Notes under the pieces: generated by a model
The model's database searches: none
The model's input: only the letters and a program-made list of their open reading frames with translations
Told to the model about the DNA's origin: nothing
Position numbers and translations under genes: made by a program
In this document: positions 1-64,000 of the stretch, piece after piece
How positions within the stretch are numbered: the first letter of the stretch is position 1
How the letters are laid out: every line of letters begins with the position of its first letter
Assembly (NCBI RefSeq): GCF_900113605.1
Contig: NZ_FOPY01000001.1
Coordinates: 317,669 to 381,668, forward strand
From: Modicisalibacter xianhensis
GTDB taxonomy: Bacteria; Pseudomonadota; Gammaproteobacteria; Pseudomonadales; Halomonadaceae
Length of the DNA: 64,000 nucleotides
Direction: 5' to 3'

Positions 1-301
1 GGGCCGTATGCAGCGCGGGACGATCCTCGGAACGATTGACGCGCTCCCCCGAGAGCAACCGACCGATTGCCGCCGGCACATCGGCAGCGCGTGCCAGATC
101 GAGCAGCATGTCCAGCGTCTCTTCACGCCAACGCTGCTTGGACAGGTCGAGCATCATGCCGGCGGCGCGCCGGGTATAGCGCTCATGCCGCCCGTCCCGT
201 TCCTGAAACAGGTCCTTGAGATGGACCTCGCGCATGGCGTCGGCATGCTGGCTCAGCGCTCGCCAGGCCTGCTGCTTGTCGATCGGTTCACGTGCTGTCA
301 T
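1..301 (-). CDS. pgi: Glucose-6-phosphate isomerase, N-terminal part (cut by window edge)
   Basis: The reading frame is open to base 1, so only the first 100 residues are present. They match the N-terminus of bacterial Pgi: an AW-AL segment near residues 12-15, DLSKQRW around residue 52, EETL just after it, and a GERVN-SEDRPALHTA segment near residue 90, the equivalent of the family's GEKIN-TENRAVLH. Pgi interconverts glucose 6-phosphate and fructose 6-phosphate in the cytosol. The ATG at 301 has a good ribosome site (AAGGAG) at normal spacing. It is divergent from cmoA with about 120 bases between them. The catalytic part lies outside the window, so integrity cannot be judged. Confidence 0.9.
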   Translation of the reverse strand, partial: MTAREPIDKQQAWRALSQHADAMREVHLKDLFQERDGRHERYTRRAAGMMLDLSKQRWREETLDMLLDLARAADVPAAIGRLLSGERVNRSEDRPALHTA

Positions 302-423
302 CGGTTATCTCTCCTTGAACGCGAGTCGGTCCATCCTGACCTGCAGGTGCAAGCCCGGCTGCGGGCACGTAAAATGACCATTTTGCGCCATGATCGCGCC
401 CCATAGACCGTTTACGAATATCC

Positions 424-1167
424 ATGAGTGATTCATCTTACCGTGACGCGATCTTTACGACACCCCTGGATCGTGTCGCGTCGTTTTCCTTCGACGAACA
501 GGTCGTGGCCTGCTTTCCCGACATGATACGTCGCTCGGTGCCCGGCTATGGCCAGATACTGGGCATGCTCGGTGTGCTTGCCGAACGTCACCTGCGCCAT
601 GGCGGCCATGTTTACGATCTGGGCTGTTCGCTGGGGGCCGTGGGCCTGGCACTTGCCGGCCGGCTGCCGCCGGACGCCTTCAGCCTGACCGGTATCGACC
701 TGTCGCCAGCCATGGTGAGCCGGGCGCGAGCCATCCTGGCCGAGGAGTGTCCCGAGCATCGCATCGAGATCGTCGAGGGCGATATCCGCCAGGTCGAGTA
801 TCGGCCGGCCAGCATGATCGTGCTCAACTTCACCCTGCAGTTCCTGTCGCCGGGAGACCGCGACGAGGTGATTGCCCGTCTTTACGCAGCGCTGGAACCG
901 GGTGGCGTGCTGGTGTTGTCAGAGAAGATTGTCGCCGCGGATGAACAGGAGAACGCCTGGCTGGTTGCGCGCTATCACGACTTCAAGCGAGCCAATGGCT
1001 ACAGTGACCTGGAAATCAGCCAGAAGCGCACGGCACTGGAGAATGTACTGGTCCCCGATACCCTGGAAGCGCACCATGCGCGCCTGTCCGGCGCCGGCTT
1101 CAGTCGGGTGACGACCTGGTTCCAGTATCTCAATTTCGCCTCGATGATTGCCTTCAAGGAGGCCTGA
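424..1167 (+). CDS. cmoA: Carboxy-S-adenosyl-L-methionine synthase CmoA
   Basis: 247 residues, the usual CmoA length. CmoA uses prephenate to turn S-adenosylmethionine into carboxy-SAM, the donor for wobble-uridine modification of tRNA. The class I methyltransferase fold is shown by the YDLGCSLG glycine motif at residues 64-71, an acidic residue in GIDLS after strand 2, and the family-typical N-terminus with [15 protein letters not shown] and RSVPGYGQI. The start ATG follows the divergent pgi/cmoA intergenic region. cmoB begins one base after the cmoA stop, with its ribosome site inside the end of cmoA, so the two are surely co-transcribed and probably translationally coupled. Confidence 0.96.
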
Positions 1168-1168
1168 C

Positions 1169-2161
1169 GTGCCGACGCCCGATGCCGCCCAGCAAGCGCT
1201 CTACCATGCCTTCGTGGATCATGGCCTGACCCGCTGGCTGGCCCACCTGCCCGAGCAGTTGGCCAGCGGCCTCGACCGCAAGCGCTACGGTGACTTGCCA
1301 GCCTGGGAAAAGGCCGTGGCCAAGCTACCTGCCCTGCCCAAGGTGCGGGACGTCGCTCTCGACCGAGACCGGGTCAGCGTCGATGTGGCACTCAGCGACG
1401 CCCAGCGACGGCAATCGGAAAACCTGTTGCGCAAGCTGATGCCCTGGCGCAAGGGCCCGTTCTCCCTCGGCGGGATCGAGATCGATACCGAATGGCGCTC
1501 GGACTGGAAGTGGCAGCGTGTCGCGCCGCACCTCGCCCCCCTGGCCGGACGCAAGGTGCTCGACGTGGGCGGGGGCAGCGGCTATCACGCCTGGCGCATG
1601 GCCGGCGCCGGCGCAGCCTTCGTGCTGGTGATCGATCCTTCGCCGCGTTTCTACTACCAGTTCCAGGCGGTCCGGCATTTCGTCGGCGACGCCGATGATG
1701 GGCGCACCCACTTTTTGCCGGTGGGCATTGAAGCCGTGCCCGATGCCCTGGAAGCGTTCGACACGGTATTCTCGATGGGCGTGCTCTATCACCGCCCGTC
1801 GCCGCTCGACCATCTATTGCAACTCAAGGGCGCCTTGCGCTCCGGCGGCGAACTGGTGCTGGAAACGCTGGTCGTCGAAGGCGATGCCAGTACGGTATTC
1901 ATGCCCGGCGAGCGCTATGCCGCCATGCCCAACGTCTACTTCCTGCCTTCTTCGGCGGCCCTGACGCACTGGCTCGAACGCTGCGGCTTTTGTAACGTAC
2001 GTGTCGTGGACGACGCCGTGACCACGCTCGACGAGCAGCGCTCGACCGACTGGATGACCTTCCAGTCACTGGCCGACTTCCTCGACCCCGAGGACCGCAC
2101 GCGGACCATCGAGGGCTATCCGGCGCCGCGCCGTGCCGTGATTATCGCCGACAAGCCCTGA
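1169..2161 (+). CDS. cmoB: tRNA U34 carboxymethyltransferase CmoB
   Basis: CmoB transfers the carboxymethyl group of carboxy-SAM to 5-hydroxyuridine at tRNA position 34, giving cmo5U, which widens decoding of G/U-ending codons. I chose the GTG at 1169 (330 residues, close to the family's 323) because AAGGAGG lies six bases upstream, inside the end of cmoA; an ATG at 1148 would overlap cmoA by 20 bases and has no site. Visible motifs: the substrate-binding region [12 protein letters not shown] near residues 91-102, EWRSDWKW near 108-115, and the SAM-fold motif [11 protein letters not shown] at 130-140. A late [12 protein letters not shown] segment is typical of CmoB. Confidence 0.96.
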
Positions 2162-2165
2162 AACG

Positions 2166-2193
2166 CCTCGACCCGCCTACCGGCGGGTCGAGG
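2166..2193. terminator. Bidirectional terminator hairpin between cmoB and the convergent Ntn-hydrolase gene
   Basis: A perfect 12-bp stem (CCTCGACCCGCC and its complement) closes a TACC loop five bases after the cmoB stop codon. There is no clear T run on either side, so termination may be weak or assisted. It sits between two convergent genes. Confidence 0.7.
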
Positions 2194-2215
2194 TGGGTGA
2201 AGCGGAAGCGGCAAA

Positions 2216-2695
2216 TTATTCCACGCCGGCCGTGTCGGCCTCACGCATCAGGGCATCGAAGGATTTTCCCGCCTTGGTCATCACATCGACCGACTGCACG
2301 TCACCGCCCGTGTCGTGATCGCGGGTGGCCGCGTACTCGACCGCTTCCACTGCGCTCTTGCCGTGGTCGATGGCAGCCAATGCCCACTTCCAGCCAGTGC
2401 CATAGGCGACCGGCCCCGTCACCGGCATTCTCACCAGGCGATCGAACATCTCGAACACGCCATTGGGCCCCGCAATGATCATCTCGATGCGCGTGACGTG
2501 CGGCTTGGCGTTTCTGGGTGCGCCAGCATTCAGCCATTCCATGACTTCCCACCATCCCTGTTGCTCGCCAGCGAAGGCGACCCATTCGCCATTGTCGAGC
2601 TTGAAGAGCTTCTGCGCATGGTTGTACGTCGAGCCATTGACGCTGATCAGCGAATCCGTCGCCAGTGTCGTTCCGTCCCATACGATGGTCGTCAT
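2216..2695 (-). CDS. Small proteasome-like (HslV-like) Ntn hydrolase
   Basis: 159 residues. After the initiator Met the protein begins TTIVWDG, like mature HslV (TTIV...). Counting that Thr as 1, Asp13 in LATDS and Lys28 in HAQKLFKL sit where proteasome beta-type subunits have their catalytic Asp17 and Lys33, and VAFAGE follows as in the family's (I/V)AGFAG. It is shorter than HslV (about 175) and much shorter than the Anbu family (about 240), and no hslU-type ATPase is adjacent. Proteins of this size and start occur in phages and scattered bacterial genomes; their substrates are not known to me. AGAGG lies seven bases before the ATG. Peptidase activity is inference; the fold assignment is fairly firm. 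Confidence 0.7.
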   Translation of the reverse strand: MTTIVWDGTTLATDSLISVNGSTYNHAQKLFKLDNGEWVAFAGEQQGWWEVMEWLNAGAPRNAKPHVTRIEMIIAGPNGVFEMFDRLVRMPVTGPVAYGTGWKWALAAIDHGKSAVEAVEYAATRDHDTGGDVQSVDVMTKAGKSFDALMREADTAGVE

Positions 2696-2876
2696 CTGCG
2701 TACCTCTAGTTATAGGAATGGCTGCCGGTAGCGTTTCCGACTGGCCGCGCCCGGCATGCGTTACGATATAGACAAAAAAAGGAGGAAATCGTCACCAATC
2801 ATGCCGCTCCTGCATTTTCTACAATCGCTGAAACAACGCTCGCGGCCATGGCCTAATCCAGCCATCACCCCATAAC

Positions 2877-2907
2877 GAAAGGCCCCGTCGATGAATCGAC
2901 AGGGCCT
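2877..2907 (-). terminator. Terminator of the cysD-cysN operon
   Basis: A 13-bp stem with one mismatch (AGGCCCTGTCGAT against ATCGACGGGGCCT on the minus strand), followed on the minus strand by TTTCGTTAT, about 25 bases after the cysN stop. Rho-independent type. Confidence 0.8.
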
Positions 2908-2931
2908 TCAGACTAACGATTTCGCCGAATA

Positions 2932-4359
2932 TTACTTGCGCAGCAGCTCGCGCACGTCCTTGGCTTCCCAATGCGGGAAATACTTGCGCACCAGCGCGTT
3001 GAGCTCGACCTCGAAGGCCTGCCAGTCGACGCCCCCGCTTGCCGCGCCCGGCCCGTCGGCCACGCCGCGGATCATTCCGGCGCCCACGGTGACGTTGGTC
3101 AGCCGGTCGATGACGATGAAGCTCCCCGTGCCGGGGCTCTTGCGGTAGTCGTCGATGGGTACCGGCGCGGTCAACTCGACCCGGCAGCGGCCGATGGCAT
3201 TCAGGCCCAGTTGCTCGGCGTCATGATGTTCCAGCGTGTTGACATCGATCTGGTAGTCGATGGCACTGACCTGCCCCGCCAGGTCGCGGGTGGCGAGCTT
3301 GAGGTCATACAGCTTGCCGGGTTGCAGCGCGTCCTCGTGCATCCACACGATGTCGGCGCTGAAGGCATTCGACAGCGGCACCTCGGCATCCGCCGCGACC
3401 AGCCAGTCGCCGCGCGAGATGTCGATCTCGTCGTTCAGGGTCACGGTGATCGCCTGGCCCGGGTAGGCGGCGTCGAGGTCGCCGTCGAAGGTGACGATGC
3501 GCTCGACCGTAGAGGTCTTGCCCGAGGGCAGCGCCTTGACCGCCTGGCCGGGACGCAGGATACCGGCGGCCAGCGTGCCGCAGTAGCCGCGGAAGTCGAG
3601 GTTCGGGCGGTTGACGTACTGCACCGGCAGGCGCAGGTCGCTGAGGTTCTGGTCGCGGCTGATCTCGACGCCTTCGAGCAGCTCGAGCAGCGGCGGACCG
3701 GCGTACCACGGCGTGTGTTCGCTCGGGTTGACGACGTTGTCGCCCTCCAGCGCCGACAGCGGCACGAAGCGGATGTCGCGGGCGTCGAGCTTCTCGGCGA
3801 AGGCGCGGTACTCGGCGACGATCTCGTCGAAGCGTGCCTGCGAGTAGTCGACCAGGTCCATCTTGTTGACCGCAATCACCAGATGCTGGATGCCCAGCAG
3901 GTCGGCAATGAAGCTATGGCGGCGGGTCTGGGTCTGCACGCCGTGGCGGGCGTCGATCAGGATCACCGCCAGGCTCGCCGTGGAGGCGCCGGTGGCCATG
4001 TTGCGGGTGTACTGCTCGTGGCCCGGGGTGTCGGCGATGATGAACTTGCGCTTGTCGGTGGAGAAGAAGCGGTACGCCACGTCGATGGTGATGCCCTGCT
4101 CGCGCTCGGACTGCAGGCCATCGACCAGCAGCGCCAGGTCGACCTTGTCGCCGGTGGTACCGCTCTTCTTGGAATCCCGGGTGAGCGCGGCGAGCTGGTC
4201 CTCGTAAATCATCTTCGAGTCGTGCAACAGGCGCCCGATCAGGGTCGACTTGCCATCATCGACGCTGCCGCAGGTGATGAAGCGCAGCAGGTCCTTGTTC
4301 TCGTGCTCGTGCAGGTACTGCTCGATGTTCTCGGCGATCAGGTTGGATTGGTGTGCCAT
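2932..4359 (-). CDS. cysN: Sulfate adenylyltransferase large subunit CysN
   Basis: 475 residues. CysN is the GTPase subunit of ATP sulfurylase; GTP hydrolysis drives formation of adenosine 5'-phosphosulfate by CysD in assimilatory sulfate reduction. The EF-Tu-like G domain shows the P-loop GSVDDGKST at residues 31-39, DTPGHEQY (G3) and NKMDLVD (G4), followed by two beta-barrel domains. There is no C-terminal APS kinase (CysC) domain, so this is the separate CysN and not the NodQ/CysNC fusion. The ATG overlaps the cysD stop by one base (TAATG), which implies translational coupling. Confidence 0.97.
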
Positions 4360-5270
4360 TAGAAGTACCCCTCGCGCTTCTTGCGCTCCATGCTACCTGC
4401 CTGGTCATGATCGATGGCCCGGCCCGAGCGCTCGCTGGTGCGGGTCAGCAGCATTTCCTGAATGATCTCGGGCAGCGTGGCGGCAGTCGACTCCACCGCC
4501 CCGGTCAGCGGATAGCAGCCCAGCGTGCGGAAACGCACCCACTTTTCCTGCGGGACTTCGCCGTCTTCCAGCGGCAGGCGCTCGTCGTCGACCATGATCT
4601 GCATGCCGTCGCGCTCGACCACCGGGCGCGGCGCGGCGTAGTACAGCGGTACGATGGGAATCGACTCGAGATAGATGTACTGCCAGATATCCAGCTCGGT
4701 CCAGTTGGAGAGCGGGAATACGCGGATCGACTCGCCCTTGTTGACCTTGGCGTTGTAGACGTTCCACAGCTCGGGGCGCTGATTCTTGGGGTCCCAGCGG
4801 TGGTAGCGGTCACGGAACGAGTAGACGCGCTCCTTGGCGCGCGAGGCCTCCTCATCGCGACGCGCGCCGCCGAAGGCGGCGTCGAAGCCGTACTTGTCCA
4901 GCGCCTGCTTGAGCGACTGGGTCTTCATGATGTCGGTGTACTTGGCGCTGCCGTGCTCGAACGGGTTGATGTTCGCGGCGCGCCCTTCCTCGTTGATGTG
5001 CTCAATCAGCTCCATCCCGGCTTCCGCGGCCATGCGATCGCGAAACTCGATCATCTCGCGGAACTTCCAGGTGGTATTGACGTGCATCAGCGGGAACGGC
5101 GGCGTGCCCGGGTAGAAGGCCTTGCGCGCCAGGTGCAGCATCACCGAGGAGTCCTTGCCGATAGAGTACAGCATCACCGGGTTGCGGAACTCGGCGGCGA
5201 CTTCGCGGATGATGTGGATCGACTCCGCCTCGAGCTGCTTGAGGTGGGTCTGGCGTTCGGGAGAAAGCAT
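4359..5270 (-). CDS. cysD: Sulfate adenylyltransferase small subunit CysD
   Basis: 303 residues, full length. CysD is the adenylyl-transferring subunit of ATP sulfurylase and belongs to the PP-loop ATP pyrophosphatase family; the loop is [10 protein letters not shown] at residues 36-45. [16 protein letters not shown] (a conserved CysD segment) and [15 protein letters not shown] are also visible. It is the first gene of the cysDN operon. The roughly 190 bases upstream are AT-richer than the surroundings and should hold the promoter and any CysB site, but I cannot point to a specific site. Confidence 0.97.
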
Positions 5271-5458
5271 TGCGCGTGCAACCTCTCAATGACAACGGCG
5301 CCTTGGCATGGCAAGGCGCCTCGGAAACGTGGTCAGCATGGTCGCCGGGACGCGACGCTGGTCATGGAGAGTACGTTACCGACCCCACAATGATAACGTC
5401 AAAGAATTAAGAACTATCCTTTAAGCATTACAAGCTATAAGTCGCACCGAACCCAGCT

Positions 5459-6193
5459 TCAAAGATCGACACGCTCGACCCAGGTGGCAAGGCTCTCACC
5501 GTCTATGTCAACGACTCGCAAGCCTGGGCGCGATGCCTCGTCGATGGCGAAGTCCGGCGAGCCGCCCAGAAATTGATCCGAAGTAGACGGACAGCCGTAG
5601 ACGGCTATCTCGCCGAACGACGATGCGTGGCGTGCTGCAAAAGCCTGGTGGATATGTCCAAATAGAATGCCCTTCACCTGACCGTAGGCGGCCAGGGTCT
5701 GCCACAAGGCGTCACGGTCGGCGAGGCCAATCGCATCCATCCACGCCGAGCCGACGTCCACCGGTGGGTGATGCATGGCCAGCAACGTCGGCCGATCATC
5801 CTCTTCCAGACGCCAGGCCAGCTCCTGCAGTTGTGTCTGACCGAGCTCGCCATGAACCTGCCCCGGCACCTGCGTATCGAGGACCAGCAGCCGCCAGCGA
5901 TCAAGATCGACCTCGTCATGAATCTCGCGCAGCTCGGACATCAGCTGCGGGCGGTCATGGTTGCCGGGAAACCAGAACCACGGACAATCGAACCCCGAAA
6001 AGGCATCGAAGGCATGGCGATACGAGGCCGGCGTCTCGTCCTGGCTGATATCGCCCGTCACCAAGACCACATCGGGGCGTAACGCCCGCGCCCGTTCAAG
6101 TACGGACTGCAGCTGTCGCAACGGGAACCCCTTGCGGGATTCTGCGTCTGGATCGGCGAAGAGGTGACAATCGGTGATCTGAACCAACCGCAT
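5459..6193 (-). CDS. cpdA: 3',5'-cyclic-AMP phosphodiesterase CpdA
   Basis: 244 residues from the ATG at 6193. The calcineurin-like metallophosphoesterase motifs occur in order: D8-x-H10 (ITDCH), GDISQDE, GNHD, MHHPP and GHIH. They bind two metal ions; CpdA breaks down cAMP and so tunes cAMP-CRP signalling. The frame is open upstream to 6283, but that would overlap the preceding gene and lacks the family start (MRLVQITDCHLF). The neighbours (DUF1249, nudF) repeat the enterobacterial nudF-yqiB-cpdA order. Confidence 0.93.
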   Translation of the reverse strand: MRLVQITDCHLFADPDAESRKGFPLRQLQSVLERARALRPDVVLVTGDISQDETPASYRHAFDAFSGFDCPWFWFPGNHDRPQLMSELREIHDEVDLDRWRLLVLDTQVPGQVHGELGQTQLQELAWRLEEDDRPTLLAMHHPPVDVGSAWMDAIGLADRDALWQTLAAYGQVKGILFGHIHQAFAARHASSFGEIAVYGCPSTSDQFLGGSPDFAIDEASRPGLRVVDIDGESLATWVERVDL

Positions 6194-6228
6194 CAAGCCA
6201 TGGCTCCGGAAAAATGCAACGCCATGAC

Positions 6229-6672
6229 TCAACGCAGTTCCTGTAGAGCGGCATGGCCGTGGGCGAGACCATGCTCCAGCCATTCGCCGAGGAAGCGGTT
6301 GAGCTGCAGCTTCTCGTCAGGCTGATGCATGCGTGGGTTAGGGTAGCGGTAACGCCCGCTGAAATGGCGCTGGCGCTGGAAGTCGGTGACTTCTGCCATG
6401 CGTACGTCGTGATAGAGGTGCACGAGCATGCGCGGCGTATCGACGATACCGTCGAGCACACCGGTCTGGCAGACACGAACGATGGTAGTGTAAGGCGCCC
6501 GCTCGACGACCTCCAGCCACAACGTACCGAAACGTCCGGAATTGCCGGAGAGTGGCACTTCGCGCACATCGCCCGCCTCCAACGAGCTCAGCAGGCGGGA
6601 CATGCGCACGTAGTTGGCCGTGCACTCCGCCTGAAGGCTCTTGAGATCGGTTACATAAGCGGTTCTTGCCAC
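6229..6672 (-). CDS. DUF1249 family protein (YqiB-like)
   Basis: 147 residues, starting at a GTG with AAGGAGATAAG upstream; the ribosome site lies at the very end of nudF. The content fits the DUF1249/YqiB family: an aromatic- and His-rich middle with LYHDVRMAEVTDFQRQRHF, then YPNPRMHQPDEKLQLNRFL and EWLEHGLAHG. The family has no established function but is almost always between nudF and cpdA, as here. There is no signal peptide or membrane segment, so it is probably cytosolic. Confidence 0.88.
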   Translation of the reverse strand: MARTAYVTDLKSLQAECTANYVRMSRLLSSLEAGDVREVPLSGNSGRFGTLWLEVVERAPYTTIVRVCQTGVLDGIVDTPRMLVHLYHDVRMAEVTDFQRQRHFSGRYRYPNPRMHQPDEKLQLNRFLGEWLEHGLAHGHAALQELR

Positions 6673-6676
6673 AGAC

Positions 6677-7306
6677 TTATCTCCTTGCTCGCAATGATGC
6701 CCGCTCGCGTGCCAACCAGTAGAACGCGATCAGACACATGGCGTTGTCGAGTCGTCCGGCATCGAGAAGTTCCCAGGCACGTGCAAAAGGTACCACATGG
6801 ACAAGGATATCCTCATTTTCCTCTTCCAGCCCGTGCACACCGCCAAGACCGCGGGAATCCACCAATCCCAGGAACAGCGTCACCTGCTCGTCACAGGCCC
6901 CGGGGCTCGGGTAGTAGGTGTGCAGCTCGATCAGCTCCTGAATGTCGCACCCGGCCTCTTCGATGGCTTCGCGACGTGCCACCTTGGCCGGGTCCTCGCC
7001 GTGCTCGACGAGTCCCGCCACCGGCTCGAGCTTCCAGGGGCTTTTGGCATCGTCCAGCGCACCGGCACGCACCTGCTCGACCAACACCACGCAGTCGCGC
7101 TCCACATCGTAGAGCAGGACCCCAACGGCATCGCGACGCACATGGACCTCGCGCGTTATCACACCGCTCCAGCCACCCTTGAACAATCGATGCCGCAAGC
7201 GACGCTCCTCGAGACGAAAAAACCCCTGCTGAAGCGTCTGCGTTTCCACCCGCTCGACATCGTCGCGACCAAACTGCGGTGAATTCTGCGGACTCTCCTC
7301 TGCCAT
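6677..7306 (-). CDS. nudF: ADP-ribose pyrophosphatase (Nudix, NudF type)
   Basis: 209 residues from the ATG at 7306, which has GGGAGG six bases upstream; an in-frame ATG at 7327 has no site. The Nudix box is complete: G-LVEHG then E-DPAKVA-REAIEEAGCD. The N-terminal half contains the ETLQQGFFRLEE-like dimerisation strand seen in NudF, and SPGACDEQVTLFLGLVD matches the family's ADP-ribose specificity region. NudF splits ADP-ribose into AMP and ribose 5-phosphate. It is first of the three-gene nudF-DUF1249-cpdA unit. tolC, which often precedes nudF in enterobacteria, is absent. Confidence 0.93.
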   Translation of the reverse strand: MAEESPQNSPQFGRDDVERVETQTLQQGFFRLEERRLRHRLFKGGWSGVITREVHVRRDAVGVLLYDVERDCVVLVEQVRAGALDDAKSPWKLEPVAGLVEHGEDPAKVARREAIEEAGCDIQELIELHTYYPSPGACDEQVTLFLGLVDSRGLGGVHGLEEENEDILVHVVPFARAWELLDAGRLDNAMCLIAFYWLARERASLRARR

Positions 7307-7435
7307 GGCGGCCTCCCTGGCGGTCATCGATCAGCGTACCGGTAGCGTACGCACAATGCGGCACATTATCCCGGCCCGCCTTGCGGATTCCAACCATGGT
7401 AGAGAACAGTTACCACGCTCTGCCGCCGAAGCGAT

Positions 7436-8074
7436 CTATCCCAGCTTAGCAACCAATGCCTTCGCTTCTTCCCGAAGCTCTTCGTCGGACGCTTCGCGCC
7501 CTTGGCGCGGCGTACCGTCGATGGCACGCCGGGCATGCGTCAAGGCCTCTGCCTCGCGCCCTTCGTCGGCCAGAAAGACGGCATAGTAGTAGTTGACGTC
7601 GATGCCTTCCGGACGCACCGACAGCGCTTGGCGGAACATGGATTCTGCCTTGTCGCTATCGCCGAAACCGATCGGCCAGCCTGGCACCTTGTCGTAGAGC
7701 GCACCCAGCGTGACGTAAGCCGACGCGTTGCTGCCTCGGGGGTCGAGCTCGATGGCACGCTCCAGCGACGCGCGCGCCTGCTTGACCAGGCTCAGTGCTC
7801 CCATGCCTCCCTCGGCCCGGGCCGCAGACGCCTGCACAATGCCCAGCCAGGTAAAGACCTCGGCACTGTCGGGATAGCGTGCGGCCAGGGTTTCCAGCTC
7901 CCCGGCCAGGGATTTCATTGCCTTGGCCTGCGCATCCTCGCGCATGGTCGTCGTGATGTTTTCCCAGCGGTTCTTGATGGCAAAGAGTTCGCTGTCCTGC
8001 GCAAGCGCGTGGGGTACGCTCAGCGACAGGGTCAGGCTCAACAGACAGGACGGCAACAGACGGTGAGGTAACAT
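7436..8074 (-). CDS. Exported TPR-repeat protein of unknown function
   Basis: 212 residues from the ATG at 8074 (AAGGAG six bases upstream). A classical signal peptide covers about residues 1-26, ending PHALAQ, so the protein is periplasmic. The rest is helical with TPR-like units: residues 60-95 (YPDSAEVFTWLGI), 100-150 (ASLERAIELDPRGSNASAYVTLGALY), and 165-195 (FRQALSVRPEGIDVNYYYAVFLADEG). TPRs serve as protein-binding scaffolds; the partner is unknown. It stands alone between nudF and the divergent greB. Confidence 0.75.
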   Translation of the reverse strand: MLPHRLLPSCLLSLTLSLSVPHALAQDSELFAIKNRWENITTTMREDAQAKAMKSLAGELETLAARYPDSAEVFTWLGIVQASAARAEGGMGALSLVKQARASLERAIELDPRGSNASAYVTLGALYDKVPGWPIGFGDSDKAESMFRQALSVRPEGIDVNYYYAVFLADEGREAEALTHARRAIDGTPRQGREASDEELREEAKALVAKLG

Positions 8075-8212
8075 GGCAACTCCTTGAGGTACGTTATGCT
8101 TGTTAGTCGGCTGCCGGTGATCTCTCACGGCGTCGGCAGTCTGGACAAAATGTAACGAACGTTTGAATTATTCGCTAGCCAAGAGACGCAGTCGACGATG
8201 AAAGGCCGCAAC

Positions 8213-8731
8213 ATGACGCGTTGGCGAGACCCGGCCAAGGATCCTCGCCAGGAAAAGAAGAGCAACCTGATCACCCCGCAAGGCTTTGCCCGGCTCAAGG
8301 GCATACACGACCATTTGTCGCGGGTGCGTCGACCGGAGATCTCCGCCAAGGTCGGCGAGGCCGCTGCATTGGGCGATCGCAGCGAAAACGCCGATTACAC
8401 TTATAACAAGAAAGAACTCAACCGGGTCATCGCGCGCATCCGTTACTTGGGCAAACGGCTCGATGAACTGCAAGTGGTCGACCGGCTGCCGGCCGATACC
8501 GGCCGGGTCTATTTCGGTGCCTTTGTCACCCTAGAAGACGATGAGGGAGAAGAAATGCAGATCCGCATCGTCGGCCACGACGAGACCGACACCGCCAAGC
8601 GCTGGATCAGCGTCGATGCGCCGCTGGCCCGCGCCCTGCTCGGCAAGGCACTTGACGATGATGTGACCGTCGCGGCGCCGGGTGGCGAAACCACATACAT
8701 CATCACCGGCATCGACTATCGCGAGCCTTGA
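8213..8731 (+). CDS. greB: Transcript cleavage factor GreB
   Basis: 172 residues from ATG 8213 (MTRWRDP); an in-frame ATG at 8198 is possible but has no better ribosome site. The GreA/GreB signature is plain: an N-terminal coiled coil (ITPQGFARLKGIHDHL, RRPEI) with the acidic hairpin tip GDRSENADY, whose Asp and Glu coordinate the second magnesium of RNA polymerase, then the C-terminal FKBP-like domain with RIVGHDE, ISVDAPLARALLGK and ITGIDY. YNKKELNRVIARIRYL after the tip marks GreB rather than GreA. It rescues backtracked RNA polymerase. It is convergent with rsmC, with only 12 bases between. Confidence 0.95.
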   Translation: MTRWRDPAKDPRQEKKSNLITPQGFARLKGIHDHLSRVRRPEISAKVGEAAALGDRSENADYTYNKKELNRVIARIRYLGKRLDELQVVDRLPADTGRVYFGAFVTLEDDEGEEMQIRIVGHDETDTAKRWISVDAPLARALLGKALDDDVTVAAPGGETTYIITGIDYREP

Positions 8732-8743
8732 TGACCAGGCCAT

Positions 8744-9739
8744 TCACCGCTTGACGGCATGATAGACCCGAAAACGCCGATTGTCGGCCAGTACCGTGAA
8801 CGTCCCGAAAGCAGCCTCGAGCAGGTCGGGATAGGGCAGGAAGGCATTGGCCACCAGCGTCAGGCTGCCTCCGGCCATCAGCCGCCCGGGGGCTTCGCGA
8901 ATCAGTCGCGCAGCCGGGCCGTAATCGATGTCGCGCTCCTGATGGAACGGCGGGTTGCTGACAATGGCCGTGAAGCGTTCGCCGTCGGGCAGCCCCGAAT
9001 AGACATCCCCTTGCACTACCCTGCCCTCAAGCCCGTTGGCCTGCAGCGTGCGTCGCGTGGCCTCTACGGCGAAGGCATTGATATCCGTGGCAGTGACCTT
9101 CGCCCCATGCCTGGCCAACCAGGCGGCGATGACGCCGTCCCCGCACCCCACGTCGAGCATCCCCGTGTCGCCCGCTCCCGGCAGGCTCGGTAGATTCTCG
9201 AGCAACAGCCGCGTTCCCTCATCGAGCTTGCCGTGCCCGAACACGCCGGGATGACTGACCAGTGTCAGATCGAGCGCCTCGAACCTCGACCACACCTCGT
9301 CCGGTGCGATAGGCACCGGTGCGATCAGGGTTTCCAGCAGCAGGCACCGCCTGGCACTGTCGACCTTGCGGCACCCCAACCCCAGCGCAGCCAGTACCTT
9401 CAGGGCTCGCTTGATGCCACCCTGGTTTTCACCGACCACCTGCAGCCGGGTACCCACCGGCAACTGAGTACATAGCACCAGCAGCCACCACTCGCCCAAG
9501 GCATGCGCCTTGGGCCAGAACAGTACAGCTCCCGGCACGCTAGCGATATTCGGTGACAGGGTATCGAACACCTCGCGGCCGCGCTCACGCCATGCCTGAC
9601 ATGTCCCTAGGTCGGTGCTCCACAGCCGCCCCTGGCCGCTTTCCAGCCAGGGATCACGCGGCGGCGCTACCCATAACCAGCCCCGGTAATCCATATCCTG
9701 ACGCTCCAACAACTGGCATGGCGGGGTAATGGCGGTCAT
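8744..9739 (-). CDS. rsmC: 16S rRNA (guanine-1207-N2)-methyltransferase RsmC
   Basis: 331 residues. RsmC is a duplicated methyltransferase: the N-terminal half is a degenerate copy without a SAM motif, the C-terminal half carries LDVGCGDGVIAAWLA and the catalytic NPPFHQ typical of N2-guanine methylation, with HPGVFGHGKLDEGT before it as in RsmC/RlmG. It methylates G1207 of 16S rRNA in the 30S subunit. The start ATG overlaps the stop of cmoM (ATGA), so both are in one operon. Confidence 0.93.
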   Translation of the reverse strand: MTAITPPCQLLERQDMDYRGWLWVAPPRDPWLESGQGRLWSTDLGTCQAWRERGREVFDTLSPNIASVPGAVLFWPKAHALGEWWLLVLCTQLPVGTRLQVVGENQGGIKRALKVLAALGLGCRKVDSARRCLLLETLIAPVPIAPDEVWSRFEALDLTLVSHPGVFGHGKLDEGTRLLLENLPSLPGAGDTGMLDVGCGDGVIAAWLARHGAKVTATDINAFAVEATRRTLQANGLEGRVVQGDVYSGLPDGERFTAIVSNPPFHQERDIDYGPAARLIREAPGRLMAGGSLTLVANAFLPYPDLLEAAFGTFTVLADNRRFRVYHAVKR

Positions 9740-10515
9740 TCCCGGTTCTCCAACGTCGAGGGTTTGTAAATGCTGTACAGCAGATAGCGTCCGAGCCGCC
9801 AGTGCGGGTCGACATCGCAGTAGCGACGCTCGAGCTCGAACAGGCGCTCAAGTGTCGCGTCATCCGGATCGCGTTCACGCAGATAATCGTGAAAGATGCG
9901 AATCCCCGCAACATGCCGGATCGCCAGGCCATGCTCACGCAGCCAGCCACTGACCTGTTCGTGGGTCACTGGCGAGATGGGCGTCAGGCGCTGGCGCTTG
10001 CCGGTCCCTTCCAGGCGATCCTCGAGCGCCTTGCTCAGATTACCCTTGATCACGTTGGAAAAGCGCAGCGCATCACGGTTGAACACCATCAGCGACAGAT
10101 GCCCGCCCGGCGCCAGCAGCGATGCCAGCGTGGCGATCGCCGCTCGCGGGTCGACCAGCCACTCCAGCACGGCATGACAGACGATCAATCGCCAAGGGCC
10201 TGGAGCCCGCTCGGGCAGGGCCTGCAAGGGTGCTTGCAGAAGATGCACATCGAGCCCGGCAAGCGATTCGCGTGCCCGGGTGAGCATGTCTGCAGATGGC
10301 TCGGCAAGGGTGACGGCATGACCGCGACGGGCCAGCCAGGCGCTCATCTGCCCCAGGCCACCACCGACATCCAGGGCAGGCTGGGCCTGAAGCGGCAACG
10401 TACGCGGCAGCAATGTATCCAGCAGTGCCAGGCGCAACCTGCCACGAGACGCTCCATACAGGCTGTTGGCAAACTTGTCGGCCAGGCCATCGAAGACCCG
10501 ATCATTGAGGCTCAC
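9736..10515 (-). CDS. cmoM: tRNA 5-carboxymethoxyuridine methyltransferase CmoM (SmtA)
   Basis: 259 residues from the GTG at 10515, five bases after GGAGG. It closely follows E. coli CmoM: FDGLADKFANSLYG, LDVGGGLGQMSAWLARRGH (SAM motif), ICHAVLEWLVDPRAAI, a LLAPGGHLSLMVFN segment, IRIFHDYLRE, and LELERRYCDVDPHWRLGRY at the end. CmoM methylates cmo5U34 to mcmo5U in some tRNAs, so it acts after CmoA and CmoB, whose genes lie 8 kb away on the other strand. Its stop overlaps the rsmC start by four bases. Confidence 0.92.
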   Translation of the reverse strand: MSLNDRVFDGLADKFANSLYGASRGRLRLALLDTLLPRTLPLQAQPALDVGGGLGQMSAWLARRGHAVTLAEPSADMLTRARESLAGLDVHLLQAPLQALPERAPGPWRLIVCHAVLEWLVDPRAAIATLASLLAPGGHLSLMVFNRDALRFSNVIKGNLSKALEDRLEGTGKRQRLTPISPVTHEQVSGWLREHGLAIRHVAGIRIFHDYLRERDPDDATLERLFELERRYCDVDPHWRLGRYLLYSIYKPSTLENRE

Positions 10516-10662
10516 GTCGCCCTCCACCGAAAAGCGCCCAGTCTAGCGTTGGCGAGCGTAGCGCTCCAGCCGGAGCCGCCACGACAGGATTAAAGTTTTC
10601 GGCACGCTGGCCGATACTATCTCGTTCGCCAGGTTCCACCTTAGAACAACAGGAGTGCCCAA

Positions 10663-12732
10663 GTGCACCATTTGCCGCCCCTGCTCCATTCGGTTGCCAA
10701 AGCGCTGGATATTTCCAGCCTTTCGTTCACTATCGCGGACGTCGAGGCGCCGGGTATGCCTCTGGTTTTCGTCAACCAGGGCTTTGAGCAGTTGACTGGC
10801 TACTCCCGGCACGAGGTACTCGGGCGCTCATGCCGTTTCCTGCAGTCCCAGCGCACCGAAAGCGATGTCGTCGAGCGTCTGCGCGAGGCGTTGGCCCGGC
10901 AGGAGCCGACCACGGAAACCCTGGAAAATCAGCGCAAGGACGGTTCGTCGTTCTGGAACCGGCTGATGCTTTCGCCTTATACCGCACCTGATGGGCATCG
11001 CTACATGCTGGGTTTCCAGCATGACGTGACCGATTACCGACGCCTGAAACTGGCCAAGGCGGTATTCGACAGCACCCACGACGGTATTCTCGTCACGGAC
11101 GCCAACAAGATCATCATCGACACCAACCCGGCGTTCACCAGCCTGACCGGCTACGAGCGTGAGGAAGCCATCGGCCACAAGCCGCACCTGCTTTCCTCGG
11201 GAAAGCACGATGCGGTGTTCTACCAGACCCTGTTTGCCGCCGTGGCCAGACATGGATTCTGGACCGGAGACATCTGGAATACCCGCAAGGATGGCAGCCA
11301 GCTCATCGAACACACCACGATCTCGGCCATCCACGACGAGACCGGCCAGGTCATCAATTATGTCGGCGTCTTCCGCGATATCACCCAACTGCGCCTGAAC
11401 CAGGCCCGGCTGGAGCGCCTGGCCATCTACGACCCGCTGACCGGGCTCTACAACCGCGAGCATTTCAACACATTGCTCGAGAGCCAGTTGGCCGGGCTGC
11501 AGTTCAACGAAAGCGGGCTGGCCGTACTGTTCATTGATCTTGATGACTTCAAGCCGGTCAATGACCGCTTCGGCCATGCGGCAGGCGACAAATTGTTGAT
11601 CGAGATGAGCCGGCGCCTCAAGCGCCTGATTCGCAGCACCGACCTCGTATCGCGCTTCGGTGGTGATGAGTTCGTCATTGCGCTGACGGGCGTGGGTAAC
11701 GGGGAATGTGCCGTCGAGACGGCCAGGAAGCTGATCGACGACCTTATCCAACCTTTCCTGCTCGACAGCGGCGAGCAGGTGAGGATCTCAGTCTCGATCG
11801 GCGTGGCCTTCACCAGCGATTATCGCTTGGGGAGCAATGCGTTGATCGACAGTGCCGATCACGCCATGTACGAAGCCAAGCTGAGCGGCAAGAACCGTAT
11901 CGCCCGGGCTCGCCACTTCGTCGAGTCCGGCCGCCACGATGCCTATCAGCGCATTCGCGAGGCCTTCGAAGAGGGAGAGCTGGAACTTTACTACCAGCCC
12001 ATCGTCGATCTGACGACTCAAGAGACGCTGAGTTTCGAAGCCCTGACACGCTGGCAACACCCACAGAAAGGCCTACTCGGGCCTCAGCACTTCATTGATA
12101 TCCTCATGAACTCCTCGCTGAGCCTGCCCTTCTGCCACTGGCTGATCCGCGAGGCCGGCCGCATGGCCAAGCTCCTGGCCAACCAGGGCTACGCTACCCC
12201 CATCAGCATCAATCTTGCCCAGGACCAGATCGAGACAGGCAGCTTCCTGCGCGCCATCACCGAAACGCGCGATGCATTGCAGTTGAGCCAGCCGTTCCTG
12301 ACCATCGAAGTGCTGGAGTCGACTCACTTCCATGACCTCGACCTGGCCTGCAGTCAGCTTCTGGAAGCCAAGCAACTGGGTACCACTATCGCTCTCGACG
12401 ACTTCGGCTCGGGCATCTCCTCGATCACCTATGCCAGCCATCTCCCCATCGACACGATCAAGATCGACCGCAGCGCGATCATCAATATCGATACCCGTGA
12501 AGATCAACGGCAGTTCGTCGGTGGCATTATCGGCATGGGCCATGCCATGCAGCGTCGCGTACTTGCTGAGGGGGTGGAACGCGAGAGTCAACTGGTCGAG
12601 TTACGCAAGCTGGGCTGCGATCTGGCCCAAGGTTTCCTGTTCGGCAAACCAATGCCGTCGGCCAGCGTGCTGGAGCGCTATATCGGGCCGACGGCTCCCG
12701 GCGATTACCCCATGCGGCGCCTGACTGGCTGA
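10663..12732 (+). CDS. LOV-PAS-GGDEF-EAL blue-light c-di-GMP signalling protein
   Basis: 689 residues from a GTG, AACAGGAG upstream. Domains: a first PAS at about 20-125 with all marks of a flavin-binding LOV domain (GRSCRFLQ at 54-61 with photoactive Cys57, NQRKDG, FWNRL, and the flip Gln in GFQHDVT); a second PAS at about 130-245; GGDEF at about 255-415 with an intact GGDEF motif at 333-337 and the inhibitory RxxD (RSTD) five residues before it; EAL at about 430-680 with EAL at 459-461, IDDFG-like LDDFGSG, TIKIDRS and AEGVER. Both catalytic domains look intact, so synthesis, breakdown or both are possible. No transmembrane segment is present, so it is cytosolic. One change from the LOV consensus is Asn to Ser before the reactive Cys. 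Confidence 0.9.
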   Translation: MHHLPPLLHSVAKALDISSLSFTIADVEAPGMPLVFVNQGFEQLTGYSRHEVLGRSCRFLQSQRTESDVVERLREALARQEPTTETLENQRKDGSSFWNRLMLSPYTAPDGHRYMLGFQHDVTDYRRLKLAKAVFDSTHDGILVTDANKIIIDTNPAFTSLTGYEREEAIGHKPHLLSSGKHDAVFYQTLFAAVARHGFWTGDIWNTRKDGSQLIEHTTISAIHDETGQVINYVGVFRDITQLRLNQARLERLAIYDPLTGLYNREHFNTLLESQLAGLQFNESGLAVLFIDLDDFKPVNDRFGHAAGDKLLIEMSRRLKRLIRSTDLVSRFGGDEFVIALTGVGNGECAVETARKLIDDLIQPFLLDSGEQVRISVSIGVAFTSDYRLGSNALIDSADHAMYEAKLSGKNRIARARHFVESGRHDAYQRIREAFEEGELELYYQPIVDLTTQETLSFEALTRWQHPQKGLLGPQHFIDILMNSSLSLPFCHWLIREAGRMAKLLANQGYATPISINLAQDQIETGSFLRAITETRDALQLSQPFLTIEVLESTHFHDLDLACSQLLEAKQLGTTIALDDFGSGISSITYASHLPIDTIKIDRSAIINIDTREDQRQFVGGIIGMGHAMQRRVLAEGVERESQLVELRKLGCDLAQGFLFGKPMPSASVLERYIGPTAPGDYPMRRLTG

Positions 12733-12798
12733 CCTGCCAGCCCCTGCCTGTCGCGGGCCGTTCCGCCGCCATGGGTTTATCTCGTCCGGTCAACGGCT

Positions 12799-12804
12799 TA
12801 TAAT
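12799..12804 (+). promoter_or_regulatory. -10 box of the tRNA-Arg promoter
   Basis: A perfect TATAAT lies 19 bases before the tRNA and is followed by a GC-rich discriminator (GCGCTCCG), as in growth-rate-controlled stable RNA promoters. The -35 region is weak. Confidence 0.7.
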
Positions 12805-12823
12805 GCGCTCCGTCCTGCGCATG

Positions 12824-12900
12824 GCCCCCATAGCTCAGCTGGATAGAGCGTCCCCCTCCTAAGGGGAAGGTCTCAGGTTCGAATCCTGATGGGGGCACCA
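12824..12900 (+). tRNA. tRNA-Arg (anticodon CCU)
   Basis: 77 bases including the encoded CCA. Acceptor stem GCCCCCA pairs with TGGGGGC (12890-12896), discriminator A, then CCA. The D arm contains AGCTCAGCTGGATAGAGC. The anticodon stem TCCCC/GGGGA holds the loop CTCCTAA, giving anticodon CCT, which reads AGG. The T arm is TCAGGTTCGAATCCTGA. It is a single tRNA. The 250 bases after it hold no gene I can support, and I see no repeat of its 3' end within the window that would mark an integrated element. Confidence 0.97.
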
Positions 12901-13153
12901 TCTAAACCAATAGCTTAAAGGTAGCCATCAAGCTTCGAGTTATTGTAAATTCCGATTCGCTCTCATAACCGCCCCCACACTCGACGCAGCTCAGGCCAGG
13001 CATGAACCCCGCGCATTGAAAGCCGAGCCCGAGGCACTTTTCCGCTACTGCTGGTATCGCACTTGAAGGTTGGATGTGCGGTCGGGGAAAATTGCCAGAC
13101 CGTGAAAGCCATCGCACACTCTTACTCGTTCCCTTGTCGCGTATGGTCGCCCT

Positions 13154-13897
13154 GTGAGTGTCGAGACACTTGTCATCATTGCCTGTGCCTATTTCGTGGC
13201 TGCCTTTGTCAAAGGGGCGACCGGCTTGGGGTTCTCGACTTCCGCGCTGCCCATCCTCGCGCTGGGCTTGGGGCTGAAAGCCGCTATGCCGCTCGTCATC
13301 ATTCCCTCGCTGGTCAGCAATGCCATCGTAATGAAGCAGGCAGGACACTTCAGCGAGACGATTCGGCGCTTCTGGCCCATGTTTCTCGCCACCATTCCCG
13401 GCTTGTTGCTGGGTCTCGCCATACTTGATGTTATCGACAGCCTCATTGCCGGGGCGACACTTGGGGTCGTCCTGATCGGCTACGGGGCATTCACGCTGCT
13501 TCGCCCAGGTCAACCTATGTCGGATGCCCTGGGCCGGAGGCTTGCGCCGGTCTCAGGCTTTCTTACGGGGCTGATCAATGGCATGACCGGATCGCAAGTG
13601 ATGCCGGTACTGCCATTCCTGCTCGCGCTCCGACTCGATCCCCAGCGGTTCATTCAGGCGATCAATATCTCTTTCAGCCTGTCGAGCGTCATCATGGCGC
13701 TGGGCCTGGCAAAGCTCGGCCTCATGACGGCCGAGTCGGTCTGGATCTCGTTGCTGGGGTTGGTACCGGTTTATGCCGGCACAAGAGTCGGCGGCATCGT
13801 ACGCCAAAGGATGAATGCCGCCACATTCCGCCAAGTGGTCCTGTTGGTGCTGATCGCCTTCGGCATGGTCCTGGTCAGCAAGACCGCTCTGGCCTAG
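13154..13897 (+). CDS. TauE/SafE-family membrane permease
   Basis: 247 residues from a GTG at 13154. Hydrophobic from end to end with about eight membrane spans. The duplicated TauE/SafE pattern is visible: FVKGATGLGFSTSALPILAL near residues 18-37 and FLTGLINGMTGSQVMPVLPFLL near 137-158, the two Gly-rich re-entrant segments that define the family. Members export sulfite, sulfoacetate or related anions; the substrate here cannot be told from the sequence and the neighbours give no clue. It stands alone after tRNA-Arg, and the ribosome site is weak. Confidence 0.85.
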   Translation: MSVETLVIIACAYFVAAFVKGATGLGFSTSALPILALGLGLKAAMPLVIIPSLVSNAIVMKQAGHFSETIRRFWPMFLATIPGLLLGLAILDVIDSLIAGATLGVVLIGYGAFTLLRPGQPMSDALGRRLAPVSGFLTGLINGMTGSQVMPVLPFLLALRLDPQRFIQAINISFSLSSVIMALGLAKLGLMTAESVWISLLGLVPVYAGTRVGGIVRQRMNAATFRQVVLLVLIAFGMVLVSKTALA

Positions 13898-14096
13898 TGC
13901 GTGGCGGTTGTCGGGGCAGCATTGTCTGGAAGCGCCTTGCTCAAGCATGGCAATACGAAAGCCGATAGGGAGAGAAAGGCTCCCGAATCGACCCGGGGAA
14001 GCCGGAAGGCCCCAAGGAAGGCACAGTAGATGCAGCATGGCTGTTCAAAGCCAGGCGAACGCTTCACCAAGCGCAGCCTGCCCCGTGCCTCAGATA

Positions 14097-14666
14097 TCAG
14101 TCCCCGATATCGTCGTCGTACGTTTTCTGATCATAGGCATGCACTGTCGCGTCCTCACTGCACTCGGGATCGCGTGTGAACGTCTCGGTGACATCCACAG
14201 GGCCCAGGTCCTGGATCGTACGACGTCCAAGCAGCACGGGATAAAGCATGTCGTCACGATCTTCCAGGCTGAACTGCTCTTCGTAGATGGTCTGGCCGAT
14301 ACAGAGCTTCATGAGCACGACAGGACGGTCTTCCTTGCCGCCTGCTCCACGCACGGTGAGGTCCCGATACAATGGCCTTTCGAAGCGCTGCTCCACGACA
14401 TCGCCACTGGCCTCGTCCTCGACCTCTACCGTGAACCGGACCCACGTTTCACCATCATTTTCGTACTGTTCGATGTTCTCGGCATGCATGGACGAGGTCA
14501 GAGCCCCAGTATCCAGCTTGGCTTTCACCTCGGTGCCCCACGGTTCGATCGTGGCCTTCTCGATCCATCCTAGAGCGTGCGGCGCCCCGTCGGCCTGGGC
14601 ACCAAAACTGACCAGCCCCAGGCTGGCAAACGCAGGAAGTAGAGCCGCTTTGATTCGTTTATGCAT
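14097..14666 (-). CDS. Retropepsin-like (putative ATP-dependent zinc protease family) exported protein
   Basis: 189 residues from the ATG at 14666, with AAGGA five bases upstream. A signal peptide covers residues 1-26 (cleavage after AQA). The mature part begins with LGWIEKATIEPWG then KAKLDTGALTSSMHA, the D-T-G-A motif of the Zn_protease/RimB-like retropepsin fold, and later LYRDLTVRG, RPVVLMKLCIG and LLGRRTIQDLG. The family is often labelled ATP-dependent zinc protease, though the DTGA core suggests an aspartic-type fold; activity is unproven. A periplasmic location follows from the signal peptide. The tail is very acidic. Confidence 0.8.
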   Translation of the reverse strand: MHKRIKAALLPAFASLGLVSFGAQADGAPHALGWIEKATIEPWGTEVKAKLDTGALTSSMHAENIEQYENDGETWVRFTVEVEDEASGDVVEQRFERPLYRDLTVRGAGGKEDRPVVLMKLCIGQTIYEEQFSLEDRDDMLYPVLLGRRTIQDLGPVDVTETFTRDPECSEDATVHAYDQKTYDDDIGD

Positions 14667-14748
14667 AACGTCCTTATCGAGCTGGTTCGCTTGTCCACAA
14701 AGAGAAGGCAAGGCCTAGCGACGGCCCTGCCTTGTCGAAAAGCAGCAT

Positions 14749-15792
14749 TCACTCACTTGTCTGGCGAGGAGACGCTTTTTCTTCTCGCTTCAGACGTTTC
14801 AGCCAGCGCTGCTTGGCATAACGCCTCAGATTCTGAACATTGTCAGTCTCGTCGACAATGTCCTGCCCAAGGATGGTCTCGATCACATCCTCCAGCGTGA
14901 TCAAGCCAACCCAGGTACCGTGGTCGTCGTAGACCACCCGAATGTGGCCACGATCCCTGAGCATGGCGGTAAACACGTGCTCGACGCTGTCCGTGTCCCT
15001 GACCGACGCGATGGGATGCATCAGCGCCTTCATGGTCTTGTCGTCGTCGGCATGATAAGTGTCTGCCTTGTGAACGTACCCGAAGGCTTGCTCGCCAGCA
15101 TCCATGACCGGGAAGCGTGTATGTGGCGATCGTCCATACTGCGCGTCGAACTCCGCCACGGTCATGGACGGCTCAACGGTATTGCAGACGGTACGTGGCG
15201 TCATCGCGTTTCTGACGTGAATCTCATGCAGGTTGAGGATATTGGTGATCGTTCGCGCCTCGTCGCTGTCCAGGGCTTTCTCTTCCAGGCCGATCTGCGC
15301 CAGTGCCTTGATTTCACCACGCATGTCCACATCGTGTTCCGACTTGCCGATGCGGTTGGTGATCAGTTCCGACAGCCAGATGAAAGGCAGCAGCGCCCCG
15401 ATCATGAAGCGCAACACCGACGGCAGTAGCGGCGCCAGGCTTCGCCAGTAGGTTGCGCCGATGGTCTTGGGGATGATCTCTGACATCACCAGAATCAGCA
15501 GCGTCATGACGGCGGACGCCACCGCTATGTACGTTTCTCCAAACAGCACCGAGACCTGGGCACCGACACCGGTAGCGCCGACCGTATGGGCAATGGTGTT
15601 CAGGGTCAGTATCGCGGCCAGAGGCCGATCGATGTTGGACTTCAAGTTGGCAAGCGCCTCATGCAGCTTGGGGCGGTTGTCCTTGAGCTGGGCGATATAG
15701 CTGGGAGTCAAGGAAAGCAAGGCCGCTTCGAGGACCGAGCACAAGAAGGAGAAACCAATAGACAGGATAACGAAGGCCGCTAAAAGGACCAT
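14749..15792 (-). CDS. CNNM/CBS-domain membrane protein (CorC/HlyC-related)
   Basis: 347 residues. Residues 1-140 form the CNNM (DUF21) transmembrane domain with three to four hydrophobic segments and the conserved EAALLSLTPSYI, TLNTIAHTVGA and VMSEIIPKTIGA motifs. Residues about 190-310 are a CBS pair (MTPRTVCNTVEPSMTVAEF; THRFPVMD-like TRFPVMDAGEQAFGYVHKADTY; HIRVVYDDHGTWVGLITLEDVIETILG). There is no C-terminal CorC_HlyC domain. Such proteins are linked to magnesium or sodium transport and to ion homeostasis. It is the only such gene here and its upstream region is weakly defined. Confidence 0.87.
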   Translation of the reverse strand: MVLLAAFVILSIGFSFLCSVLEAALLSLTPSYIAQLKDNRPKLHEALANLKSNIDRPLAAILTLNTIAHTVGATGVGAQVSVLFGETYIAVASAVMTLLILVMSEIIPKTIGATYWRSLAPLLPSVLRFMIGALLPFIWLSELITNRIGKSEHDVDMRGEIKALAQIGLEEKALDSDEARTITNILNLHEIHVRNAMTPRTVCNTVEPSMTVAEFDAQYGRSPHTRFPVMDAGEQAFGYVHKADTYHADDDKTMKALMHPIASVRDTDSVEHVFTAMLRDRGHIRVVYDDHGTWVGLITLEDVIETILGQDIVDETDNVQNLRRYAKQRWLKRLKREEKASPRQTSE

Positions 15793-16050
15793 GGGGACTC
15801 ACGGTTGGGATTGAAGCGCTATTTATCCAAGCCCGCCCCACCATGTCAATAGGTCAAGCATTGCTGAGACGCTTTCTATCCATGCCACAAGGCGCTTGCA
15901 TCTGGCTCCGCTGATTCCGCCTCGCACCGTGAATAGCCACCATGTTTGGTAAGCGAGCCGTCGTTACTTGGCAGTCGGGGGTACGATGCCCTACGTTGGA
16001 GGAGCGGGACGCTACGGATGTGCGTCCAGGTTCTGACATGGAGAGTATCG

Positions 16051-16308
16051 ATGACTGAAAAACTGACCATTGATGAGGCTGCACGTATCGCTGAGGAGGC
16101 TTTCGCCCCCTACGAATGCAAAACGAAGGAAGTCGACGATGGAGACCTGCTCAAGGTCGCAGTTGATGTCAATGGTCACCTCGTGGATGTGAATGACCTG
16201 CACAAGGACATCTTTACGGACAAGGAAGTATTCCTGTCCAAGCTGGAACTTGCCCGACAGCGTATGAGTGACATTGGCGCCGACTTCGGCGAGTGGCGTA
16301 CAGGCTAG
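16051..16308 (+). CDS. Small acidic protein of unknown function
   Basis: 85 residues from the ATG at 16051, six bases after GGAGAG. It is rich in Asp and Glu and has no signal peptide or membrane segment, so it is a soluble cytosolic protein. Predicted order: a helix (TIDEAARIAEEAFA), beta strands (CKTKEVDDGDLLKVAVDVNGHLVDV), then a long helix (DKEVFLSKLELARQRMSDIGADF). I do not recognise the family. The good ribosome site, coding-like composition and a terminator 15 bases downstream support that it is real. Confidence 0.7.
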   Translation: MTEKLTIDEAARIAEEAFAPYECKTKEVDDGDLLKVAVDVNGHLVDVNDLHKDIFTDKEVFLSKLELARQRMSDIGADFGEWRTG

Positions 16309-16323
16309 GCCTCGTTGCCAGTG

Positions 16324-16342
16324 GCCCGGTCGCAGACCGGGC
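16324..16342 (+). terminator. Terminator after the 85-residue gene
   Basis: GCCCGGTC and GACCGGGC form a perfect 8-bp stem with a GCA loop, followed by TCATCG. The T run is short. Confidence 0.55.
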
Positions 16343-16465
16343 TCATCGTGCCGGTAACGGTGTCACTTGCCAGCCAGCCCAAGGGAGAGGCTTGCCCTTG
16401 TAAAATACTGTGTGCATAAGATACATTTATGAAACATAAATAAACATTGCACGCAGGGATCGCCG

Positions 16466-16711
16466 ATGCATAAATCGTTTGCGCTCGTCACCACGTGCGG
16501 CATCGCCATTGCCGCCAGCACCACGGCGCTTACCTTCCCCGAGAAACAGCCGCTGCCCGTCAACCCTGACCAGTTGACTCCCCAGCAGCAACAGTACTGC
16601 AGGGATGTGGCACTGTGGTACAGGGAAGAGATGTTGGATATCCAGGTTCGGCAACGCCAGGGCAGGCCCGATACTCACGGCACCTACATGCAGTGGTGCA
16701 CGAGCCGTTAG
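16466..16711 (+). CDS. Small exported protein with two cysteines
   Basis: 81 residues. A signal peptide is evident (MHKSFALVTTCGIAIAAS then TTALT), so the mature product is about 58 residues and periplasmic or surface-located. The mature part is Gln/Pro-rich (DQLTPQQQQY) and has two Cys, one after QQQQY and one in MQWCTSR near the C-terminus, which could form a disulfide. I recognise no family. A terminator hairpin follows 31 bases after the stop. Confidence 0.6.
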   Translation: MHKSFALVTTCGIAIAASTTALTFPEKQPLPVNPDQLTPQQQQYCRDVALWYREEMLDIQVRQRQGRPDTHGTYMQWCTSR

Positions 16712-16742
16712 GCACGTTCTTCTCGCAATCCTTCATGAAAAA

Positions 16743-16761
16743 GCCCTGCACAGAGCAGGGC
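16743..16761 (+). terminator. Terminator after the 81-residue exported protein
   Basis: GCCCTGC and GCAGGGC form a 7-bp stem with an ACAGA loop. It is preceded by AAAAA and followed by ATAATC, so it could work in both directions. From here to 17257 (nearly 500 bases) there is no protein gene I can support; the stretch holds the small RNA and the GacA-like box listed next. Confidence 0.6.
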
Positions 16762-16906
16762 ATAATCACGTGACGCGGCTAATCAGACGAAACCCAAAGA
16801 CAGGCACGAGTCATTCGAGGCGTCACTCACCGGTACGGCAAGGCAGGTAACGTTCATGGAGAAATAATCCGTTACTTCTCGTTGCGTGCCCTCGCTCCGG
16901 CAAACC

Positions 16907-17055
16907 AAAAAAACAGCCCGACCACAAGGGTCGAGCTGCATAGCGCTGCGTATCCTTGCTTCCTTCACAGGCATCCTGCCCGTGCATCCTTGGCGCATGA
17001 GCCATCCATGTGCTCGTCTTCCTTGCTAGGGCTTCCTGCCCAATGACACTAAGGA
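16907..17055 (-). ncRNA. Candidate CsrB/RsmZ-family regulatory RNA (sequesters CsrA/RsmA)
   Basis: The minus strand reads as a GGA-rich structured RNA of about 150 bases ending in a textbook terminator (AGCTCGACC-CTTGT-GGTCGGGCT then seven Ts). Seven GGA triplets occur, all in an ANGGA or AGGA setting. Three sit in hairpin loops: GGGC-AGGAA-GCCC (17041-17029), a GAGC...CA-TGGA-TG...GCTC hairpin (17015-16999), and a 7-bp stem CACGGGC-AGGAT-GCCTGTG (16984-16966). This is how CsrB, RsmY and RsmZ bind CsrA/RsmA. The 5' end is uncertain: a TATGAG box at 17067-17062 suggests about 17055; an alternative TATACA at 17093-17088 suggests about 17081 and adds an eighth GGA. Such RNAs bind and remove CsrA/RsmA from target mRNAs under GacS/GacA control. 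Confidence 0.75.
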
Positions 17056-17100
17056 TGGCAGCTCATAGCATTCATTGCAGTAATCCATGTATATGGCGTT

Positions 17101-17118
17101 TGTAGGAGATCGCTGACG
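17101..17118. promoter_or_regulatory. GacA/UvrY-like binding box upstream of the candidate CsrB/RsmZ RNA
   Basis: TGTAGGAGATCGCTGACG matches the palindromic consensus TGTAAGAGATCTCTTACA, recalled for csrB/rsm promoters, at 14 of 18 positions. Its centre lies about 55 bases upstream of the favoured RNA start, the distance usual for GacA upstream activating sites in Pseudomonas rsm promoters. Confidence 0.6.
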
Positions 17119-17257
17119 TCTTTTGTGAGACATCACGGTGGGCCTCGTCGAAGCCAGTCATCCTGAACACATCGGGCTATTGCAACGAGCGTTGAGCCAG
17201 AAAGACCTTCTGCCATTACACTGTGTTGTCTGACCTTGGCAACGACGGGAGATCAGC

Positions 17258-17677
17258 ATGAGCGATTTCGACAGATTGATCAGGAATCTGGCCCGGGCCG
17301 GTGCACTGGCTGCCCGAGCAAGACAAGGCGACAAGCAAGTCATCGATGAACTTATCGACTCCCTGCAGGCCTATGTGGGGGCCAGCGCCGAAACCTACGA
17401 AGGCGAAGCCTCTACCAGGCAGGAGCAGGAGCCGGCACAGCCCGAGGAAAGGCCGAATGCCGGCATCGACAAGACCATTGACGGCTACCGGGCCACCAAG
17501 GAGGCCATGGCAGCGATTATCGACAAGCATATGCTGGCGGCATTCGAAGAGATCGAATCCCTGTACGGCGCGACACCAACCGATGTGACGCTCCGGATCG
17601 ATGCGCAACAACCACTTGAGAGTAACTACCCGAATGGCAGGTATGCCGGAAGCGACGTGCGACTAGGCGGCGATTAA
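17258..17677 (+). CDS. Hypothetical protein, 139 residues
   Basis: The ATG has GGGAGA seven bases upstream. Residues 1-45 are helical and amphipathic (DRLIRNLARAGALAARARQGDKQVIDEL), residues 46-70 are an acidic Glu/Gln/Pro linker, and residues 72-105 form another helix (TIDGYRATKEAMAAIIDKHMLAAFEEIESLYG). There is no signal peptide or membrane span. No family recognised. It precedes another small gene by 160 bases on the same strand. Confidence 0.65.
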   Translation: MSDFDRLIRNLARAGALAARARQGDKQVIDELIDSLQAYVGASAETYEGEASTRQEQEPAQPEERPNAGIDKTIDGYRATKEAMAAIIDKHMLAAFEEIESLYGATPTDVTLRIDAQQPLESNYPNGRYAGSDVRLGGD

Positions 17678-17839
17678 GCGCTGACAACACGCCGGCGGCG
17701 CAGGGACGCTTGTCGCCGGGACTACGGTGGGCAAGGCCCGGCATTGCGTTTCGTAACCAAATCCACCATTGACTCGCTGTGTACCAGCCTCCATAACTGA
17801 ATGGATGACGCTGTGTCTGATCCCAGACAGGGAGGTAAC

Positions 17840-17989
17840 ATGAGGAAGTTCATAGGAATGGCAGTCGCCAACTGGCTGCGCAAGCCGGAGAATCAGGACA
17901 AGGTCAAGCGTACGGCAAAGCGCTTGTGGCACAAGCACCAGAGTCGCAAGCAGACCACGAGTCGCCACGATCACACCCCGCCCCGGTGA
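17840..17989 (+). CDS. Small basic protein, 49 residues
   Basis: The ATG at 17840 has an excellent site (GGGAGG, five bases upstream), which is why I place the start here instead of the in-frame ATG at 17801. The protein is strongly basic (Lys, Arg and His make up about a third), with one amphipathic helix (FIGMAVANWLRKPENQDKVKRTAKRLW) followed by a charged tail. It could bind nucleic acid or membranes; nothing in the sequence decides. A strong hairpin terminator follows within ten bases. Confidence 0.6.
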   Translation: MRKFIGMAVANWLRKPENQDKVKRTAKRLWHKHQSRKQTTSRHDHTPPR

Positions 17990-17995
17990 TTCCCC

Positions 17996-18018
17996 TGCCC
18001 CGGTCAATGACCGGGGCA
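17996..18018 (+). terminator. Terminator after the 49-residue basic protein
   Basis: A perfect 10-bp stem, TGCCCCGGTC and GACCGGGGCA, closes an AAT loop, followed by TTCATG. Confidence 0.65.
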
Positions 18019-18050
18019 TTCATGTCGAGACAAAAAATTTCTTGCTCCCT

Positions 18051-18079
18051 CTTGAACCGGTTGTAATCGACCCTATTTT
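18051..18079 (+). promoter_or_regulatory. Sigma-32 (heat-shock) promoter of the hsp20 gene
   Basis: CTTGAA at 18051-18056, a 14-base spacer, then CCCTATTTT from 18071. This matches the sigma-32 pattern CTTGAA - 13 to 15 - CCCCATNT with one change. Transcription would start near 18085, leaving a leader of about 92 bases before the Hsp20 ATG. Confidence 0.8.
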
Positions 18080-18084
18080 ATGTT

Positions 18085-18176
18085 TTGCCAACCGGCAAGA
18101 CTCTAGCCAGGGATGCTGCCAAGCGGGTCCCGCTGCGCAAGAGTCCGACTTCGCTAGACATTAGGGAGTACTTGTC
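18085..18176 (+). promoter_or_regulatory. Candidate ROSE-type RNA thermometer in the hsp20 leader
   Basis: The Shine-Dalgarno AGGGAG (18163-18168) can pair with TTCGCT (18150-18155) across a 7-base loop. The pairing has G53 opposite G65 and a terminal T-G wobble, the same built-in G-G mismatch that makes ROSE elements melt at heat-shock temperature. An upstream palindrome, AGCGGGTCCCGCT (18122-18134), would form a first hairpin as in ROSE RNAs. Leader length also fits. It rests on visual folding only. Confidence 0.5.
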
Positions 18177-18680
18177 ATGACTACCGCATCATTCTCTCTG
18201 GCACCGCTGTTTCGTCATTCCATCGGATTCGATCGGTTCAACGACTTGTTCGAGCGGGCTTTCGAGGGGGACGCCACCACCAGTTATCCTCCGTACAACA
18301 TCGAAAAGCATGGCGAAAACGAATATCGCATTGTCCTGGCCGTGGCCGGCTTCACCGAGCAGGATCTGAGTATCAGCGTAGAAGGCGGCGTGCTCAGCGT
18401 CTCCGGTGCCAAGCCAAACACTACCGAGGAAGGCAAGACGATCGGCTACATGCACCAAGGTATCGCCCAGCGTTCCTTCAAGCTTTCCTACCGCCTGGAG
18501 GATCATATCGAGGTGCATGGCGCCAGGCTCGAGAATGGCCTGTTGACCATCCACTTGCTGCGCGTCATCCCGGAGGCGGCCAAGCCCCGCCAGATTCCGA
18601 TCGGCTCCGACGCTAGCGCTTCGACACAAGTACATCAGTTGGAAGCCAGCAAGGACGACACCAAGGTCGAGTCCGCATAA
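18177..18680 (+). CDS. Small heat-shock protein, Hsp20/IbpA family
   Basis: 167 residues. The N-terminus (SLAPLFRHSIGFDRFNDLFERAF) and the alpha-crystallin domain at about 40-130 follow the class A IbpA pattern: YPPYNIEKHGENEYRIVLAVAGF, LSISVEGGVLSVSGAK, YMHQGIAQRSFKLSYRLEDHIEVHGARLENGLLTIHL. The usual IPEA(A)KPR(Q)I at the domain end carries the conserved I-P anchor. It is a holdase that binds unfolding proteins in the cytosol for later rescue by DnaK/ClpB. Regulation looks doubly heat-dependent: a sigma-32 promoter and a probable RNA thermometer in the leader. Confidence 0.95.
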   Translation: MTTASFSLAPLFRHSIGFDRFNDLFERAFEGDATTSYPPYNIEKHGENEYRIVLAVAGFTEQDLSISVEGGVLSVSGAKPNTTEEGKTIGYMHQGIAQRSFKLSYRLEDHIEVHGARLENGLLTIHLLRVIPEAAKPRQIPIGSDASASTQVHQLEASKDDTKVESA

Positions 18681-18710
18681 ACGGTAGCGCTTGATCTGGG
18701 ATGTCAGTCT

Positions 18711-18740
18711 GCAAGAGCCCCGCTTCGGCGGGGCTCTTGC
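18711..18740. terminator. Strong hairpin terminator after hsp20
   Basis: A perfect 13-bp stem (GCAAGAGCCCCGC and its complement) closed by a TTCG tetraloop, 31 bases after the stop codon. The trailing T run is poor. Confidence 0.75.
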
Positions 18741-18895
18741 GTGTTAGCCAGGGATGCTCGACCACCATTGCAGCAGCCAGAATTAAAGTAACTTAACGTA
18801 ACATAATGAGAAGAATAGCCTCGCAGCCCTGCGGCGGCCGGCTAAACTCATAGGAACTGCTACGCTTACCTATTCATGGAATGACGAGGTGTACC

Positions 18896-19210
18896 ATGGC
18901 ACAGGGACATGTATCTTGTGGACACAGCTTCGAGAAGCTGATGGCGTCCTTGGGTGGCGCCAGGAACGAACCGGAAGCAGCGCTGAAGCCGACTGATCCA
19001 GCGACAAGCACGCTGGATATACGCACTCCCATTGAGCGCATGCAGGAAGCTAACCGACGTCTTCAGGAAGCCACCGCACGCCTGAAGCAATCCAGTGCCC
19101 GGCTCGAGTATAGCGTGTCCAGCCTGCAGACCGCAGTGGCCCAACTGCTGGAAAAATACCCCGAACTGCGCCGGGAGCTGCCGCCCGAGGCAAAGACCAG
19201 AAAGTCCTAA
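18896..19210 (+). CDS. Coiled-coil protein of unknown function, 104 residues
   Basis: The ATG at 18896 (MAQGHV) has GAGG six bases upstream. Residues about 45-90 form a clear coiled coil (IERMQEANRRLQEATARLKQ, then SSARLEYSVSSLQTAVAQLLEKY) with leucine/alanine heptads. There is no signal peptide. Two Cys-His pairs do not form a recognisable zinc motif. No family recognised. A 138-bp inverted-repeat element begins directly after its stop codon. Confidence 0.6.
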   Translation: MAQGHVSCGHSFEKLMASLGGARNEPEAALKPTDPATSTLDIRTPIERMQEANRRLQEATARLKQSSARLEYSVSSLQTAVAQLLEKYPELRRELPPEAKTRKS

Positions 19211-19348
19211 GCTCTATCTGAAAAATCGACGAGCGATAGCCAGACAAGGCAAAAATTGACGAAAAAGCGGAGTTTACGTGGGTAAATGAGCATCTTGAGT
19301 CGATTTTTAACGCCGTATGGTTGAGCGCAGACATTTTTCAGACAGAGC
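19211..19348. repeat. 138-bp inverted-repeat (MITE/ERIC-like) intergenic element
   Basis: The ends are 16-bp inverted repeats with one mismatch: GCTCTATCTGAAAAAT (19211-19226) and ATTTTTCAGACAGAGC (19333-19348). A second, inner pair is AAAAATCGAC (19221-19230) and GTCGATTTTT (19299-19308), and the centre has GTTTAC-GTGG-GTAAAT, recalling the core of enterobacterial ERIC elements. AGCTCT occurs at both flanks. It begins at the stop codon of the upstream gene, codes for nothing I can support, and is AT-richer than its surroundings. The symmetry fits a non-autonomous mobile element or a transcribed intergenic repeat. Confidence 0.7.
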
Positions 19349-19429
19349 GTAGCTCTCTGGCACGACTCGCCCAGCCTCGACAACAACGGCCGAGGCTGGG
19401 ATTGCCAGCCACCAACCGACCGGAGAACC

Positions 19430-19606
19430 ATGATGCCGCTAGCCCAGCAACAGCCTCCGCCGGAAGACCCTCCCCTTCACGACCCGCCTTCACCGGAACC
19501 TCCCGATGAGGAGCCACAGCAACCCCCTAGACCGGAAGACCAGCCCGGGGACACGCCACCGGAAGAAGCCCCACCGTATCCCGAGCCACCATTGCCACCC
19601 GGTTGA
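19430..19606 (+). CDS. Proline/glutamate-rich microprotein, 58 residues
   Basis: Starts at tandem ATGs (19430 and 19433) with GGAGA just upstream and ends at TGA 19606. Of 58 residues, 25 are Pro, and most others are Glu, Asp or Gln, for example PEPPDEEPQQPP and DTPPEEAPPYPEPP. Such a chain would be an extended, acidic, polyproline-II-like rod without hydrophobic core, signal peptide or membrane span. A 13-bp terminator follows 22 bases later. I recognise no family. Low-complexity composition in GC-rich DNA can arise by chance, but the start site and terminator argue for a real gene. Confidence 0.55.
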   Translation: MMPLAQQQPPPEDPPLHDPPSPEPPDEEPQQPPRPEDQPGDTPPEEAPPYPEPPLPPG

Positions 19607-19627
19607 AACAATCAGCGACACCTGACG

Positions 19628-19656
19628 AACGAGGCCGCTCTGTGAGCGGCCTCGTT
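19628..19656. terminator. Bidirectional terminator between the proline-rich gene and the lipoprotein gene
   Basis: A perfect 13-bp stem, AACGAGGCCGCTC and its complement, around a TGT loop. It lies between two convergent small genes, 22 bases after one stop and 6 before the other. Confidence 0.75.
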
Positions 19657-19661
19657 GACGA

Positions 19662-19811
19662 TCAGGCGGACCCTCCCCCCGTCGAGTCCTGGAATGATTC
19701 CTCGTCCGGGGTGGGATTGACAGGCTCATCCTCGCCACAAGCCGAGAGTGTCAGTGCGCCGAGAATGGCCAGTGAGATCAAAAGAAACTTGCTGCGCTTA
19801 GTGGTCTGCAT
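19662..19811 (-). CDS. Small lipoprotein, 49 residues
   Basis: ATG at 19811 with GGAGAG five to six bases upstream, TGA at 19662. The N-terminus is a bacterial lipoprotein signal: basic MQTTKRSK, hydrophobic FLLISLAILGALT, lipobox LSAC with Cys25. The mature part is about 25 residues, acidic and Pro/Gly-rich (GEDEPVNPTPDEESFQDS then TGGGSA). Gly-Glu after the Cys does not carry the inner-membrane retention Asp, so outer-membrane location is more likely. It resembles the entericidin-sized small lipoproteins but I cannot assign it to one. Confidence 0.7.
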   Translation of the reverse strand: MQTTKRSKFLLISLAILGALTLSACGEDEPVNPTPDEESFQDSTGGGSA

Positions 19812-19941
19812 TGCTTCTCTCCATGAAGTCGTTAATGCGGTCGAGCCGACTCAGGCATCTGTCATTCGGCCCCACGGCCGGTCGAACTCTTAGTTATAGA
19901 AGCCATACCCGCAGAAGCCAATCGACACATGCCGCAACGCC

Positions 19942-21948
19942 TCAGTCGGCAGTCACACGATTGCGCCCGGCGGCCTTGGCCCGATAGCTGGCCTGATCGG
20001 CGCGCTGCATGAGCGTGTCAATATCCTGGTCGCCAGGCCGGAAGGACGTCACGCCGAGGCTCAACGTCACTCGATAGGCCTTGCCCTGATGCTCGACACT
20101 GACCGCCTCGACGGCCTTGCGCAGGGCTTCCGCCGTCGTCATGGCCTGTTCCCTGTCGCAACCGGGCATCAATAGCGCGAACTCGTCACCACCATAGCGA
20201 GCAAGGTTGTCACTCTTGCGTACTCGGGCGGCGGCTGCCTGTGCCACACGCTGGAGCATGTCATCGCCCAGGGCATGGCCACCCTCGTCGTTGATCGGCT
20301 TGAACCGATCCAGGTCGAAGAACACCAGCGCCGAGGGCTTGCCGCTTTTTACCCAGTCGGCCAGTGCCTCTTCCATGCGGCGCTCGAAGCCACGCCGATT
20401 GAGCAGGCCGGTCAATGGGTCGTGCTCTGCCTCCCAGCGCTGCAGGGCTTCCACCTCGCGCGTGTGGGTGATGTCCTTCATCGTGCCCACGAAACCGAGC
20501 GGGCGGCCATCGGTCAGGCGTACCAGACTGGCATGCGCCTCGACCCAGATCGTCTCTCCCCGGGCGGTAAGGTAACGATACTGGCGCTGGAAATCGCGCC
20601 CGGTAGTCAGCGTATCCTGCCAATGATCCCTGACGTCCTGCCTGTCGCTGGCATGGACATGCGCGCCGAAACTGCGCTGACGATATGCCTTGAGATCATA
20701 GCCGGTCAGTTGCGTCATGGCCGGGTTGATGTAACGCAACTGACCTTCGAGGTCGTAGATGAACATGCACACCGGCGAAGACGCCAGTACGGCATCCAGG
20801 AAGGCCTGACGGTCGAGCAGTTCGCCTTCGGTCAGGCGCTGTTTCTCGACGACACGGTTGAATGTCTCCATGACCTGATTCAGTTCGGTAGCACCAGTGC
20901 GCAACTCGACACGTTCGCGCAAGCCTTGCCCCACGGCATGAATCTGGCGCTCCAGGCGCGTCAACGGCCACAGGGCCAGGCGCAGGAGCCACCATAACAA
21001 TGCCAGCATGACCACGACGGTAACAGTACCCACCAGCCACATGTGGCGGACGAACCACTCCAGCGGCGCAAACGCCTGCTCGCGAGGCACCATCACGCTG
21101 ACGACCCAGTTGGCCGGCCAGACCTGGCGGTAGGCCTGCAAGGCCATCTGTCCATCGGCGAGCGGGCCAACGGCATTGCCCTGCCACCCGGCCAGCGCCA
21201 GGTCCAGCCAAGGGTTCTGCTCAGCCGGAGGGGCATCCTCCAGGATCCAGCGCAGGTCCGGGTGCACCAGGATCTTGCCGGAGGCAGTCGTCAAGGCGGC
21301 AAAGCCCTGGTCGCCGATACGAATACGACGCAGCTTTTCGAAGAAGCTGCCCTGCCGGATGTTGACGACACCGCCGACGAGTCCCTCGAACGCTCCATCA
21401 GGACCCGTCAATGGCACGCTGAGCATGAGCAGGGGCACTCGGCTGGCCCGGCCGAAGAAGGGCTCGCTGACATAAGGACCACCGACCTGGCGCTGGAAAG
21501 CAAAATATCCCTTGTCGGATACATCCAGCCCCTGGCGACCGGCAACCCGGGGCCAGTCAGCCAGAACACGGCCATCCCTGCCAACCACCACCAGGCCATC
21601 GAACAGGGCCAGCAGCGCATCGTTGTGACGGAGTGCGGTACGCAGCAGTGTGGCACTGGCGCTGCCTGTCGCCGGTAACTGGCTCGCCAGTCGATCGAGC
21701 GAATCGAAGCGCAACAGAATCTCTCGCTCGATCATCTCAGCGATGATTCTCGCCTCGTATTCGAGGTGCTCATCGCTGACTTCCCGGATCAGGCGCTGCC
21801 CCGAATCCCAGGTCGACAGCAGAATGGCGGCAATCACCACGATCCAGCCGATGGCCAGCCCTAGCAATAAACGCTTGTGCAGCGAGCGGACACCCAGCGT
21901 CAGGACCCGGCCGACACGCTGGAGCCCTGCGGCAAGCCTCCCTTTCAA
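19942..21948 (-). CDS. Membrane diguanylate cyclase with dCache sensor, HAMP, PAS and GGDEF
   Basis: 668 residues from a TTG with GAGGAAA upstream. One membrane span at about 27-46, a periplasmic dCache-type sensor up to about 300 (DSGQRLIREVSDEHLEYEAR; DLDVSDKGYFAFQRQ-like KGYFAFQRQVGGPYVSEPF), a second span at about 308-332, HAMP, a PAS domain at about 385-505 (SPVCMFIYDLEGQLRYINPAM) and GGDEF at 520-668. The catalytic GGDEF (586-590) is intact and RKSD at 577-580 gives a feedback I-site. It should make c-di-GMP in response to an extracellular ligand; RGGPYVSEPF-type pockets often bind amino acids, but the ligand is not inferable here. Confidence 0.93.
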   Translation of the reverse strand: MKGRLAAGLQRVGRVLTLGVRSLHKRLLLGLAIGWIVVIAAILLSTWDSGQRLIREVSDEHLEYEARIIAEMIEREILLRFDSLDRLASQLPATGSASATLLRTALRHNDALLALFDGLVVVGRDGRVLADWPRVAGRQGLDVSDKGYFAFQRQVGGPYVSEPFFGRASRVPLLMLSVPLTGPDGAFEGLVGGVVNIRQGSFFEKLRRIRIGDQGFAALTTASGKILVHPDLRWILEDAPPAEQNPWLDLALAGWQGNAVGPLADGQMALQAYRQVWPANWVVSVMVPREQAFAPLEWFVRHMWLVGTVTVVVMLALLWWLLRLALWPLTRLERQIHAVGQGLRERVELRTGATELNQVMETFNRVVEKQRLTEGELLDRQAFLDAVLASSPVCMFIYDLEGQLRYINPAMTQLTGYDLKAYRQRSFGAHVHASDRQDVRDHWQDTLTTGRDFQRQYRYLTARGETIWVEAHASLVRLTDGRPLGFVGTMKDITHTREVEALQRWEAEHDPLTGLLNRRGFERRMEEALADWVKSGKPSALVFFDLDRFKPINDEGGHALGDDMLQRVAQAAAARVRKSDNLARYGGDEFALLMPGCDREQAMTTAEALRKAVEAVSVEHQGKAYRVTLSLGVTSFRPGDQDIDTLMQRADQASYRAKAAGRNRVTAD

Positions 21949-22069
21949 GGATTTTCCTCAGGCAAAAAAGCGAAAGGCCTAGGATATAAGCCTGAGGATA
22001 GGCCTGGCTATTGTACGATCAGTTAAAGTCGCGCTTACGTTCAACGCTGTCTGCCCGACTCTCGCCAGA

Positions 22070-22870
22070 CTAGACCCCTTTGGGCTTCAGTTCGCGACGT
22101 CTCTTCAGCTCGTAGACGACGGCAATCAGGATCGTGATGACAATCAGCACCAGCCCCAGCGCATTGACGGCAGGCGTCAATCCGGTGCGCACCTTGGAAG
22201 CGATGTAAACGGTCAGGGTGGTGTCGTAGCCGACCACGAACAGCGAGGTGTTGTAATTCTCGAAGGACTGCAGGAAGGCAATGACGGCTGCCGACAGGAT
22301 GGCCGGCTTGAGAAACGGCAGCAGTACCCGCCGAAACGCCTGCCAGGGCGTGGCTCCCAAGTCCAGCGCCGCTCGCTCCAGGGTACGGTCGAAGCGCTGC
22401 AAGCGCGCCATGACCATCAACATCACATAGGCCGAGATGAACGTGGCCTGCCCCAGGACGGTGAGGAAAGTGCCGCCGCTGACCCCGAACTCGCGCCAGA
22501 AGATCAGTGTGGATATGCCGATGATGACGCCGGGTGTCAGCAATGGCGACAGGATGAGGCCGTAGACGAAGGGCTTGGCCCGGCTCTCGACAGTCGTCAG
22601 GAACAGCGCACTGGCCACGCCGATAGGCACGGCCAGGCACAGCACCCCGCCGGCGACCAGCAGGCTGTTGCCCAGCGCTGCCCACATCCTGCCATCGGCC
22701 CACAGCTCCGCAAACCACTTGAGCGTGGTCCCGTTCCACGGCGTGATGGTCGGAAAGCGACTGTCATTGAAGGTAGCCACCGCCATGATCGCCAGCGGCA
22801 GGAACAGGTAGACGAAGAACAGGCCGATATACAGCCGCAGACCCCAGTCGAAAAAGCGCTGCGCACTCAT
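22070..22870 (-). CDS. Polyamine-type ABC transporter permease (PotC/PotI-like)
   Basis: 266 residues from the ATG at 22870 with AAGGAAG upstream. Six membrane spans and the BPD transport signature EAA loop (LERAALDLGATPWQAFRRVLLPFLKP), here LERAALDLGATPWQAF. WNGTTLKWFAELW after span 1 is typical of PotI/YdcV. It is the last gene of the operon binding protein - ATPase - permease - permease, all on the minus strand. Spermidine/putrescine is the usual substrate of the family, but related operons take other amines or betaines. Confidence 0.88.
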   Translation of the reverse strand: MSAQRFFDWGLRLYIGLFFVYLFLPLAIMAVATFNDSRFPTITPWNGTTLKWFAELWADGRMWAALGNSLLVAGGVLCLAVPIGVASALFLTTVESRAKPFVYGLILSPLLTPGVIIGISTLIFWREFGVSGGTFLTVLGQATFISAYVMLMVMARLQRFDRTLERAALDLGATPWQAFRRVLLPFLKPAILSAAVIAFLQSFENYNTSLFVVGYDTTLTVYIASKVRTGLTPAVNALGLVLIVITILIAVVYELKRRRELKPKGV

Positions 22871-22880
22871 GTGTGCTTCC

Positions 22881-23768
22881 TTATTTTGCAATGTCCGCCA
22901 GGCCCACCTTGAACAGGCGCATGACCAGTGCCATGAAACCGATGCACAGGATCAGCAGCAGGAAGGCGTAAGCAGCCCCCTGGTTCCAATCCCCGCCTTC
23001 GAAGAACCAGTTGTAGATGATCTGCGTGAACCAGCGACTGCCCGGCGAGCCCAGCAAGGCCGGCACGGCATAGCTGCCCGCCGCCAGCATGAAGGTCATG
23101 ATGCAGCCCGTGGCAATGCCGGGCTTGGCATGCGGAATCACGATGCGCCAATGGGTACGCAGGCTGCCCGCGCCCAGGTCGCGCGCGGCGCGAATCTGGT
23201 TGCCGTCCAGGCTCTCGATGGCGTTGTAGAGCGGAAACACCATGAACAGGATGTAGGCATAGACCATGCCGACCAGCACCCCGGTGTCGCCATTGAGAAA
23301 GCGGATGGGCCGCTCGATCAGCCCCAGGGTCAGGAGGATCTCGTTGAGGGGCCCGCGGAATGCCAGCAGAATGAACCATGAGAAGGTGCGCAGTATCTCG
23401 TTGATCCAGAACGGGATGATCAGCAGCAGCAGGCACAGCGCCGCCTGCCCGGGGGTGGCAGTCTTGGCCAGGTAATAGGCCAGCGGATAACTGACCAGCA
23501 ACGTCAGGGACGTGACCAGTACGCTCGACCATAGCGTCTTGAAGAAGATCGATAGGTGGATGTCATTGTTGAACAGGGTGACGTAGTTGATCAGGGTCCA
23601 GCCATCCTTGGGCCCGCCGATTTCCGCTGGCAGCAAGCTGGGCCGCAGCGAGTAGTCGATCATCTGCAACTGGGGTAACGTCACCATCAGGATCAGCCAG
23701 ATACCCAGGATGCCGGCGATGGCCATGGCCACCGGGGCACCGAATCGCGCCTTAAGCTGACGAAACAT
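22881..23768 (-). CDS. Polyamine-type ABC transporter permease (PotB/PotH-like)
   Basis: 295 residues from the ATG at 23768, six to seven bases after AGGGAGAG. Six spans, SLRPSLLPAEIGGPKDGWTL in the first periplasmic loop and the EAA loop IRAARDLGAGSLRTHWRIVIPHAKPG. It overlaps the end of the ATPase gene by 17 bases and is followed by the second permease after 10 bases, so it forms an inner-membrane channel heterodimer with that gene product. Confidence 0.9.
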   Translation of the reverse strand: MFRQLKARFGAPVAMAIAGILGIWLILMVTLPQLQMIDYSLRPSLLPAEIGGPKDGWTLINYVTLFNNDIHLSIFFKTLWSSVLVTSLTLLVSYPLAYYLAKTATPGQAALCLLLLIIPFWINEILRTFSWFILLAFRGPLNEILLTLGLIERPIRFLNGDTGVLVGMVYAYILFMVFPLYNAIESLDGNQIRAARDLGAGSLRTHWRIVIPHAKPGIATGCIMTFMLAAGSYAVPALLGSPGSRWFTQIIYNWFFEGGDWNQGAAYAFLLLILCIGFMALVMRLFKVGLADIAK

Positions 23769-24921
23769 GCGGGCTCTCCCTGTCGGGGCGTGTGGCGGCT
23801 TCCTGTATCTCGCCCGTCTCGGCATCGAGCATGGGCGAGCCGTCATCGGCCATCACGATGGCCTTGTCCGGGGCATAACCGAAGCTTGCGGTCTGGCCCG
23901 GTTGCAGGGCGCTGCCCTCGCCTTGCCCGGCCAGGATGCGCAGCGTGTCGCCTGTCGCCACGAGGCGGGCCTCGAGCATGCGCCAGGCCCCTTCGAAACT
24001 GACCGTCTCGATGCGAACCTCCAGCCGTGGCGCTTCCGTTTCCTCCTCGGCACTGCTTGGGGAAAGATGCTCGGGGCGCACGAACAGGGCTGCCGGCTGG
24101 CCAGGGCTGAGTTCGCTTTCGCAACGCCCGGTGAGCCGTCCTAGCCCGGGGACCTCGAGCACCGCCAGCCCCGCATGACATTCCACCACTCGCCCGGGCA
24201 GACGATTGTTCTCACCGACGAACGTCGCCACGAACGGTGTCTTGGGCCGGTGATAGAGCGTTTCGGGGTCGGCCACCTGCTGGATGCGCCCCGCCGACAT
24301 CACGGCGACCCGGTCCGACATGGCCAAGGCCTCGCCCTGGTCATGGGTGATGTAAATGAAGGTGATGCCGGTCTTGCGCTGGATGGCCTTGAGTTCGTTG
24401 CGCATGTGCTGGCGCAGCTTGAGATCCAGCGCCGAGAGCGGTTCGTCCAACAGCAGCACACGCGGCTCCACGGCCAGGGCCCGGGCGATGGCCACCCGCT
24501 GCTTCTGGCCACCCGAAAGCGCCGACACAGGCTTGTCACCGCTTCCACCCAAGGCAACCAGGTCAAGCAATTCGTCCGCCTTGCGCCGCCGGGTAGTGCG
24601 ATCCACACCACGCACTTCCAAGCCGAACTCGATGTTCTGATAGACGCTCATCAACGGGAACAGCGCCAGGTTCTGGAAGATCATCGCCGTAGGGCGATGG
24701 TTCACCGCCACGCCACGCATCGAGGCATCGCCGATGCGCACATCGCCTTCGCTCGGCGTCAGAAAACCGCTGATGATGTTCAGCAGTGTAGTCTTCCCGC
24801 ACCCCGACGGGCCGAGGAAGCTGAAAAACTCGCCCGAGCGAATCTCCAATGAAGTCGGCTCGATAGCCGTGAAATCGCCAAAGCGCATGACGACCCTATC
24901 CAGGGTAACGCTGCTATCCAT
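23752..24921 (-). CDS. Polyamine-type ABC transporter ATP-binding protein (PotA/PotG-like)
   Basis: 389 residues. Walker A GPSGCGKTT at 38-46, Q-loop in IFQNLALFPLMSVYQNI, signature LSGGQKQRVAIARAL, Walker B LLLDEPLSALD, and the switch His in THDQGEALAMSDRVAV. The C-terminal third is a TOBE_2 regulatory domain (NRLPGRVVECHAG; LFVRPEHLS). It energises import with the two downstream permeases. A hairpin element with flanking direct repeats separates it from the binding-protein gene upstream. Confidence 0.92.
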   Translation of the reverse strand: MDSSVTLDRVVMRFGDFTAIEPTSLEIRSGEFFSFLGPSGCGKTTLLNIISGFLTPSEGDVRIGDASMRGVAVNHRPTAMIFQNLALFPLMSVYQNIEFGLEVRGVDRTTRRRKADELLDLVALGGSGDKPVSALSGGQKQRVAIARALAVEPRVLLLDEPLSALDLKLRQHMRNELKAIQRKTGITFIYITHDQGEALAMSDRVAVMSAGRIQQVADPETLYHRPKTPFVATFVGENNRLPGRVVECHAGLAVLEVPGLGRLTGRCESELSPGQPAALFVRPEHLSPSSAEEETEAPRLEVRIETVSFEGAWRMLEARLVATGDTLRILAGQGEGSALQPGQTASFGYAPDKAIVMADDGSPMLDAETGEIQEAATRPDRESPHVSSA

Positions 24922-24952
24922 CCAGGTTCCTGTTGTTATTGGTCACGAAAAG

Positions 24953-25052
24953 TCAGGGCAACAGTATCGCGAGATGCCGAGACAAGGCGGATAGCGATGC
25001 GAAGACGGCGTTGTCCGCCAACGTCCGCATCGCTATGCCATTTTCAGGGCAA
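24953..25052. repeat. Hairpin element flanked by 9-bp direct repeats, inside the polyamine-type operon
   Basis: ATAGCGATGCG (24991-25001) and CGCATCGCTAT (25026-25036) are a perfect 11-bp inverted repeat with a further pairing centre (GACGGCG and CGCCAACGTC), making a long hairpin. TCAGGGCAA occurs at 24953-24961 and 25044-25052, 82 bases apart, as an insertion's target duplication would. It lies 13 bases after the binding-protein stop. Such a structure could protect or terminate the upstream message, so more binding protein than ATPase and permease is made. GAGACAAGGC resembles a stretch of the 138-bp element at 19.2 kb. Confidence 0.6.
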
Positions 25053-25064
25053 GCGTTGTCGGTC

Positions 25065-26183
25065 CTAGGCGGACAGGTAGCGGTCCTGATACTCGTTGCG
25101 CAGCGCCACGTACCAAGGCTCCTGGATCGGCCACCACCACAGGTTGGCCAGGTCCTCCTGGGTATAGGATTGCTCGAAGAAACGCCGCGTCGCCTCGGGC
25201 AGCAGCTTCTCTGCGCCCACCGAGGTGGAGTTGTAGCCGGTGGACTTGACGAACATGGCACCCGCCTCGGGCGTGTAGTACCAGTTGATCAGTTCGTAGA
25301 CAGCATCGACGTTCTGGGCATTGCGCGGAATCACGAAGCCCTCCATCCATGCCAGCGCGCCCTCCTTGGGTGCGGCATAGCCGATATCCATGCCCTCGCT
25401 CTGCAGGCGGAACGCGGTACTGTCCCACGTCTGGCCTATCACGGCCCCATTGGTGCGGAACGCGGCCTGGGCTTCGTTCTCGGTATTCCAGTACTGGGCA
25501 ATGAGCCCCTTGTGCTTGACCGCTTCCTCGAGAATCACATCGAAGTTGGCGCGCATCGCCACTTCGGATTGATAGGATTCCAGCAGCGGACGCGGCAGCT
25601 TGCCTTGCGCCTGCAGCCAGAGCCCAATGCCGACCAGGGCGGAGTGGCCACGCACGGTCACGCCCTGCCCATTCTCGGGGTTCCAAAGGTCGCCATAACT
25701 CAGATTGGCAGGATCGATAGCGGCATACTGGCGATCAAACGCGATTGCCTCGGTGCCCCAGTCGCTGGGTGCGAAGTAACGCTTGCCATCGACTACGCCG
25801 CCGACCCGCGAGCCTTCGATCGCGCTTTCCAGGCACCCGGCCCACTTGATGCGCGACTCGTCGAGCGGCTGGACCAGTTCGTGGTCGAGATAGCCCGGTA
25901 CACGGTCCACCGTGGGCATGATCACGTCGAAGCCGCTGCCGTCGCTGGCACGCAGCGAGTTCATCAATTCGTCGTTGGTGCCATACGGCGTGAAGGTCGC
26001 GTTGATCCCGGTCTTGTCGCGAAAATCGGCCAGCATTTCGTCAGTGAAGTACCCCGCCCAGGCATAGATACGCAGGTTCTGCTCCTGCGCCAGCGCCTTG
26101 TTGATATAAAAACTTGGCAGGCTGGCGGCAGCCCCTGCAGCCAAGGTGCCCTGCAGGAAACGACGACGCGAGATCGACGACAT
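25065..26183 (-). CDS. Tat-exported polyamine-type ABC transporter binding protein (PotD/PotF-like)
   Basis: 372 residues. The N-terminus SISRRRFLQGTLAAGAAAS is a twin-arginine signal, unlike the Sec signals of enterobacterial PotD/PotF. The mature start LRIYAWAGYFTDEMLADFRDKTGI and YAAPKEGALAWMEGFVIPRNAQNVDAVYELINW are typical of the family's spermidine/putrescine-binding fold; the W, Y and D residues that hold amines are plausible but not checked. It is first in the operon and the ATG has GAGGAA eight bases upstream. The substrate could also be a related amine. Confidence 0.9.
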   Translation of the reverse strand: MSSISRRRFLQGTLAAGAAASLPSFYINKALAQEQNLRIYAWAGYFTDEMLADFRDKTGINATFTPYGTNDELMNSLRASDGSGFDVIMPTVDRVPGYLDHELVQPLDESRIKWAGCLESAIEGSRVGGVVDGKRYFAPSDWGTEAIAFDRQYAAIDPANLSYGDLWNPENGQGVTVRGHSALVGIGLWLQAQGKLPRPLLESYQSEVAMRANFDVILEEAVKHKGLIAQYWNTENEAQAAFRTNGAVIGQTWDSTAFRLQSEGMDIGYAAPKEGALAWMEGFVIPRNAQNVDAVYELINWYYTPEAGAMFVKSTGYNSTSVGAEKLLPEATRRFFEQSYTQEDLANLWWWPIQEPWYVALRNEYQDRYLSA

Positions 26184-26363
26184 GGAAGTGTTCCTCGTTC
26201 TTCTGGTTATGTTCGGGTGGGGCTAACAGCCCAACGCCGCTAATGATGGCTGGCGTAACACGACAGTCCGATGACAATTGAATGACAGTTCAATTATGAC
26301 CGGGTTGGAGGCGATTGCCGCTCAAGGTGGGCCAGAATGTTCAACGCTGGGTAAGCGGAAGAA

Positions 26364-26403
26364 GGCAGAAGGCAGAAGGCAGAAGGCAGAAGGCAGAAGG
26401 CAG
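26364..26403. repeat. 7-bp tandem repeat (GGCAGAA, five and a half copies)
   Basis: Five complete GGCAGAA units (26364-26398) and a partial sixth, in the intergenic region between the binding-protein gene and the porin. It is not within a reading frame I support. A heptamer array can change in copy number by slippage, so it may vary between strains. Confidence 0.9.
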
Positions 26404-26432
26404 GTAGCTTTGTAGGAAACTTTCAGGCAATA

Positions 26433-26458
26433 GAAAGCCGGCCCCAAAGGGCCGGCTT
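26433..26458 (-). terminator. Terminator of the porin gene
   Basis: GCCGGCCC and GGGCCGGC make an 8-bp stem with a 4-base loop, followed on the minus strand by TTTCTATTG, 39 bases after the porin stop codon. Rho-independent type. Confidence 0.8.
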
Positions 26459-26497
26459 CAGTATCACGAGAAAGTCGTGAAAGGGTGTTCTGTCCGC

Positions 26498-27661
26498 TTA
26501 GAACGCGTAGACAGCACCAACGGAGATACCGTCGTCTTCATCTTCATCACGATCGTACCAGGCAGCTTCAACGTAGGTGTACATGGCAGAAGAGAGGTTG
26601 TAGGTGGCACCCAGCACGACTTCGTTGTATGACTCGTCGCTGGTATCGGTCGGCAGGTCCGCATCGTTCACGGCATCGCTGAAGGTATCGCCGAAATCGG
26701 AGCCACCTACGTCAACATATTGGTAGGCACCATAAACATCACCGAAGCCGTAACCATAACGAGCTCCGAGGGCGTAGCGATTCTGATCGGCGAACAGATC
26801 AGAGTCCCCTGACTCGTAACGCTCATATTTGGCAGCTACAAGAAGGGCGTCGATGGAGTATTGGAAGGTCACACCAAACTGGTCGCCAGCATCGAACTCT
26901 GTCTCACCTGCAACGAGTTCACCGTCTACGCCTTCTTCCAAGTAGGTAGCACCAGACACGTCGCCATCGTAGATAGCAAGGTTGTCGTAAACAGCGGCAA
27001 CGGAGAAGGCACCGACTTCATACTTCACACCACCGAAGAAGGAAGCGCTACCGGAGCTATCGACGTTTTCGCCCTCAGCGTCGCCCTTGTACTGGGTACC
27101 GACGGCGAACTGGAAACCACTGAAGGACGGTGACAGATACTGGAGCTTGTCGCCTTCACGATCACTGTCTGAGTTCTGAGTATTAACACCATCATCGCCA
27201 GTGACGAGGCTATTGCTGTCAGTGACGTCAAAATATTCGTTGTTGGAGATCGGATCCTGGACCCAGTCATCGATCAGCGCATCCCAGGAACCCAGGCGAA
27301 CGTCACCAAAGTTACCTTTCAAACCCATGTAAGCCTGATCGCTGCGTGACAGGCCGTCTTCAGCGTCATCACCTTTCGACTCGTCAGCATTGAATTCCCA
27401 CTCAGCCTTGAAGTAACCGGTTAGGCCTGGGTTGATGATATGCTGACCAGTCACACCGAAGGTAGAACCATTGTCGAAGATATCATCTTCAGACTCTACA
27501 GATCCGTCATCTTGTGCAGTTTCGATGCTGCGGTAAGCGATCTGGAGGTTACCGTAGATGTCGAGCTGAGTACCGTCCTGGTTGTAGACAGTCGCGGCCT
27601 GAGCAGCGGCGGAGGCACCCAGGGCACCGGCAATAGCAGTCGCTAAGAGCGTCTTTTTCAT
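26498..27661 (-). CDS. Acidic outer-membrane porin
   Basis: 387 residues. A signal peptide ends at AAAQA (cleavage about residue 22). The mature protein begins TVYNQDGTQLDIYGNLQIAY, the general start of trimeric gram-negative porins, contains alternating amphipathic strands with Tyr/Phe/Gly (GYFKAEWEF; AYMGLKGNFGDVRLGSWDA), and ends in the C-terminal Phe (VGAVYAF) needed for BAM-dependent insertion. Asp and Glu are strongly in excess, as expected of a protein exposed to high salt. Codon and base use are lower in GC than the neighbours. It is monocistronic, with its own promoter and terminator. Confidence 0.93.
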   Translation of the reverse strand: MKKTLLATAIAGALGASAAAQAATVYNQDGTQLDIYGNLQIAYRSIETAQDDGSVESEDDIFDNGSTFGVTGQHIINPGLTGYFKAEWEFNADESKGDDAEDGLSRSDQAYMGLKGNFGDVRLGSWDALIDDWVQDPISNNEYFDVTDSNSLVTGDDGVNTQNSDSDREGDKLQYLSPSFSGFQFAVGTQYKGDAEGENVDSSGSASFFGGVKYEVGAFSVAAVYDNLAIYDGDVSGATYLEEGVDGELVAGETEFDAGDQFGVTFQYSIDALLVAAKYERYESGDSDLFADQNRYALGARYGYGFGDVYGAYQYVDVGGSDFGDTFSDAVNDADLPTDTSDESYNEVVLGATYNLSSAMYTYVEAAWYDRDEDEDDGISVGAVYAF

Positions 27662-27797
27662 CGCGATAGTTCCTTAACTAGCTTACTGTTCGATCGTTGT
27701 CTGCGTTATGCAGCCGGCTTGCCAGGCGCCCTCGACAGAAGTTAGGAAGGACTGCCTTAGCGAAGCCTTGTTATTGTCCAATGCTCGCAGGAGAAAC

Positions 27798-27827
27798 CTT
27801 ATACCGGGTCCATTCGGAACGCAACAA
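27798..27827 (-). promoter_or_regulatory. Sigma-70 promoter of the porin gene
   Basis: On the minus strand, TTGTTG (27827-27822), an 18-base spacer, TATAAG (27803-27798). Start near 27790 gives a leader of about 130 bases, long enough for small-RNA control as in other porins. No gene is supported from 27662 to 28164; apart from this promoter and the terminator at 28117 the stretch holds nothing I can name. Confidence 0.6.
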
Positions 27828-28116
27828 GAAAAAAACACTGTTTTTAATCCTTGTGCACGAAAGTCGAATAGTGCCCTATCGCTAGTGTTGCCCTGCGTGC
27901 CAGGCCATGGTCATCGTGATGCAACCACGCCTTGCTCGCACCGTAATCCGCCTTCATGACAGCAAGATGACGAATGCGAACGCCGTTCATGATGAGCAGC
28001 CACCGGCTGAGTTGCAAGGGCTCGCCAAGCGCTAATAGACACTTGCTGACCAACGCCCAGCCAACGCAGCCCCAGCGGGCAAAATAAAGCGCATGGCTAT
28101 CAGCTACTTAACACAA

Positions 28117-28142
28117 AAAAACCGGCAAAATTGCCGGTTTTT
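28117..28142. terminator. Terminator after the proQ-family gene
   Basis: AAAAACCGGC and GCCGGTTTTT flank an AAAATT loop. On the minus strand it ends in seven Ts, 22 bases after the gene's stop. Confidence 0.85.
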
Positions 28143-28164
28143 CATGCCAAACTGAACGCACCGA

Positions 28165-28938
28165 TTACTGTCGGCCACCATGCTTGGCCAACAATTCGCT
28201 CAATTTTTCATCAAGCCGTGCGTGACGCTTGGCTTCTGTCTTGTCCTTGCGACCCTTGTCGCGCTCACGCTGGCGGGCCTGAAGACCGTCGAGCTTCTTG
28301 CGGGCGTGCTGGGCCTCTTCATCATTCACCGTCCCCGCCGGCTGGCCATCCAGATCGACACGCTCGATACCGGGCCTCACGGCCTTGAGGTAACGCGGCA
28401 GGTGGACATAACAGGCCAGCGCCCGGCGCACCAATTTCTCTGGCCAGGGCTCACGCGCCAGCAGGTCCTCGTGGATACCGACCTTGAGTGGCCGCGTATG
28501 CCCCTTGAAGAAGGTGTTCGTGTAACGACGGTACCATTCGTTGAGCAGCGCCTGGGGAGACGGCAGCTCTTCCTCGGCCTGGGGCGCTGCATCGGCCGGT
28601 GGCTCGGGCTTGGAGGTGTCCGACACCGGCGGTTCAGGCGCTTCGGTTTCGGCTTGGGCTTGGGCTTGGGCTTGGGCCTCGACAACGTTAGCGTCATCGC
28701 TGCTGCCTGTAGCTACCGCTGCCCCTCGCTGGGGTGACGGATAGTCACGCACTGCGGGCGTTGGCGGTTCTTCGACCGATGAGACCAAGGCCTGCTGGGA
28801 TTCCAGAGCCTCGCGCAGGCGCCGGTTTTCCGCTTCCAACGTGGCGACACGCTGACGTAACGAGGCAATTTCGCTCAGGCCCAGGCGGGCCTGCGCCTCC
28901 AGCAAATCGAATAGCGCGGTGGTGCGTTCGTTGATCAA
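28165..28938 (-). CDS. ProQ/FinO-domain RNA chaperone with N-terminal coiled coil
   Basis: 257 residues from a TTG start (GGGAGACC seven bases upstream). Residues 1-48 form a coiled coil (LFDLLEAQARLGLSEIAS, LRQRVATLEAENRRLREALE), residues 50-125 are a disordered Ala/Glu/Pro linker including AQAQAQAQAE, and residues about 125-225 are the ProQ/FinO RNA-binding domain (PLKVGIHEDLLAREPWPEKL; RRALACYVHLPRYLKAV). The tail is Lys/Arg-rich. It should bind structured small RNAs and mRNA 3' ends. It differs from E. coli ProQ, whose domain is at the N-terminus, so I give no symbol. Gene order thyA-folA-this gene. Confidence 0.82.
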   Translation of the reverse strand: MINERTTALFDLLEAQARLGLSEIASLRQRVATLEAENRRLREALESQQALVSSVEEPPTPAVRDYPSPQRGAAVATGSSDDANVVEAQAQAQAQAETEAPEPPVSDTSKPEPPADAAPQAEEELPSPQALLNEWYRRYTNTFFKGHTRPLKVGIHEDLLAREPWPEKLVRRALACYVHLPRYLKAVRPGIERVDLDGQPAGTVNDEEAQHARKKLDGLQARQRERDKGRKDKTEAKRHARLDEKLSELLAKHGGRQ

Positions 28939-28973
28939 AGCTCGGTCTCCCCCTGAAACCCGCCCGGATGAAC

Positions 28974-29531
28974 TTATGACTGGCGTCGCTCATAAGCCAC
29001 GAAGGCATACTCGGGACGGCATCTGCCCTGTGAATCGCCGGTACCGCTCTCCTCGCCCACGACACGCTGGACCTCCTGCCACGCTTGCGAATCGAACGCC
29101 GGAAAGTAGGCATCACCTGCGATATCCACCTCGACTTCGGTCAGGTAGAGGCGTGAGGCACTCGGCAGTGCCTGACGAAAGATCTCTCCTCCACCGATTA
29201 CGGCAATTTCCTCGGCGCCATCGATCGTCGCCTGTTGGTCGGCCAGCGCCAATGCACTTGCCAGATCATGACAGACACGCACGCCCTCGTGGTGGAATTC
29301 GCGGCTGCGGGTAACGACGATATTCAAACGCCCCGGCAAGGGCCGCCCAATCGACTCGAAGGTCTTGCGCCCCATGACCAGCGGCTTGCCCAATGTGATG
29401 CGCTTGAAGAACTTGAGATCCTCGGGCAGATACCAGGGTAACTGGTTGTCCACGCCGATCACGCGATTGCGCGACATGGCCGCGACCATGGCCACCGGCA
29501 CCAGGGTATCGATCGTCTGTCGTTCGCTCAT
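28974..29531 (-). CDS. folA: Dihydrofolate reductase
   Basis: 185 residues. Standard FolA motifs: [35 protein letters not shown] near residues 14-48 with the catalytic Asp in [44 protein letters not shown] and [17 protein letters not shown]. It regenerates tetrahydrofolate, the product oxidised by the adjacent ThyA reaction. The start overlaps the thyA stop by four bases (ATGA). It runs slightly longer than E. coli FolA (159) because of a C-terminal extension with [17 protein letters not shown]. Confidence 0.97.
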
Positions 29532-30397
29532 ACGGCGACCTCGGCCTTGATGTGGGGATGCGGATCGTAATCCTCGATGGATATGTCCTCGAAGCGGAAG
29601 GCAAACAGATCCTTGACCTCGGGATTCAGGCGCAATTGGGGCTGCGACTGCGGGGTGCGCGACAGTTGCAGCTCGGCCTGCTCGAGATGATTGAGGTACA
29701 GGTGGGCATCGCCCAGGGTGTGCACGAACTCGCCCGGCGCCAGCCCGCAGACTTGGGCGATCATGCGGGTCAGCAAAGCATAGCTGGCAATATTGAACGG
29801 CACGCCCAGGAAAATGTCCGCGCTGCGCTGATAGAGCTGGCAGGACAGCCGCCCCTCGGCAACATAGAATTGGAATAGCGCATGACAGGGTGGCAGGGCC
29901 ATGTCCTCGATCAGCGCCGGATTCCAGGCCGAGACGATCAGCCGCCGCGAGTCGGGATTGTGGCGAATCTGTTCGACGACGTTGGCGATCTGGTCAACAT
30001 GCCCGCCGTCCGGTCGCGGCCAGCTACGCCACTGGTAACCGTAGACCGGCCCCAGCTCGCCGTCTTCGTCCGCCCACTCGTCCCAGATGCGCACCCCGTT
30101 TTCCTTGAGGTAGGCAATGTTGGTCTCGCCACGCAGGAACCACAGCAACTCGTGAATGATCGAGCGCAGGTGCAGTTTCTTGGTAGTGACCAGAGGAAAC
30201 CCGCGCGCCAGGTCGAAGCGCATCTGATGGCCGAATACGCTACGGGTGCCTACCCCGGTACGGTCATGCTTGGTCACGCCATGCTCGAGCACATGGCGCA
30301 TCAGGTCGAGGTAGGGCTGTTCCAGCGCGGGTCGAGAAGTCGCCGTTGCGGAAGCCGTCGGTGCGGAGGAAATCAAGGACACGGTTTCGTCGGACAT
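29528..30397 (-). CDS. thyA: Thymidylate synthase
   Basis: 289 residues; the first 22 or so (Ser/Ala/Thr-rich) are extra relative to E. coli ThyA. Family motifs are present in order: [42 protein letters not shown], the catalytic PCHALFQF (Cys), [20 protein letters not shown] and HLYLNHLEQ. ThyA methylates dUMP to dTMP using methylenetetrahydrofolate and yields dihydrofolate, which FolA recycles. It forms a two- or three-gene operon with folA and the ProQ-family gene. Confidence 0.97.
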
Positions 30398-30440
30398 CGA
30401 TCAAGTGGACCCACAGTGTAGCGACCCCTTCCACCAGCGA

Positions 30441-31271
30441 CTAGGCTTGCGGCCCTGTCTTTTGCGCCGCTGCCTCGGGCTCGGCACGAGCACCGTCCAC
30501 CGGCTGGCTGCGCGACCAGGCCATCAGTGCCAGGCCCGCTGCGATCATCGGCAGGGTGAGCAACATGCCCATGGTCAGCCAGTCGAAGGCAATGAACCCC
30601 AGTTGCGGATCGGGCATTCTCACGAACTCGATGGCGAAGCGGAAGACCCCATAGAGCACCAGGAACAGGCCCGAGATCAAACCACGGTGACGGGGGCGAC
30701 GCGACACGAACCAGAGAATTGCGAACAGCACGACGCCTTCGAGCAGGAATTCATAGAGCGACGAAGGATGACGCGGCTCGGGCCCCATGCCCGGAAACGG
30801 CATGGCCCATGGCACCTCGGCAACGCGCCCGGGCAGCTCGGCATTGATGAAATTGCCGATGCGACCGGCCCCCAGGCCAATCGGGACCAGCGGCGCAATG
30901 AAGTCAGTAAGCTGGAAAAAGGCCAGCCGATGCTTGCGGGCAAACAGCCAGGCAGCGATCAGCACGCCGATCAGACCGCCATGGAAACTCATCCCGCCAT
31001 CCCAGACCTGGAAAATCCATAGCGGCTCGGCCAGCAGGCGGTCGAACCCGTAAAATAGCGCGTAGCCAATTCGCCCGCCCAGCACGACGCCCAATGCGCC
31101 ATAGAACAGCATGTCGCCGATATCGTCCTTGGTCAGGCCCAGGCGATGCGCCCGCTTGCGTCCCAGCCACCAGGCGCCGATGAACCCTATCACGTACATC
31201 AGGCCGTACCAGTGCACCTTGAACGGCCCCAGGGCTATGGCGACCGGGTCGATTTGCGGGTAATCAAGCAT
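30441..31271 (-). CDS. lgt: Prolipoprotein diacylglyceryl transferase
   Basis: 276 residues, about seven membrane spans. The Lgt signature [14 protein letters not shown] is complete, with the essential Arg-Asn, and [15 protein letters not shown] and [19 protein letters not shown] are family-typical. Lgt attaches diacylglycerol to the lipobox Cys of prolipoproteins in the inner membrane, for example the 49-residue lipoprotein listed in this window. The C-terminal Ala/Glu-rich tail ([18 protein letters not shown]) is an extension beyond the core. The gene lies upstream of thyA, the usual lgt-thyA order. Confidence 0.97.
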
Positions 31272-31308
31272 GGCTCTCTCACTACATCGGGAAACGGAAA
31301 AACGCCGA

Positions 31309-33510
31309 TCAGGTCGGCCTGGGCAAGGTTCCGGGCAACCAGCGCTGGATCATATCGATCAGCGCCTGGGGGCGATAGGGCTTGGCCAGATAATCGTCCA
31401 TGCCGGCGGTGAAGAACTGTTCACGATAGGCATCACTGACGTTGGCAGTCAGGGCAATCAGCACACTGCGCCGCCCATCGCCACGGGATTCGCGCTCGCG
31501 CCAGCGCCGGCTGGTCTCGATACCGTCGGGCGCCGGCATGAAGATATCCATGAACACCAGGTCATAGAAATGCTCCCCCGCCAATGCCAGCGCCTCCTCG
31601 CCGCTGGCCGCCGTATCCACGTTCAGGCCATGGCGCGAGAGGACATTGTGGGCCAGCGCCGTGTTGACGGGACCATCGTCGACGATCAGCACCCGGGGCG
31701 GCACAGCCTTGACCGACGTTTCGCTGCGCTGCCCCCCTGCCTTGAGCAACTCGGCCTGCGGCGAGTCGCTGAGGCTATCGAGCATTTCCATGAGCCCCCA
31801 GAAGCGCTCACGGGTCGGGTTACCGACATCGACACCACCCTGCCGTACCTGCGTGGCCAACGCCTCGAGTTCGCTGCGCAGCAGCTTCAGGTAACGCGTC
31901 TTCAACTGCGATTCCTGGCGCGCCCGGTCGCGGGCCATGGTCATCTGTTGCAGCCGATGAAGTGCATCGGAATCATCCAGCAGCAATAGCAACTCGTGCC
32001 CCTGCCCATCCCTACTGCGCAGCAGACGCAATCGGCGCCAATGCCCACTGCCATCGCGCACCCGTACCTGCTGGCCACTCTCGGCGTCGCCTTCAGGCAG
32101 AATGACCAGCTCACTGGCCATGCCCTGCAACTCTCCGCGTGGCCGGCCATTGAGTCGTTCGAAGGCAGCATTCACCGCCACCAGCACTCCCTCGTGGCTT
32201 AATACGACGGGCACCTCGAGGCCATCGATCAGCGCTTGCAACCGGGGGCGCACCGCGAGGCGCTGGGAGGCCCGCTCCAGGGAGTCCAGCGAGTGTTCAA
32301 GTCGCGCCAACGACGAATGGCCCAATAGGGCGCCTGGCGATGTGGCCTCTTGGGCCGAAGGCAGCCAGGCGGGCATTTCAGCCTCGAGTCGCTGTCGGAT
32401 ATGCGCCATTCGCGCCATGGGAACGCGCATCTCGCCCTCCCAGCGCTGCATGCGGTAGTGCGACTGCATCTGAACCAGAGCCAGCACGATCAGGCTGCCG
32501 GCAGCCCAGAACAGCACGACCCAACCCAGAGAAGACATTGGCCAGGAAGGTGGCAAGGCCGGCAACCGGCCGACCATTCGCCAGCCGGTGGTAGACAGCG
32601 TGACCCAGGCCAACAGCCCCTCGCCCTGCTGGGCATCGTCGAGCGGACGGATACCCCGCGGCCCCGCACCGTCAGGCAGTTCGGCAGTGGCGTTGCCTGT
32701 CAGCGGCATGCCACGGGTATCGACCAGCCAGACGTCACGACTGGCCCTGACATAGGCCTGCATCAGCCGCAGCAGACGATCGCTGTCCAGCGTGACGCCC
32801 AGCAATGCCTGCCGATCGGTACCGAAGATATTGAAATTCAACTCGATGGCAGGCCGGGAAACTTCCTCGCTGGCTGCCTGCCACGGCAGTTGCATGCCCG
32901 GTGGGACTTCGCCGGTACCCAGCCAATGCGTCTCCAGGTTGGGCACGGCAGAAACACCATTTCCCTGCGATCCCGGCAGAACCGCGGCCACACCTTGAGG
33001 CAGCACGACATAGAGACGCTGGATGAGCGCATCGCTCTGGTAAAGGTCGCTCATCAACGGCTCGAGGCGGTGAATCTGCCGGGCAAGTGCATTGGCTTCA
33101 CGCTCACTTCCGGTGTCCGACGGGCTGAAGACGTCATTCGCCTCGGGTTGTGATGGTGAGTGCGTGCCAGGAAAGGGGAATGCGAAGGCAACCGCCGCGG
33201 GTGGCCCCTCTCTGTGGAAAAGGCGGCGCGTGGCATACCCCAGCTGCCTAAGGTACTGTTGTTGATCAGCCAGGCGCTGGTCGAGCAGCCGTGCCTGAAG
33301 CTGGAACGTGTCGAACTGCGCCTGGCGGTATGCCTCGACGCGGTGCTCGTGGTCATTGTGCCAGACCCAGCTACCCACGCCGAGACAAAGCAGGGTAAAG
33401 GCGACCTCGGCCAGCAGCACCGGCAAGACACTGCGCCTGGCCAGGCGCCGCCGAGGCTTGTCTCCCTTCACTTTTTTCCCCGACATGTCTTGCATCGGCA
33501 TCCCTGGCAT
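31309..33510 (-). CDS. Hybrid-kinase-like membrane protein lacking the phospho-accepting His and the ATPase domain, with an intact receiver
   Basis: 733 residues; the start could also be the ATG at 33495. Two membrane spans at about 28-48 and 326-346 enclose a periplasmic sensor of roughly 275 residues. PAS at about 420-515, then a coil with [19 protein letters not shown] at 537-555 where an active kinase reads K(S/T)RFL-AMSHE-RTP: the His is replaced by Ser546. No N, G1 or G2 boxes exist; residues 556-600 lead directly to the receiver (605-725), which has all key residues: Asp611-Asp612, phospho-acceptor Asp655 (FMDIFMP), Thr688 and Lys710. It may be phosphorylated by another kinase, or act by regulating one. 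Neighbour genes are unrelated. Confidence 0.85.
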
Positions 33511-33593
33511 CGAGAATAACGAAAGTTTACGCCCTTGCTTATCATGATGTCATGACAGGCCAGCCAAAACGAGGACCCTCGGAATAAAGTGCT

Positions 33594-34382
33594 ATGTGTC
33601 TTATCGTCCTAGACTGGCAACCCGGCAGCCTGAGGCCCCTGCGCCTGGCCGCCAACCGGGATGAGTTCTACGATCGGCCGACAGCCCCCCTTGCCCGGTG
33701 GCAGGAGGCCCCGGATGTCCTGGGCGGACGCGACCTGCGCGCCGGCGGGACCTGGCTCGCCGTGCATCGCAAAGGCCGCATGGCCGCCGTAACCAATGTC
33801 CGCGACCCGCAGCACAAGGCGCCAGCCGATGGCCCCAGCCGCGGCGAACTGGTGCGCAACGCGCTGGAATGCGACTCGCTGACGACATGGCTGGAAGACC
33901 TGGCCAGGAGAGGAGCGTCAAGCTATGCCGGCTTCAACCTGCTGGCCAGCGATGGTCATACGCTCTGGCACCTGCATCATGGCCGCACCGGAACCCGGCT
34001 GCAGCAGGTTGCACCGGGGCTACATGGGCTCTCCAATGCGACGCTGGATACGCCGTGGCCCAAGCTGCTGCGCAGCCGGCGGGCCCTGGAAGACATAGCG
34101 GCATTGCCGACGTCCGCCTTTGCCAAGCAGGCCTGGTCGCTGCTGGCCGATGAGTGGCGTCCTGACGATACGGCGCTGCCGAACACAGGTGTAGGGCTGG
34201 AACTTGAGCGCTTGCTATCCGCGCCATTCATTACCAGCCGCGATTACGGCACGCGCGCCAGCACCTGGCTATCGTGGCATGCCGAAGGCCAGCTCGACAT
34301 GGGCGAGCGCAGTTTCGGCCCCCATGGCCAGCCCCTGGATGAGAGGGAGCAGTCACTGGCGCTTTCCCCGCTACTGACATGA
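33594..34382 (+). CDS. NRDE family protein (TANGO2-like)
   Basis: 262 residues. It starts MCLIVLDW, the N-terminal Cys typical of this family, and NRDE is at residues 21-24 (RLAANRDEFYDRPTA). GGRDLRAGGTWLAVH, RMAAVTNVRDP and SRGELVRNAL are further family marks, as is LHGLSNATLDTPWPK. The protein is cytosolic; the family is linked to heme trafficking or metabolism in eukaryotes and its bacterial role is unclear. The gene is divergent from the hybrid-kinase-like gene and convergent with ptsP. Confidence 0.88.
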   Translation: MCLIVLDWQPGSLRPLRLAANRDEFYDRPTAPLARWQEAPDVLGGRDLRAGGTWLAVHRKGRMAAVTNVRDPQHKAPADGPSRGELVRNALECDSLTTWLEDLARRGASSYAGFNLLASDGHTLWHLHHGRTGTRLQQVAPGLHGLSNATLDTPWPKLLRSRRALEDIAALPTSAFAKQAWSLLADEWRPDDTALPNTGVGLELERLLSAPFITSRDYGTRASTWLSWHAEGQLDMGERSFGPHGQPLDEREQSLALSPLLT

Positions 34383-34387
34383 GCGTG

Positions 34388-36655
34388 TCAATGCTCGTCC
34401 TTGGGCGGCAATAAATGATCCAGTTGCCAGTCCGAAAAGCATTTTCCCAGGTAAGAACGCACCTCCCTTGAGGTGGGCATCGCCAGGGTCTGGTCTACCA
34501 GATCGCGCGCCGACGCCAACGAGACACGCCGAATCGCCGCTCTCACGCGCGGCAGACTGGGCGCATTCATCGACAGTGCATCAAAGCCCATGCCCATCAG
34601 CAGCAACGCCCCTGCCGGATCGCCAGCCAACTCGCCACACACCGACGTAGGAACGCGCAACCGCGTCACCTCCTGCGCCAGGTACGCCAAGGCCGCCAGC
34701 ACAGCCGGATGGCAGGAGTCGTAGAGCTCGGCGACGCGCGGATTGTTGCGATCCACGGCCAGCAGGTACTGGGTCAGGTCGTTACTGCCCACCGAGAAGA
34801 AATCGACACGTGCCGCCAAGGCCTCGAGCTGATACAGCGTGGCCGGCACCTCGATCATCACCCCGACCCGAGGCCGGGCGAGATGAATGCCCTCCTCGGC
34901 AAGTTCGATGAGCGCCCTGTCGAGCAGCCGCAAGGCAGCATCGACCTCATCGATGTTGGTGACCATGGGCAGCAGTATCTGCAGGTTGCCGAGCCCGTCC
35001 GAGGCACGCAGCATGGCCCGTAGCTGCACCATCAGCACTTCGGGATGATCCAGGGTGACACGGATACCGCGCCAGCCCAGGAACGGGTTGGCCTCGTTGA
35101 TCGGGAAATACGGCAGATCCTTGTCACCCCCGATATCCAAGGTACGCATGACCACCGGCAGCGGCGCGAATCCTTCGAGCTGCTCGCGGTAGAGTCGCGC
35201 CTGCTCCTGCTCGCCGGGAAAGCGCTCGGTGATCATGAACGGCACTTCGGTCCGGTATAGGCCGACACCGCTGATGCGCGGCTTGAGTACGCCCACGGCA
35301 TCCACCGCCAGCCCGGTATTGACCATCAGCGGCATGACATGGCCATCGGGCGTGCAGCTGGGCAGGTCCTGCTCGTGCTCCAGTACCTTGGCCAGCGCCT
35401 GCTCCTCGGCGATCAGGTGCTGGTAGCGCTTGATCAGTTCTTCGCCGGGCCGCACGAACAGGCGGCCACGGTAGCCGTCGAGTATCACCTGGGCACTGTT
35501 CAGCCGAGGCAGCGGCAGATCGACCATCCCCAGCACGGTGGGAATGCCCATCGCCCGAGCCAGGATCGCCACATGCGAGGTACTCGACCCGCGAATCGAC
35601 ACCAGGCCGGCCAGCTTCTCGCGCGGGACCTCGCCGAGCATGGTCACGCTGATCTCGTCGCCGACGAGAATGCAGCGCTCGGGGTAGGTATCGGGTGTGC
35701 GCGGGTTCTCTTCCTGCAGATGGGCCAGCACACGCCGCCCAAGGTCGCGAATGTCCGCGGCCCGCTCGCGCAGGTAGTCGTCATCGACACGCTCGAGATA
35801 CTTGACGTGACGGCGCACTACGTCTGCCAGGGCCCCGGGTGCCCATTGCCCTTCGCGAATCCGCTTCTCCACTTCCTGGCCGAGCGACGCATCCGCCAGC
35901 ATCTGCTCGTAGACGTCGAACAGCGCCAACTCCTGGGTCGTGATGCGACTGGCCAAGCGTTCGCTGGCGCCTCGAATCTCATTGCGCACCTGGGCGATGG
36001 CCTCGCTCAGGCGGCGCACTTCGTAGTCGACATCGGTGGGAATCAGGTCCGGCACGCTGTCCAGGTCCGCCGGCGGGGCAATCACCACGGCCTCGCCAAT
36101 GACGATCCCGGGCGAGGCGGCCACTCCCTTGAAGGTCGCCATGCCATCGGCACGGGTCGGCCGGTTGAGCGTGCCCGTGGCCAGGGCATGCGCCAGCACG
36201 CCTGCGAGCTGTGCCGCCATGGTCACCAGGAAGGCTTCGTCACCCTCGTCGTAGCGGCGATTGTCCTTTTGCTGAACGACCAGGACACCGAGCATCCGCC
36301 GTTGATGGATGATGGGTACACCCAGGAAGCTGGAAAAACGCTCTTCGCCGGTTTCCTTGAAGTAGCGGAACAGCGGGTGGGCGGGGGCATCCTCGAGGTT
36401 GAGCGGCTCCTCGCGCTGCCCGACCAGCCCGACCAGCCCCTCGCCCAGGCGCAATGTGACATGCCCCACCGCCTGGGTGTGCAGGCCGATGGTATCCATG
36501 AGCACCAGGCGATCCTGAGCGGGATCGAACAGGTAGACCGAGCAGACGTCGGTCTGCATCGCCTTGCGAATGCGGCGGACCATGGTAGCCAACGCCGCCT
36601 CGAGACTTCGAGCTCCGTTGACCTCCTGAACGATGCGGCGTAGAACGTCGAGCAT
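34388..36655 (-). CDS. ptsP: PEP-protein phosphotransferase EI-Ntr (PtsP)
   Basis: 755 residues. N-terminal GAF domain at about 1-165 (VCSVYLFDPAQDRLVLMDT) as in PtsP, then the PEP-dependent enzyme I part: GVAASPGIVIGEAVV, the phospho-His in RGSSTSHVAILARAMGIP, the PEP-binding TIM barrel with FRTEVPFM-like YRTEVPFMI, DIGGDKDLPYF, GWRGIRVTLDHPEV, and the catalytic Cys in SVCGELAGDP. It starts the nitrogen PTS phosphorelay to NPr and EIIA-Ntr, which controls potassium balance and nitrogen response rather than sugar uptake. rppH lies upstream on the same strand, the usual rppH-ptsP order. Confidence 0.96.
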   Translation of the reverse strand: MLDVLRRIVQEVNGARSLEAALATMVRRIRKAMQTDVCSVYLFDPAQDRLVLMDTIGLHTQAVGHVTLRLGEGLVGLVGQREEPLNLEDAPAHPLFRYFKETGEERFSSFLGVPIIHQRRMLGVLVVQQKDNRRYDEGDEAFLVTMAAQLAGVLAHALATGTLNRPTRADGMATFKGVAASPGIVIGEAVVIAPPADLDSVPDLIPTDVDYEVRRLSEAIAQVRNEIRGASERLASRITTQELALFDVYEQMLADASLGQEVEKRIREGQWAPGALADVVRRHVKYLERVDDDYLRERAADIRDLGRRVLAHLQEENPRTPDTYPERCILVGDEISVTMLGEVPREKLAGLVSIRGSSTSHVAILARAMGIPTVLGMVDLPLPRLNSAQVILDGYRGRLFVRPGEELIKRYQHLIAEEQALAKVLEHEQDLPSCTPDGHVMPLMVNTGLAVDAVGVLKPRISGVGLYRTEVPFMITERFPGEQEQARLYREQLEGFAPLPVVMRTLDIGGDKDLPYFPINEANPFLGWRGIRVTLDHPEVLMVQLRAMLRASDGLGNLQILLPMVTNIDEVDAALRLLDRALIELAEEGIHLARPRVGVMIEVPATLYQLEALAARVDFFSVGSNDLTQYLLAVDRNNPRVAELYDSCHPAVLAALAYLAQEVTRLRVPTSVCGELAGDPAGALLLMGMGFDALSMNAPSLPRVRAAIRRVSLASARDLVDQTLAMPTSREVRSYLGKCFSDWQLDHLLPPKDEH

Positions 36656-36705
36656 GGGCTTTCTTCTTTGTAATGATCGTCATGCCGTCGCGAGACTTCC
36701 CGCGA

Positions 36706-37197
36706 TCAGCCGCCTCCCTGAGCCAGGCGCTGGACGCGTGGCGCCAGTTCCCGCAAGGCGCGGCGATAGACCTCGCGCTTGAAAGGAACTACCTGCCCCA
36801 ACGGGTACCAGTAACTGACCCAGCGCCAGCCGTCGAATTCCGGCTTGGGCGTCGTGTCCATGCAGATTCGGCTATCCTGGCAACGAATGCGCAGCAGGAA
36901 CCATTTCTGCTTCTGGCCGATACAAACCGGCCTCGATTGGGTGCGTATCATGCGCCGCGGCAGACGGTAGCGCAGCCATCCCCGGGTACAGGCCAGCATC
37001 TCGACATCGTCCGGAGTCAGGCCGATCTCTTCCTCGAGTTCGCGATAGAGTGCCTGTTGCGGAGTCTCGTGCGCCTTGATGCCTCCCTGGGGAAATTGCC
37101 ATGCATTCTGTCCCACCCGACGCGCCCACAGCAGTTGCCCTTCATGGTTGGTAATGATGATACCAACGTTGGGGCGGAAGCCGTCAGCGTCTATCAC
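36706..37197 (-). CDS. rppH: RNA pyrophosphohydrolase RppH
   Basis: 163 residues from a GTG at 37197, six bases after AAGGTGAAG; the frame is open further to an ATG at 37233, but RppH proteins begin (M)[12 protein letters not shown], as here. The Nudix box is [39 protein letters not shown] and the C-terminal [13 protein letters not shown]...[13 protein letters not shown] are RppH hallmarks. It removes pyrophosphate from mRNA 5' ends, starting RNase E decay. It precedes ptsP by 50 bases, so they are probably co-transcribed. Confidence 0.94.
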
Positions 37198-37358
37198 GGG
37201 CTTCACCTTATGAAAAACCAGTATTGAAGCCATTCTTCCACAAAGCTGGAAAGCGCATCAATACAGGGGATGCCAAGCGGTGTGCATGGATTCGCGGTTC
37301 TGCAATAATCGGCGCCGGTGCCGCCAACCGCCATCGTTCACGCAACGGGAGAATCCCC

Positions 37359-38012
37359 TTGAGTCTGGCCATTTTCGATCTCGACAACACCCTCATCTCC
37401 ATCGACAGCGATCACGCCTGGGGGCAGTTCCTTGTCGAGCAGGGCGCCGTCGACCCCGTCCGCTATCACGAAGCCAACGAACGCTTCCTCGAGGATTACA
37501 AGAACGGCACCCTCGATATACACGCCTATCTGGAACTGGCGCTGAAACCCCTGGCCGAGTACAGCCGCGAGCAACTCAACGCTTGGCACCAGCAGTTCAT
37601 GGCGAGCAAGATCGAACCGCACATCCTGCCCAAGGGCGAGGAACTGCTGGCGCGTCACCGTGAGCGCGGCGACACCCTGCTGATCATCACCGCAACCAAC
37701 CGATTCGTGACCGGCCCCATCGCCGAGCGCCTGGGCGTCGACGACCTGATTGCCGTCGAGCCGGAGTGCGTCGATGGTCGCTATACCGGCCGGGTACACG
37801 GCACGCCCAGCTTTCGGGAAGGCAAGGTCGAGCGGCTGGAGACCTGGCTATCAAGGAACGCGACCTCGCTGCACGATGCCTGGTTCTACAGCGACTCCCT
37901 CAACGACCTGCCGCTACTGGAAAAAGTCGATCATCCGGTCGCCGTCGACCCCGACGACACCCTGCGCCGGGAAGCCGAACGTCGCGATTGGCGAATCATC
38001 AGCCTGCGATAG
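37359..38012 (+). CDS. HAD-superfamily IB hydrolase (SerB/CicA-like phosphatase)
   Basis: 217 residues from a TTG at 37359 with GGGAGA six bases upstream; an earlier ATG at 37224 would overlap rppH antisense and is not preferred. The nucleophile motif is FDLDNTLI (Asp7, Asp9), motif II is IITATN, Lys in REGKVERLE, and motif IV is FYSDSLNDLPLLE. The cap between residues 20 and 85 is the helical C1 type, so the substrate is a small phosphorylated molecule; phosphoserine is possible but the specific cap residues were not compared. It is transcribed divergently from rppH. Confidence 0.86.
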   Translation: MSLAIFDLDNTLISIDSDHAWGQFLVEQGAVDPVRYHEANERFLEDYKNGTLDIHAYLELALKPLAEYSREQLNAWHQQFMASKIEPHILPKGEELLARHRERGDTLLIITATNRFVTGPIAERLGVDDLIAVEPECVDGRYTGRVHGTPSFREGKVERLETWLSRNATSLHDAWFYSDSLNDLPLLEKVDHPVAVDPDDTLRREAERRDWRIISLR

Positions 38013-38064
38013 ATAAGTTTCATCAGCATTTTCATACTGCACCGCACCATCGACAAGCGTCAGC

Positions 38065-38100
38065 AAAAGCAACTTAACCTGTTGGTTTCGTTGCTTTTTT
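38065..38100 (+). terminator. Terminator after the HAD hydrolase gene
   Basis: AAAAGCAAC (38065-38073) pairs with GTTGCTTTT (38090-38098), with an inner AACC/GGTT pairing and a trailing run of Ts, 53 bases after the stop. Confidence 0.8.
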
Positions 38101-38192
38101 ACTCCGCCTTCAACGCTAAGCTTTTGCTTATAGCCAGCCGAGTAACCATAAAGTACACCTTTGGCATAGGTCGTTTTTCCTATCAAAGCGTC

Positions 38193-38198
38193 TATAAT
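38193..38198 (+). promoter_or_regulatory. -10 box of the mqo promoter
   Basis: A perfect TATAAT 81 bases before the mqo start. I find no convincing -35 at 17 bases, so an activator may be needed. Confidence 0.5.
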
Positions 38199-38278
38199 GA
38201 GCGCCAATTGCTCTTTACGGGTCACCGCGTATCGAAAAGACGCACCGGACCCAGACGACTCCCTGATGATTACCGCCA

Positions 38279-39787
38279 ATGGTTGATAACGTTATGGATG
38301 AGACAGTCGATGTCTTGCTGGTAGGCGCGGGGGTGATGAGCGCAACGCTTGCCACCCTTCTCCATGAACTGGAACCGGAAGCACGCATCGAGGTTCTTGA
38401 GCGGCTCGATTCCACGGCCAGTGAAAGCTCGTTCGCCTGGAACAACGCTGGCACCGGCCATGCCGGCCTGTGCGAGCTCAACTACACCCCGCAGACCAGT
38501 GATGGCTCGGTCGACATCCAGAAAGCCGTCAAGATCAACACCATGTTCGAGGAGTCCAAGCAGCTATGGACCTACCTGGTGGAACATGGCGATCTCGGCG
38601 ATCCCTCGCGTTTCGTATACCCGGTTCCGCACATGAGCTTCGTACGTGGGAAGCAGGATGTCCGTTTCCTGCGTGCACGCCATGAAGTCATGCAGGCGCA
38701 CCCCTGCTTCGAGGCGATGAAATACACCGAGTCGCCCGAGGCCATCGAGCAGTGGGCTCCGCTGCTGATGAATGGCCGCCAGGCAAACGAGCCACTGGCA
38801 GCGACCCGGGTGGAATCCGGTACCGACGTCGACTTCGGCGCGCTGACCCGCCAGCTTCTGGCACGTCTCGAGACCGAGCCCGACGAGCAGGTTCGCATCA
38901 GTACCGGTCAGAAAGTCAGCGACCTGGAACGCAATCGTGACGGCAGCTGGACCGTCAAGGTCGACACCAACGGTGGCGAACGACGGGTCATTCGTGCCCG
39001 TTTCGTGTTCCTGGGGGCCGGGGGCGCCTCCCTGCACCTGCTGCAGAAGAGCGGTATTCCCGAAGCCAAGGGATACGCCGGCTTTCCGGTCAGTGGCCAG
39101 TGGCTGCGCTGCGACAAGCCCGAGATCGTTTCCCAGCACAATGCCAAGGTCTACAGCAAGGCGCCTATCGGTGCGCCGCCGATGTCGGTTCCGCACCTGG
39201 ATACCCGCAACGTCGACGGCACGCCATCGCTGCTGTTCGGCCCGTTTGCCGGTTTCACGACCAAGTTCCTGAAGACGGGGTCCGTGTTCGATCTGGCCAG
39301 GTCGGTACGCTCATCGAACCTGAGCCCGATGCTGGCCGTGGCGCGTGACAATTTCAGCTTGGTCAAGTACCTGCTCGATCAGGTACGCCTCTCGCATGGC
39401 GAACGCGTCGAGGAACTCCAGGACTTCTATCCGGCGGCATCGGTCGACGATTGGCGGCTCGAGGTCGCGGGTCAGCGCGTCCAGGTCATCAAGAAGGACC
39501 CCAGGAAAGGCGGCGTCCTGCAGTTCGGTACCGAAGTGGTGGCCTCGAGCGATGGCACCATCGCTGCCCTGCTCGGCGCCTCGCCGGGGGCATCGACGGC
39601 CACGTCGATCATGCTCGGGTTGATCGAACGCTGCTTCCCCGAGAAGTATGCCTCCACCGCCTGGCAGGAGCGCTTGAAGCAGCTCGTGCCCGCCCGTGCC
39701 GACACGCTCGCCGACCATGGCTCGCTGCTACGTGACATTCGTGCGCACACGCATCGCACCCTGAAGCTGAGCGACCCGGCCACCTGA
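38279..39787 (+). CDS. mqo: Malate:quinone oxidoreductase, classical type
   Basis: 502 residues (the in-frame ATG at 38294 is an alternative start). The classical MQO is clear: FAD-binding [89 protein letters not shown] and [15 protein letters not shown] at the C-terminus. It oxidises malate to oxaloacetate and passes electrons to the quinone pool, bypassing NAD-linked malate dehydrogenase in the TCA cycle. A second, different MQO-like gene follows 270 bases downstream. Confidence 0.96.
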
Positions 39788-39853
39788 GATATGAACGTCC
39801 TTGCAGCCCGGCCTCTCCTGGCGGATTGGTCGGGTTCAGCATTCTCTCCTATA

Positions 39854-39885
39854 CTGGCAAGCATGTTGCGCTGCAACATTGCCAG
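39854..39885. terminator. Imperfect hairpin between the two MQO genes
   Basis: CTGGCA and TGCCAG enclose ATGTTGC-GCT-GCAACAT, about 13 paired bases with a small bulge. It is 66 bases after the mqo stop, without a T run. A terminator or mRNA-end structure is the simplest reading. Confidence 0.5.
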
Positions 39886-39927
39886 ACCCAACCAACCCAC
39901 CAAAACTAACCGATTAGTCTAAATTAC

Positions 39928-39957
39928 CGATACGAGTAGCGTCCTATACTCGTATCG
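39928..39957. promoter_or_regulatory. Perfect 11-bp inverted repeat, probable operator upstream of the second MQO gene
   Basis: CGATACGAGTA and TACTCGTATCG are exact reverse complements separated by 8 bases, 105 bases before the ATG at 40062. The symmetric, not GC-rich arms and position upstream of a start suggest a dimeric regulator's site rather than a terminator. The regulator is unknown. Confidence 0.5.
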
Positions 39958-40061
39958 AGTGTCTGCGATTCGCCTGACCGTCACGCGGCGCTCGGCAGGC
40001 CCGGACTCGTCTTCGCGAGGAAGCCGAGATCGAACGACTGCACCAACCAGAGCGTATAGCC

Positions 40062-41456
40062 ATGTCCGAAGCGACTTACGACGTCCTCATCATCGGCGGA
40101 GGCGTGTCCGGTACCGCCCTGCTCTACGAATTGGCCCGATATACCGACCTCAAGTCGATCGGACTGGTGGAAAAGTACGATCACGTCGCGATCGTCAACT
40201 CCCACGGTCGCAACAACAGCCAGACCATTCACTACGGCGATATCGAGACCAACTATACCCTCGACAAGGCCCGCGTCACCAAGCGCACGGCCGGCATGGT
40301 GGTCAACTTCGCGACCAAGCTGCCTCCCGAGGAGCGCGATCGCGTCGTGTTCAGGTACTCCAAGATGGTGCTGGGTGTAGGCGACAAGGAGTGCGAGTTC
40401 CTGCGTACCCGGCATGACCGGTTCAAGGAACTGTTTCCCAACCTCAAGCTGCTGGAGCGTGCAGAGATCGCAGAGCTCGAGCCCAACCTGGTCGAGGGGC
40501 GCCGGAAAGAGGAACCGATCGTCGCGTTGGGCGCGCTCGATGAATACTCTGCGGTCAACTACACCACCCTATCCGAGGCGTTTGTCGACCAGGCGCAAAA
40601 GAGCGCCGCTGCCAAGCACATGCGGTGCGATGTCTTTCTCTCAACCGCCGTGGAACGAATCGTCGAGGAAGACGGCTGTTTCAAGGTCAGGACACCCAAC
40701 CAGGGCACATTGACGGCACGCTATGTCGTGGTCAGTGCCGGTGGGCATTCGCTGCTATTCGCGCACCAGATGGGCTACGGCCTGGACAAGTCCTGCCTGC
40801 CCATGGCCGGTTCCTTCTATTTCACGCCCAAGGTGCTCAATGGCAAGGTCTATACCGTGCAGAACGAGAACCTGCCATTCGCTGCCGTGCATGGCGACCC
40901 CGACGTACTCGTCGGAGACAAGACTCGCTTCGGCCCGACCGCACTCATGCTGCCGCTGCTGGAACGCTACAACGGCAAGACGTTCTTCGACTTTCTGAAA
41001 GTGCTGCGCCTCGATCAGAACGTGGTCAAGGCCCTGTGGGAGTTGCTCAAGGTTCGCGATATCCGCCACTACATCTTCAAGAACTTCCTCTACGAGGTGC
41101 CCATCCTGCGCGAGCGGCTGTTTCTCAAGGACATCCAGAAGATCGTACCCAGCCTGACGGCCAAAGAAGTGTCCTTCGCCAAGGGGTTCGGCGGCGTGCG
41201 CCCCCAACTGATCGACAAGACCCGGCACAAGCTGGTCATGGGCGAAGCGAAGATCAACCCGGGTACCGGCATCGTGTTCAACATGACGCCCTCGCCGGGC
41301 GGCACCAGTTGCCTGGGCAATGCCGAGAAGGACATGTACCTGGCCAGGGATTTCCTGGGCTTCGCCATCGATACCGAGGCCTTCGAACGCGACCTGCTGA
41401 GTGGCGAGATGCCGCTCACCGAACTCGAGCGGCCGGAAGCCTCCTCATTGATGTAA
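40062..41456 (+). CDS. FAD-dependent malate:quinone oxidoreductase of the Helicobacter type
   Basis: 464 residues. FAD motif DVLIIGGGVSGTALLYELARY at the N-terminus, then RNNSQTIHYGDIETNYT (the conserved SQTIHxGxIETNYT segment), MVLGVGDKECEFL, ALDEYSAVNYTTLSEAFV, MGYGLDKSCLPMAGSFYF, VYTVQNENLPFAAVHGDPD, FGGVRPQLID and NMTPSPGGTSCLGNA. These match the short MQO of Helicobacter/Campylobacter as I recall it and differ throughout from the classical 502-residue MQO just upstream. It should take malate electrons to quinone as a peripheral membrane enzyme; another 2-hydroxyacid is possible. Confidence 0.87.
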   Translation: MSEATYDVLIIGGGVSGTALLYELARYTDLKSIGLVEKYDHVAIVNSHGRNNSQTIHYGDIETNYTLDKARVTKRTAGMVVNFATKLPPEERDRVVFRYSKMVLGVGDKECEFLRTRHDRFKELFPNLKLLERAEIAELEPNLVEGRRKEEPIVALGALDEYSAVNYTTLSEAFVDQAQKSAAAKHMRCDVFLSTAVERIVEEDGCFKVRTPNQGTLTARYVVVSAGGHSLLFAHQMGYGLDKSCLPMAGSFYFTPKVLNGKVYTVQNENLPFAAVHGDPDVLVGDKTRFGPTALMLPLLERYNGKTFFDFLKVLRLDQNVVKALWELLKVRDIRHYIFKNFLYEVPILRERLFLKDIQKIVPSLTAKEVSFAKGFGGVRPQLIDKTRHKLVMGEAKINPGTGIVFNMTPSPGGTSCLGNAEKDMYLARDFLGFAIDTEAFERDLLSGEMPLTELERPEASSLM

Positions 41457-41473
41457 GCTGTCCGTTGGCCTGG

Positions 41474-41509
41474 AACGCAGCCCCGGCCCCGCGCCGGGGC
41501 GCTACGTTG
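41474..41509 (+). terminator. GC-rich hairpin after the second MQO gene
   Basis: AACG-AGC-CGGC on one side and GCCGG-GC-CT-CGTT on the other form an imperfect stem of about 13 bp, 18 bases after the stop. The T run is short. Intergenic read-through to the efflux genes is possible. Confidence 0.5.
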
Positions 41510-41588
41510 ACAGTGCCTCGCTGTGCATCGACTATCACGGTCGAGCGACTTCATCAGCGCTTCCTTATTTCCTCGACCTGGATGCAAG

Positions 41589-42680
41589 ATGCGCCACAAA
41601 CTTACCCTTTCGCCTGCCCTGTTCGCCCTGGCTCTCGGCATTGCCCTGCTCGCCTGGCTGGCCTTCGGCAACATGCAGGAGTTTCGCGATAACGCGCCCC
41701 CGAGCGATGAACAGGCCGGCCAGGATCTGCCTCGTGTCGAAGTCAGGCTGTCACGTGCCGAAGCGTATTCGCCGCACCTCACCCTACAGGGGCAGCTAGA
41801 GCCGCGCCGCGATGTCACCTTGCGTCCGAGCCTGTCGGGGACCGTCGCTCGACTGCCCCAGGCCCAGGGCACACGCGTCGCGCAAGGCGACGTGCTGCTC
41901 GAACTGGAGCTGGAAGATCTGGACGCCCAACTGGCGCGCGCCAAGGCAGACCTCGAACTGCGTCAGGCCGAGCTCGAGGCCGGCCAGCGCCTGCGCAGCC
42001 GTGAGCTGGTCGCCGGCAACGAGTTGCTGCGCCTGCAGAGTGCCCTGGCCACGGCCAAGGCCGAATTGGCCAGCCTTCGCCAGCAGCAGGCCAACCTGCG
42101 TATCGTCGCACCGTTTGCCGGCACGCTCGATCGCCTGGACATCGATGAGGGCGATTACGTCCAGGCCGGCGAAGACATCGGACGTCTGATCGAGATCGAC
42201 CAGCTGACGGCGGAAGCCTGGGCGCCCCAGCGACGCGCCTTGGCCCTCGAGGAAGGCCTACCGGTAACGGCGATTTTGCTCGATGGCAGCACCCTGCAGG
42301 GAGAGCTCAGCTACATCGCCAGCGGCGCCGACGAAGCCACACGCAGCTATGCCCTGGAAGCGAACATCGCCAACCCCGAGCGCCGCCGTATCGCTGGTGC
42401 CAGCGCCACGCTGGAAATCGCCCTGCCCGAACGGCAGGCCCATCGTCTTTCGCCGGCCCGGCTGGTACTCGATGAGCAGGGGCAACTGGGCGTCAAGCAT
42501 CTGGCGCCAGACGACACGGTCGAGTTCACGCCGGTCAGCCTGATCAGTGCCGATGCCACCCAGGCCTGGGTGGCCGGGCTCCCCGAGGAGATCCGCCTGA
42601 TCACCCTGGGCGGAGGCTTCGTCGACAACGGTGACGCTGTCGTGCCCGTGCCGGCCGATACCGAGGAAGAGCGGAGCTGA
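41589..42680 (+). CDS. RND efflux periplasmic adaptor protein
   Basis: 363 residues from the ATG at 41589. An N-terminal hydrophobic segment (LFALALGIALLAWLAF) anchors or exports it. The body is the usual adaptor order: lipoyl half (LRPSLSGTVARLPQAQGTRV), alpha-hairpin coiled coil (about 105-165, DLELRQAELEAGQRL and ALATAKAELASLRQQQAN), second lipoyl half with the IVAPFAGTLDRLDIDEGDYV signature, then a beta-barrel. It joins the inner-membrane RND pump to an outer-membrane channel. No channel gene is adjacent. Its stop overlaps the permease start (TGATG). Confidence 0.87.
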   Translation: MRHKLTLSPALFALALGIALLAWLAFGNMQEFRDNAPPSDEQAGQDLPRVEVRLSRAEAYSPHLTLQGQLEPRRDVTLRPSLSGTVARLPQAQGTRVAQGDVLLELELEDLDAQLARAKADLELRQAELEAGQRLRSRELVAGNELLRLQSALATAKAELASLRQQQANLRIVAPFAGTLDRLDIDEGDYVQAGEDIGRLIEIDQLTAEAWAPQRRALALEEGLPVTAILLDGSTLQGELSYIASGADEATRSYALEANIANPERRRIAGASATLEIALPERQAHRLSPARLVLDEQGQLGVKHLAPDDTVEFTPVSLISADATQAWVAGLPEEIRLITLGGGFVDNGDAVVPVPADTEEERS

Positions 42681-45600
42681 TGCGCACCCTGATCCATGCC
42701 GCCCTGAACCGTACCCGTACCACCCTGCTGCTGCTGGTCTTCCTGCTGATTGCCGGGCTGGTGGCCTACCAGGCGATCCCCAAGGAATCCAACCCCGACG
42801 TGGCGATTCCGATGATCTACGTGTCGCTGGCCCTCGAAGGCGTCAGCCCCGAGGATGCCGAGCGCCTGCTGGTTCGACCGATGGAACAGGAGCTACGCGC
42901 CATCGAGGGATTGGAGAAGATGACCTCCCAGTCCAGCGAGGGACATGCCTCGATCACCCTGGAATTCGATGCCGGCTTCGATGCGCGCCAGGCGCTGGCC
43001 GACGTGCGCGAAAAGGTGGACATTGCCCGTAGCTCACTGCCCGACGAGGCCGAAGAGCCCCGCGTCATGGAAGTCAATGTATCGCTTTTTCCGGTGATGT
43101 CGGTGGGTCTGTCGGGGCCGCTGTCGGCCGCCGAACTGATGACCGTCGCTCGTGAGCTCAAGCAGGCCATCGAGGGTATCCCCCAGGTATTGGAAGTGGA
43201 TATCGCCGGCGAGCGCGAGGATCTGCTGGAAATCGTCGTCGATCCGCTGGTCCTCGACAGCTACGGCGTCGATTTCGATACCCTGTTCAATCTCGTGTCA
43301 CGCAACAACCGACTGGTCGCGGCCGGCAGCATCGACAATGGCGCCGGCCGCCTGACCATCAAGGTCCCCGGGGTGATCGAGAATCTGGAGGACATCCTGG
43401 CCACCCCGGTCAAGGTCGACGGCGACCGTGTCGTCACCTTCGGTGACGTGGCGATGGTTCAGCGCACACTGAAAGATCCCGCCGGCTATGCACGCATCGA
43501 TGGTCAGCCGGCACTCGTACTGGAAATCTCCAAGCGCACCGGGGCCAACATCATCGCCACCGTGGACGCGGTCAAGGCGCTGCTTACCCAGGCCGAGTCG
43601 CGCCTGCCCGAGACGCTGGACGTCAGCGTCATCATGGACCAGTCGACCGACGTCGAGAACATGCTCGACGAATTGCTCAACAATGTGCTGACCGCCGTGG
43701 TACTGGTCCTGATCGTGATTCTTGCCACCATGGGGCCGCGCTCCGCCCTGCTGGTCGGCACGACCATTCCCGGCGCTTTCCTTGCCGGTATCCTGCTGAT
43801 CTGGGCGATTGGCTACACGCTAAACATCGTGGTGCTGTTCGCCCTGATCCTGGTCGCGGGCATGCTGGTCGATGGTGCCATCGTGGTCGGTGAACAGGCC
43901 GACCGCTTTCTCGCCGAGGGACTGACGCCCCACGATGCCTGGGCGGGCGCAGCCAGCCGCATGGCCTGGCCGGTCATCTCCTCGACTGCCACCACCCTGG
44001 CGGTATTCTTGCCACTGCTGTTCTGGCCCGGCGTGGTCGGTGAATTCATGAAGTACCTGCCGGCGACAGTCATCCTGTGCCTGCTGGCCTCGCTGGCCAT
44101 GGCCCTGGTCTTCCTGCCTACGCTCGGCAATCTGTTCAGCCGTCGCCGAGCCACTCACAGCGACACCGTGAGTGCCGGTGGACGGCTCTACCGCCGCACC
44201 CTGGGCAGTCTGCTGCGTCATCCCGGCTTTACCCTGGTGGGGGCGCTGCTGGTCATGGCAGTGATCTACATGGGTTACGCCCGATTCAACCATGGCGTGG
44301 AATTCTTCCCTTCGGTGGAACCGGACAGCGCCCAGGTGCTGGTACACGCCCGCGGCGACCTGTCGGTAGAAGAGAAGGATACCATCGTGCAACGTGTGGA
44401 AAGCCGCCTGGATGACATGAGCGAGGTCGAAGCGCTTTATGCCCGCTCCTTCGCGGTGCCCAACGAGCAGCTTGGGGTCGACGTCATCGGCCAGCTCACC
44501 TTCCAGTTGATCGACTGGGACAGACGGCGTCCGGCGGGCAGGATTCTTGCCGACATGGCCGAGCGCACCGAGGACATTCCCGGCATCCAGTTGGAGTTCC
44601 GCGAGCAGGAACAAGGGCCAACCAGCGGCAAGCCGATCCAGATCGAGCTGAGCGCCGACGACCCGGCCGCCATCGAGCGCGCCGTGGAACAACTGCGTGC
44701 CGCCATGCAGCGACTGGGCGGATTCCGAGATATCGAGGACAACCGCAGCCTGCCCGGCGTGGAATGGCGACTGCAGGTCGACCGCGAAGCCGCAGCCCGC
44801 TTCGGCGCGGATGTGACGACCATCGGCAGCGCCGTGCAACTGGTCACCAATGGCCTGCAGATCGCCACCTACCGGCCTCAGGATGCCACCGACGAAGTCG
44901 ATATCCGGGTACGCCTGCCCGGTGCCCGGCGCAGTCTCGACCAACTACAGCGCATGACGATCAATACGGCGCGCGGCCAGGTACCGATCAGCCATTTCGT
45001 GACGCTGGAACCGGCCCCCAAGGTCGGCACGCTGCACCGGGTCGATGGTCAGCGTACCCTGACCCTGGAAGCCGATGTCACCCCGGGCCAGCAGGTCGAT
45101 GAACGCATCCAGGCATTGAGCGGCGAGCTGGACTCACTGCCCGATGGCGTGCGCGTCGGATTTGCCGGCGAGCAGGAGGATCAGGCCGAGACCAGTCGCT
45201 TCCTGGGCATGGCCTTCGGCATCGCCATTTTCCTGATGGCGATCATACTGGTCACGCAGTTCAATAGTCTCTACCAGGCAGGCCTGGTGCTGTCGGCCAT
45301 CGTGTTCTCCACGGCCGGGGTATTGCTCGGCCTGCTGCTCAACGCCCAACCCTTCGGCATCGTCATGGTCGGCATGGGCATCATCGCCCTCGCCGGTATC
45401 GTGGTGAACAACAACATCGTATTGATCGACACCTACAATCAATTGCGTAGCGAGGGCCTGAGCGCCGACGAGGCAGCGCTGGAAGCCGGTGGCCGTCGCC
45501 TGCGCCCCGTACTGCTCACGGCTGTCACTACCATCCTCGGGTTAATGCCGATGGTACTGGGGGTCAACGTGGACCTGCTAGGACCGAGCCTGGGCTGGGG

Positions 45601-45769
45601 TGCCCCCTCGACGCAGTGGTGGACCCAGCTATCCAGTGCCATTGCCGGCGGCCTGGGGTTCGCCACCGGCCTGACCCTGCTGCTTACGCCCTGCATGCTG
45701 CTGCTGGGCGCTCGCCTGGGTGAGCGCCTGTCACGCCGACGTCGCATGAGCCAGCCCGATTCTGGCTAG
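42680..45769 (+). CDS. RND efflux permease (hydrophobe/amphiphile type)
   Basis: 1029 residues, the usual size, with the duplicated 6+6 transmembrane plan and two large periplasmic loops. The N-terminus MRTLIHAALNRTRTTLLLLVF and PKESNPDVAIPMIYVSLALEG are family-typical. Span 4 has LVAGMLVDGAIVVGEQ, keeping one of AcrB's two proton-relay aspartates; span 10 has IVVNNNIVLIDTYN. This variant relay is common in non-AcrB subfamilies, so I read it as functional. Substrate unknown. It uses the adaptor encoded immediately upstream, with which it overlaps by one base. Confidence 0.92.
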   Translation: MRTLIHAALNRTRTTLLLLVFLLIAGLVAYQAIPKESNPDVAIPMIYVSLALEGVSPEDAERLLVRPMEQELRAIEGLEKMTSQSSEGHASITLEFDAGFDARQALADVREKVDIARSSLPDEAEEPRVMEVNVSLFPVMSVGLSGPLSAAELMTVARELKQAIEGIPQVLEVDIAGEREDLLEIVVDPLVLDSYGVDFDTLFNLVSRNNRLVAAGSIDNGAGRLTIKVPGVIENLEDILATPVKVDGDRVVTFGDVAMVQRTLKDPAGYARIDGQPALVLEISKRTGANIIATVDAVKALLTQAESRLPETLDVSVIMDQSTDVENMLDELLNNVLTAVVLVLIVILATMGPRSALLVGTTIPGAFLAGILLIWAIGYTLNIVVLFALILVAGMLVDGAIVVGEQADRFLAEGLTPHDAWAGAASRMAWPVISSTATTLAVFLPLLFWPGVVGEFMKYLPATVILCLLASLAMALVFLPTLGNLFSRRRATHSDTVSAGGRLYRRTLGSLLRHPGFTLVGALLVMAVIYMGYARFNHGVEFFPSVEPDSAQVLVHARGDLSVEEKDTIVQRVESRLDDMSEVEALYARSFAVPNEQLGVDVIGQLTFQLIDWDRRRPAGRILADMAERTEDIPGIQLEFREQEQGPTSGKPIQIELSADDPAAIERAVEQLRAAMQRLGGFRDIEDNRSLPGVEWRLQVDREAAARFGADVTTIGSAVQLVTNGLQIATYRPQDATDEVDIRVRLPGARRSLDQLQRMTINTARGQVPISHFVTLEPAPKVGTLHRVDGQRTLTLEADVTPGQQVDERIQALSGELDSLPDGVRVGFAGEQEDQAETSRFLGMAFGIAIFLMAIILVTQFNSLYQAGLVLSAIVFSTAGVLLGLLLNAQPFGIVMVGMGIIALAGIVVNNNIVLIDTYNQLRSEGLSADEAALEAGGRRLRPVLLTAVTTILGLMPMVLGVNVDLLGPSLGWGAPSTQWWTQLSSAIAGGLGFATGLTLLLTPCMLLLGARLGERLSRRRRMSQPDSG

Positions 45770-45789
45770 ACGGGGAAATAGAACGCGAA

Positions 45790-45821
45790 AAGGCCCGTCG
45801 ACAATGTAGTCGACGGGCCTT
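45790..45821. terminator. Bidirectional terminator between the RND operon and rsd
   Basis: A perfect 13-bp stem, AAGGCCCGTCGAC and its complement, around AATGTA, with T-rich sequence after it. It serves two convergent genes. Confidence 0.85.
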
Positions 45822-45880
45822 CTTGCGTTTGATGTTGCGTTTGGCGTGCCCCGACGAGCATCAGCCAGCGCGTCTCTCGA

Positions 45881-46384
45881 TCAGAGAGTCGCTTGCGGTG
45901 CCGCCTCGGACGCCGGCGGCGGCGAATGCGACGCATGCAGGCGTTCGATGAACTCGTCTTCCAGGGCAAAGCGCTCGGTCATGCCCTTCTGCAGCCGCGT
46001 CAGCCAGGCCGGTAGCCGGGACGCGAAGTGCTGACAGCGTACCGGGGTGGAAAATTCGTTCTCGAACTCCAGCGCCATCTCGGTGGACCTCTCCAACCGC
46101 GACAGCAGCTTTTCCGCCACGGCCAAGGCCTCGCGATCGTCGAAGGCCTTGGCCTCTTCCCGCAGTTGCGGGTAGATCTCGAAATGCCCGGCACTGATGT
46201 AATCCATCAGCAGCTCGTTGAAGCGATCGATCCGTTCCTTGGGCACCGCTTCGCAATCGATCTCACAGGCTTCGTAAAGATCCATGAAAGCCACCAGCAT
46301 CTCGTGGCGCTCTTCGAGCCAGTGATCGATGAGGCGATGCACACCACCCCAACGCTCCTGAGCCGTCTTGCAATCCTCCAGCAT
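45881..46384 (-). CDS. rsd: Regulator of sigma D (Rsd/AlgQ)
   Basis: 167 residues from the ATG at 46384 with AAGGGAGG seven bases upstream; the frame is open upstream to 46435 without a site. Rsd/AlgQ marks: CKTAQERWGGVHRLIDHWLEERHEML at residues 5-30, LMDYISAGHFEIYPQL, and HFASRLPAWLTRLQKGMTERFALEDEFIERLH at the C-terminus. It binds the housekeeping sigma factor RpoD and helps shift RNA polymerase to stationary-phase sigma. It lies upstream of no related gene; dsbB precedes it on the same strand. Confidence 0.92.
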   Translation of the reverse strand: MLEDCKTAQERWGGVHRLIDHWLEERHEMLVAFMDLYEACEIDCEAVPKERIDRFNELLMDYISAGHFEIYPQLREEAKAFDDREALAVAEKLLSRLERSTEMALEFENEFSTPVRCQHFASRLPAWLTRLQKGMTERFALEDEFIERLHASHSPPPASEAAPQATL

Positions 46385-46462
46385 GGGCAGCCTCCCTTCG
46401 TCCTTGTCCCAGCGGGACACCCAGCGTCGCCCCAAGCCGCGTCGGTGTCAATCCTCTATCGT

Positions 46463-46996
46463 CTAAAGTCGTGCCGGACAAGCGTCACGTTGCAAAACGC
46501 TACGAAACACCATGCCCAAGGGAACCACGGCCAGGACCACGAAGCCGATCAGCGTCCATTGCGGCAGGGTCAGCCCCAGCCAGACGCCATCGATCTCGGC
46601 GCACTCGCCGGAGCCGGAGAGCACGCGTGAGAGTACGTCCCACACGGGCAGCACCTCCATCATGTAATCGAGTCCCGGGCCGCAGCTTGGCACCTTGTCG
46701 GGCGGCAGTGACTGCAGCCATACATGGCGCCCGGCGACGGCAATGCCAGCGCCTACCGCGGCCAGGCCCAGCACACCGTAGACACTGCCGCCCCAGCCGC
46801 GCGGATTATGGATCGCCGCAACCAGGAACACGGCCGCCGCCGACAGCACCGCGACACGCTGGAAAATGCACAAGGGGCAGGGTTCGAGGCCCACACCATA
46901 TTGCAGCCACAGCGCAACGCCCATCATCAGGGCACAGAAGGCCAGTCCCACCATACTCCACTGGCGAATGCTCGCCCTGGACAGGACATTCCACAT
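46463..46996 (-). CDS. dsbB: Disulfide bond formation protein DsbB
   Basis: 177 residues from the ATG at 46996. Four membrane spans; the redox pairs are Cys40-x-x-Cys43 (EPCPLCIFQR) and Cys105/Cys132 (SCGPGLDYMMEV; SGECAEI), as in DsbB. It reoxidises periplasmic DsbA and passes electrons to quinone. The longer frame to 47104 would run back into the terminator of gshA and lacks a ribosome site. AAGGGAG is about ten bases upstream. Confidence 0.94.
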   Translation of the reverse strand: MWNVLSRASIRQWSMVGLAFCALMMGVALWLQYGVGLEPCPLCIFQRVAVLSAAAVFLVAAIHNPRGWGGSVYGVLGLAAVGAGIAVAGRHVWLQSLPPDKVPSCGPGLDYMMEVLPVWDVLSRVLSGSGECAEIDGVWLGLTLPQWTLIGFVVLAVVPLGMVFRSVLQRDACPARL

Positions 46997-47022
46997 CGGG
47001 TCGATCTCCCTTGCAAAGAAAC

Positions 47023-47040
47023 GGCCCACAGAGGTGGGCC
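47023..47040 (-). terminator. Terminator of gshA
   Basis: GGCCCAC and GTGGGCC with a 4-base loop, followed on the minus strand by GTTTCTTT, 15 bases after the gshA stop. Confidence 0.75.
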
Positions 47041-47054
47041 GCCGGTTCGGTAGG

Positions 47055-48665
47055 TCAGACTGCGGCCTTTCGCCGGGGTTCACGCGCCCGGGCGAAATAG
47101 GCATCCAGAAAGTCGTTGAAGCCGTCTGCGTCGGCTGCCTCGATGTCCTCCTGCTGCTGATGGGACGTCTCGGTCAGTTGAGTGAACAGCGTGTCGCGCG
47201 CGCGATCCATGGGCTGGCCGCGGAAGAATGCCGCCTGCTCTTGCGCCTGCGCAAGGGTGTACTCGACGAATTCGCTGCCGGTCTCCTCGAGCGCGGCAAG
47301 CAGGCGACCGGAAGGCGTCTGTTCAGGATGGCCAAGCAGCGGGCGCAATGCATCCAGCGCCTCGACGTGATGCGTGGCGTTGCCTTCGATGGTGTCGAGC
47401 AGGGCCGCGACCTCGCGCATCTCATCGAAGATATGCCCGGCACGCTCGGCGAGTCGCTGCTCCCGGCCATCGACGGCCAGCGTCAAGGCCGGATCGCGCC
47501 CGGCATCGACTACCGCACGGCGGTTGTCGTCGAGCCGGTCGCATTCCTCGTCGGGTATCCACGGGCTCTCGGAAAGCAGGCACCACATCAGGAACGTATC
47601 GATGAAGCGCATCTGGGGCTCATCGATACCCAACGGCAGGAAGGGGTTGAGGTCCAGGCAGCGCACCTCGATATATTCGACCCCACGCGCTTCCAGGGCC
47701 TGGGTCGGCGTCTCGTCGTGGCGCGCAACGCGCTTGGGCCGGATGTCGCTGTAGTACTCGTTCTCGATCTGCAGGATATTGGCGTTGAGTTGTTGCCAGT
47801 CACCATTCTGGTTGACACCCAGGCGCTCATAGGCCGGCCATGGCGTGGTAATGGCGTGGCGCAGCGTGCCAACGTAGTTGGAGAGCGAGTTGAAACAGAT
47901 CTTCAGTTGCGCCTGGACCTTGTTCTGGTAACCCAGATCGGACATGCGCAGGCTGGTGGCATAGGGCGAGACCAGCGTATCGCGGGCATGGGCGCGCAGC
48001 TTGTCGGGCACCGCCCCGGTCAGGAAACTGCGATCCAGCGCCGGCGAGGCACCGAACAGATACAGCAGCAACCAGCTGTTACGCCGGAAATTGCGAATCA
48101 GATCGAAATAGCGTCCGGAGCGATAGGCGTCGAGCGGCTTGTCCTCGGCCCCTTCCAGTTCACGTAGCAAGGGCCACATGTCTTCCGGCAACGAGATGTT
48201 GTAGTGCACCCCGGCAATGGCCTGCATGATACGCCCGTAACGGACATCCAGGCCCTTGCGATAGACATGCTTCATGGTACCGACATTGGAGTGGCCGTAG
48301 TCGGCGATCGGCACGCTGTCATTGCCCTGCAGGCGCGCCGGCATGCTCGCCGGCCAGATCAGTTCGTCGTCCAGATGGCGGTAGCTGAAGCGATGCAGGT
48401 CGGTCAGGAAGTCCAGGGCATCCTTGGGCCGACAGTACACCGGCGTGATGTACTCGAGCAGCGCTTCGGAATAGTCGGTGGTGATATGGGGGTGGGTCAG
48501 CTTCGACCCCAGCGCATGCGGATGCGGTGTCCGGGCGATGTTGCCCCGGGCATCCACGCGCAGCCCTTCCTTTTCGATACCGCGCCGCAACCGGCCCAGT
48601 AGGCCCTGGCGTGCCGGCCCCTTGAGCCGCGCAATGGCGTTGTCTAGTTGCTCGGACAAGATCAC
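47055..48665 (-). CDS. gshA: Glutamate-cysteine ligase GshA
   Basis: 536 residues, similar to the 518 of E. coli GshA. Typical segments: RRGIEKEGLRVDARGNIARTPHP, LGSKLTHPHITTDYSEALLEYITPV, LWPASMP-like LIWPASMPARL, IAGVHYNISLP, SLRMSDLGYQNKVQ and VEYIEVRCLDLNPFLPLGID. It joins glutamate and cysteine as the first step of glutathione synthesis. It is likely monocistronic, with its own terminator 15 bases on. Confidence 0.97.
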   Translation of the reverse strand: MILSEQLDNAIARLKGPARQGLLGRLRRGIEKEGLRVDARGNIARTPHPHALGSKLTHPHITTDYSEALLEYITPVYCRPKDALDFLTDLHRFSYRHLDDELIWPASMPARLQGNDSVPIADYGHSNVGTMKHVYRKGLDVRYGRIMQAIAGVHYNISLPEDMWPLLRELEGAEDKPLDAYRSGRYFDLIRNFRRNSWLLLYLFGASPALDRSFLTGAVPDKLRAHARDTLVSPYATSLRMSDLGYQNKVQAQLKICFNSLSNYVGTLRHAITTPWPAYERLGVNQNGDWQQLNANILQIENEYYSDIRPKRVARHDETPTQALEARGVEYIEVRCLDLNPFLPLGIDEPQMRFIDTFLMWCLLSESPWIPDEECDRLDDNRRAVVDAGRDPALTLAVDGREQRLAERAGHIFDEMREVAALLDTIEGNATHHVEALDALRPLLGHPEQTPSGRLLAALEETGSEFVEYTLAQAQEQAAFFRGQPMDRARDTLFTQLTETSHQQQEDIEAADADGFNDFLDAYFARAREPRRKAAV

Positions 48666-48784
48666 TACCCCTCGTTGAAGGCGGGTACGCCGGCGCGCGG
48701 CACGGCGATGCTGAAAATCAGATTATGGTGCCGCGCCGGGCCCTTTCAAGGCGCACTTCATTCACAGGCTAACAAAAGTGGCAC

Positions 48785-51133
48785 TCATCGCTTTTTCCTG
48801 GCCTTGAGCAGCGCTTCTCCCAGCGCGCCCATCTGACCACCGCCGTTGCCAGCGCCCTGGCCTTGACCACTGCGTCGCGCCGGCTTGCCGCCTGGCGCCT
48901 TGGGGTTGCCTCCGGCCCCCTTGCGGGCCGTGGCCTCGCCCGGCTGGTCGTGCATGCGCATCGACAGGCCGATGCGTGCGCGCTCGATATCCACCTCCAT
49001 GACCTTGACCTTGACGATGTCGCCGGCCTTGACCACCTGGCGTGGATCCTCGACGAAGCTGTCGGAGAGCGCCGAGATATGTACCAGGCCGTCCTGGTGC
49101 ACACCGATATCGACGAAGGCACCGAAGTGGGTGACGTTGGTCACCGTGCCTTCGAGGATCATGCCCGGCTCGAGGTCCTTGAGCGTTTCCACGCCTTCGC
49201 GGAACTCGGCGGCCTTGAATTCAGGACGCGGGTCGCGCCCCGGCTTGTCGAGCTCCTTGAGGATGTCGGTCACCGTGGGCACACCGAAGGTATCATCGAC
49301 GTAATCGGCGGGCTTGAGCGACTTTAGGAAGGTGCTGTCACCGACCAGGCTGGCCAATTCGCGCCCGCCCTTCTCGGCGATGCGGTTTACCACCGGGTAG
49401 GCTTCAGGGTGCACGGCGCTGGCATCCAGCGGATTGTCGCCGTTCATGATGCGCAGGAAGCCGGCACACTGCTCGAAGGTACGCGGCCCTAGGCGGCTGA
49501 CCTCGAGCAGTTCGCGACGGTTGCGGAACGGCCCCTCGCTGTTGCGACGCAGGACGATGTTCTCGGCCAGGTTGGGGTTGAGCCCGGACACACGCGAGAG
49601 CAAGGCGCTCGAGGCCATGTTGAGATCGACCCCCACCGCGTTGACGCAATCCTCGATGACCGCCTCCAGGCTGCGCGAGAGCTGCACCTGCGAGACATCG
49701 TGCTGGTACTGGCCGACCCCGATCGACTTGGGCTCGATCTTGACCAGTTCGGCCAGCGGATCCTGCAGGCGGCGGGCGATGGAGATGGCGCCTCGGATGG
49801 TGACATCGAGATCGGGAAATTCGCGCGAGGCGTACTCGGACGCCGAGTAGACGGAGGCACCGGCCTCGCTGACCATGACCTTGGACAGGCGACGCTTGCC
49901 GGACAGCAGCTTGACCAGTTCCGCGGCCAGCTTGTCGGTCTCGCGGCTGGCCGTGCCGTTGCCCACGGCGATCAGCTCGACGCCATGCTTCTCGACCAGT
50001 GCGGCGAGGGTATCCAGCGATTCGCGCCAGCGGTTCTGCGGCGCGTGCGGATAGATCACCGCATGGTCGAGGAACTGACCGGTGGCGTCGACTACCGCCA
50101 CCTTGCAGCCGGTGCGCAGCCCGGGGTCGAGCGCCAGGGTGGCCTTGGGGCCGGCCGGTGCGGCAAGCAGCAGGTCCTTGAGGTTGGCGGCGAACACATC
50201 GATGGCATCATGCTCGGCGCGCTCGCGCAGGCGTCCCATCAGCTCGGTCTCGAGGTGGGTGTAGAGCTTGACGCGCCAGGTCCAGCGCACCACTTCACGC
50301 AGCCAGCGGTCGGCGGGGCGGCCTTGGTCCTCGATGCCAGCATGCCGGGCAATGGCGACCTCGGCGGGATGCACCGCAGCCTCGTCTTCGCCGGGCAGCT
50401 TGATGGTCAGGCCCAGCACGCCCTCGTTACGCCCGCGGAACATCGCCAGGGCGCGATGCGAAGGCACCTTGGCCAGGCGCTCGTCGTGCTCGAAGTAGTC
50501 GGAAAACTTGGCACCCTCCTTCTGCTTGCCGTCGATCATCCGGGCGCTGAGTTCGCCTTCGTCCCACAGGCGATCGCGCAGCCGTCCGACCAGCTCGGCA
50601 TCCTCGGCGAAGCGTTCCATGAGAATCTGCTTGGCGCCGTCGAGGGCGGCCTTGGCATCGTCGATGGCCGGAGTATCGCCATCCGCCGGGCGCAGGTAGC
50701 CCTGGGCCTCGGTCTCCGGGTCGAGGGTCGGGTCGGCCAGCAGCGCATCGGCCAGCGGCTCGAGCCCCGCCTCGCGCGCGATCTGCGCCTTGGTACGCCG
50801 CTTCTTCTTGTAGGGCAGGTAGAGATCTTCGAGGCGCTGCTTGGTTTCCGCCTCGCGGATCTGGGCCGCCAGTGCGTCGGTCAGCTTGCCCTGTTCATCG
50901 ATACTGGCCAGTACCGCCTCGCGGCGCTCTTCCAATTCGCGCAGGTAGCGCAAGCGCTCTTCCAGCGTACGCAACTGGCCATCGTCGAGACCGCCGGTGG
51001 CTTCCTTGCGGTAACGGGAGATGAACGGAACGGTGGCACCGCCATCGAGCAGTTCCACGGCAGCCGCCACCTGATTGGGACGGACGGCGAGTTCGTCGGC
51101 GAGGCGCCGGATGATCTGGGCTTGAGCGTCCAT
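48785..51133 (-). CDS. tex: Tex-family transcription accessory / RNA-binding protein
   Basis: 782 residues from the ATG at 51133 (AAGGATC five bases upstream), the normal Tex length; the frame continues upstream to 51250 but the N-terminus [37 protein letters not shown] is where Tex starts. The YqgF-like domain holds [16 protein letters not shown], the helix-hairpin-helix region [18 protein letters not shown], and the S1 RNA-binding domain is at about 650-720 ([31 protein letters not shown]). The tail is Gly/Lys-rich. Tex binds RNA and affects gene expression of stress and toxin genes in other bacteria. Confidence 0.94.
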
Positions 51134-51274
51134 AAGATCCTTGACGTGTTTCTGAACCTGGGTACAGCGCCGCCGGGCACTGCACAGGGCGCCGGCCTGG
51201 CCTTGGGCTCGGGCCGGCGCAGGAAATGGCGACAAGGTACCACAAAGCATCCCAAGGGCGCAGAGCCAGACACG

Positions 51275-51514
51275 TCAATCGCGTTCGCATCCGCGATCGT
51301 CCCAGAAGGGACGGCTCGCCTCGCGCTCGATATCGGCCCGCGACAGGCCGATGTCCTTGAGCGTTGCATCGCTCAGTCGCCAGAGTTCCTGACGTTCGTG
51401 ACGCACTTGCTGCCAGCGGCGCAGTCGTCTGAGCAGGCGCCGCCAGCCCGGTGCCATGGTGCGGTGGGTATCGCCTGACCTGGTAGCGTCCAGAGTTTCG
51501 TTGCAGAGTGCCAT
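51275..51514 (-). CDS. DUF1127 small protein
   Basis: 79 residues from the ATG at 51514 with a strong AGGAGGAAA upstream. The C-terminal half RQELWRLSDATLKDIGLSRADIEREASRPFW is the classic DUF1127 motif (YjiS-like). These small basic helices take part in RNA metabolism and in phosphate or carbon-related stress in alphaproteobacteria; role here unknown. The N-terminal half is Arg-rich (GWRRLLRRLRRWQQVRHERQ). It is divergent from the LysR gene, which may control it. Confidence 0.88.
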   Translation of the reverse strand: MALCNETLDATRSGDTHRTMAPGWRRLLRRLRRWQQVRHERQELWRLSDATLKDIGLSRADIEREASRPFWDDRGCERD

Positions 51515-51619
51515 GAGCGTTTCCTCCTGTGGTGATGGAGGAAGTGTCGGCGGCAGGCTAAAATCAATCCAACGAATGTTACTGATGCCAGGCATCAAGA
51601 CTGCTGATGGATGGGCGCC

Positions 51620-52474
51620 ATGCTACAGACCATTGATCATGAACTGCTGCGCACGTTTGTTGCCATCGTCGACCACGGCGGGTTCACGCGTGCCGCCGAA
51701 GCCGTCAACCGAACCCAGTCCGCCGTGAGCATGCAGATCAAGCGACTCGAGGAGGATGTCATTCGACGCCCCTTGTTCGAGCGCGATGGGCGCCAGATTC
51801 GCCTGACCAGCGAGGGCAATACGCTGCTCGGCTATGCCCGGCGCATTCTCGACCTTCACGGCGAGGCGTTGAACGTGCTGCGCCAGCCCGACATGGTCGG
51901 GCGCGTCAGGATCGGTGTCCCCGACGATTACGTGATGCGCTTTCTGCCAGGCATTCTCAAGTCGTTCTCTCAGGTCTGGCCGCTGATCGACGTGGAGGTG
52001 CACTGTGAGCCATCGTCCCAGCTGCTGTCACGTCAGGATGGAAGCCTTGACCTGAGCATCGTGACTCGCGAAGTGGGACACGAGATCGGTGAGATCCTGC
52101 GCCAGGATGCCACGGTATGGGTCGTCGCCGAGAGCCACTCATTGCATCAGCAGTCTCCGCTGCCGCTGGCGCTCTTCGAGGAGCCGTGTTTCTGTCGCCG
52201 GCATGCATGCAATGCCCTGGCACGTGCCGGGCGGCAATACCGGGTGGCCTACAGCAGCCCCAGCCTGGCTACCCTGCAAGCGGTGGTCAGTGCAGGGTTG
52301 GCCGTTTCGGCCTGGATGAAGAGCCTGGTCGTACCGGGCATGCGCATCCTCGATGAGTCGGACGGCTTCCCTCCCCTGCCCGATGCCTCGATCGTTCTGC
52401 TACGTGCGCCTCAGGCTCACTCGCCGATCGTCGATGGGCTGGCACGCTATATCACCGAGGGCTTCAGGCAGTGA
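51620..52474 (+). CDS. LysR-family transcriptional regulator
   Basis: 284 residues from the ATG at 51620 (51611 is possible). The N-terminal winged helix reads LLRTFVAIVDHGGFTRAAEAVNRTQSAVSMQIKRLEE, matching the LrhA/HexA-like branch (RTQSAVSMQIKRLE), and the C-terminal effector domain begins VRIGVPDDYVMRFLPGIL. FCRRHACNALARAGRQYRVAYSS lies in the pocket region. Regulators of this type are often autoregulated and control the divergent neighbour; here that is the DUF1127 gene, 105 bases away. The ligand is unknown. Confidence 0.87.
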   Translation: MLQTIDHELLRTFVAIVDHGGFTRAAEAVNRTQSAVSMQIKRLEEDVIRRPLFERDGRQIRLTSEGNTLLGYARRILDLHGEALNVLRQPDMVGRVRIGVPDDYVMRFLPGILKSFSQVWPLIDVEVHCEPSSQLLSRQDGSLDLSIVTREVGHEIGEILRQDATVWVVAESHSLHQQSPLPLALFEEPCFCRRHACNALARAGRQYRVAYSSPSLATLQAVVSAGLAVSAWMKSLVVPGMRILDESDGFPPLPDASIVLLRAPQAHSPIVDGLARYITEGFRQ

Positions 52475-52480
52475 AGCTGC

Positions 52481-52978
52481 TCAGGCCGGCACGAACCTGA
52501 GTGCCAGGCCGTTGTTGCACCAGCGCAGTCCGGTGGGCTCGGGGCCATCCTCGAAGACGTGACCCTGATGCCCGCCACAGCGGGCGCAGTGATACTCCGT
52601 GCGTGGAATCAGCAGCACGAAATCGAGCTCGCTCAGCAGGTGGCCCTCGATGTGATCGAAGAAGCTCGGCCAGCCGGTACCGGAGTCGTACTTGGTCTCG
52701 CTGGTGAACAAGGGCAGGTCGCATCCTGCACAGCGATATTCGCCCTGGCGCTTCTCGGCATTCAGCGGGCTGCTGCCGGCCGGCTCGGTGCCGGCTTCAC
52801 GCAGGATATGGAACTGCTCCGGCGTGAGCCGTTGGCGCCACTGCGCTTCGCTCAGTGTCAGTGGCTGGATGTCCGCGGCGCGTTCGAGTTCCAGCTTGGG
52901 CCGTGCGCCAGCCAGTCCCGGCAGCATGCCTGCCAGTCCACCTAGGCCCAGTAGCCCCAGAAAATGACGTCGACGCAT
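52481..52978 (-). CDS. msrB: Tat-exported methionine-(R)-sulfoxide reductase MsrB
   Basis: 165 residues from the ATG at 52978. The N-terminus MRRRHFLGLLGLGGLAGM is a twin-arginine-type signal, so this MsrB works in the periplasm or membrane rather than the cytosol. The catalytic domain has zinc Cys83/Cys86 (CAGC) and Cys131/Cys134 (CARC), YDSGTGWPSFFDHI, CGGHQGHVFEDGP, and the active Cys154 in RWCNNGLALRF. The start is preferred over 53077 because it leads directly to the signal. It repairs oxidised Met on exported proteins. Confidence 0.92.
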   Translation of the reverse strand: MRRRHFLGLLGLGGLAGMLPGLAGARPKLELERAADIQPLTLSEAQWRQRLTPEQFHILREAGTEPAGSSPLNAEKRQGEYRCAGCDLPLFTSETKYDSGTGWPSFFDHIEGHLLSELDFVLLIPRTEYHCARCGGHQGHVFEDGPEPTGLRWCNNGLALRFVPA

Positions 52979-53030
52979 GGCGTTTCCTCCCGCAGCGTCC
53001 CTGCCAACGGCGCGAGGCGCTGACGACAAA

Positions 53031-53059
53031 AAAAGGGAGAGCCCGAAGACTCTCCCTCT
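53031..53059 (-). terminator. Terminator of pckA
   Basis: GGGAGAGTC and GGCTCTCCC (with one wobble) around a TTCG tetraloop, followed on the minus strand by a run of seven Ts, 35 bases after the pckA stop. Confidence 0.9.
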
Positions 53060-53093
53060 TGGATGCGGCGAGGCCACGAAGGTTCGACGAATC

Positions 53094-54677
53094 TCAGTCG
53101 AGTGACGGGCCTGCTGCCACGATGGCGTCGTCTACACCGGAGAACTTCTTGAAGTTCTCATTGAACTTGACGATCAGTTCACGCATCTGCTCATCGTATG
53201 AGGCGCCGTCTTCCCAGGTATCGCGCGGTACCAGCAGTGACGAGTTAACGCCCGGCACGCTGACCGGCACATCCAGGTTGAGACCGTCGATGCGCTGTGT
53301 CTCGGCATCCTTCAGGGCACCGGACTGGATGGCGCTGATCACGCTGCGGGTAGTGGGGATGCTGAAGCGGCTGCCACCCTGGCCGAAGCTGCCACCGGTC
53401 CAGCCGGTGTTGACCAGGTAGACGCGCGAGCCGAAGGCCTCGATGCGCTTGATCAGCAGGTCGGCATATTCACGCGCCGGACGCGGAAAGAACGGCGCAC
53501 CGAAGCAGGTCGAGAAGGTTGCCTCGAGACCGGACGAGGAGCCCATCTCGGTGGAGCCGACCTTGGCGGTGTAGCCGGACAGGAAGTGATAGGCGGCAGC
53601 TTCCTTGGAGAGGACCGACACCGGCGGCAGCACGCCACTCATGTCGCAGGTCAGGAAGATGATCGCGTTGGGCTCGCCGGCGCGATTTTCGGCCACGCGC
53701 TTCTCGACGTGCTCGAGCGGATAGGCGGCACGGGAGTTCTGGGTCAGGCTATCATCGGCGTAGACGGCATGGCGGCGGTCGTCGAGCACGACGTTCTCGA
53801 GGACGGCACCGAACTGGATGGCTTTCCAGATGATCGGCTCGTTCTTCTCGGAGAGGTCGATGCACTTGGCGTAGCAACCGCCCTCGATGTTGAAGACCGT
53901 GCCCTCGCCCCAGCCATGCTCGTCGTCACCGATCAGGTAACGCGCCGGGTCGGCGGACAAGGTGGTCTTGCCGGTGCCGGACAGGCCGAAGAACAGCGTG
54001 GTCTCGCCATCCTCGCCGACGTTGGCGCTGCAGTGCATGGGCAGCACGTCCTTCTCGGGCAACAGGAAGTTCTGCACCGAGAACATGGCCTTCTTCATCT
54101 CGCCGGCATAGCGCATCCCGGCGATAAGCACGCGACGGCGGGCGAAGTTGATGATCACCGTACCGTCGGAATTCGTGCCGTCACGCTCGGACTCGCAGAC
54201 GAAATGCGGCGCGTTGAGAATGGTCCACTCGTTCTTGCCCTTGGGGTTGTATCCCTCCGGACGCACGAACATGGTATGGGCGAACAGATTGTGCCAGGCC
54301 GTCTCGGTCGTGACCCGAATCGGCAGGTAGTGCTCGGGATCGGCACCCACGTGGAGTTCGGACACGAAACTGTCACCTTCGGCCAGGTAGTCTTCGACGC
54401 GCTCCCACAGCGCATCGAAACGTTCGCTATCGAAGGGCCGGTTCACACTGCCCCAGTCGATCAGTTCCGAAGTGGAGGGTTCGTCGACGATGAAGCGATC
54501 CGCCGGAGAGCGTCCGGTACGTACCCCGGTGTTCACCACCAGTGCACCGGTATCGGCAAGCTGGCCTTCGCCACGGGCAATGGCACTCTCGATCAACTCG
54601 GCGGCACTCAGATTGGTGTGAATCTTCACGGCGCGACGCTCTGTCGCTACCTGAGGAGCAGCTTGGGTAGTGGTCAT
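53094..54677 (-). CDS. pckA: Phosphoenolpyruvate carboxykinase (ATP)
   Basis: 527 residues. Motifs of the ATP-type enzyme: [19 protein letters not shown], the P-loop [39 protein letters not shown] with metal ligands, [15 protein letters not shown]-like [15 protein letters not shown], and [14 protein letters not shown]. It converts oxaloacetate and ATP to PEP, the first step of gluconeogenesis, fed by the two MQOs via oxaloacetate. It sits next to hslO as in E. coli, with about 230 bases between them. Confidence 0.97.
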
Positions 54678-54820
54678 TATGGTGTCCTGGGCCCGTGGGC
54701 CGATTCTCTCTCGTTAGCCAAAAGCGTTTTTCTTCCTTGCGCTCGGCGGTTTCCCCGCTTCTGTGTAGAGCACAAACTTTCCTTTACGGACGCTGGGCGT
54801 CTCGGGTCGTCATTATGGCA

Positions 54821-54851
54821 AAAAAGCGACAGTCCGGAAAACGCGCTTTTT
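54821..54851 (-). terminator. Probable terminator after hslO
   Basis: AAAAAGCG and CGCTTTTT form an 8-bp stem with a 15-base loop; the minus strand ends in six Ts, about 60 bases after the hslO stop. Confidence 0.6.
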
Positions 54852-54907
54852 CTCCCCCGGTATCGATGAAATGACTCAGCCGGGAGAGTTCCACAAGCAT
54901 GACCTCA

Positions 54908-55783
54908 TCAGTGCAGCGTCGGTGAATCACCATCGGGCGAATCGAGCATCGCCTCGATCTCGGCCGCACTGAAATGGTAACGGGTGTGGCAGAAGTGGCA
55001 TTGGGTATCGATGGCCTTCTGCTCGGCCAGGATGTCGCGCAGCTCGGCCTCGCCCAGTGTCAGCAGGGCGTCGGCGATACGCTCACGCGAACAGGTGCAG
55101 CCGAAATGCAGCGGCTTGGGCTCGAAGACCCGGGCGGTCTCCTCATGGAAGAGCCGGTAGAGCAGATCGCGTTGCTCGAGAGTCAGCATTTCCTCGGCCG
55201 ACACGGTGCTGGCCAGTGACAGAAGCCGGTCCCAGGCATCGGGATCGCGGTTGCTGGCATCATCGGGTAACTGCTGCAGCAGCAGCCCCGCCGACCGCTT
55301 GCCGTTGGCGGTCAGCCACAGGCGCGTCGCCAGCTGCTCGGAACGGTAGAAGTACTCTTCGAGGCAACTGGCCAGATCTTCGGCCTCGAGGGCAACGATG
55401 CCCTGATAGCGATTGCCCTCGCGCGGGTCGAGCGTGATCACGAGCTGGCCATCGCCGACCAGTTGCTTGAACGAGGCATCCTCGGCCGGCACGTCCGCAT
55501 CATCGGCCAGTCGTGCAATGGCACGCAGTTCGCCACCGGGGTTGGATTCGGCCATCAGCAGGCTCAGCGCGCCCTGGCCGCGCACCTCCAGGCTCAGGGT
55601 GCCATCCAGCTTGACGGTCTCGGTAAGCAAGGCCGCTGCCGCCAGCAATTCACCGAGCTGGCGTTCCACGGCAGGTGGATAGGCCTGCTTGTCCAGCACC
55701 TCGGCATAGGTGGATTCCAGCGTGACGATCTCGCCGCGCACGTTGGTATCGTCGAAGATGAAACGCTGTATCTGATCGGTCAT
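54908..55783 (-). CDS. hslO: Redox-activated chaperone Hsp33 (HslO)
   Basis: 291 residues. The N-terminal Hsp33 fold ([46 protein letters not shown]) and the C-terminal zinc switch are present: CTC ([10 protein letters not shown]) and CHFC ([13 protein letters not shown]). Oxidation of these four cysteines releases zinc and turns the protein into a holdase. It lies in the gene order nucleotidase-hslR-hslO-pckA as in enterobacteria. Confidence 0.96.
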
Positions 55784-55826
55784 GAGTCACTATCGGTCTT
55801 GAAAGAATGAGAGAGCCTACCCGAGG

Positions 55827-56213
55827 TCACTCGGGGCGCTGACGCTGAAAACGCTGTATCTCGCGACGCTGCTTCTTGTCGGGCCGGCCCTGTGGGGCAC
55901 TCATGGCCTGGTTCGCCAGACGGCGTTTCTCGGTTTCACTCTCGCGTCGCGCCTGGCTCTCGGGCGTCTCGCGGTAGAGTTCGCGGGCTTCGGGTGCGCC
56001 ACGGCGCTGGTCGGACACTGCCAGCACCTCGACCTCCCACAGGTCCCAGCCCTGCGGCACCTTGATCAATGCGCCCGGTTCGACGGTCTTGCTGGTCTTC
56101 ACCCGGGCACCGTTGTAATGGACCTTGCCACCTTCGATGGCCTTCTTGGCCAAGGCACGCGTCTTGAAGAAACGCGCCGCCCATAGCCACTTGTCGATTC
56201 GTACGCCAGTCAT
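55827..56213 (-). CDS. hslR: Heat-shock protein Hsp15, S4-domain RNA-binding (HslR)
   Basis: 128 residues. The S4 domain is at residues about 4-65: VRIDKWLWAARFFKTRALAKKAIEGGKVHYNGARVKTSKTV. The tail is Arg/Lys/Glu-rich (RRESETEKRRLANQ; QRREIQRFQRQRPE). Hsp15 binds 50S subunits carrying peptidyl-tRNA after translation is broken off, and rescues them. Neighbours are the nucleotidase and hslO genes on the same strand, with 9 and 43 bases between them. Confidence 0.94.
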   Translation of the reverse strand: MTGVRIDKWLWAARFFKTRALAKKAIEGGKVHYNGARVKTSKTVEPGALIKVPQGWDLWEVEVLAVSDQRRGAPEARELYRETPESQARRESETEKRRLANQAMSAPQGRPDKKQRREIQRFQRQRPE

Positions 56214-56222
56214 GGGACTCCG

Positions 56223-56894
56223 TCAGGATCCGGCCTGGAGCGGTGCGGTGGGTAGCAATGCCGCAAACCGATCCAGGACGATGAACTCTTCCAACTCTTT
56301 TTCGGGACGTGTGCTGTCGGGCTGCTTGATGCCCAGCAGGTGGCGAATGCCATACTCACGAGCGCTCTCGAGTACTGCCGGATTGTCATCGATGAACAGC
56401 GTGCGAGACGGGTCGAAGGGTTCGACGTCCTGCAAGGCAAACCAGAATTCCGGCGCTTCCTTGGGCATGCCCAGATCGGCGGAGGACACGATGGCATCCA
56501 GATAGGCCTCGAGACCGGTCAGGGGCAGCTTGAGCGCCAGGCTCTCGCGATCGGCATTGGTCGCCAGCACGACCCGCGGATGGGCCTGCTTGAGCCACTG
56601 CAGGAAATCCAGCGCATCGCTGCGCAGGCCGATGAGGTGCTGGACTTCACGCTTGAGCGCCACGATGTCCACGCCGAGCTCGCGACTCCAGTAGGCCAGG
56701 CTGTACCAGTTCAGGGTGCCCTGCTCACGGATAATCCGGGCCCGCACCTCGTCCTGGGTGGCCTCGTCGAGTCGATGCAATTCGACATAGCGACGCGGTA
56801 AATGTTCCAGCCAGAAATGACTGTCGAAGTGCAGGTCCAGCAGGGTACCGTCCATATCCAGCAGCACGGTATCGATGGCACGCCAGTCGATCAT
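56223..56894 (-). CDS. yrfG: HAD-family GMP/IMP nucleotidase (YrfG-like)
   Basis: 223 residues. The HAD nucleophile motif is LLDMDGTLLDLHFDSHFW, typical of YrfG, then QGTLNWYSLAYWSRELGVDI, motif II VVLATNA, Lys in GMPKEAPEFWF, and motif IV LFIDDNPAVLESAREYGI. It dephosphorylates purine mononucleotides. It is first in the yrfG-hslR-hslO unit and divergent from nudE, the same order as in E. coli. Confidence 0.92.
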   Translation of the reverse strand: MIDWRAIDTVLLDMDGTLLDLHFDSHFWLEHLPRRYVELHRLDEATQDEVRARIIREQGTLNWYSLAYWSRELGVDIVALKREVQHLIGLRSDALDFLQWLKQAHPRVVLATNADRESLALKLPLTGLEAYLDAIVSSADLGMPKEAPEFWFALQDVEPFDPSRTLFIDDNPAVLESAREYGIRHLLGIKQPDSTRPEKELEEFIVLDRFAALLPTAPLQAGS

Positions 56895-56966
56895 TGGCCA
56901 GAGGCTCCACAGCGATGGTAAAAGGGTGGGAGATTGCTACGTCTCATTGTACTGGATACCTTTGCC

Positions 56967-57545
56967 ATGCCGCCAACGCCTCCCCGCAAGCCGAGCATCC
57001 TCTCCCGCGAGGAAGTCGCCCGTAGCCAGTTGTTTACCATCGAACGCCTGGACCTGCGCTTTTCCAACGGGGCCGAACGCACCTTCGAGCGCCTCAAGGG
57101 CGGCGGGCACGGTGCCGTGATGATCGTTGCCATGCCCGACCCGGATCACGTGCTGCTGATTCGGGAATACGCCGCGGGCTTCGATGACTATGCCTTGACC
57201 CTGCCCAAGGGCCTGGTCGACCCCGGTGAGGACATCATCACGGCGGCCAACCGCGAGCTGATGGAAGAGTGCGGCATGGGCGCGCGGAACATCGAACCGC
57301 TGGTCGAGCTTTCTCTGGCGCCCAACTACATGAATCACCGCATGCACGTGCTGCTGGCCAGCGACCTGTACGAAAAGCGTCTGCCCGGTGACGAGCCGGA
57401 GCCTTTAGTAGTCGAGACCCATTCGTTCAAGGAACTGCCGGCATTGCTTGCGCGCGAGGATTTCCACGAGGCACGTGCCATTGCCGCGCTGTTCATCGCC
57501 CGGGAAAAGTTGCGTAGCGATCGTGACCAGAACGATTGGTGGTGA
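56967..57545 (+). CDS. nudE: ADP compounds hydrolase NudE
   Basis: 192 residues from ATG 56967; a TTG at 56934 would add 11 unlikely residues. PTPPRKPSIL and VARSQLFTIERLDLRFSNGAERTFERL match the NudE start. The Nudix box is GLVDPGEDIITAANRELMEECGMG, following LTLPK, and LAPNYMNHRMHVLLASDLYEKRLPGDEPEPL matches the ADP-ribose/Ap3A/NADH hydrolysing branch. It is cytosolic. The ribosome site is weak. Confidence 0.93.
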   Translation: MPPTPPRKPSILSREEVARSQLFTIERLDLRFSNGAERTFERLKGGGHGAVMIVAMPDPDHVLLIREYAAGFDDYALTLPKGLVDPGEDIITAANRELMEECGMGARNIEPLVELSLAPNYMNHRMHVLLASDLYEKRLPGDEPEPLVVETHSFKELPALLAREDFHEARAIAALFIAREKLRSDRDQNDWW

Positions 57546-57564
57546 CAAAACCTGGCACAGAAAA

Positions 57565-57590
57565 ACGCCGCCACGCAAGCGCGGCGGCGT
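57565..57590. terminator. Terminator between nudE and the convergent repeat-protein gene
   Basis: ACGCCGCC and GGCGGCGT with a 10-base loop. On the minus strand it ends in TTTTTCTGTG, 27 bases after the repeat-protein stop; on the plus strand it lies 20 bases after nudE. Confidence 0.75.
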
Positions 57591-57616
57591 CATACCGGAC
57601 GTTACTCAGTGGAAAA

Positions 57617-58138
57617 TCAGTTGGTGACACCCTCTTGAGTCGCGGTGTCGCCAGCCTGGGTGTTGGCGGAACCGGTCTGGGTGCTCATTTCATCGCTGGG
57701 ACCACTGGGAATCTCGTCATCGGCACGCGGTTTTTCGGTCTCGATACGATATTCCTCGTCATCTTTCTTCATGGTGTCGCCATGCATGGTGCCATCGTGG
57801 CTTTCATCGCCACCGACCAGGCCAGGCTCCTCGGGATTCTTGGCAGTGCCACCCTTGACGGCAGTATCGCCAGCTTGGGTGTTGGCCGTTCCGGTCTGCG
57901 TGCTCAGGTTTTCACTCGGACCGCTGGGGATGTCATCATCAGCCCGCGGTACTCCATTGCCCGCTTCGCCGCTTCCATCACCGAATGCGGTACCACCTTC
58001 AGGCTTCATGGAGCCTTCTTCAGTGTTAGCCGATCCAATCTTTCCGCTTTCCATGCTATTCGTATCATCGGCGGCCAACGTCGTACCGGCAGAGCCGAAC
58101 AAGATGGCGGCAATCAGAGCGCTATAAATTCCTTTCAT
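57617..58138 (-). CDS. Exported acidic protein with a duplicated 30-residue unit
   Basis: 173 residues from the ATG at 58138, with GAGGAGGAG upstream. A signal peptide covers about residues 1-22 (ends GTTLA-AD). The mature protein is rich in Gly, Asp, Glu and Thr and poor in hydrophobic residues. Residues 64-93 and 137-166 are near-copies (25 of 30 identical), both built on PRADD-IPSGPS then STQTG-ANTQAGDTA; a shorter relic (GSANTEEGS) is at 35-43. It is likely secreted or surface-exposed and disordered, perhaps a salt-stress or surface-coat protein. No family recognised. Confidence 0.72.
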   Translation of the reverse strand: MKGIYSALIAAILFGSAGTTLAADDTNSMESGKIGSANTEEGSMKPEGGTAFGDGSGEAGNGVPRADDDIPSGPSENLSTQTGTANTQAGDTAVKGGTAKNPEEPGLVGGDESHDGTMHGDTMKKDDEEYRIETEKPRADDEIPSGPSDEMSTQTGSANTQAGDTATQEGVTN

Positions 58139-58307
58139 GCTACTCCTCCTCATTCCTTGGTGGCAGCGTCTAGCCTAGGAAATCCTTGTCCGAATCTCCA
58201 AGCGTACCTAGAAGCTAGAAACGATACGCGGGTTTTGCAAATGTTGTATGGCTTCCGACTGTAACCACGCGATAACAATCGCATGTCGGCACTGCCAGCC
58301 GCTGGCG

Positions 58308-59357
58308 CTACTTGAGCCGAACCCAACGCTGCTGACGGTGACTGTCGAGCCCGGCTTCGAGCAGTTGCATCACGGCCAAGGCCTCGTCTGCCGTGACCGG
58401 ATTGTCGGCCTCGCCGCGCAGGGCATCGCGCACGCCGGCATAGTAGGCCAGGTAATCGCCCGGCAGGGTCGAGTAGGACGTCGTCACCAGGGACGCCTGT
58501 TCTCCCTCGCCGTCTCTGGCCGTGAGTTGCCCATCACGCTCATCCTCGCCCCATGCCGGTGCGGGCGTCTCGCCGGCCTTGAGGCGATCCTCCTGAGGAT
58601 CCAGGCCGAACTTGACGTAACTCCCTCGCGTGCCGTGCAGCGTGAAGCGCGGCGACTCGGCGGCCACCAGCGCAGCGGCGTGCAACACCACGCGCATGTC
58701 GCCATAATCGAGTAGCGCATGGAAGTCGTCGTCGACCTGTGCGCCCTCACGCCGTATGGCCAAGTCAAGCAGGATGGCATGAGGCATGCCGAACAGCACA
58801 CGGGCCTGATCGAGCAAATGCGGCCCAAGGTCGTACCAGATGCCTCCCCCCGGCTTGGCCTGTTCCCGCCAACGGTCACGCACTTCGGGCCGGAAGCGGT
58901 CGAAGTGGGACTCGAAATGCACCAGGCGACCCAGGCGCCCGGACTCGAGAAGTTGCTGTACGGTCAGGAAATCACTGTCCCAGCGGCGATTATGAAATAC
59001 CGACAGCAGCTTGCCGCTCGCATCGGCAAGGCTCTTGAGCAACCGCCCCTCGCGCAGCGTCACCGTAAACGGTTTGTCGAGCACGACATGCTTGCCGGCA
59101 TTCAGGGCAGCCTTGGCCAAGGGGAAGTGCGTTTCGTTGGGCGTAGGTATCACGACCAGTTCGATGTCCGGACGCGCGAAAAGCGCATGGGGATCGGATT
59201 CGACCATCACGTCCGGCAAATCGGCATGCACCTTCCCTGCATCGCTGCTGGAAACGGCCGTCAGTTCCAGGCCCGGCGTCGCGGCAATCAGCGGGGCGTG
59301 AAATGTCTGGCTGGCGAAGCCATAACCCACCAGACCGACCTTGAACGTCTCCTTCAT
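58308..59357 (-). CDS. Gfo/Idh/MocA-family NAD(P)-dependent oxidoreductase
   Basis: 349 residues from the ATG at 59357 with AAGGAGGA six bases upstream. Rossmann start FKVGLVGYGFASQTFHAPLI, LVVIPTPNETHFPLAKAALNAGKHVVLDKPFTVTL with the catalytic E/DKPF Lys, and FHNRRWDSDFLTVQQLLESGRLG and GGGIWYDLGPHLLDQA of the C-terminal domain. The pattern is the YdgJ/scyllo-inositol-dehydrogenase-like branch. It acts on a sugar or polyol; which one is not evident. It is alone on its strand. Confidence 0.88.
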   Translation of the reverse strand: MKETFKVGLVGYGFASQTFHAPLIAATPGLELTAVSSSDAGKVHADLPDVMVESDPHALFARPDIELVVIPTPNETHFPLAKAALNAGKHVVLDKPFTVTLREGRLLKSLADASGKLLSVFHNRRWDSDFLTVQQLLESGRLGRLVHFESHFDRFRPEVRDRWREQAKPGGGIWYDLGPHLLDQARVLFGMPHAILLDLAIRREGAQVDDDFHALLDYGDMRVVLHAAALVAAESPRFTLHGTRGSYVKFGLDPQEDRLKAGETPAPAWGEDERDGQLTARDGEGEQASLVTTSYSTLPGDYLAYYAGVRDALRGEADNPVTADEALAVMQLLEAGLDSHRQQRWVRLK

Positions 59358-59503
59358 ACAATCCTCCTTGTCACGTGAACGTCGCCTGAAGCAGAACCCA
59401 TGACGCATGTCAAACAGACGAGAAAAACCGGCTGTCGACCTTCGTCTAACCGACCATACTTCATTTGTGGTTCTTCACCCACCGGAGATAGGAGAAGATA
59501 TCG

Positions 59504-59614
59504 ATGTGTTGTTCCGAAGAAAGTCTTGAACTGCTGGAATTCTGGTTTGCGTTGGAGTGCGAGCGGGAGAGGCTCGCCGAGGTCGATGACGAGGTGCTGC
59601 GCGAAGCGGCCTGA
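59504..59614 (+). CDS. Small protein of 36 residues
   Basis: ATG at 59504, TGA at 59614, with GGAGAAG seven to eight bases upstream. The sequence starts MCCSEE, then one acidic amphipathic helix (LELLEFWFALECERERLAE) followed by VDDEVLREAA; the Cys pair at residues 2-3 is unusual. It is followed by a strong hairpin terminator. No family recognised; it could be a spurious frame, but the spacing of ribosome site, frame and terminator fits a real gene. Confidence 0.5.
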   Translation: MCCSEESLELLEFWFALECERERLAEVDDEVLREAA

Positions 59615-59650
59615 GGTTCTGCTCGTACTGCCAGGGAAGCGGCAATTCAT

Positions 59651-59677
59651 CGAGGCCCGGCCAAGTGCCGGGCCTCG
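59651..59677. terminator. Hairpin between the 36-residue gene and ilvD
   Basis: CGAGGCCCGGC and GCCGGGCCTCG, a perfect 11-bp stem with a 5-base loop, 36 bases after one stop and 23 before the other. It can serve both convergent genes. Confidence 0.75.
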
Positions 59678-59700
59678 CCCTTCATAACATCTTCATAAAA

Positions 59701-61545
59701 TCAGTCCAGCTTGGACAGGTCCCGCACCGCCCCCTTGTCAGCGGAGGTGGCCAGCAATGCGTAGGCCTTGAGTGCGGCGGATACCTTGCGCACCCGTTGA
59801 ATGCTGGGTTTCCAGGCCTGGTTGCCTCGCGCCTCCATCGCCTCGCGGCGACTTGCCAACTCGGCCTCGCTGAGCTGAACATCGATCCGACGGTTAGGAA
59901 TATCGATGCGAATCATGTCACCGTTTTCCACCAGCCCGATGGCACCACCGGCTGCCGCTTCCGGCGACACGTGGCCGATCGACAGGCCCGAGCTCCCACC
60001 GGAGAAGCGGCCGTCGGTCATCAGGGCACAGACCTTGCCGAGTCCCTTGGACTTGAGATACGAGGTCGGATAGAGCATCTCCTGCATCCCCGGACCACCG
60101 CGAGGTCCTTCATAACGCACCACAACGACTTCACCCGGCTTGACCCTGCCTTCCAGCACGTGCTCAACCGCTTGGTCCTGCGACTCGACCACATGGGCCG
60201 GCCCTTCGAAGACCAGAATCGACTCGTCGACACCGGCCGTCTTCACCACACAGCCATCCTGAGCAATGTTGCCGAACAGGATCGCCAGACCGCCCTCCGT
60301 CGAGAAGGCATGTTCGAGGTCGCGAATGCAGCCATTGGCGCGGTCGCCGTCGAGGCTCGGCCAGCGGGCGCTCTGCGAGAAGGCCTGCTGGGTAGGAATG
60401 CCGCCCGGTCCGGCCTTGTAGAACTCCACGACCTCGGGCGAGGGATTGCGCATGATGTCCCACTCATCGAGTGCGGCCTTGAGCGTATCGCCATACACGG
60501 TCGGTACCGAGGTATCCAGCACGTGGGCACGGTCGAGTTCGCCGAGGATCGCCATGATGCCGCCGGCACGATGACAGTCCTCGATATGGTACTGCTGGGT
60601 ATTGGGCGCCAGCTTGCAGAGCTGCGGCACTTCCCGCGACAAGCGGTCGATATCGGCCATGGTGAAGTCGATCTCGGCCTCCTGGGCAGCAGCCAGCAGG
60701 TGCAGGATGGTATTGGTCGAGCCGCCCATGGCGATGTCGAGGGTCATGGCGTTGCGAAACGCCGCCTGGGAACCGATGGCCCGCGGCAGCAGGTGCGCCT
60801 CGTCGCCTTCGTAGTAGCGTTTGGCCAACTCGACGATGCGCTGTCCCGCCTCCTCGAACAAGCGGCGACGGTCGGCATGCGTGGCCAGCAACGTGCCGTT
60901 GCCGGGCAGCGCCAGGCCCAGGGCCTCGGTGAGGCAATTCATTGAATTGGCAGTGAACATGCCCGAGCAACTGCCACAGGTCGGGCAGGCGCTACGCTCG
61001 ATCTCGGCGATGTCCTCGTCGCTGTACTTGTCGTCGGCGGCGTAGATCATCGCGTCGATGAGGTCGATGCCGTGGTCGAGCAACTTGGTCTTGCCCGCCT
61101 CCATCGGCCCGCCCGACACGAAGATCACCGGGATGTTGAGACGCATGGCCGCCATCAGCATCCCCGGGGTGATCTTGTCGCAGTTGGAAATACACACCAA
61201 GGCATCGGCGCAGTGTGCATTGACCATGTATTCGACGCTATCGGCGATGATGTCACGACTGGGCAGCGAATAGAGCATGCCGTCGTGGCCCATGGCGATA
61301 CCGTCGTCGACGGCGATGGTGTTGAATTCCTTGGCCACGCCACCAGCCTTCTCGATCTCACGCGCCACCAGTTGCCCCATGTCCTTGAGGTGCACGTGAC
61401 CGGGCACGAACTGGGTGAAGGAGTTGGCGACGGCTATGATCGGCTTGTGGAAATCCTCGTCGGTCATGCCGGTGGCGCGCCACAGGGCGCGGGCGCCAGC
61501 CATGTTGCGACCGGCGGTGGTGGTGCGTGAGCGATACTGGGGCAT
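59701..61545 (-). CDS. ilvD: Dihydroxy-acid dehydratase IlvD
   Basis: 614 residues. Iron-sulfur cysteines are visible in [10 protein letters not shown] and [20 protein letters not shown], and [24 protein letters not shown] is the family start. [25 protein letters not shown] and the C-terminal region are typical. It dehydrates dihydroxyacids to the keto acids for valine, leucine and isoleucine. The gene is monocistronic on the minus strand. Confidence 0.97.
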
Positions 61546-61720
61546 GGTTTCCTCGTTATGTGCTAGCCAACTTCACGCCGCCGTACGATCGACAGCAACG
61601 ATCGTCACCGGACTGGCGCCGATGGTCTGTAGGGGTGTCCAGGTTGGACGCTCATTTTGTCATGACGTCGCAACGTTGCCTAGCGAAGCGACACGCATGG
61701 CACAGTTACCCTGCAATAAC

Positions 61721-61745
61721 GAAAAAGCCCCGCGATGGCGGGGCT
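61721..61745 (-). terminator. Terminator of lon
   Basis: AGCCCCGC and GCGGGGCT with a GATG loop, ending in five Ts on the minus strand, 33 bases after the lon stop. Confidence 0.9.
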
Positions 61746-61777
61746 GCAAGCGAAGGCAAGACAACAAAGCACGTTCG

Positions 61778-64000
61778 CTACTTGAAGACGATCTTGGCCA
61801 CGTCCTTGTAGTGCTGAGCAAAGTGCACGGTGACGCCCTCCTTGAGGTAATCCGGCAACTCCTCGTAATCGCGGCGATTGGCTTCGGGCAGGATGACTTC
61901 GAAGATATCGCTGCGCCGCGCTGCGATCACCTTTTCCCGAATGCCTCCGACCGGCAACACCTGCCCGGTCAGCGTCACCTCGCCAGTCATCGCCAGCGGG
62001 CGGTCGATGGCTTGATGCCGGGCCAGCGAGATCAGCGCCGTGGTCATGGTTACCCCGGCAGACGGTCCATCCTTGGGTGTGGCGCCTTCGGGTACGTGCA
62101 GGTGAATGAACGCCTCGTTGAAGAAGTCGGCGTCGGCGCCGTATTCGGCCAGGTGACCCAGCGTATAGCTGTAGGCAATGTTGGCCGACTCCTGCATCAC
62201 TTCACCCAGCTTGCCGGTCAGCTTCAGGCCGCGGGTCAGCGCATGGACCTTGGTCGCCTCGATGGGCAGGGTCGCGCCCCCCATGCTGGTCCAGGCCAGG
62301 CCGGTCACCACCCCGACCCCCTTGAGTGCCTTATCCTTGCGGAACAGTGGCGCCCCCAGGTACTCCTCGAGATTGTTGACCGACACCTTGATGCTCTTCT
62401 GCTCGCTTTCGAGCAGCTTGACCGCCGCCTTGCGTACGATGCGGTGCAACTGCTTCTCCAGTTGGCGCACCCCGGCCTCGCGGGCGTAACCCTCGATCAC
62501 CTGACGCAGTGCCGCATCGGTCAGGTTGATGCACTTCTTGGGAATGTTGTCGCGCTTGAGCAGCTTGGGCCACAAGTGATCCTTGGCAATCGCCATCTTC
62601 TCCTCGGCGATGTAGCCGGACAGGCGAATCTGTTCCATGCGGTCGAACAGCGCCCCGGGAATGGTATCGGGCTGGTTGGCGGTACACACGAACAGCACCT
62701 TGGATAGATCCAGACGCACGTCGAGGTAATGGTCGAGAAAATCGCTGTTCTGCTCCGGATCCAGCACCTCGAGCAGCGCCGAGGCAGGATCACCCTGAAA
62801 CGATTGCCCCATCTTGTCGATCTCATCGAGCATGATCACCGGGTTCTCGACATCGACCTCCTTGAGAGCCTGGACCAGCTTGCCGGGCATGGCGCCGATG
62901 TAGGTCCGACGGTGCCCCTTGATTTCGGCCTCGTCGCGCATGCCGCCGACCGAGAAACGATAGAACTTGCGCCCCAGTGCCTCGGCGATGGAACGTCCGA
63001 CAGACGTCTTGCCGACCCCGGGCGGGCCCACGAGCAGCACGATGGAACCGCCGACATCGCCCTTGAAGGTACCTTCGGCGAGAAATTCGATGATACGCTC
63101 CTTGACGTCGCCAAGGCCGTTATGGTCACGGTCGAGCACCTTGCGGGCATGCGCCAGGTCAAGCTGATCCTCCGATGTGACGCCCCACGGCATCGAAGTC
63201 AGCCAGTCGAGATAGTTGCGTGTAGTGCCATACTCCGGCGAGCCGGTTTCCAGCACCGCCAGCTTGTCGAGCTCGTCGTCAATGCGCTGCATGACCCGCT
63301 CGGGCACCACCCGCCCTTCCAGCCGCGCACGAAAGGTATCGACGTCGTTTTCACGATCGTCCTTGGAGATGCCGAGTTCCTTCTGGATGATCTTGAGCTG
63401 CTCACGCAGGAAGAATTCGCGCTGACGCTCCTGCATCTGGGCATTGACCTGCTCGCTGATCTCGCTCTGTAGCTGGGCGACCTCGATTTCCTTGCGCAGC
63501 AGCGGCAGCACCTTGTGCATGCGTGCCATGACCGGCAGCGTCTCGAGTATGCCCTGCAACTCTTTTCCCTTGGCCGAGGTGATGGCAGCGGCAAAATCGG
63601 TCAGCGGACCGGGCTCATGTGGGCTGAAGCGATTGAGGTAATGCTTGAGCTCTTCGCCATATAACGGATTGATCGGCAGCAGTTCCTTGATGCCATTGAT
63701 CAAGGCCATCGCATAGGCACGTGCCTCGTCGGCTTCTTCGTCGACCGGCTCCTTGGGATAGGCAACCTCGACCAGATAGGGCGGTTTCTTCGACAGCCAG
63801 CGGACGATGCGGAAACGCCGCATGCCCTGGGCAATGAACTGGATCTGCTGGTCCTCGCCCTGCACCTTGTGAACCTTGACCGCCGTACCGATTTCCGGAA
63901 AGTGCTCGTGATCGAGTTCATTGGCGCCCACATCGCCAACGTAGGCCACCCCCACGGTATGGTGCGGCGTATCGGAGACACGCTGCATGGTCTCTTCCCA
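61778..64000 (-). CDS. lon: ATP-dependent Lon protease (N-terminus beyond window edge)
   Basis: The frame is open through base 64000 (WEET before the first internal Met), so some 70-80 N-terminal residues are outside. Present: most of the LON substrate-binding domain, the coiled coil (EISEQVNAQMQERQREFFLREQLK), the AAA+ module with Walker A GPPGVGKTSVG and Walker B IMLDEIDKM, and the protease domain with the catalytic Ser in PKDGPSAGVT and Lys in GGIREKVIAA. It degrades misfolded and regulatory proteins. Its promoter is beyond the window. Confidence 0.97.
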   Translation of the reverse strand, partial: WEETMQRVSDTPHHTVGVAYVGDVGANELDHEHFPEIGTAVKVHKVQGEDQQIQFIAQGMRRFRIVRWLSKKPPYLVEVAYPKEPVDEEADEARAYAMALINGIKELLPINPLYGEELKHYLNRFSPHEPGPLTDFAAAITSAKGKELQGILETLPVMARMHKVLPLLRKEIEVAQLQSEISEQVNAQMQERQREFFLREQLKIIQKELGISKDDRENDVDTFRARLEGRVVPERVMQRIDDELDKLAVLETGSPEYGTTRNYLDWLTSMPWGVTSEDQLDLAHARKVLDRDHNGLGDVKERIIEFLAEGTFKGDVGGSIVLLVGPPGVGKTSVGRSIAEALGRKFYRFSVGGMRDEAEIKGHRRTYIGAMPGKLVQALKEVDVENPVIMLDEIDKMGQSFQGDPASALLEVLDPEQNSDFLDHYLDVRLDLSKVLFVCTANQPDTIPGALFDRMEQIRLSGYIAEEKMAIAKDHLWPKLLKRDNIPKKCINLTDAALRQVIEGYAREAGVRQLEKQLHRIVRKAAVKLLESEQKSIKVSVNNLEEYLGAPLFRKDKALKGVGVVTGLAWTSMGGATLPIEATKVHALTRGLKLTGKLGEVMQESANIAYSYTLGHLAEYGADADFFNEAFIHLHVPEGATPKDGPSAGVTMTTALISLARHQAIDRPLAMTGEVTLTGQVLPVGGIREKVIAARRSDIFEVILPEANRRDYEELPDYLKEGVTVHFAQHYKDVAKIVFK

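Follow-up and report, generated by a model that had tools for sequence, protein, structure and literature searches.

A predicted multicopy CsrA-sponge RNA of the Csr/Rsm kind in Modicisalibacter xianhensis

We analysed a window of 64,000 nucleotides from the salt-loving bacterium Modicisalibacter xianhensis and found that the minus strand at 16907–17047 very probably encodes a CsrA-sponge RNA of the Csr/Rsm kind. Judged by covariance-model matching, it is one of about 15 predicted related copies in this genome. Most likely it represents a GacA-driven CsrA-sponge RNA from a subfamily that is absent from Rfam and has expanded beyond nine copies. We favour this reading because the GGA hairpins covary, GacA-type boxes lie upstream, gacA and csrA are present, counterparts are collinear in other species, and the copies are many. 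For RNAs of this known kind, the set is most likely unusually large, the previously reported maximum that we found being nine, in Azotobacter.

The RNA gene and its predicted fold

The RNA is a match of the covariance model R1 (G000:C19:334575-334715, minus strand; 144.6 bits, E = 3.3e-43), a score to be read with the fact that the window sequence was itself in the training set. R1 was built from alignment A1, which comprises 24 of 30 loci. The features of the locus are as follows.

16907–17047, minus strand: predicted CsrB/Rsm-type small RNA, model positions 1–145 (5′ end estimated, 3′ end at the T run)
17029–17041, minus strand: hairpin H1, GGGC-AGGAA-GCCC, loop with GGA, in the lowest-energy fold
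17020–17022, minus strand: GGA between H1 and H2, from the sequence
16999–17015, minus strand: hairpin H2, GAGC-ACATGGATG-GCTC, loop with GGA, supported by the alignment
16966–16984, minus strand: hairpin H3, CACGGGC-AGGAT-GCCTGTG, seven pairs, loop with GGA, in the lowest-energy fold
16989–16987, 16963–16961 and 16955–16953, minus strand: other GGA outside the hairpins, from the sequence
16913–16939, minus strand: intrinsic terminator stem-loop, followed by a run of seven Ts to 16907
17101–17118, minus strand: GacA-type box CGTCAGCGATCTCCTACA, 9/12, beginning 71 nt ahead of the RNA model start
17081–17092, minus strand: site of the second palindrome TAACCNNGGTTA, here in the degenerate form ATACATGGATTA (6/10)
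17258–17677, plus strand: neighbouring ORF of 139 aa, transcribed away from the RNA
16466–16711, plus strand: neighbouring ORF of 81 aa, facing the RNA

The initial annotation had described seven GGA on the minus strand, and these are present between about 17047 and 16907, three in hairpins H1–H3 and four outside, 8–18 nt apart. The terminator with seven Ts (stem at 16939–16913) and the 7-bp stem carrying AGGAT, which is H3, can also be read directly from the sequence. The claim of three GGA-loop hairpins needs a qualification: H1 and H3 appear in the lowest-energy fold, but H2, with the GGA at 17007–17005, is absent from that fold of the window copy alone and finds its support in the alignment. 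At least seven GGA per 149 nt occur in 0.6% of 149-nt segments of the 64-kb sequence, both strands counted. The minus strand from 17055 to 16907 also has five ANGGA, for which the corresponding figure is 0.11% of segments, taken one every 5 bases. In the predicted fold of 17053–16907, four of the seven GGA have their first or second G in hairpin loops, while base shuffles (n = 300) give a mean of 0.6 and none reaches four. Two of the seven are partly paired in the lowest-energy fold. The seven GGA alone are less striking (13 of 300 shuffles), and the overall folding energy is unexceptional (z = −1.69, on a stretch that includes some promoter).

The absence of a reading frame that would explain the stretch was confirmed. 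Two minus-strand ORFs of at least 60 aa cross it (71 aa, 16783–16998; 60 aa, 16823–17005); both extend through the terminator, and among the 24 aligned relatives there are length differences not divisible by three. The 139-aa and 81-aa neighbouring ORFs have no Pfam or NCBIfam match. Judged from sequence alone, this is a free-standing intergenic RNA gene with a Rho-independent terminator, as is characteristic of the CsrA-sponge class, and the several GGA, part of them in hairpin loops, are those of the same class. The 5′ end is likely at about 17047–17044, as estimated from the −10-like hexamers across the copies.

Covariation was evaluated in a second alignment, A2, which was made from 64 loci in which R1 matched at E ≤ 1e-10 and comprises 84 sequences, 76 of them distinct. 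Standard pairs make up 96.1% of its 1856 cells, and both sides change in 22 of 25 pairs. Every pair of the GGA hairpins changes on both sides somewhere: five of five in H1 (91.6% of cells paired), four of four in H2 (95.0%) and seven of seven in H3 (97.9%). The terminator, helix 4 of this alignment, has 97.7% of cells paired. The covariation score is 0.486, compared with 0.209 for column shuffles (0/500) and at most 0.112 with the partners slid. Both controls flatter the score, since the sequences are related to one another and their alignment had been fitted to the structure; the gap is still wide. In A1, H2 and H3 have fully or almost invariant GGA on stems that vary, and the same constancy is seen for the G columns of the GGA at 17020–17022 and for the columns of 16989–16987 and 16955–16953. 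The GGA at 16963–16961 is not conserved. Loops that keep GGA on changing stems are the pattern that would be expected of a CsrA-binding RNA.

To which RNA family does it belong? At the gathering score, Rfam gave nothing for the RNA, and the sole match in the window is a tRNA at 12824–12897 (plus strand). At a permissive threshold, the best match within 16600–17400 is RsmY (RF00195), over the whole model at 17050–16913, with 21.1 bits and E = 0.0075 (E = 0.46 in a larger search), short of the gathering score of 57 bits. For CsrB (RF00018), a tandem copy on contig C27 scores 35.2 bits, short of 71 bits. Since no family's gathering score is reached by this RNA or its siblings, it belongs to no Rfam family by the curators' rule. 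The class layout on which the earlier RsmZ/CsrB label was based is present, but membership in an Rfam family is not. The remark that simple searches miss such RNAs proved apt, in that the CsrB and RsmY models recommended for checking give sub-threshold matches only, RsmY being the best in the stretch. RsmY of Pseudomonas has a similar length (model of 121 positions), with GGA in and between hairpins and a terminator, but differs by the low score here, by the roughly 15 copies and by the second palindrome in the −35 region. CsrB/RsmB has the same function class, but its model has 356 positions. An upstream palindrome has been noted for rsmX, rsmY and rsmZ (PMC2375449). Matches to RyhB, Mu-gpT-DE, toxic-sRNA and anti-hemB near the site (E 0.6–7.5) look like terminators or chance. 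No match was found in plasmids by blastn with 17260–16880, nor in viral contigs with an exact 24-letter core pattern, which is a narrow test.

Copies, promoters and their spread

A DNA search of 14 genomes of the genus (among them Halomonas sp. EAR18, G009) gave matches in seven; this genome has six matching places, and another genome has 12. With R1, this genome has 15 copies at E ≤ 1e-6, among 150 of 1874 candidates scored, and these contain 4–8 GGA each. Fourteen score 54–145 bits, two of them overlapping as a tandem fusion on C27, and the fifteenth has 34 bits (E = 8.5e-8). Seven matches of the weaker tail were inspected; one, at C21:58200, is a different, CsrB-like RNA, and the other six are unconvincing. 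For the other genomes, 122 candidates were scored at the same threshold. Modicisalibacter luteus DSM 23508 has 19 copies (two pairs overlap as tandem fusions), Halomonas sp. McH1-25 has 13, and the other 11 genomes of the genus have 8, 7, 6, 4, 4, 1, 1, 1, 0, 0 and 0. Seven genomes of another genus, g20, picked for their high counts, have 7–11 each. At E ≤ 0.001, with 15 candidates per genome scored, R1 has matches in 129 of the 201 family genomes sampled and in 17 of 24 genera; in 21 of these 129, no match is better than E = 1e-6. In 244 genomes of the order, the matches outside the family are all weak, the best with 45 bits.

Several siblings per genome are known from other bacteria. Azotobacter vinelandii has multicopy, RsmA-binding, GacA-dependent RNAs, RsmZ1-7 and RsmY1-2 (PMC7366521, PMC4824345), but these are nine, as against 15 here and 19 in M. 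luteus, and in another bacterial family; the 2016 Azotobacter paper names RsmZ1-7 and one RsmY (PMC4824345). Pseudomonas syringae has seven (RsmX1-5, RsmY and RsmZ; PMC7366521) and Vibrio tasmaniensis four, CsrB1-4; in Vibrio, which has two to four CsrB copies, csrB4 arose by duplication (PMC6262261). In the open-licence literature searched on Halomonas, Modicisalibacter, Oceanospirillales and multicopy Rsm RNAs, we found neither the present family nor more than nine copies reported. For Halomonas anticariensis, Gac/Rsm-controlled traits include quorum sensing, exopolysaccharide and biofilm, and a table in a 2020 review gives the Gac/Rsm sponge RNAs as unknown (PMC7366521). CsrB goes unmentioned in the main text of a 2026 preprint on modelled CsrA binding in Halomonas hydrothermalis (PMC12889724). 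The RNA defined by R1 may be the missing sponge piece for much of the family, because R1 matches most of the genomes searched there.

M. luteus and McH1-25 have collinear counterparts of the locus of the window copy, and in the tree this copy groups with their counterparts (support 99/97). The block at 16737–17111 is 84.4% identical to M. luteus, compared with 74–80% for five neighbouring blocks, while two blocks exceed it (303 nt, 92.7%; 83 nt, 86.7%). The loci compared within this genome have the RNA and promoter in common but not the wider flanks, with the exceptions of a cluster on contig C30 and of a CRP/FNR-type gene beside two copies. Many copies in the tree group with those of other species rather than with own-genome ones, and there are also pairs within genomes (L029 1466 with L072 in this genome, G000; L006 with L012 in G012). 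Many copies would then be old paralogues and not a recent burst, because the window copy is collinear across species and own-genome copies lack common wider flanks; some later duplications inside genomes probably also occurred.

The promoters were surveyed in 71 upstream regions from several genomes, with positions counted from the R1 model start. As the GacA-box consensus for scoring, we assumed TGTAAGN6CTTACA. A box with at least 9 of 12 matches is found in 42 of the 71 regions, compared with 6.9% of base shuffles, and 37 of these 42 lie at two fixed positions about two helical turns apart (27 start at −66 to −72, 10 at −91 to −94). The other 29 copies have no box at this threshold within 200 nt. 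An 18-nt palindrome is reported for UvrY. The second palindrome, TAACCNNGGTTA, is present with at least 8 of 10 matches in 54 regions (shuffles, 3.1%), at −40 to −46 in 51 of the 54 and at −44 or −45 in 41. The fixed position of this motif is the fairer evidence, because the motif was read off the same sequences. The exact TAACCYRGGTTA has a single occurrence in the genome, in front of a sponge copy. In 34 of 70 regions, the TATAAT-like hexamer with the most matches begins at −10 or −9, usually matching at 3 or 4 of 6 positions, in a count made without a control. With this position, the start would fall near +1 to +4 of the model and the second palindrome near −41. The region around −41 is where class II activators, CRP/FNR among them, bind. 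Fnr at −41 together with the FixJ-family regulator NarL is cited in one article (PMC4682653).

The window copy has its GacA-type box at a position used in front of many copies. This upstream palindrome for GacA/UvrY is a moderate match, one that 6.9% of shuffles reach too. Many siblings have stronger promoter signals: with a box of 9/12, a palindrome of 6/10 and a −10 that is poor by eye, this copy may be weaker than the others.

Four sponge copies lie within 3.1 kb on C30 (G000:C30:5247-8343; L105, L071, L068, L075, L079), interspersed with SRAP (SOS-associated peptidase) and CRP/FNR-type genes, and a second SRAP paralogue is just upstream. The regulator gene there, of CRP/FNR type by Pfam (L105:5225-6364), adjoins a sponge copy, and so does a related regulator gene on C31 (L111:6340-7215; 65% DNA identity). 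The products of these two genes are candidates for the TAACCNNGGTTA-binding protein.

GacA, a candidate kinase and the csrA genes

The partners of an RNA of the sponge class occur in the same genome, which has gacA and two csrA genes. GacA matches the equivalog NF007018 (220 aa; 290.5 bits, cut-off 280) and is encoded directly upstream of uvrC. Together with the covarying GGA-loop hairpins, the GacA-type boxes and the csrA genes, the position of gacA beside uvrC supports the CsrB/Rsm identity first proposed. A BarA/GacS-like hybrid kinase, a 908-aa frame (G000:C17:181993-184182, L128), has 631 bits, below the BarA cut-off of 890. The sensor domain sCache_4 (PF09984), detected in the E. coli control, was not found in this genome, and the input signal of the kinase may differ from that of E. 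coli BarA.

In the family, csrA is present in 200 of 201 genomes and is nearly always single. Within the genus, this genome has two csrA genes, M. luteus and McH1-25 have three each, and the other 11 genomes have one. The three genomes with extra csrA are also the richest in copies (15, 19 and 13, compared with at most 8). One shared ancestor could explain this link, and the three genomes may be one clade. A strict relation between csrA number and copy number fails outside the genus. There, six genomes of the family have extra csrA (G034, G035, G040, G100, G137 and G195); G035 has 8 copies, G034 two weak matches, and the other four none, while the seven g20 genomes reach their counts despite one csrA. 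At the extra csrA loci of the three genomes (L107:7510-7734, L108:7170-8069 and L109), a divergent sponge copy lies about 100–165 nt away (G000 C28:327894-328041; G003, M. luteus, C12:20917-21069; G008, McH1-25, C23:226838-226985). The CsrA paralogue of this genome retains, by eye, L4 and R44, which are presumably RNA-contacting residues.

Proposed mechanism, alternatives and related RNAs

In the mechanism that we propose, GacA, which is the response regulator in the Gac two-component system, would bind the box, whose centre lies about 60 bp upstream of the start, and turn on an RNA of about 140 nt, probably helped by another activator that acts at the −35 region. The RNA would work as a sponge for CsrA (RsmA), its seven GGA sites, three in loops and four outside hairpins, binding CsrA dimers so that CsrA-repressed mRNAs are freed. 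With about 15 sibling genes scattered through the genome, many promoters would together set the dose of sponge. The analysis shows the sequence, the covarying structure, the copy number, the synteny, the gacA and csrA genes and the boxes at fixed positions, whereas transcription, control by GacA, binding of CsrA and an effect of dosage are what we infer. Against this reading count the Rfam scores, all short of the gathering score, the weaker promoter signals of the window copy, its lowest-energy fold, which lacks H2 and has two GGA partly paired, the 29 copies without a box, and the kinase match below its cut-off in a genome in which PF09984 was not found. A more specific proposal, which we put forward tentatively and with some doubt, is that three Modicisalibacter species have made of the Gac/Rsm switch a dispersed array of 13–19 sponge genes that has grown with extra csrA and whose typical promoter has two inputs, GacA at about −64/−86 and, at about −41 on TAACCNNGGTTA, another activator, perhaps a CRP/FNR-type regulator like those whose genes adjoin two copies. 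If this were true, how much CsrA is free would depend on the number of open gates. The 13–19 siblings in three species offer a natural test of why sponge RNAs multiply, whether for dose, for extra inputs or for matching extra CsrA.

Is the window copy itself active? It could be a decayed relic, with the work done by other siblings, and the 9/12 box, the degenerate palindrome and the poor −10 would fit that. We consider it unlikely, since all structural parts and the seven GGA are present, the R1 score is the third-highest among the matches listed (R1 being trained on this copy), and the locus is kept in three species with an identity to M. luteus above five neighbouring blocks and below two. 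A different function for the whole family, regulation of the Hfq type in which the loops would base-pair with mRNAs and no protein would be sponged, seems quite improbable to us. The GGA loops could pair with pyrimidine-rich sequence, and LhrC acts by pairing. LhrC of Listeria is another multicopy sRNA family (PMC4132741). However, 4–8 GGA per RNA, covarying hairpins and GacA-type boxes are the layout of a sponge. For an RNA that acts by pairing, one seed is enough.

Many dispersed copies in one genome, together with a cluster and tandem pairs, might also suggest a structured intergenic repeat (REP/BIME-like or a miniature element) that has its GGA and terminator by chance. This is scarcely credible in view of the loops, which keep GGA while the stems change, and of the boxes at fixed upstream distances. 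Moreover, what the own-genome copies compared have in common is the RNA and promoter and not the wider flanks, the C30 cluster and one gene type excepted, and many copies, including that of the window, group across species, although some pair within a genome. A CsrA-sponge RNA of the Csr/Rsm kind is the reading that we retain.

Tandem overlapping copies are found at G000:C27:19495-19761 (L070/L077) and at G003:C32:6697-6964. Taken as one RNA, the pair on C27 aligns with the CsrB model from end to end (E = 3.5e-6), which suggests a possible route from a short Rsm-type RNA to a CsrB-type RNA. A separate, longer CsrB-like RNA lies at G000:C21:58169-58405 (L119:4170-4406). It has DNA-similar stretches in 3 of 14 genomes, namely this one, M. 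luteus and McH1-25, in a search that diverged relatives would escape. Its Rfam CsrB score is 29 bits, and there are 12 GGA in the 260 nt folded.
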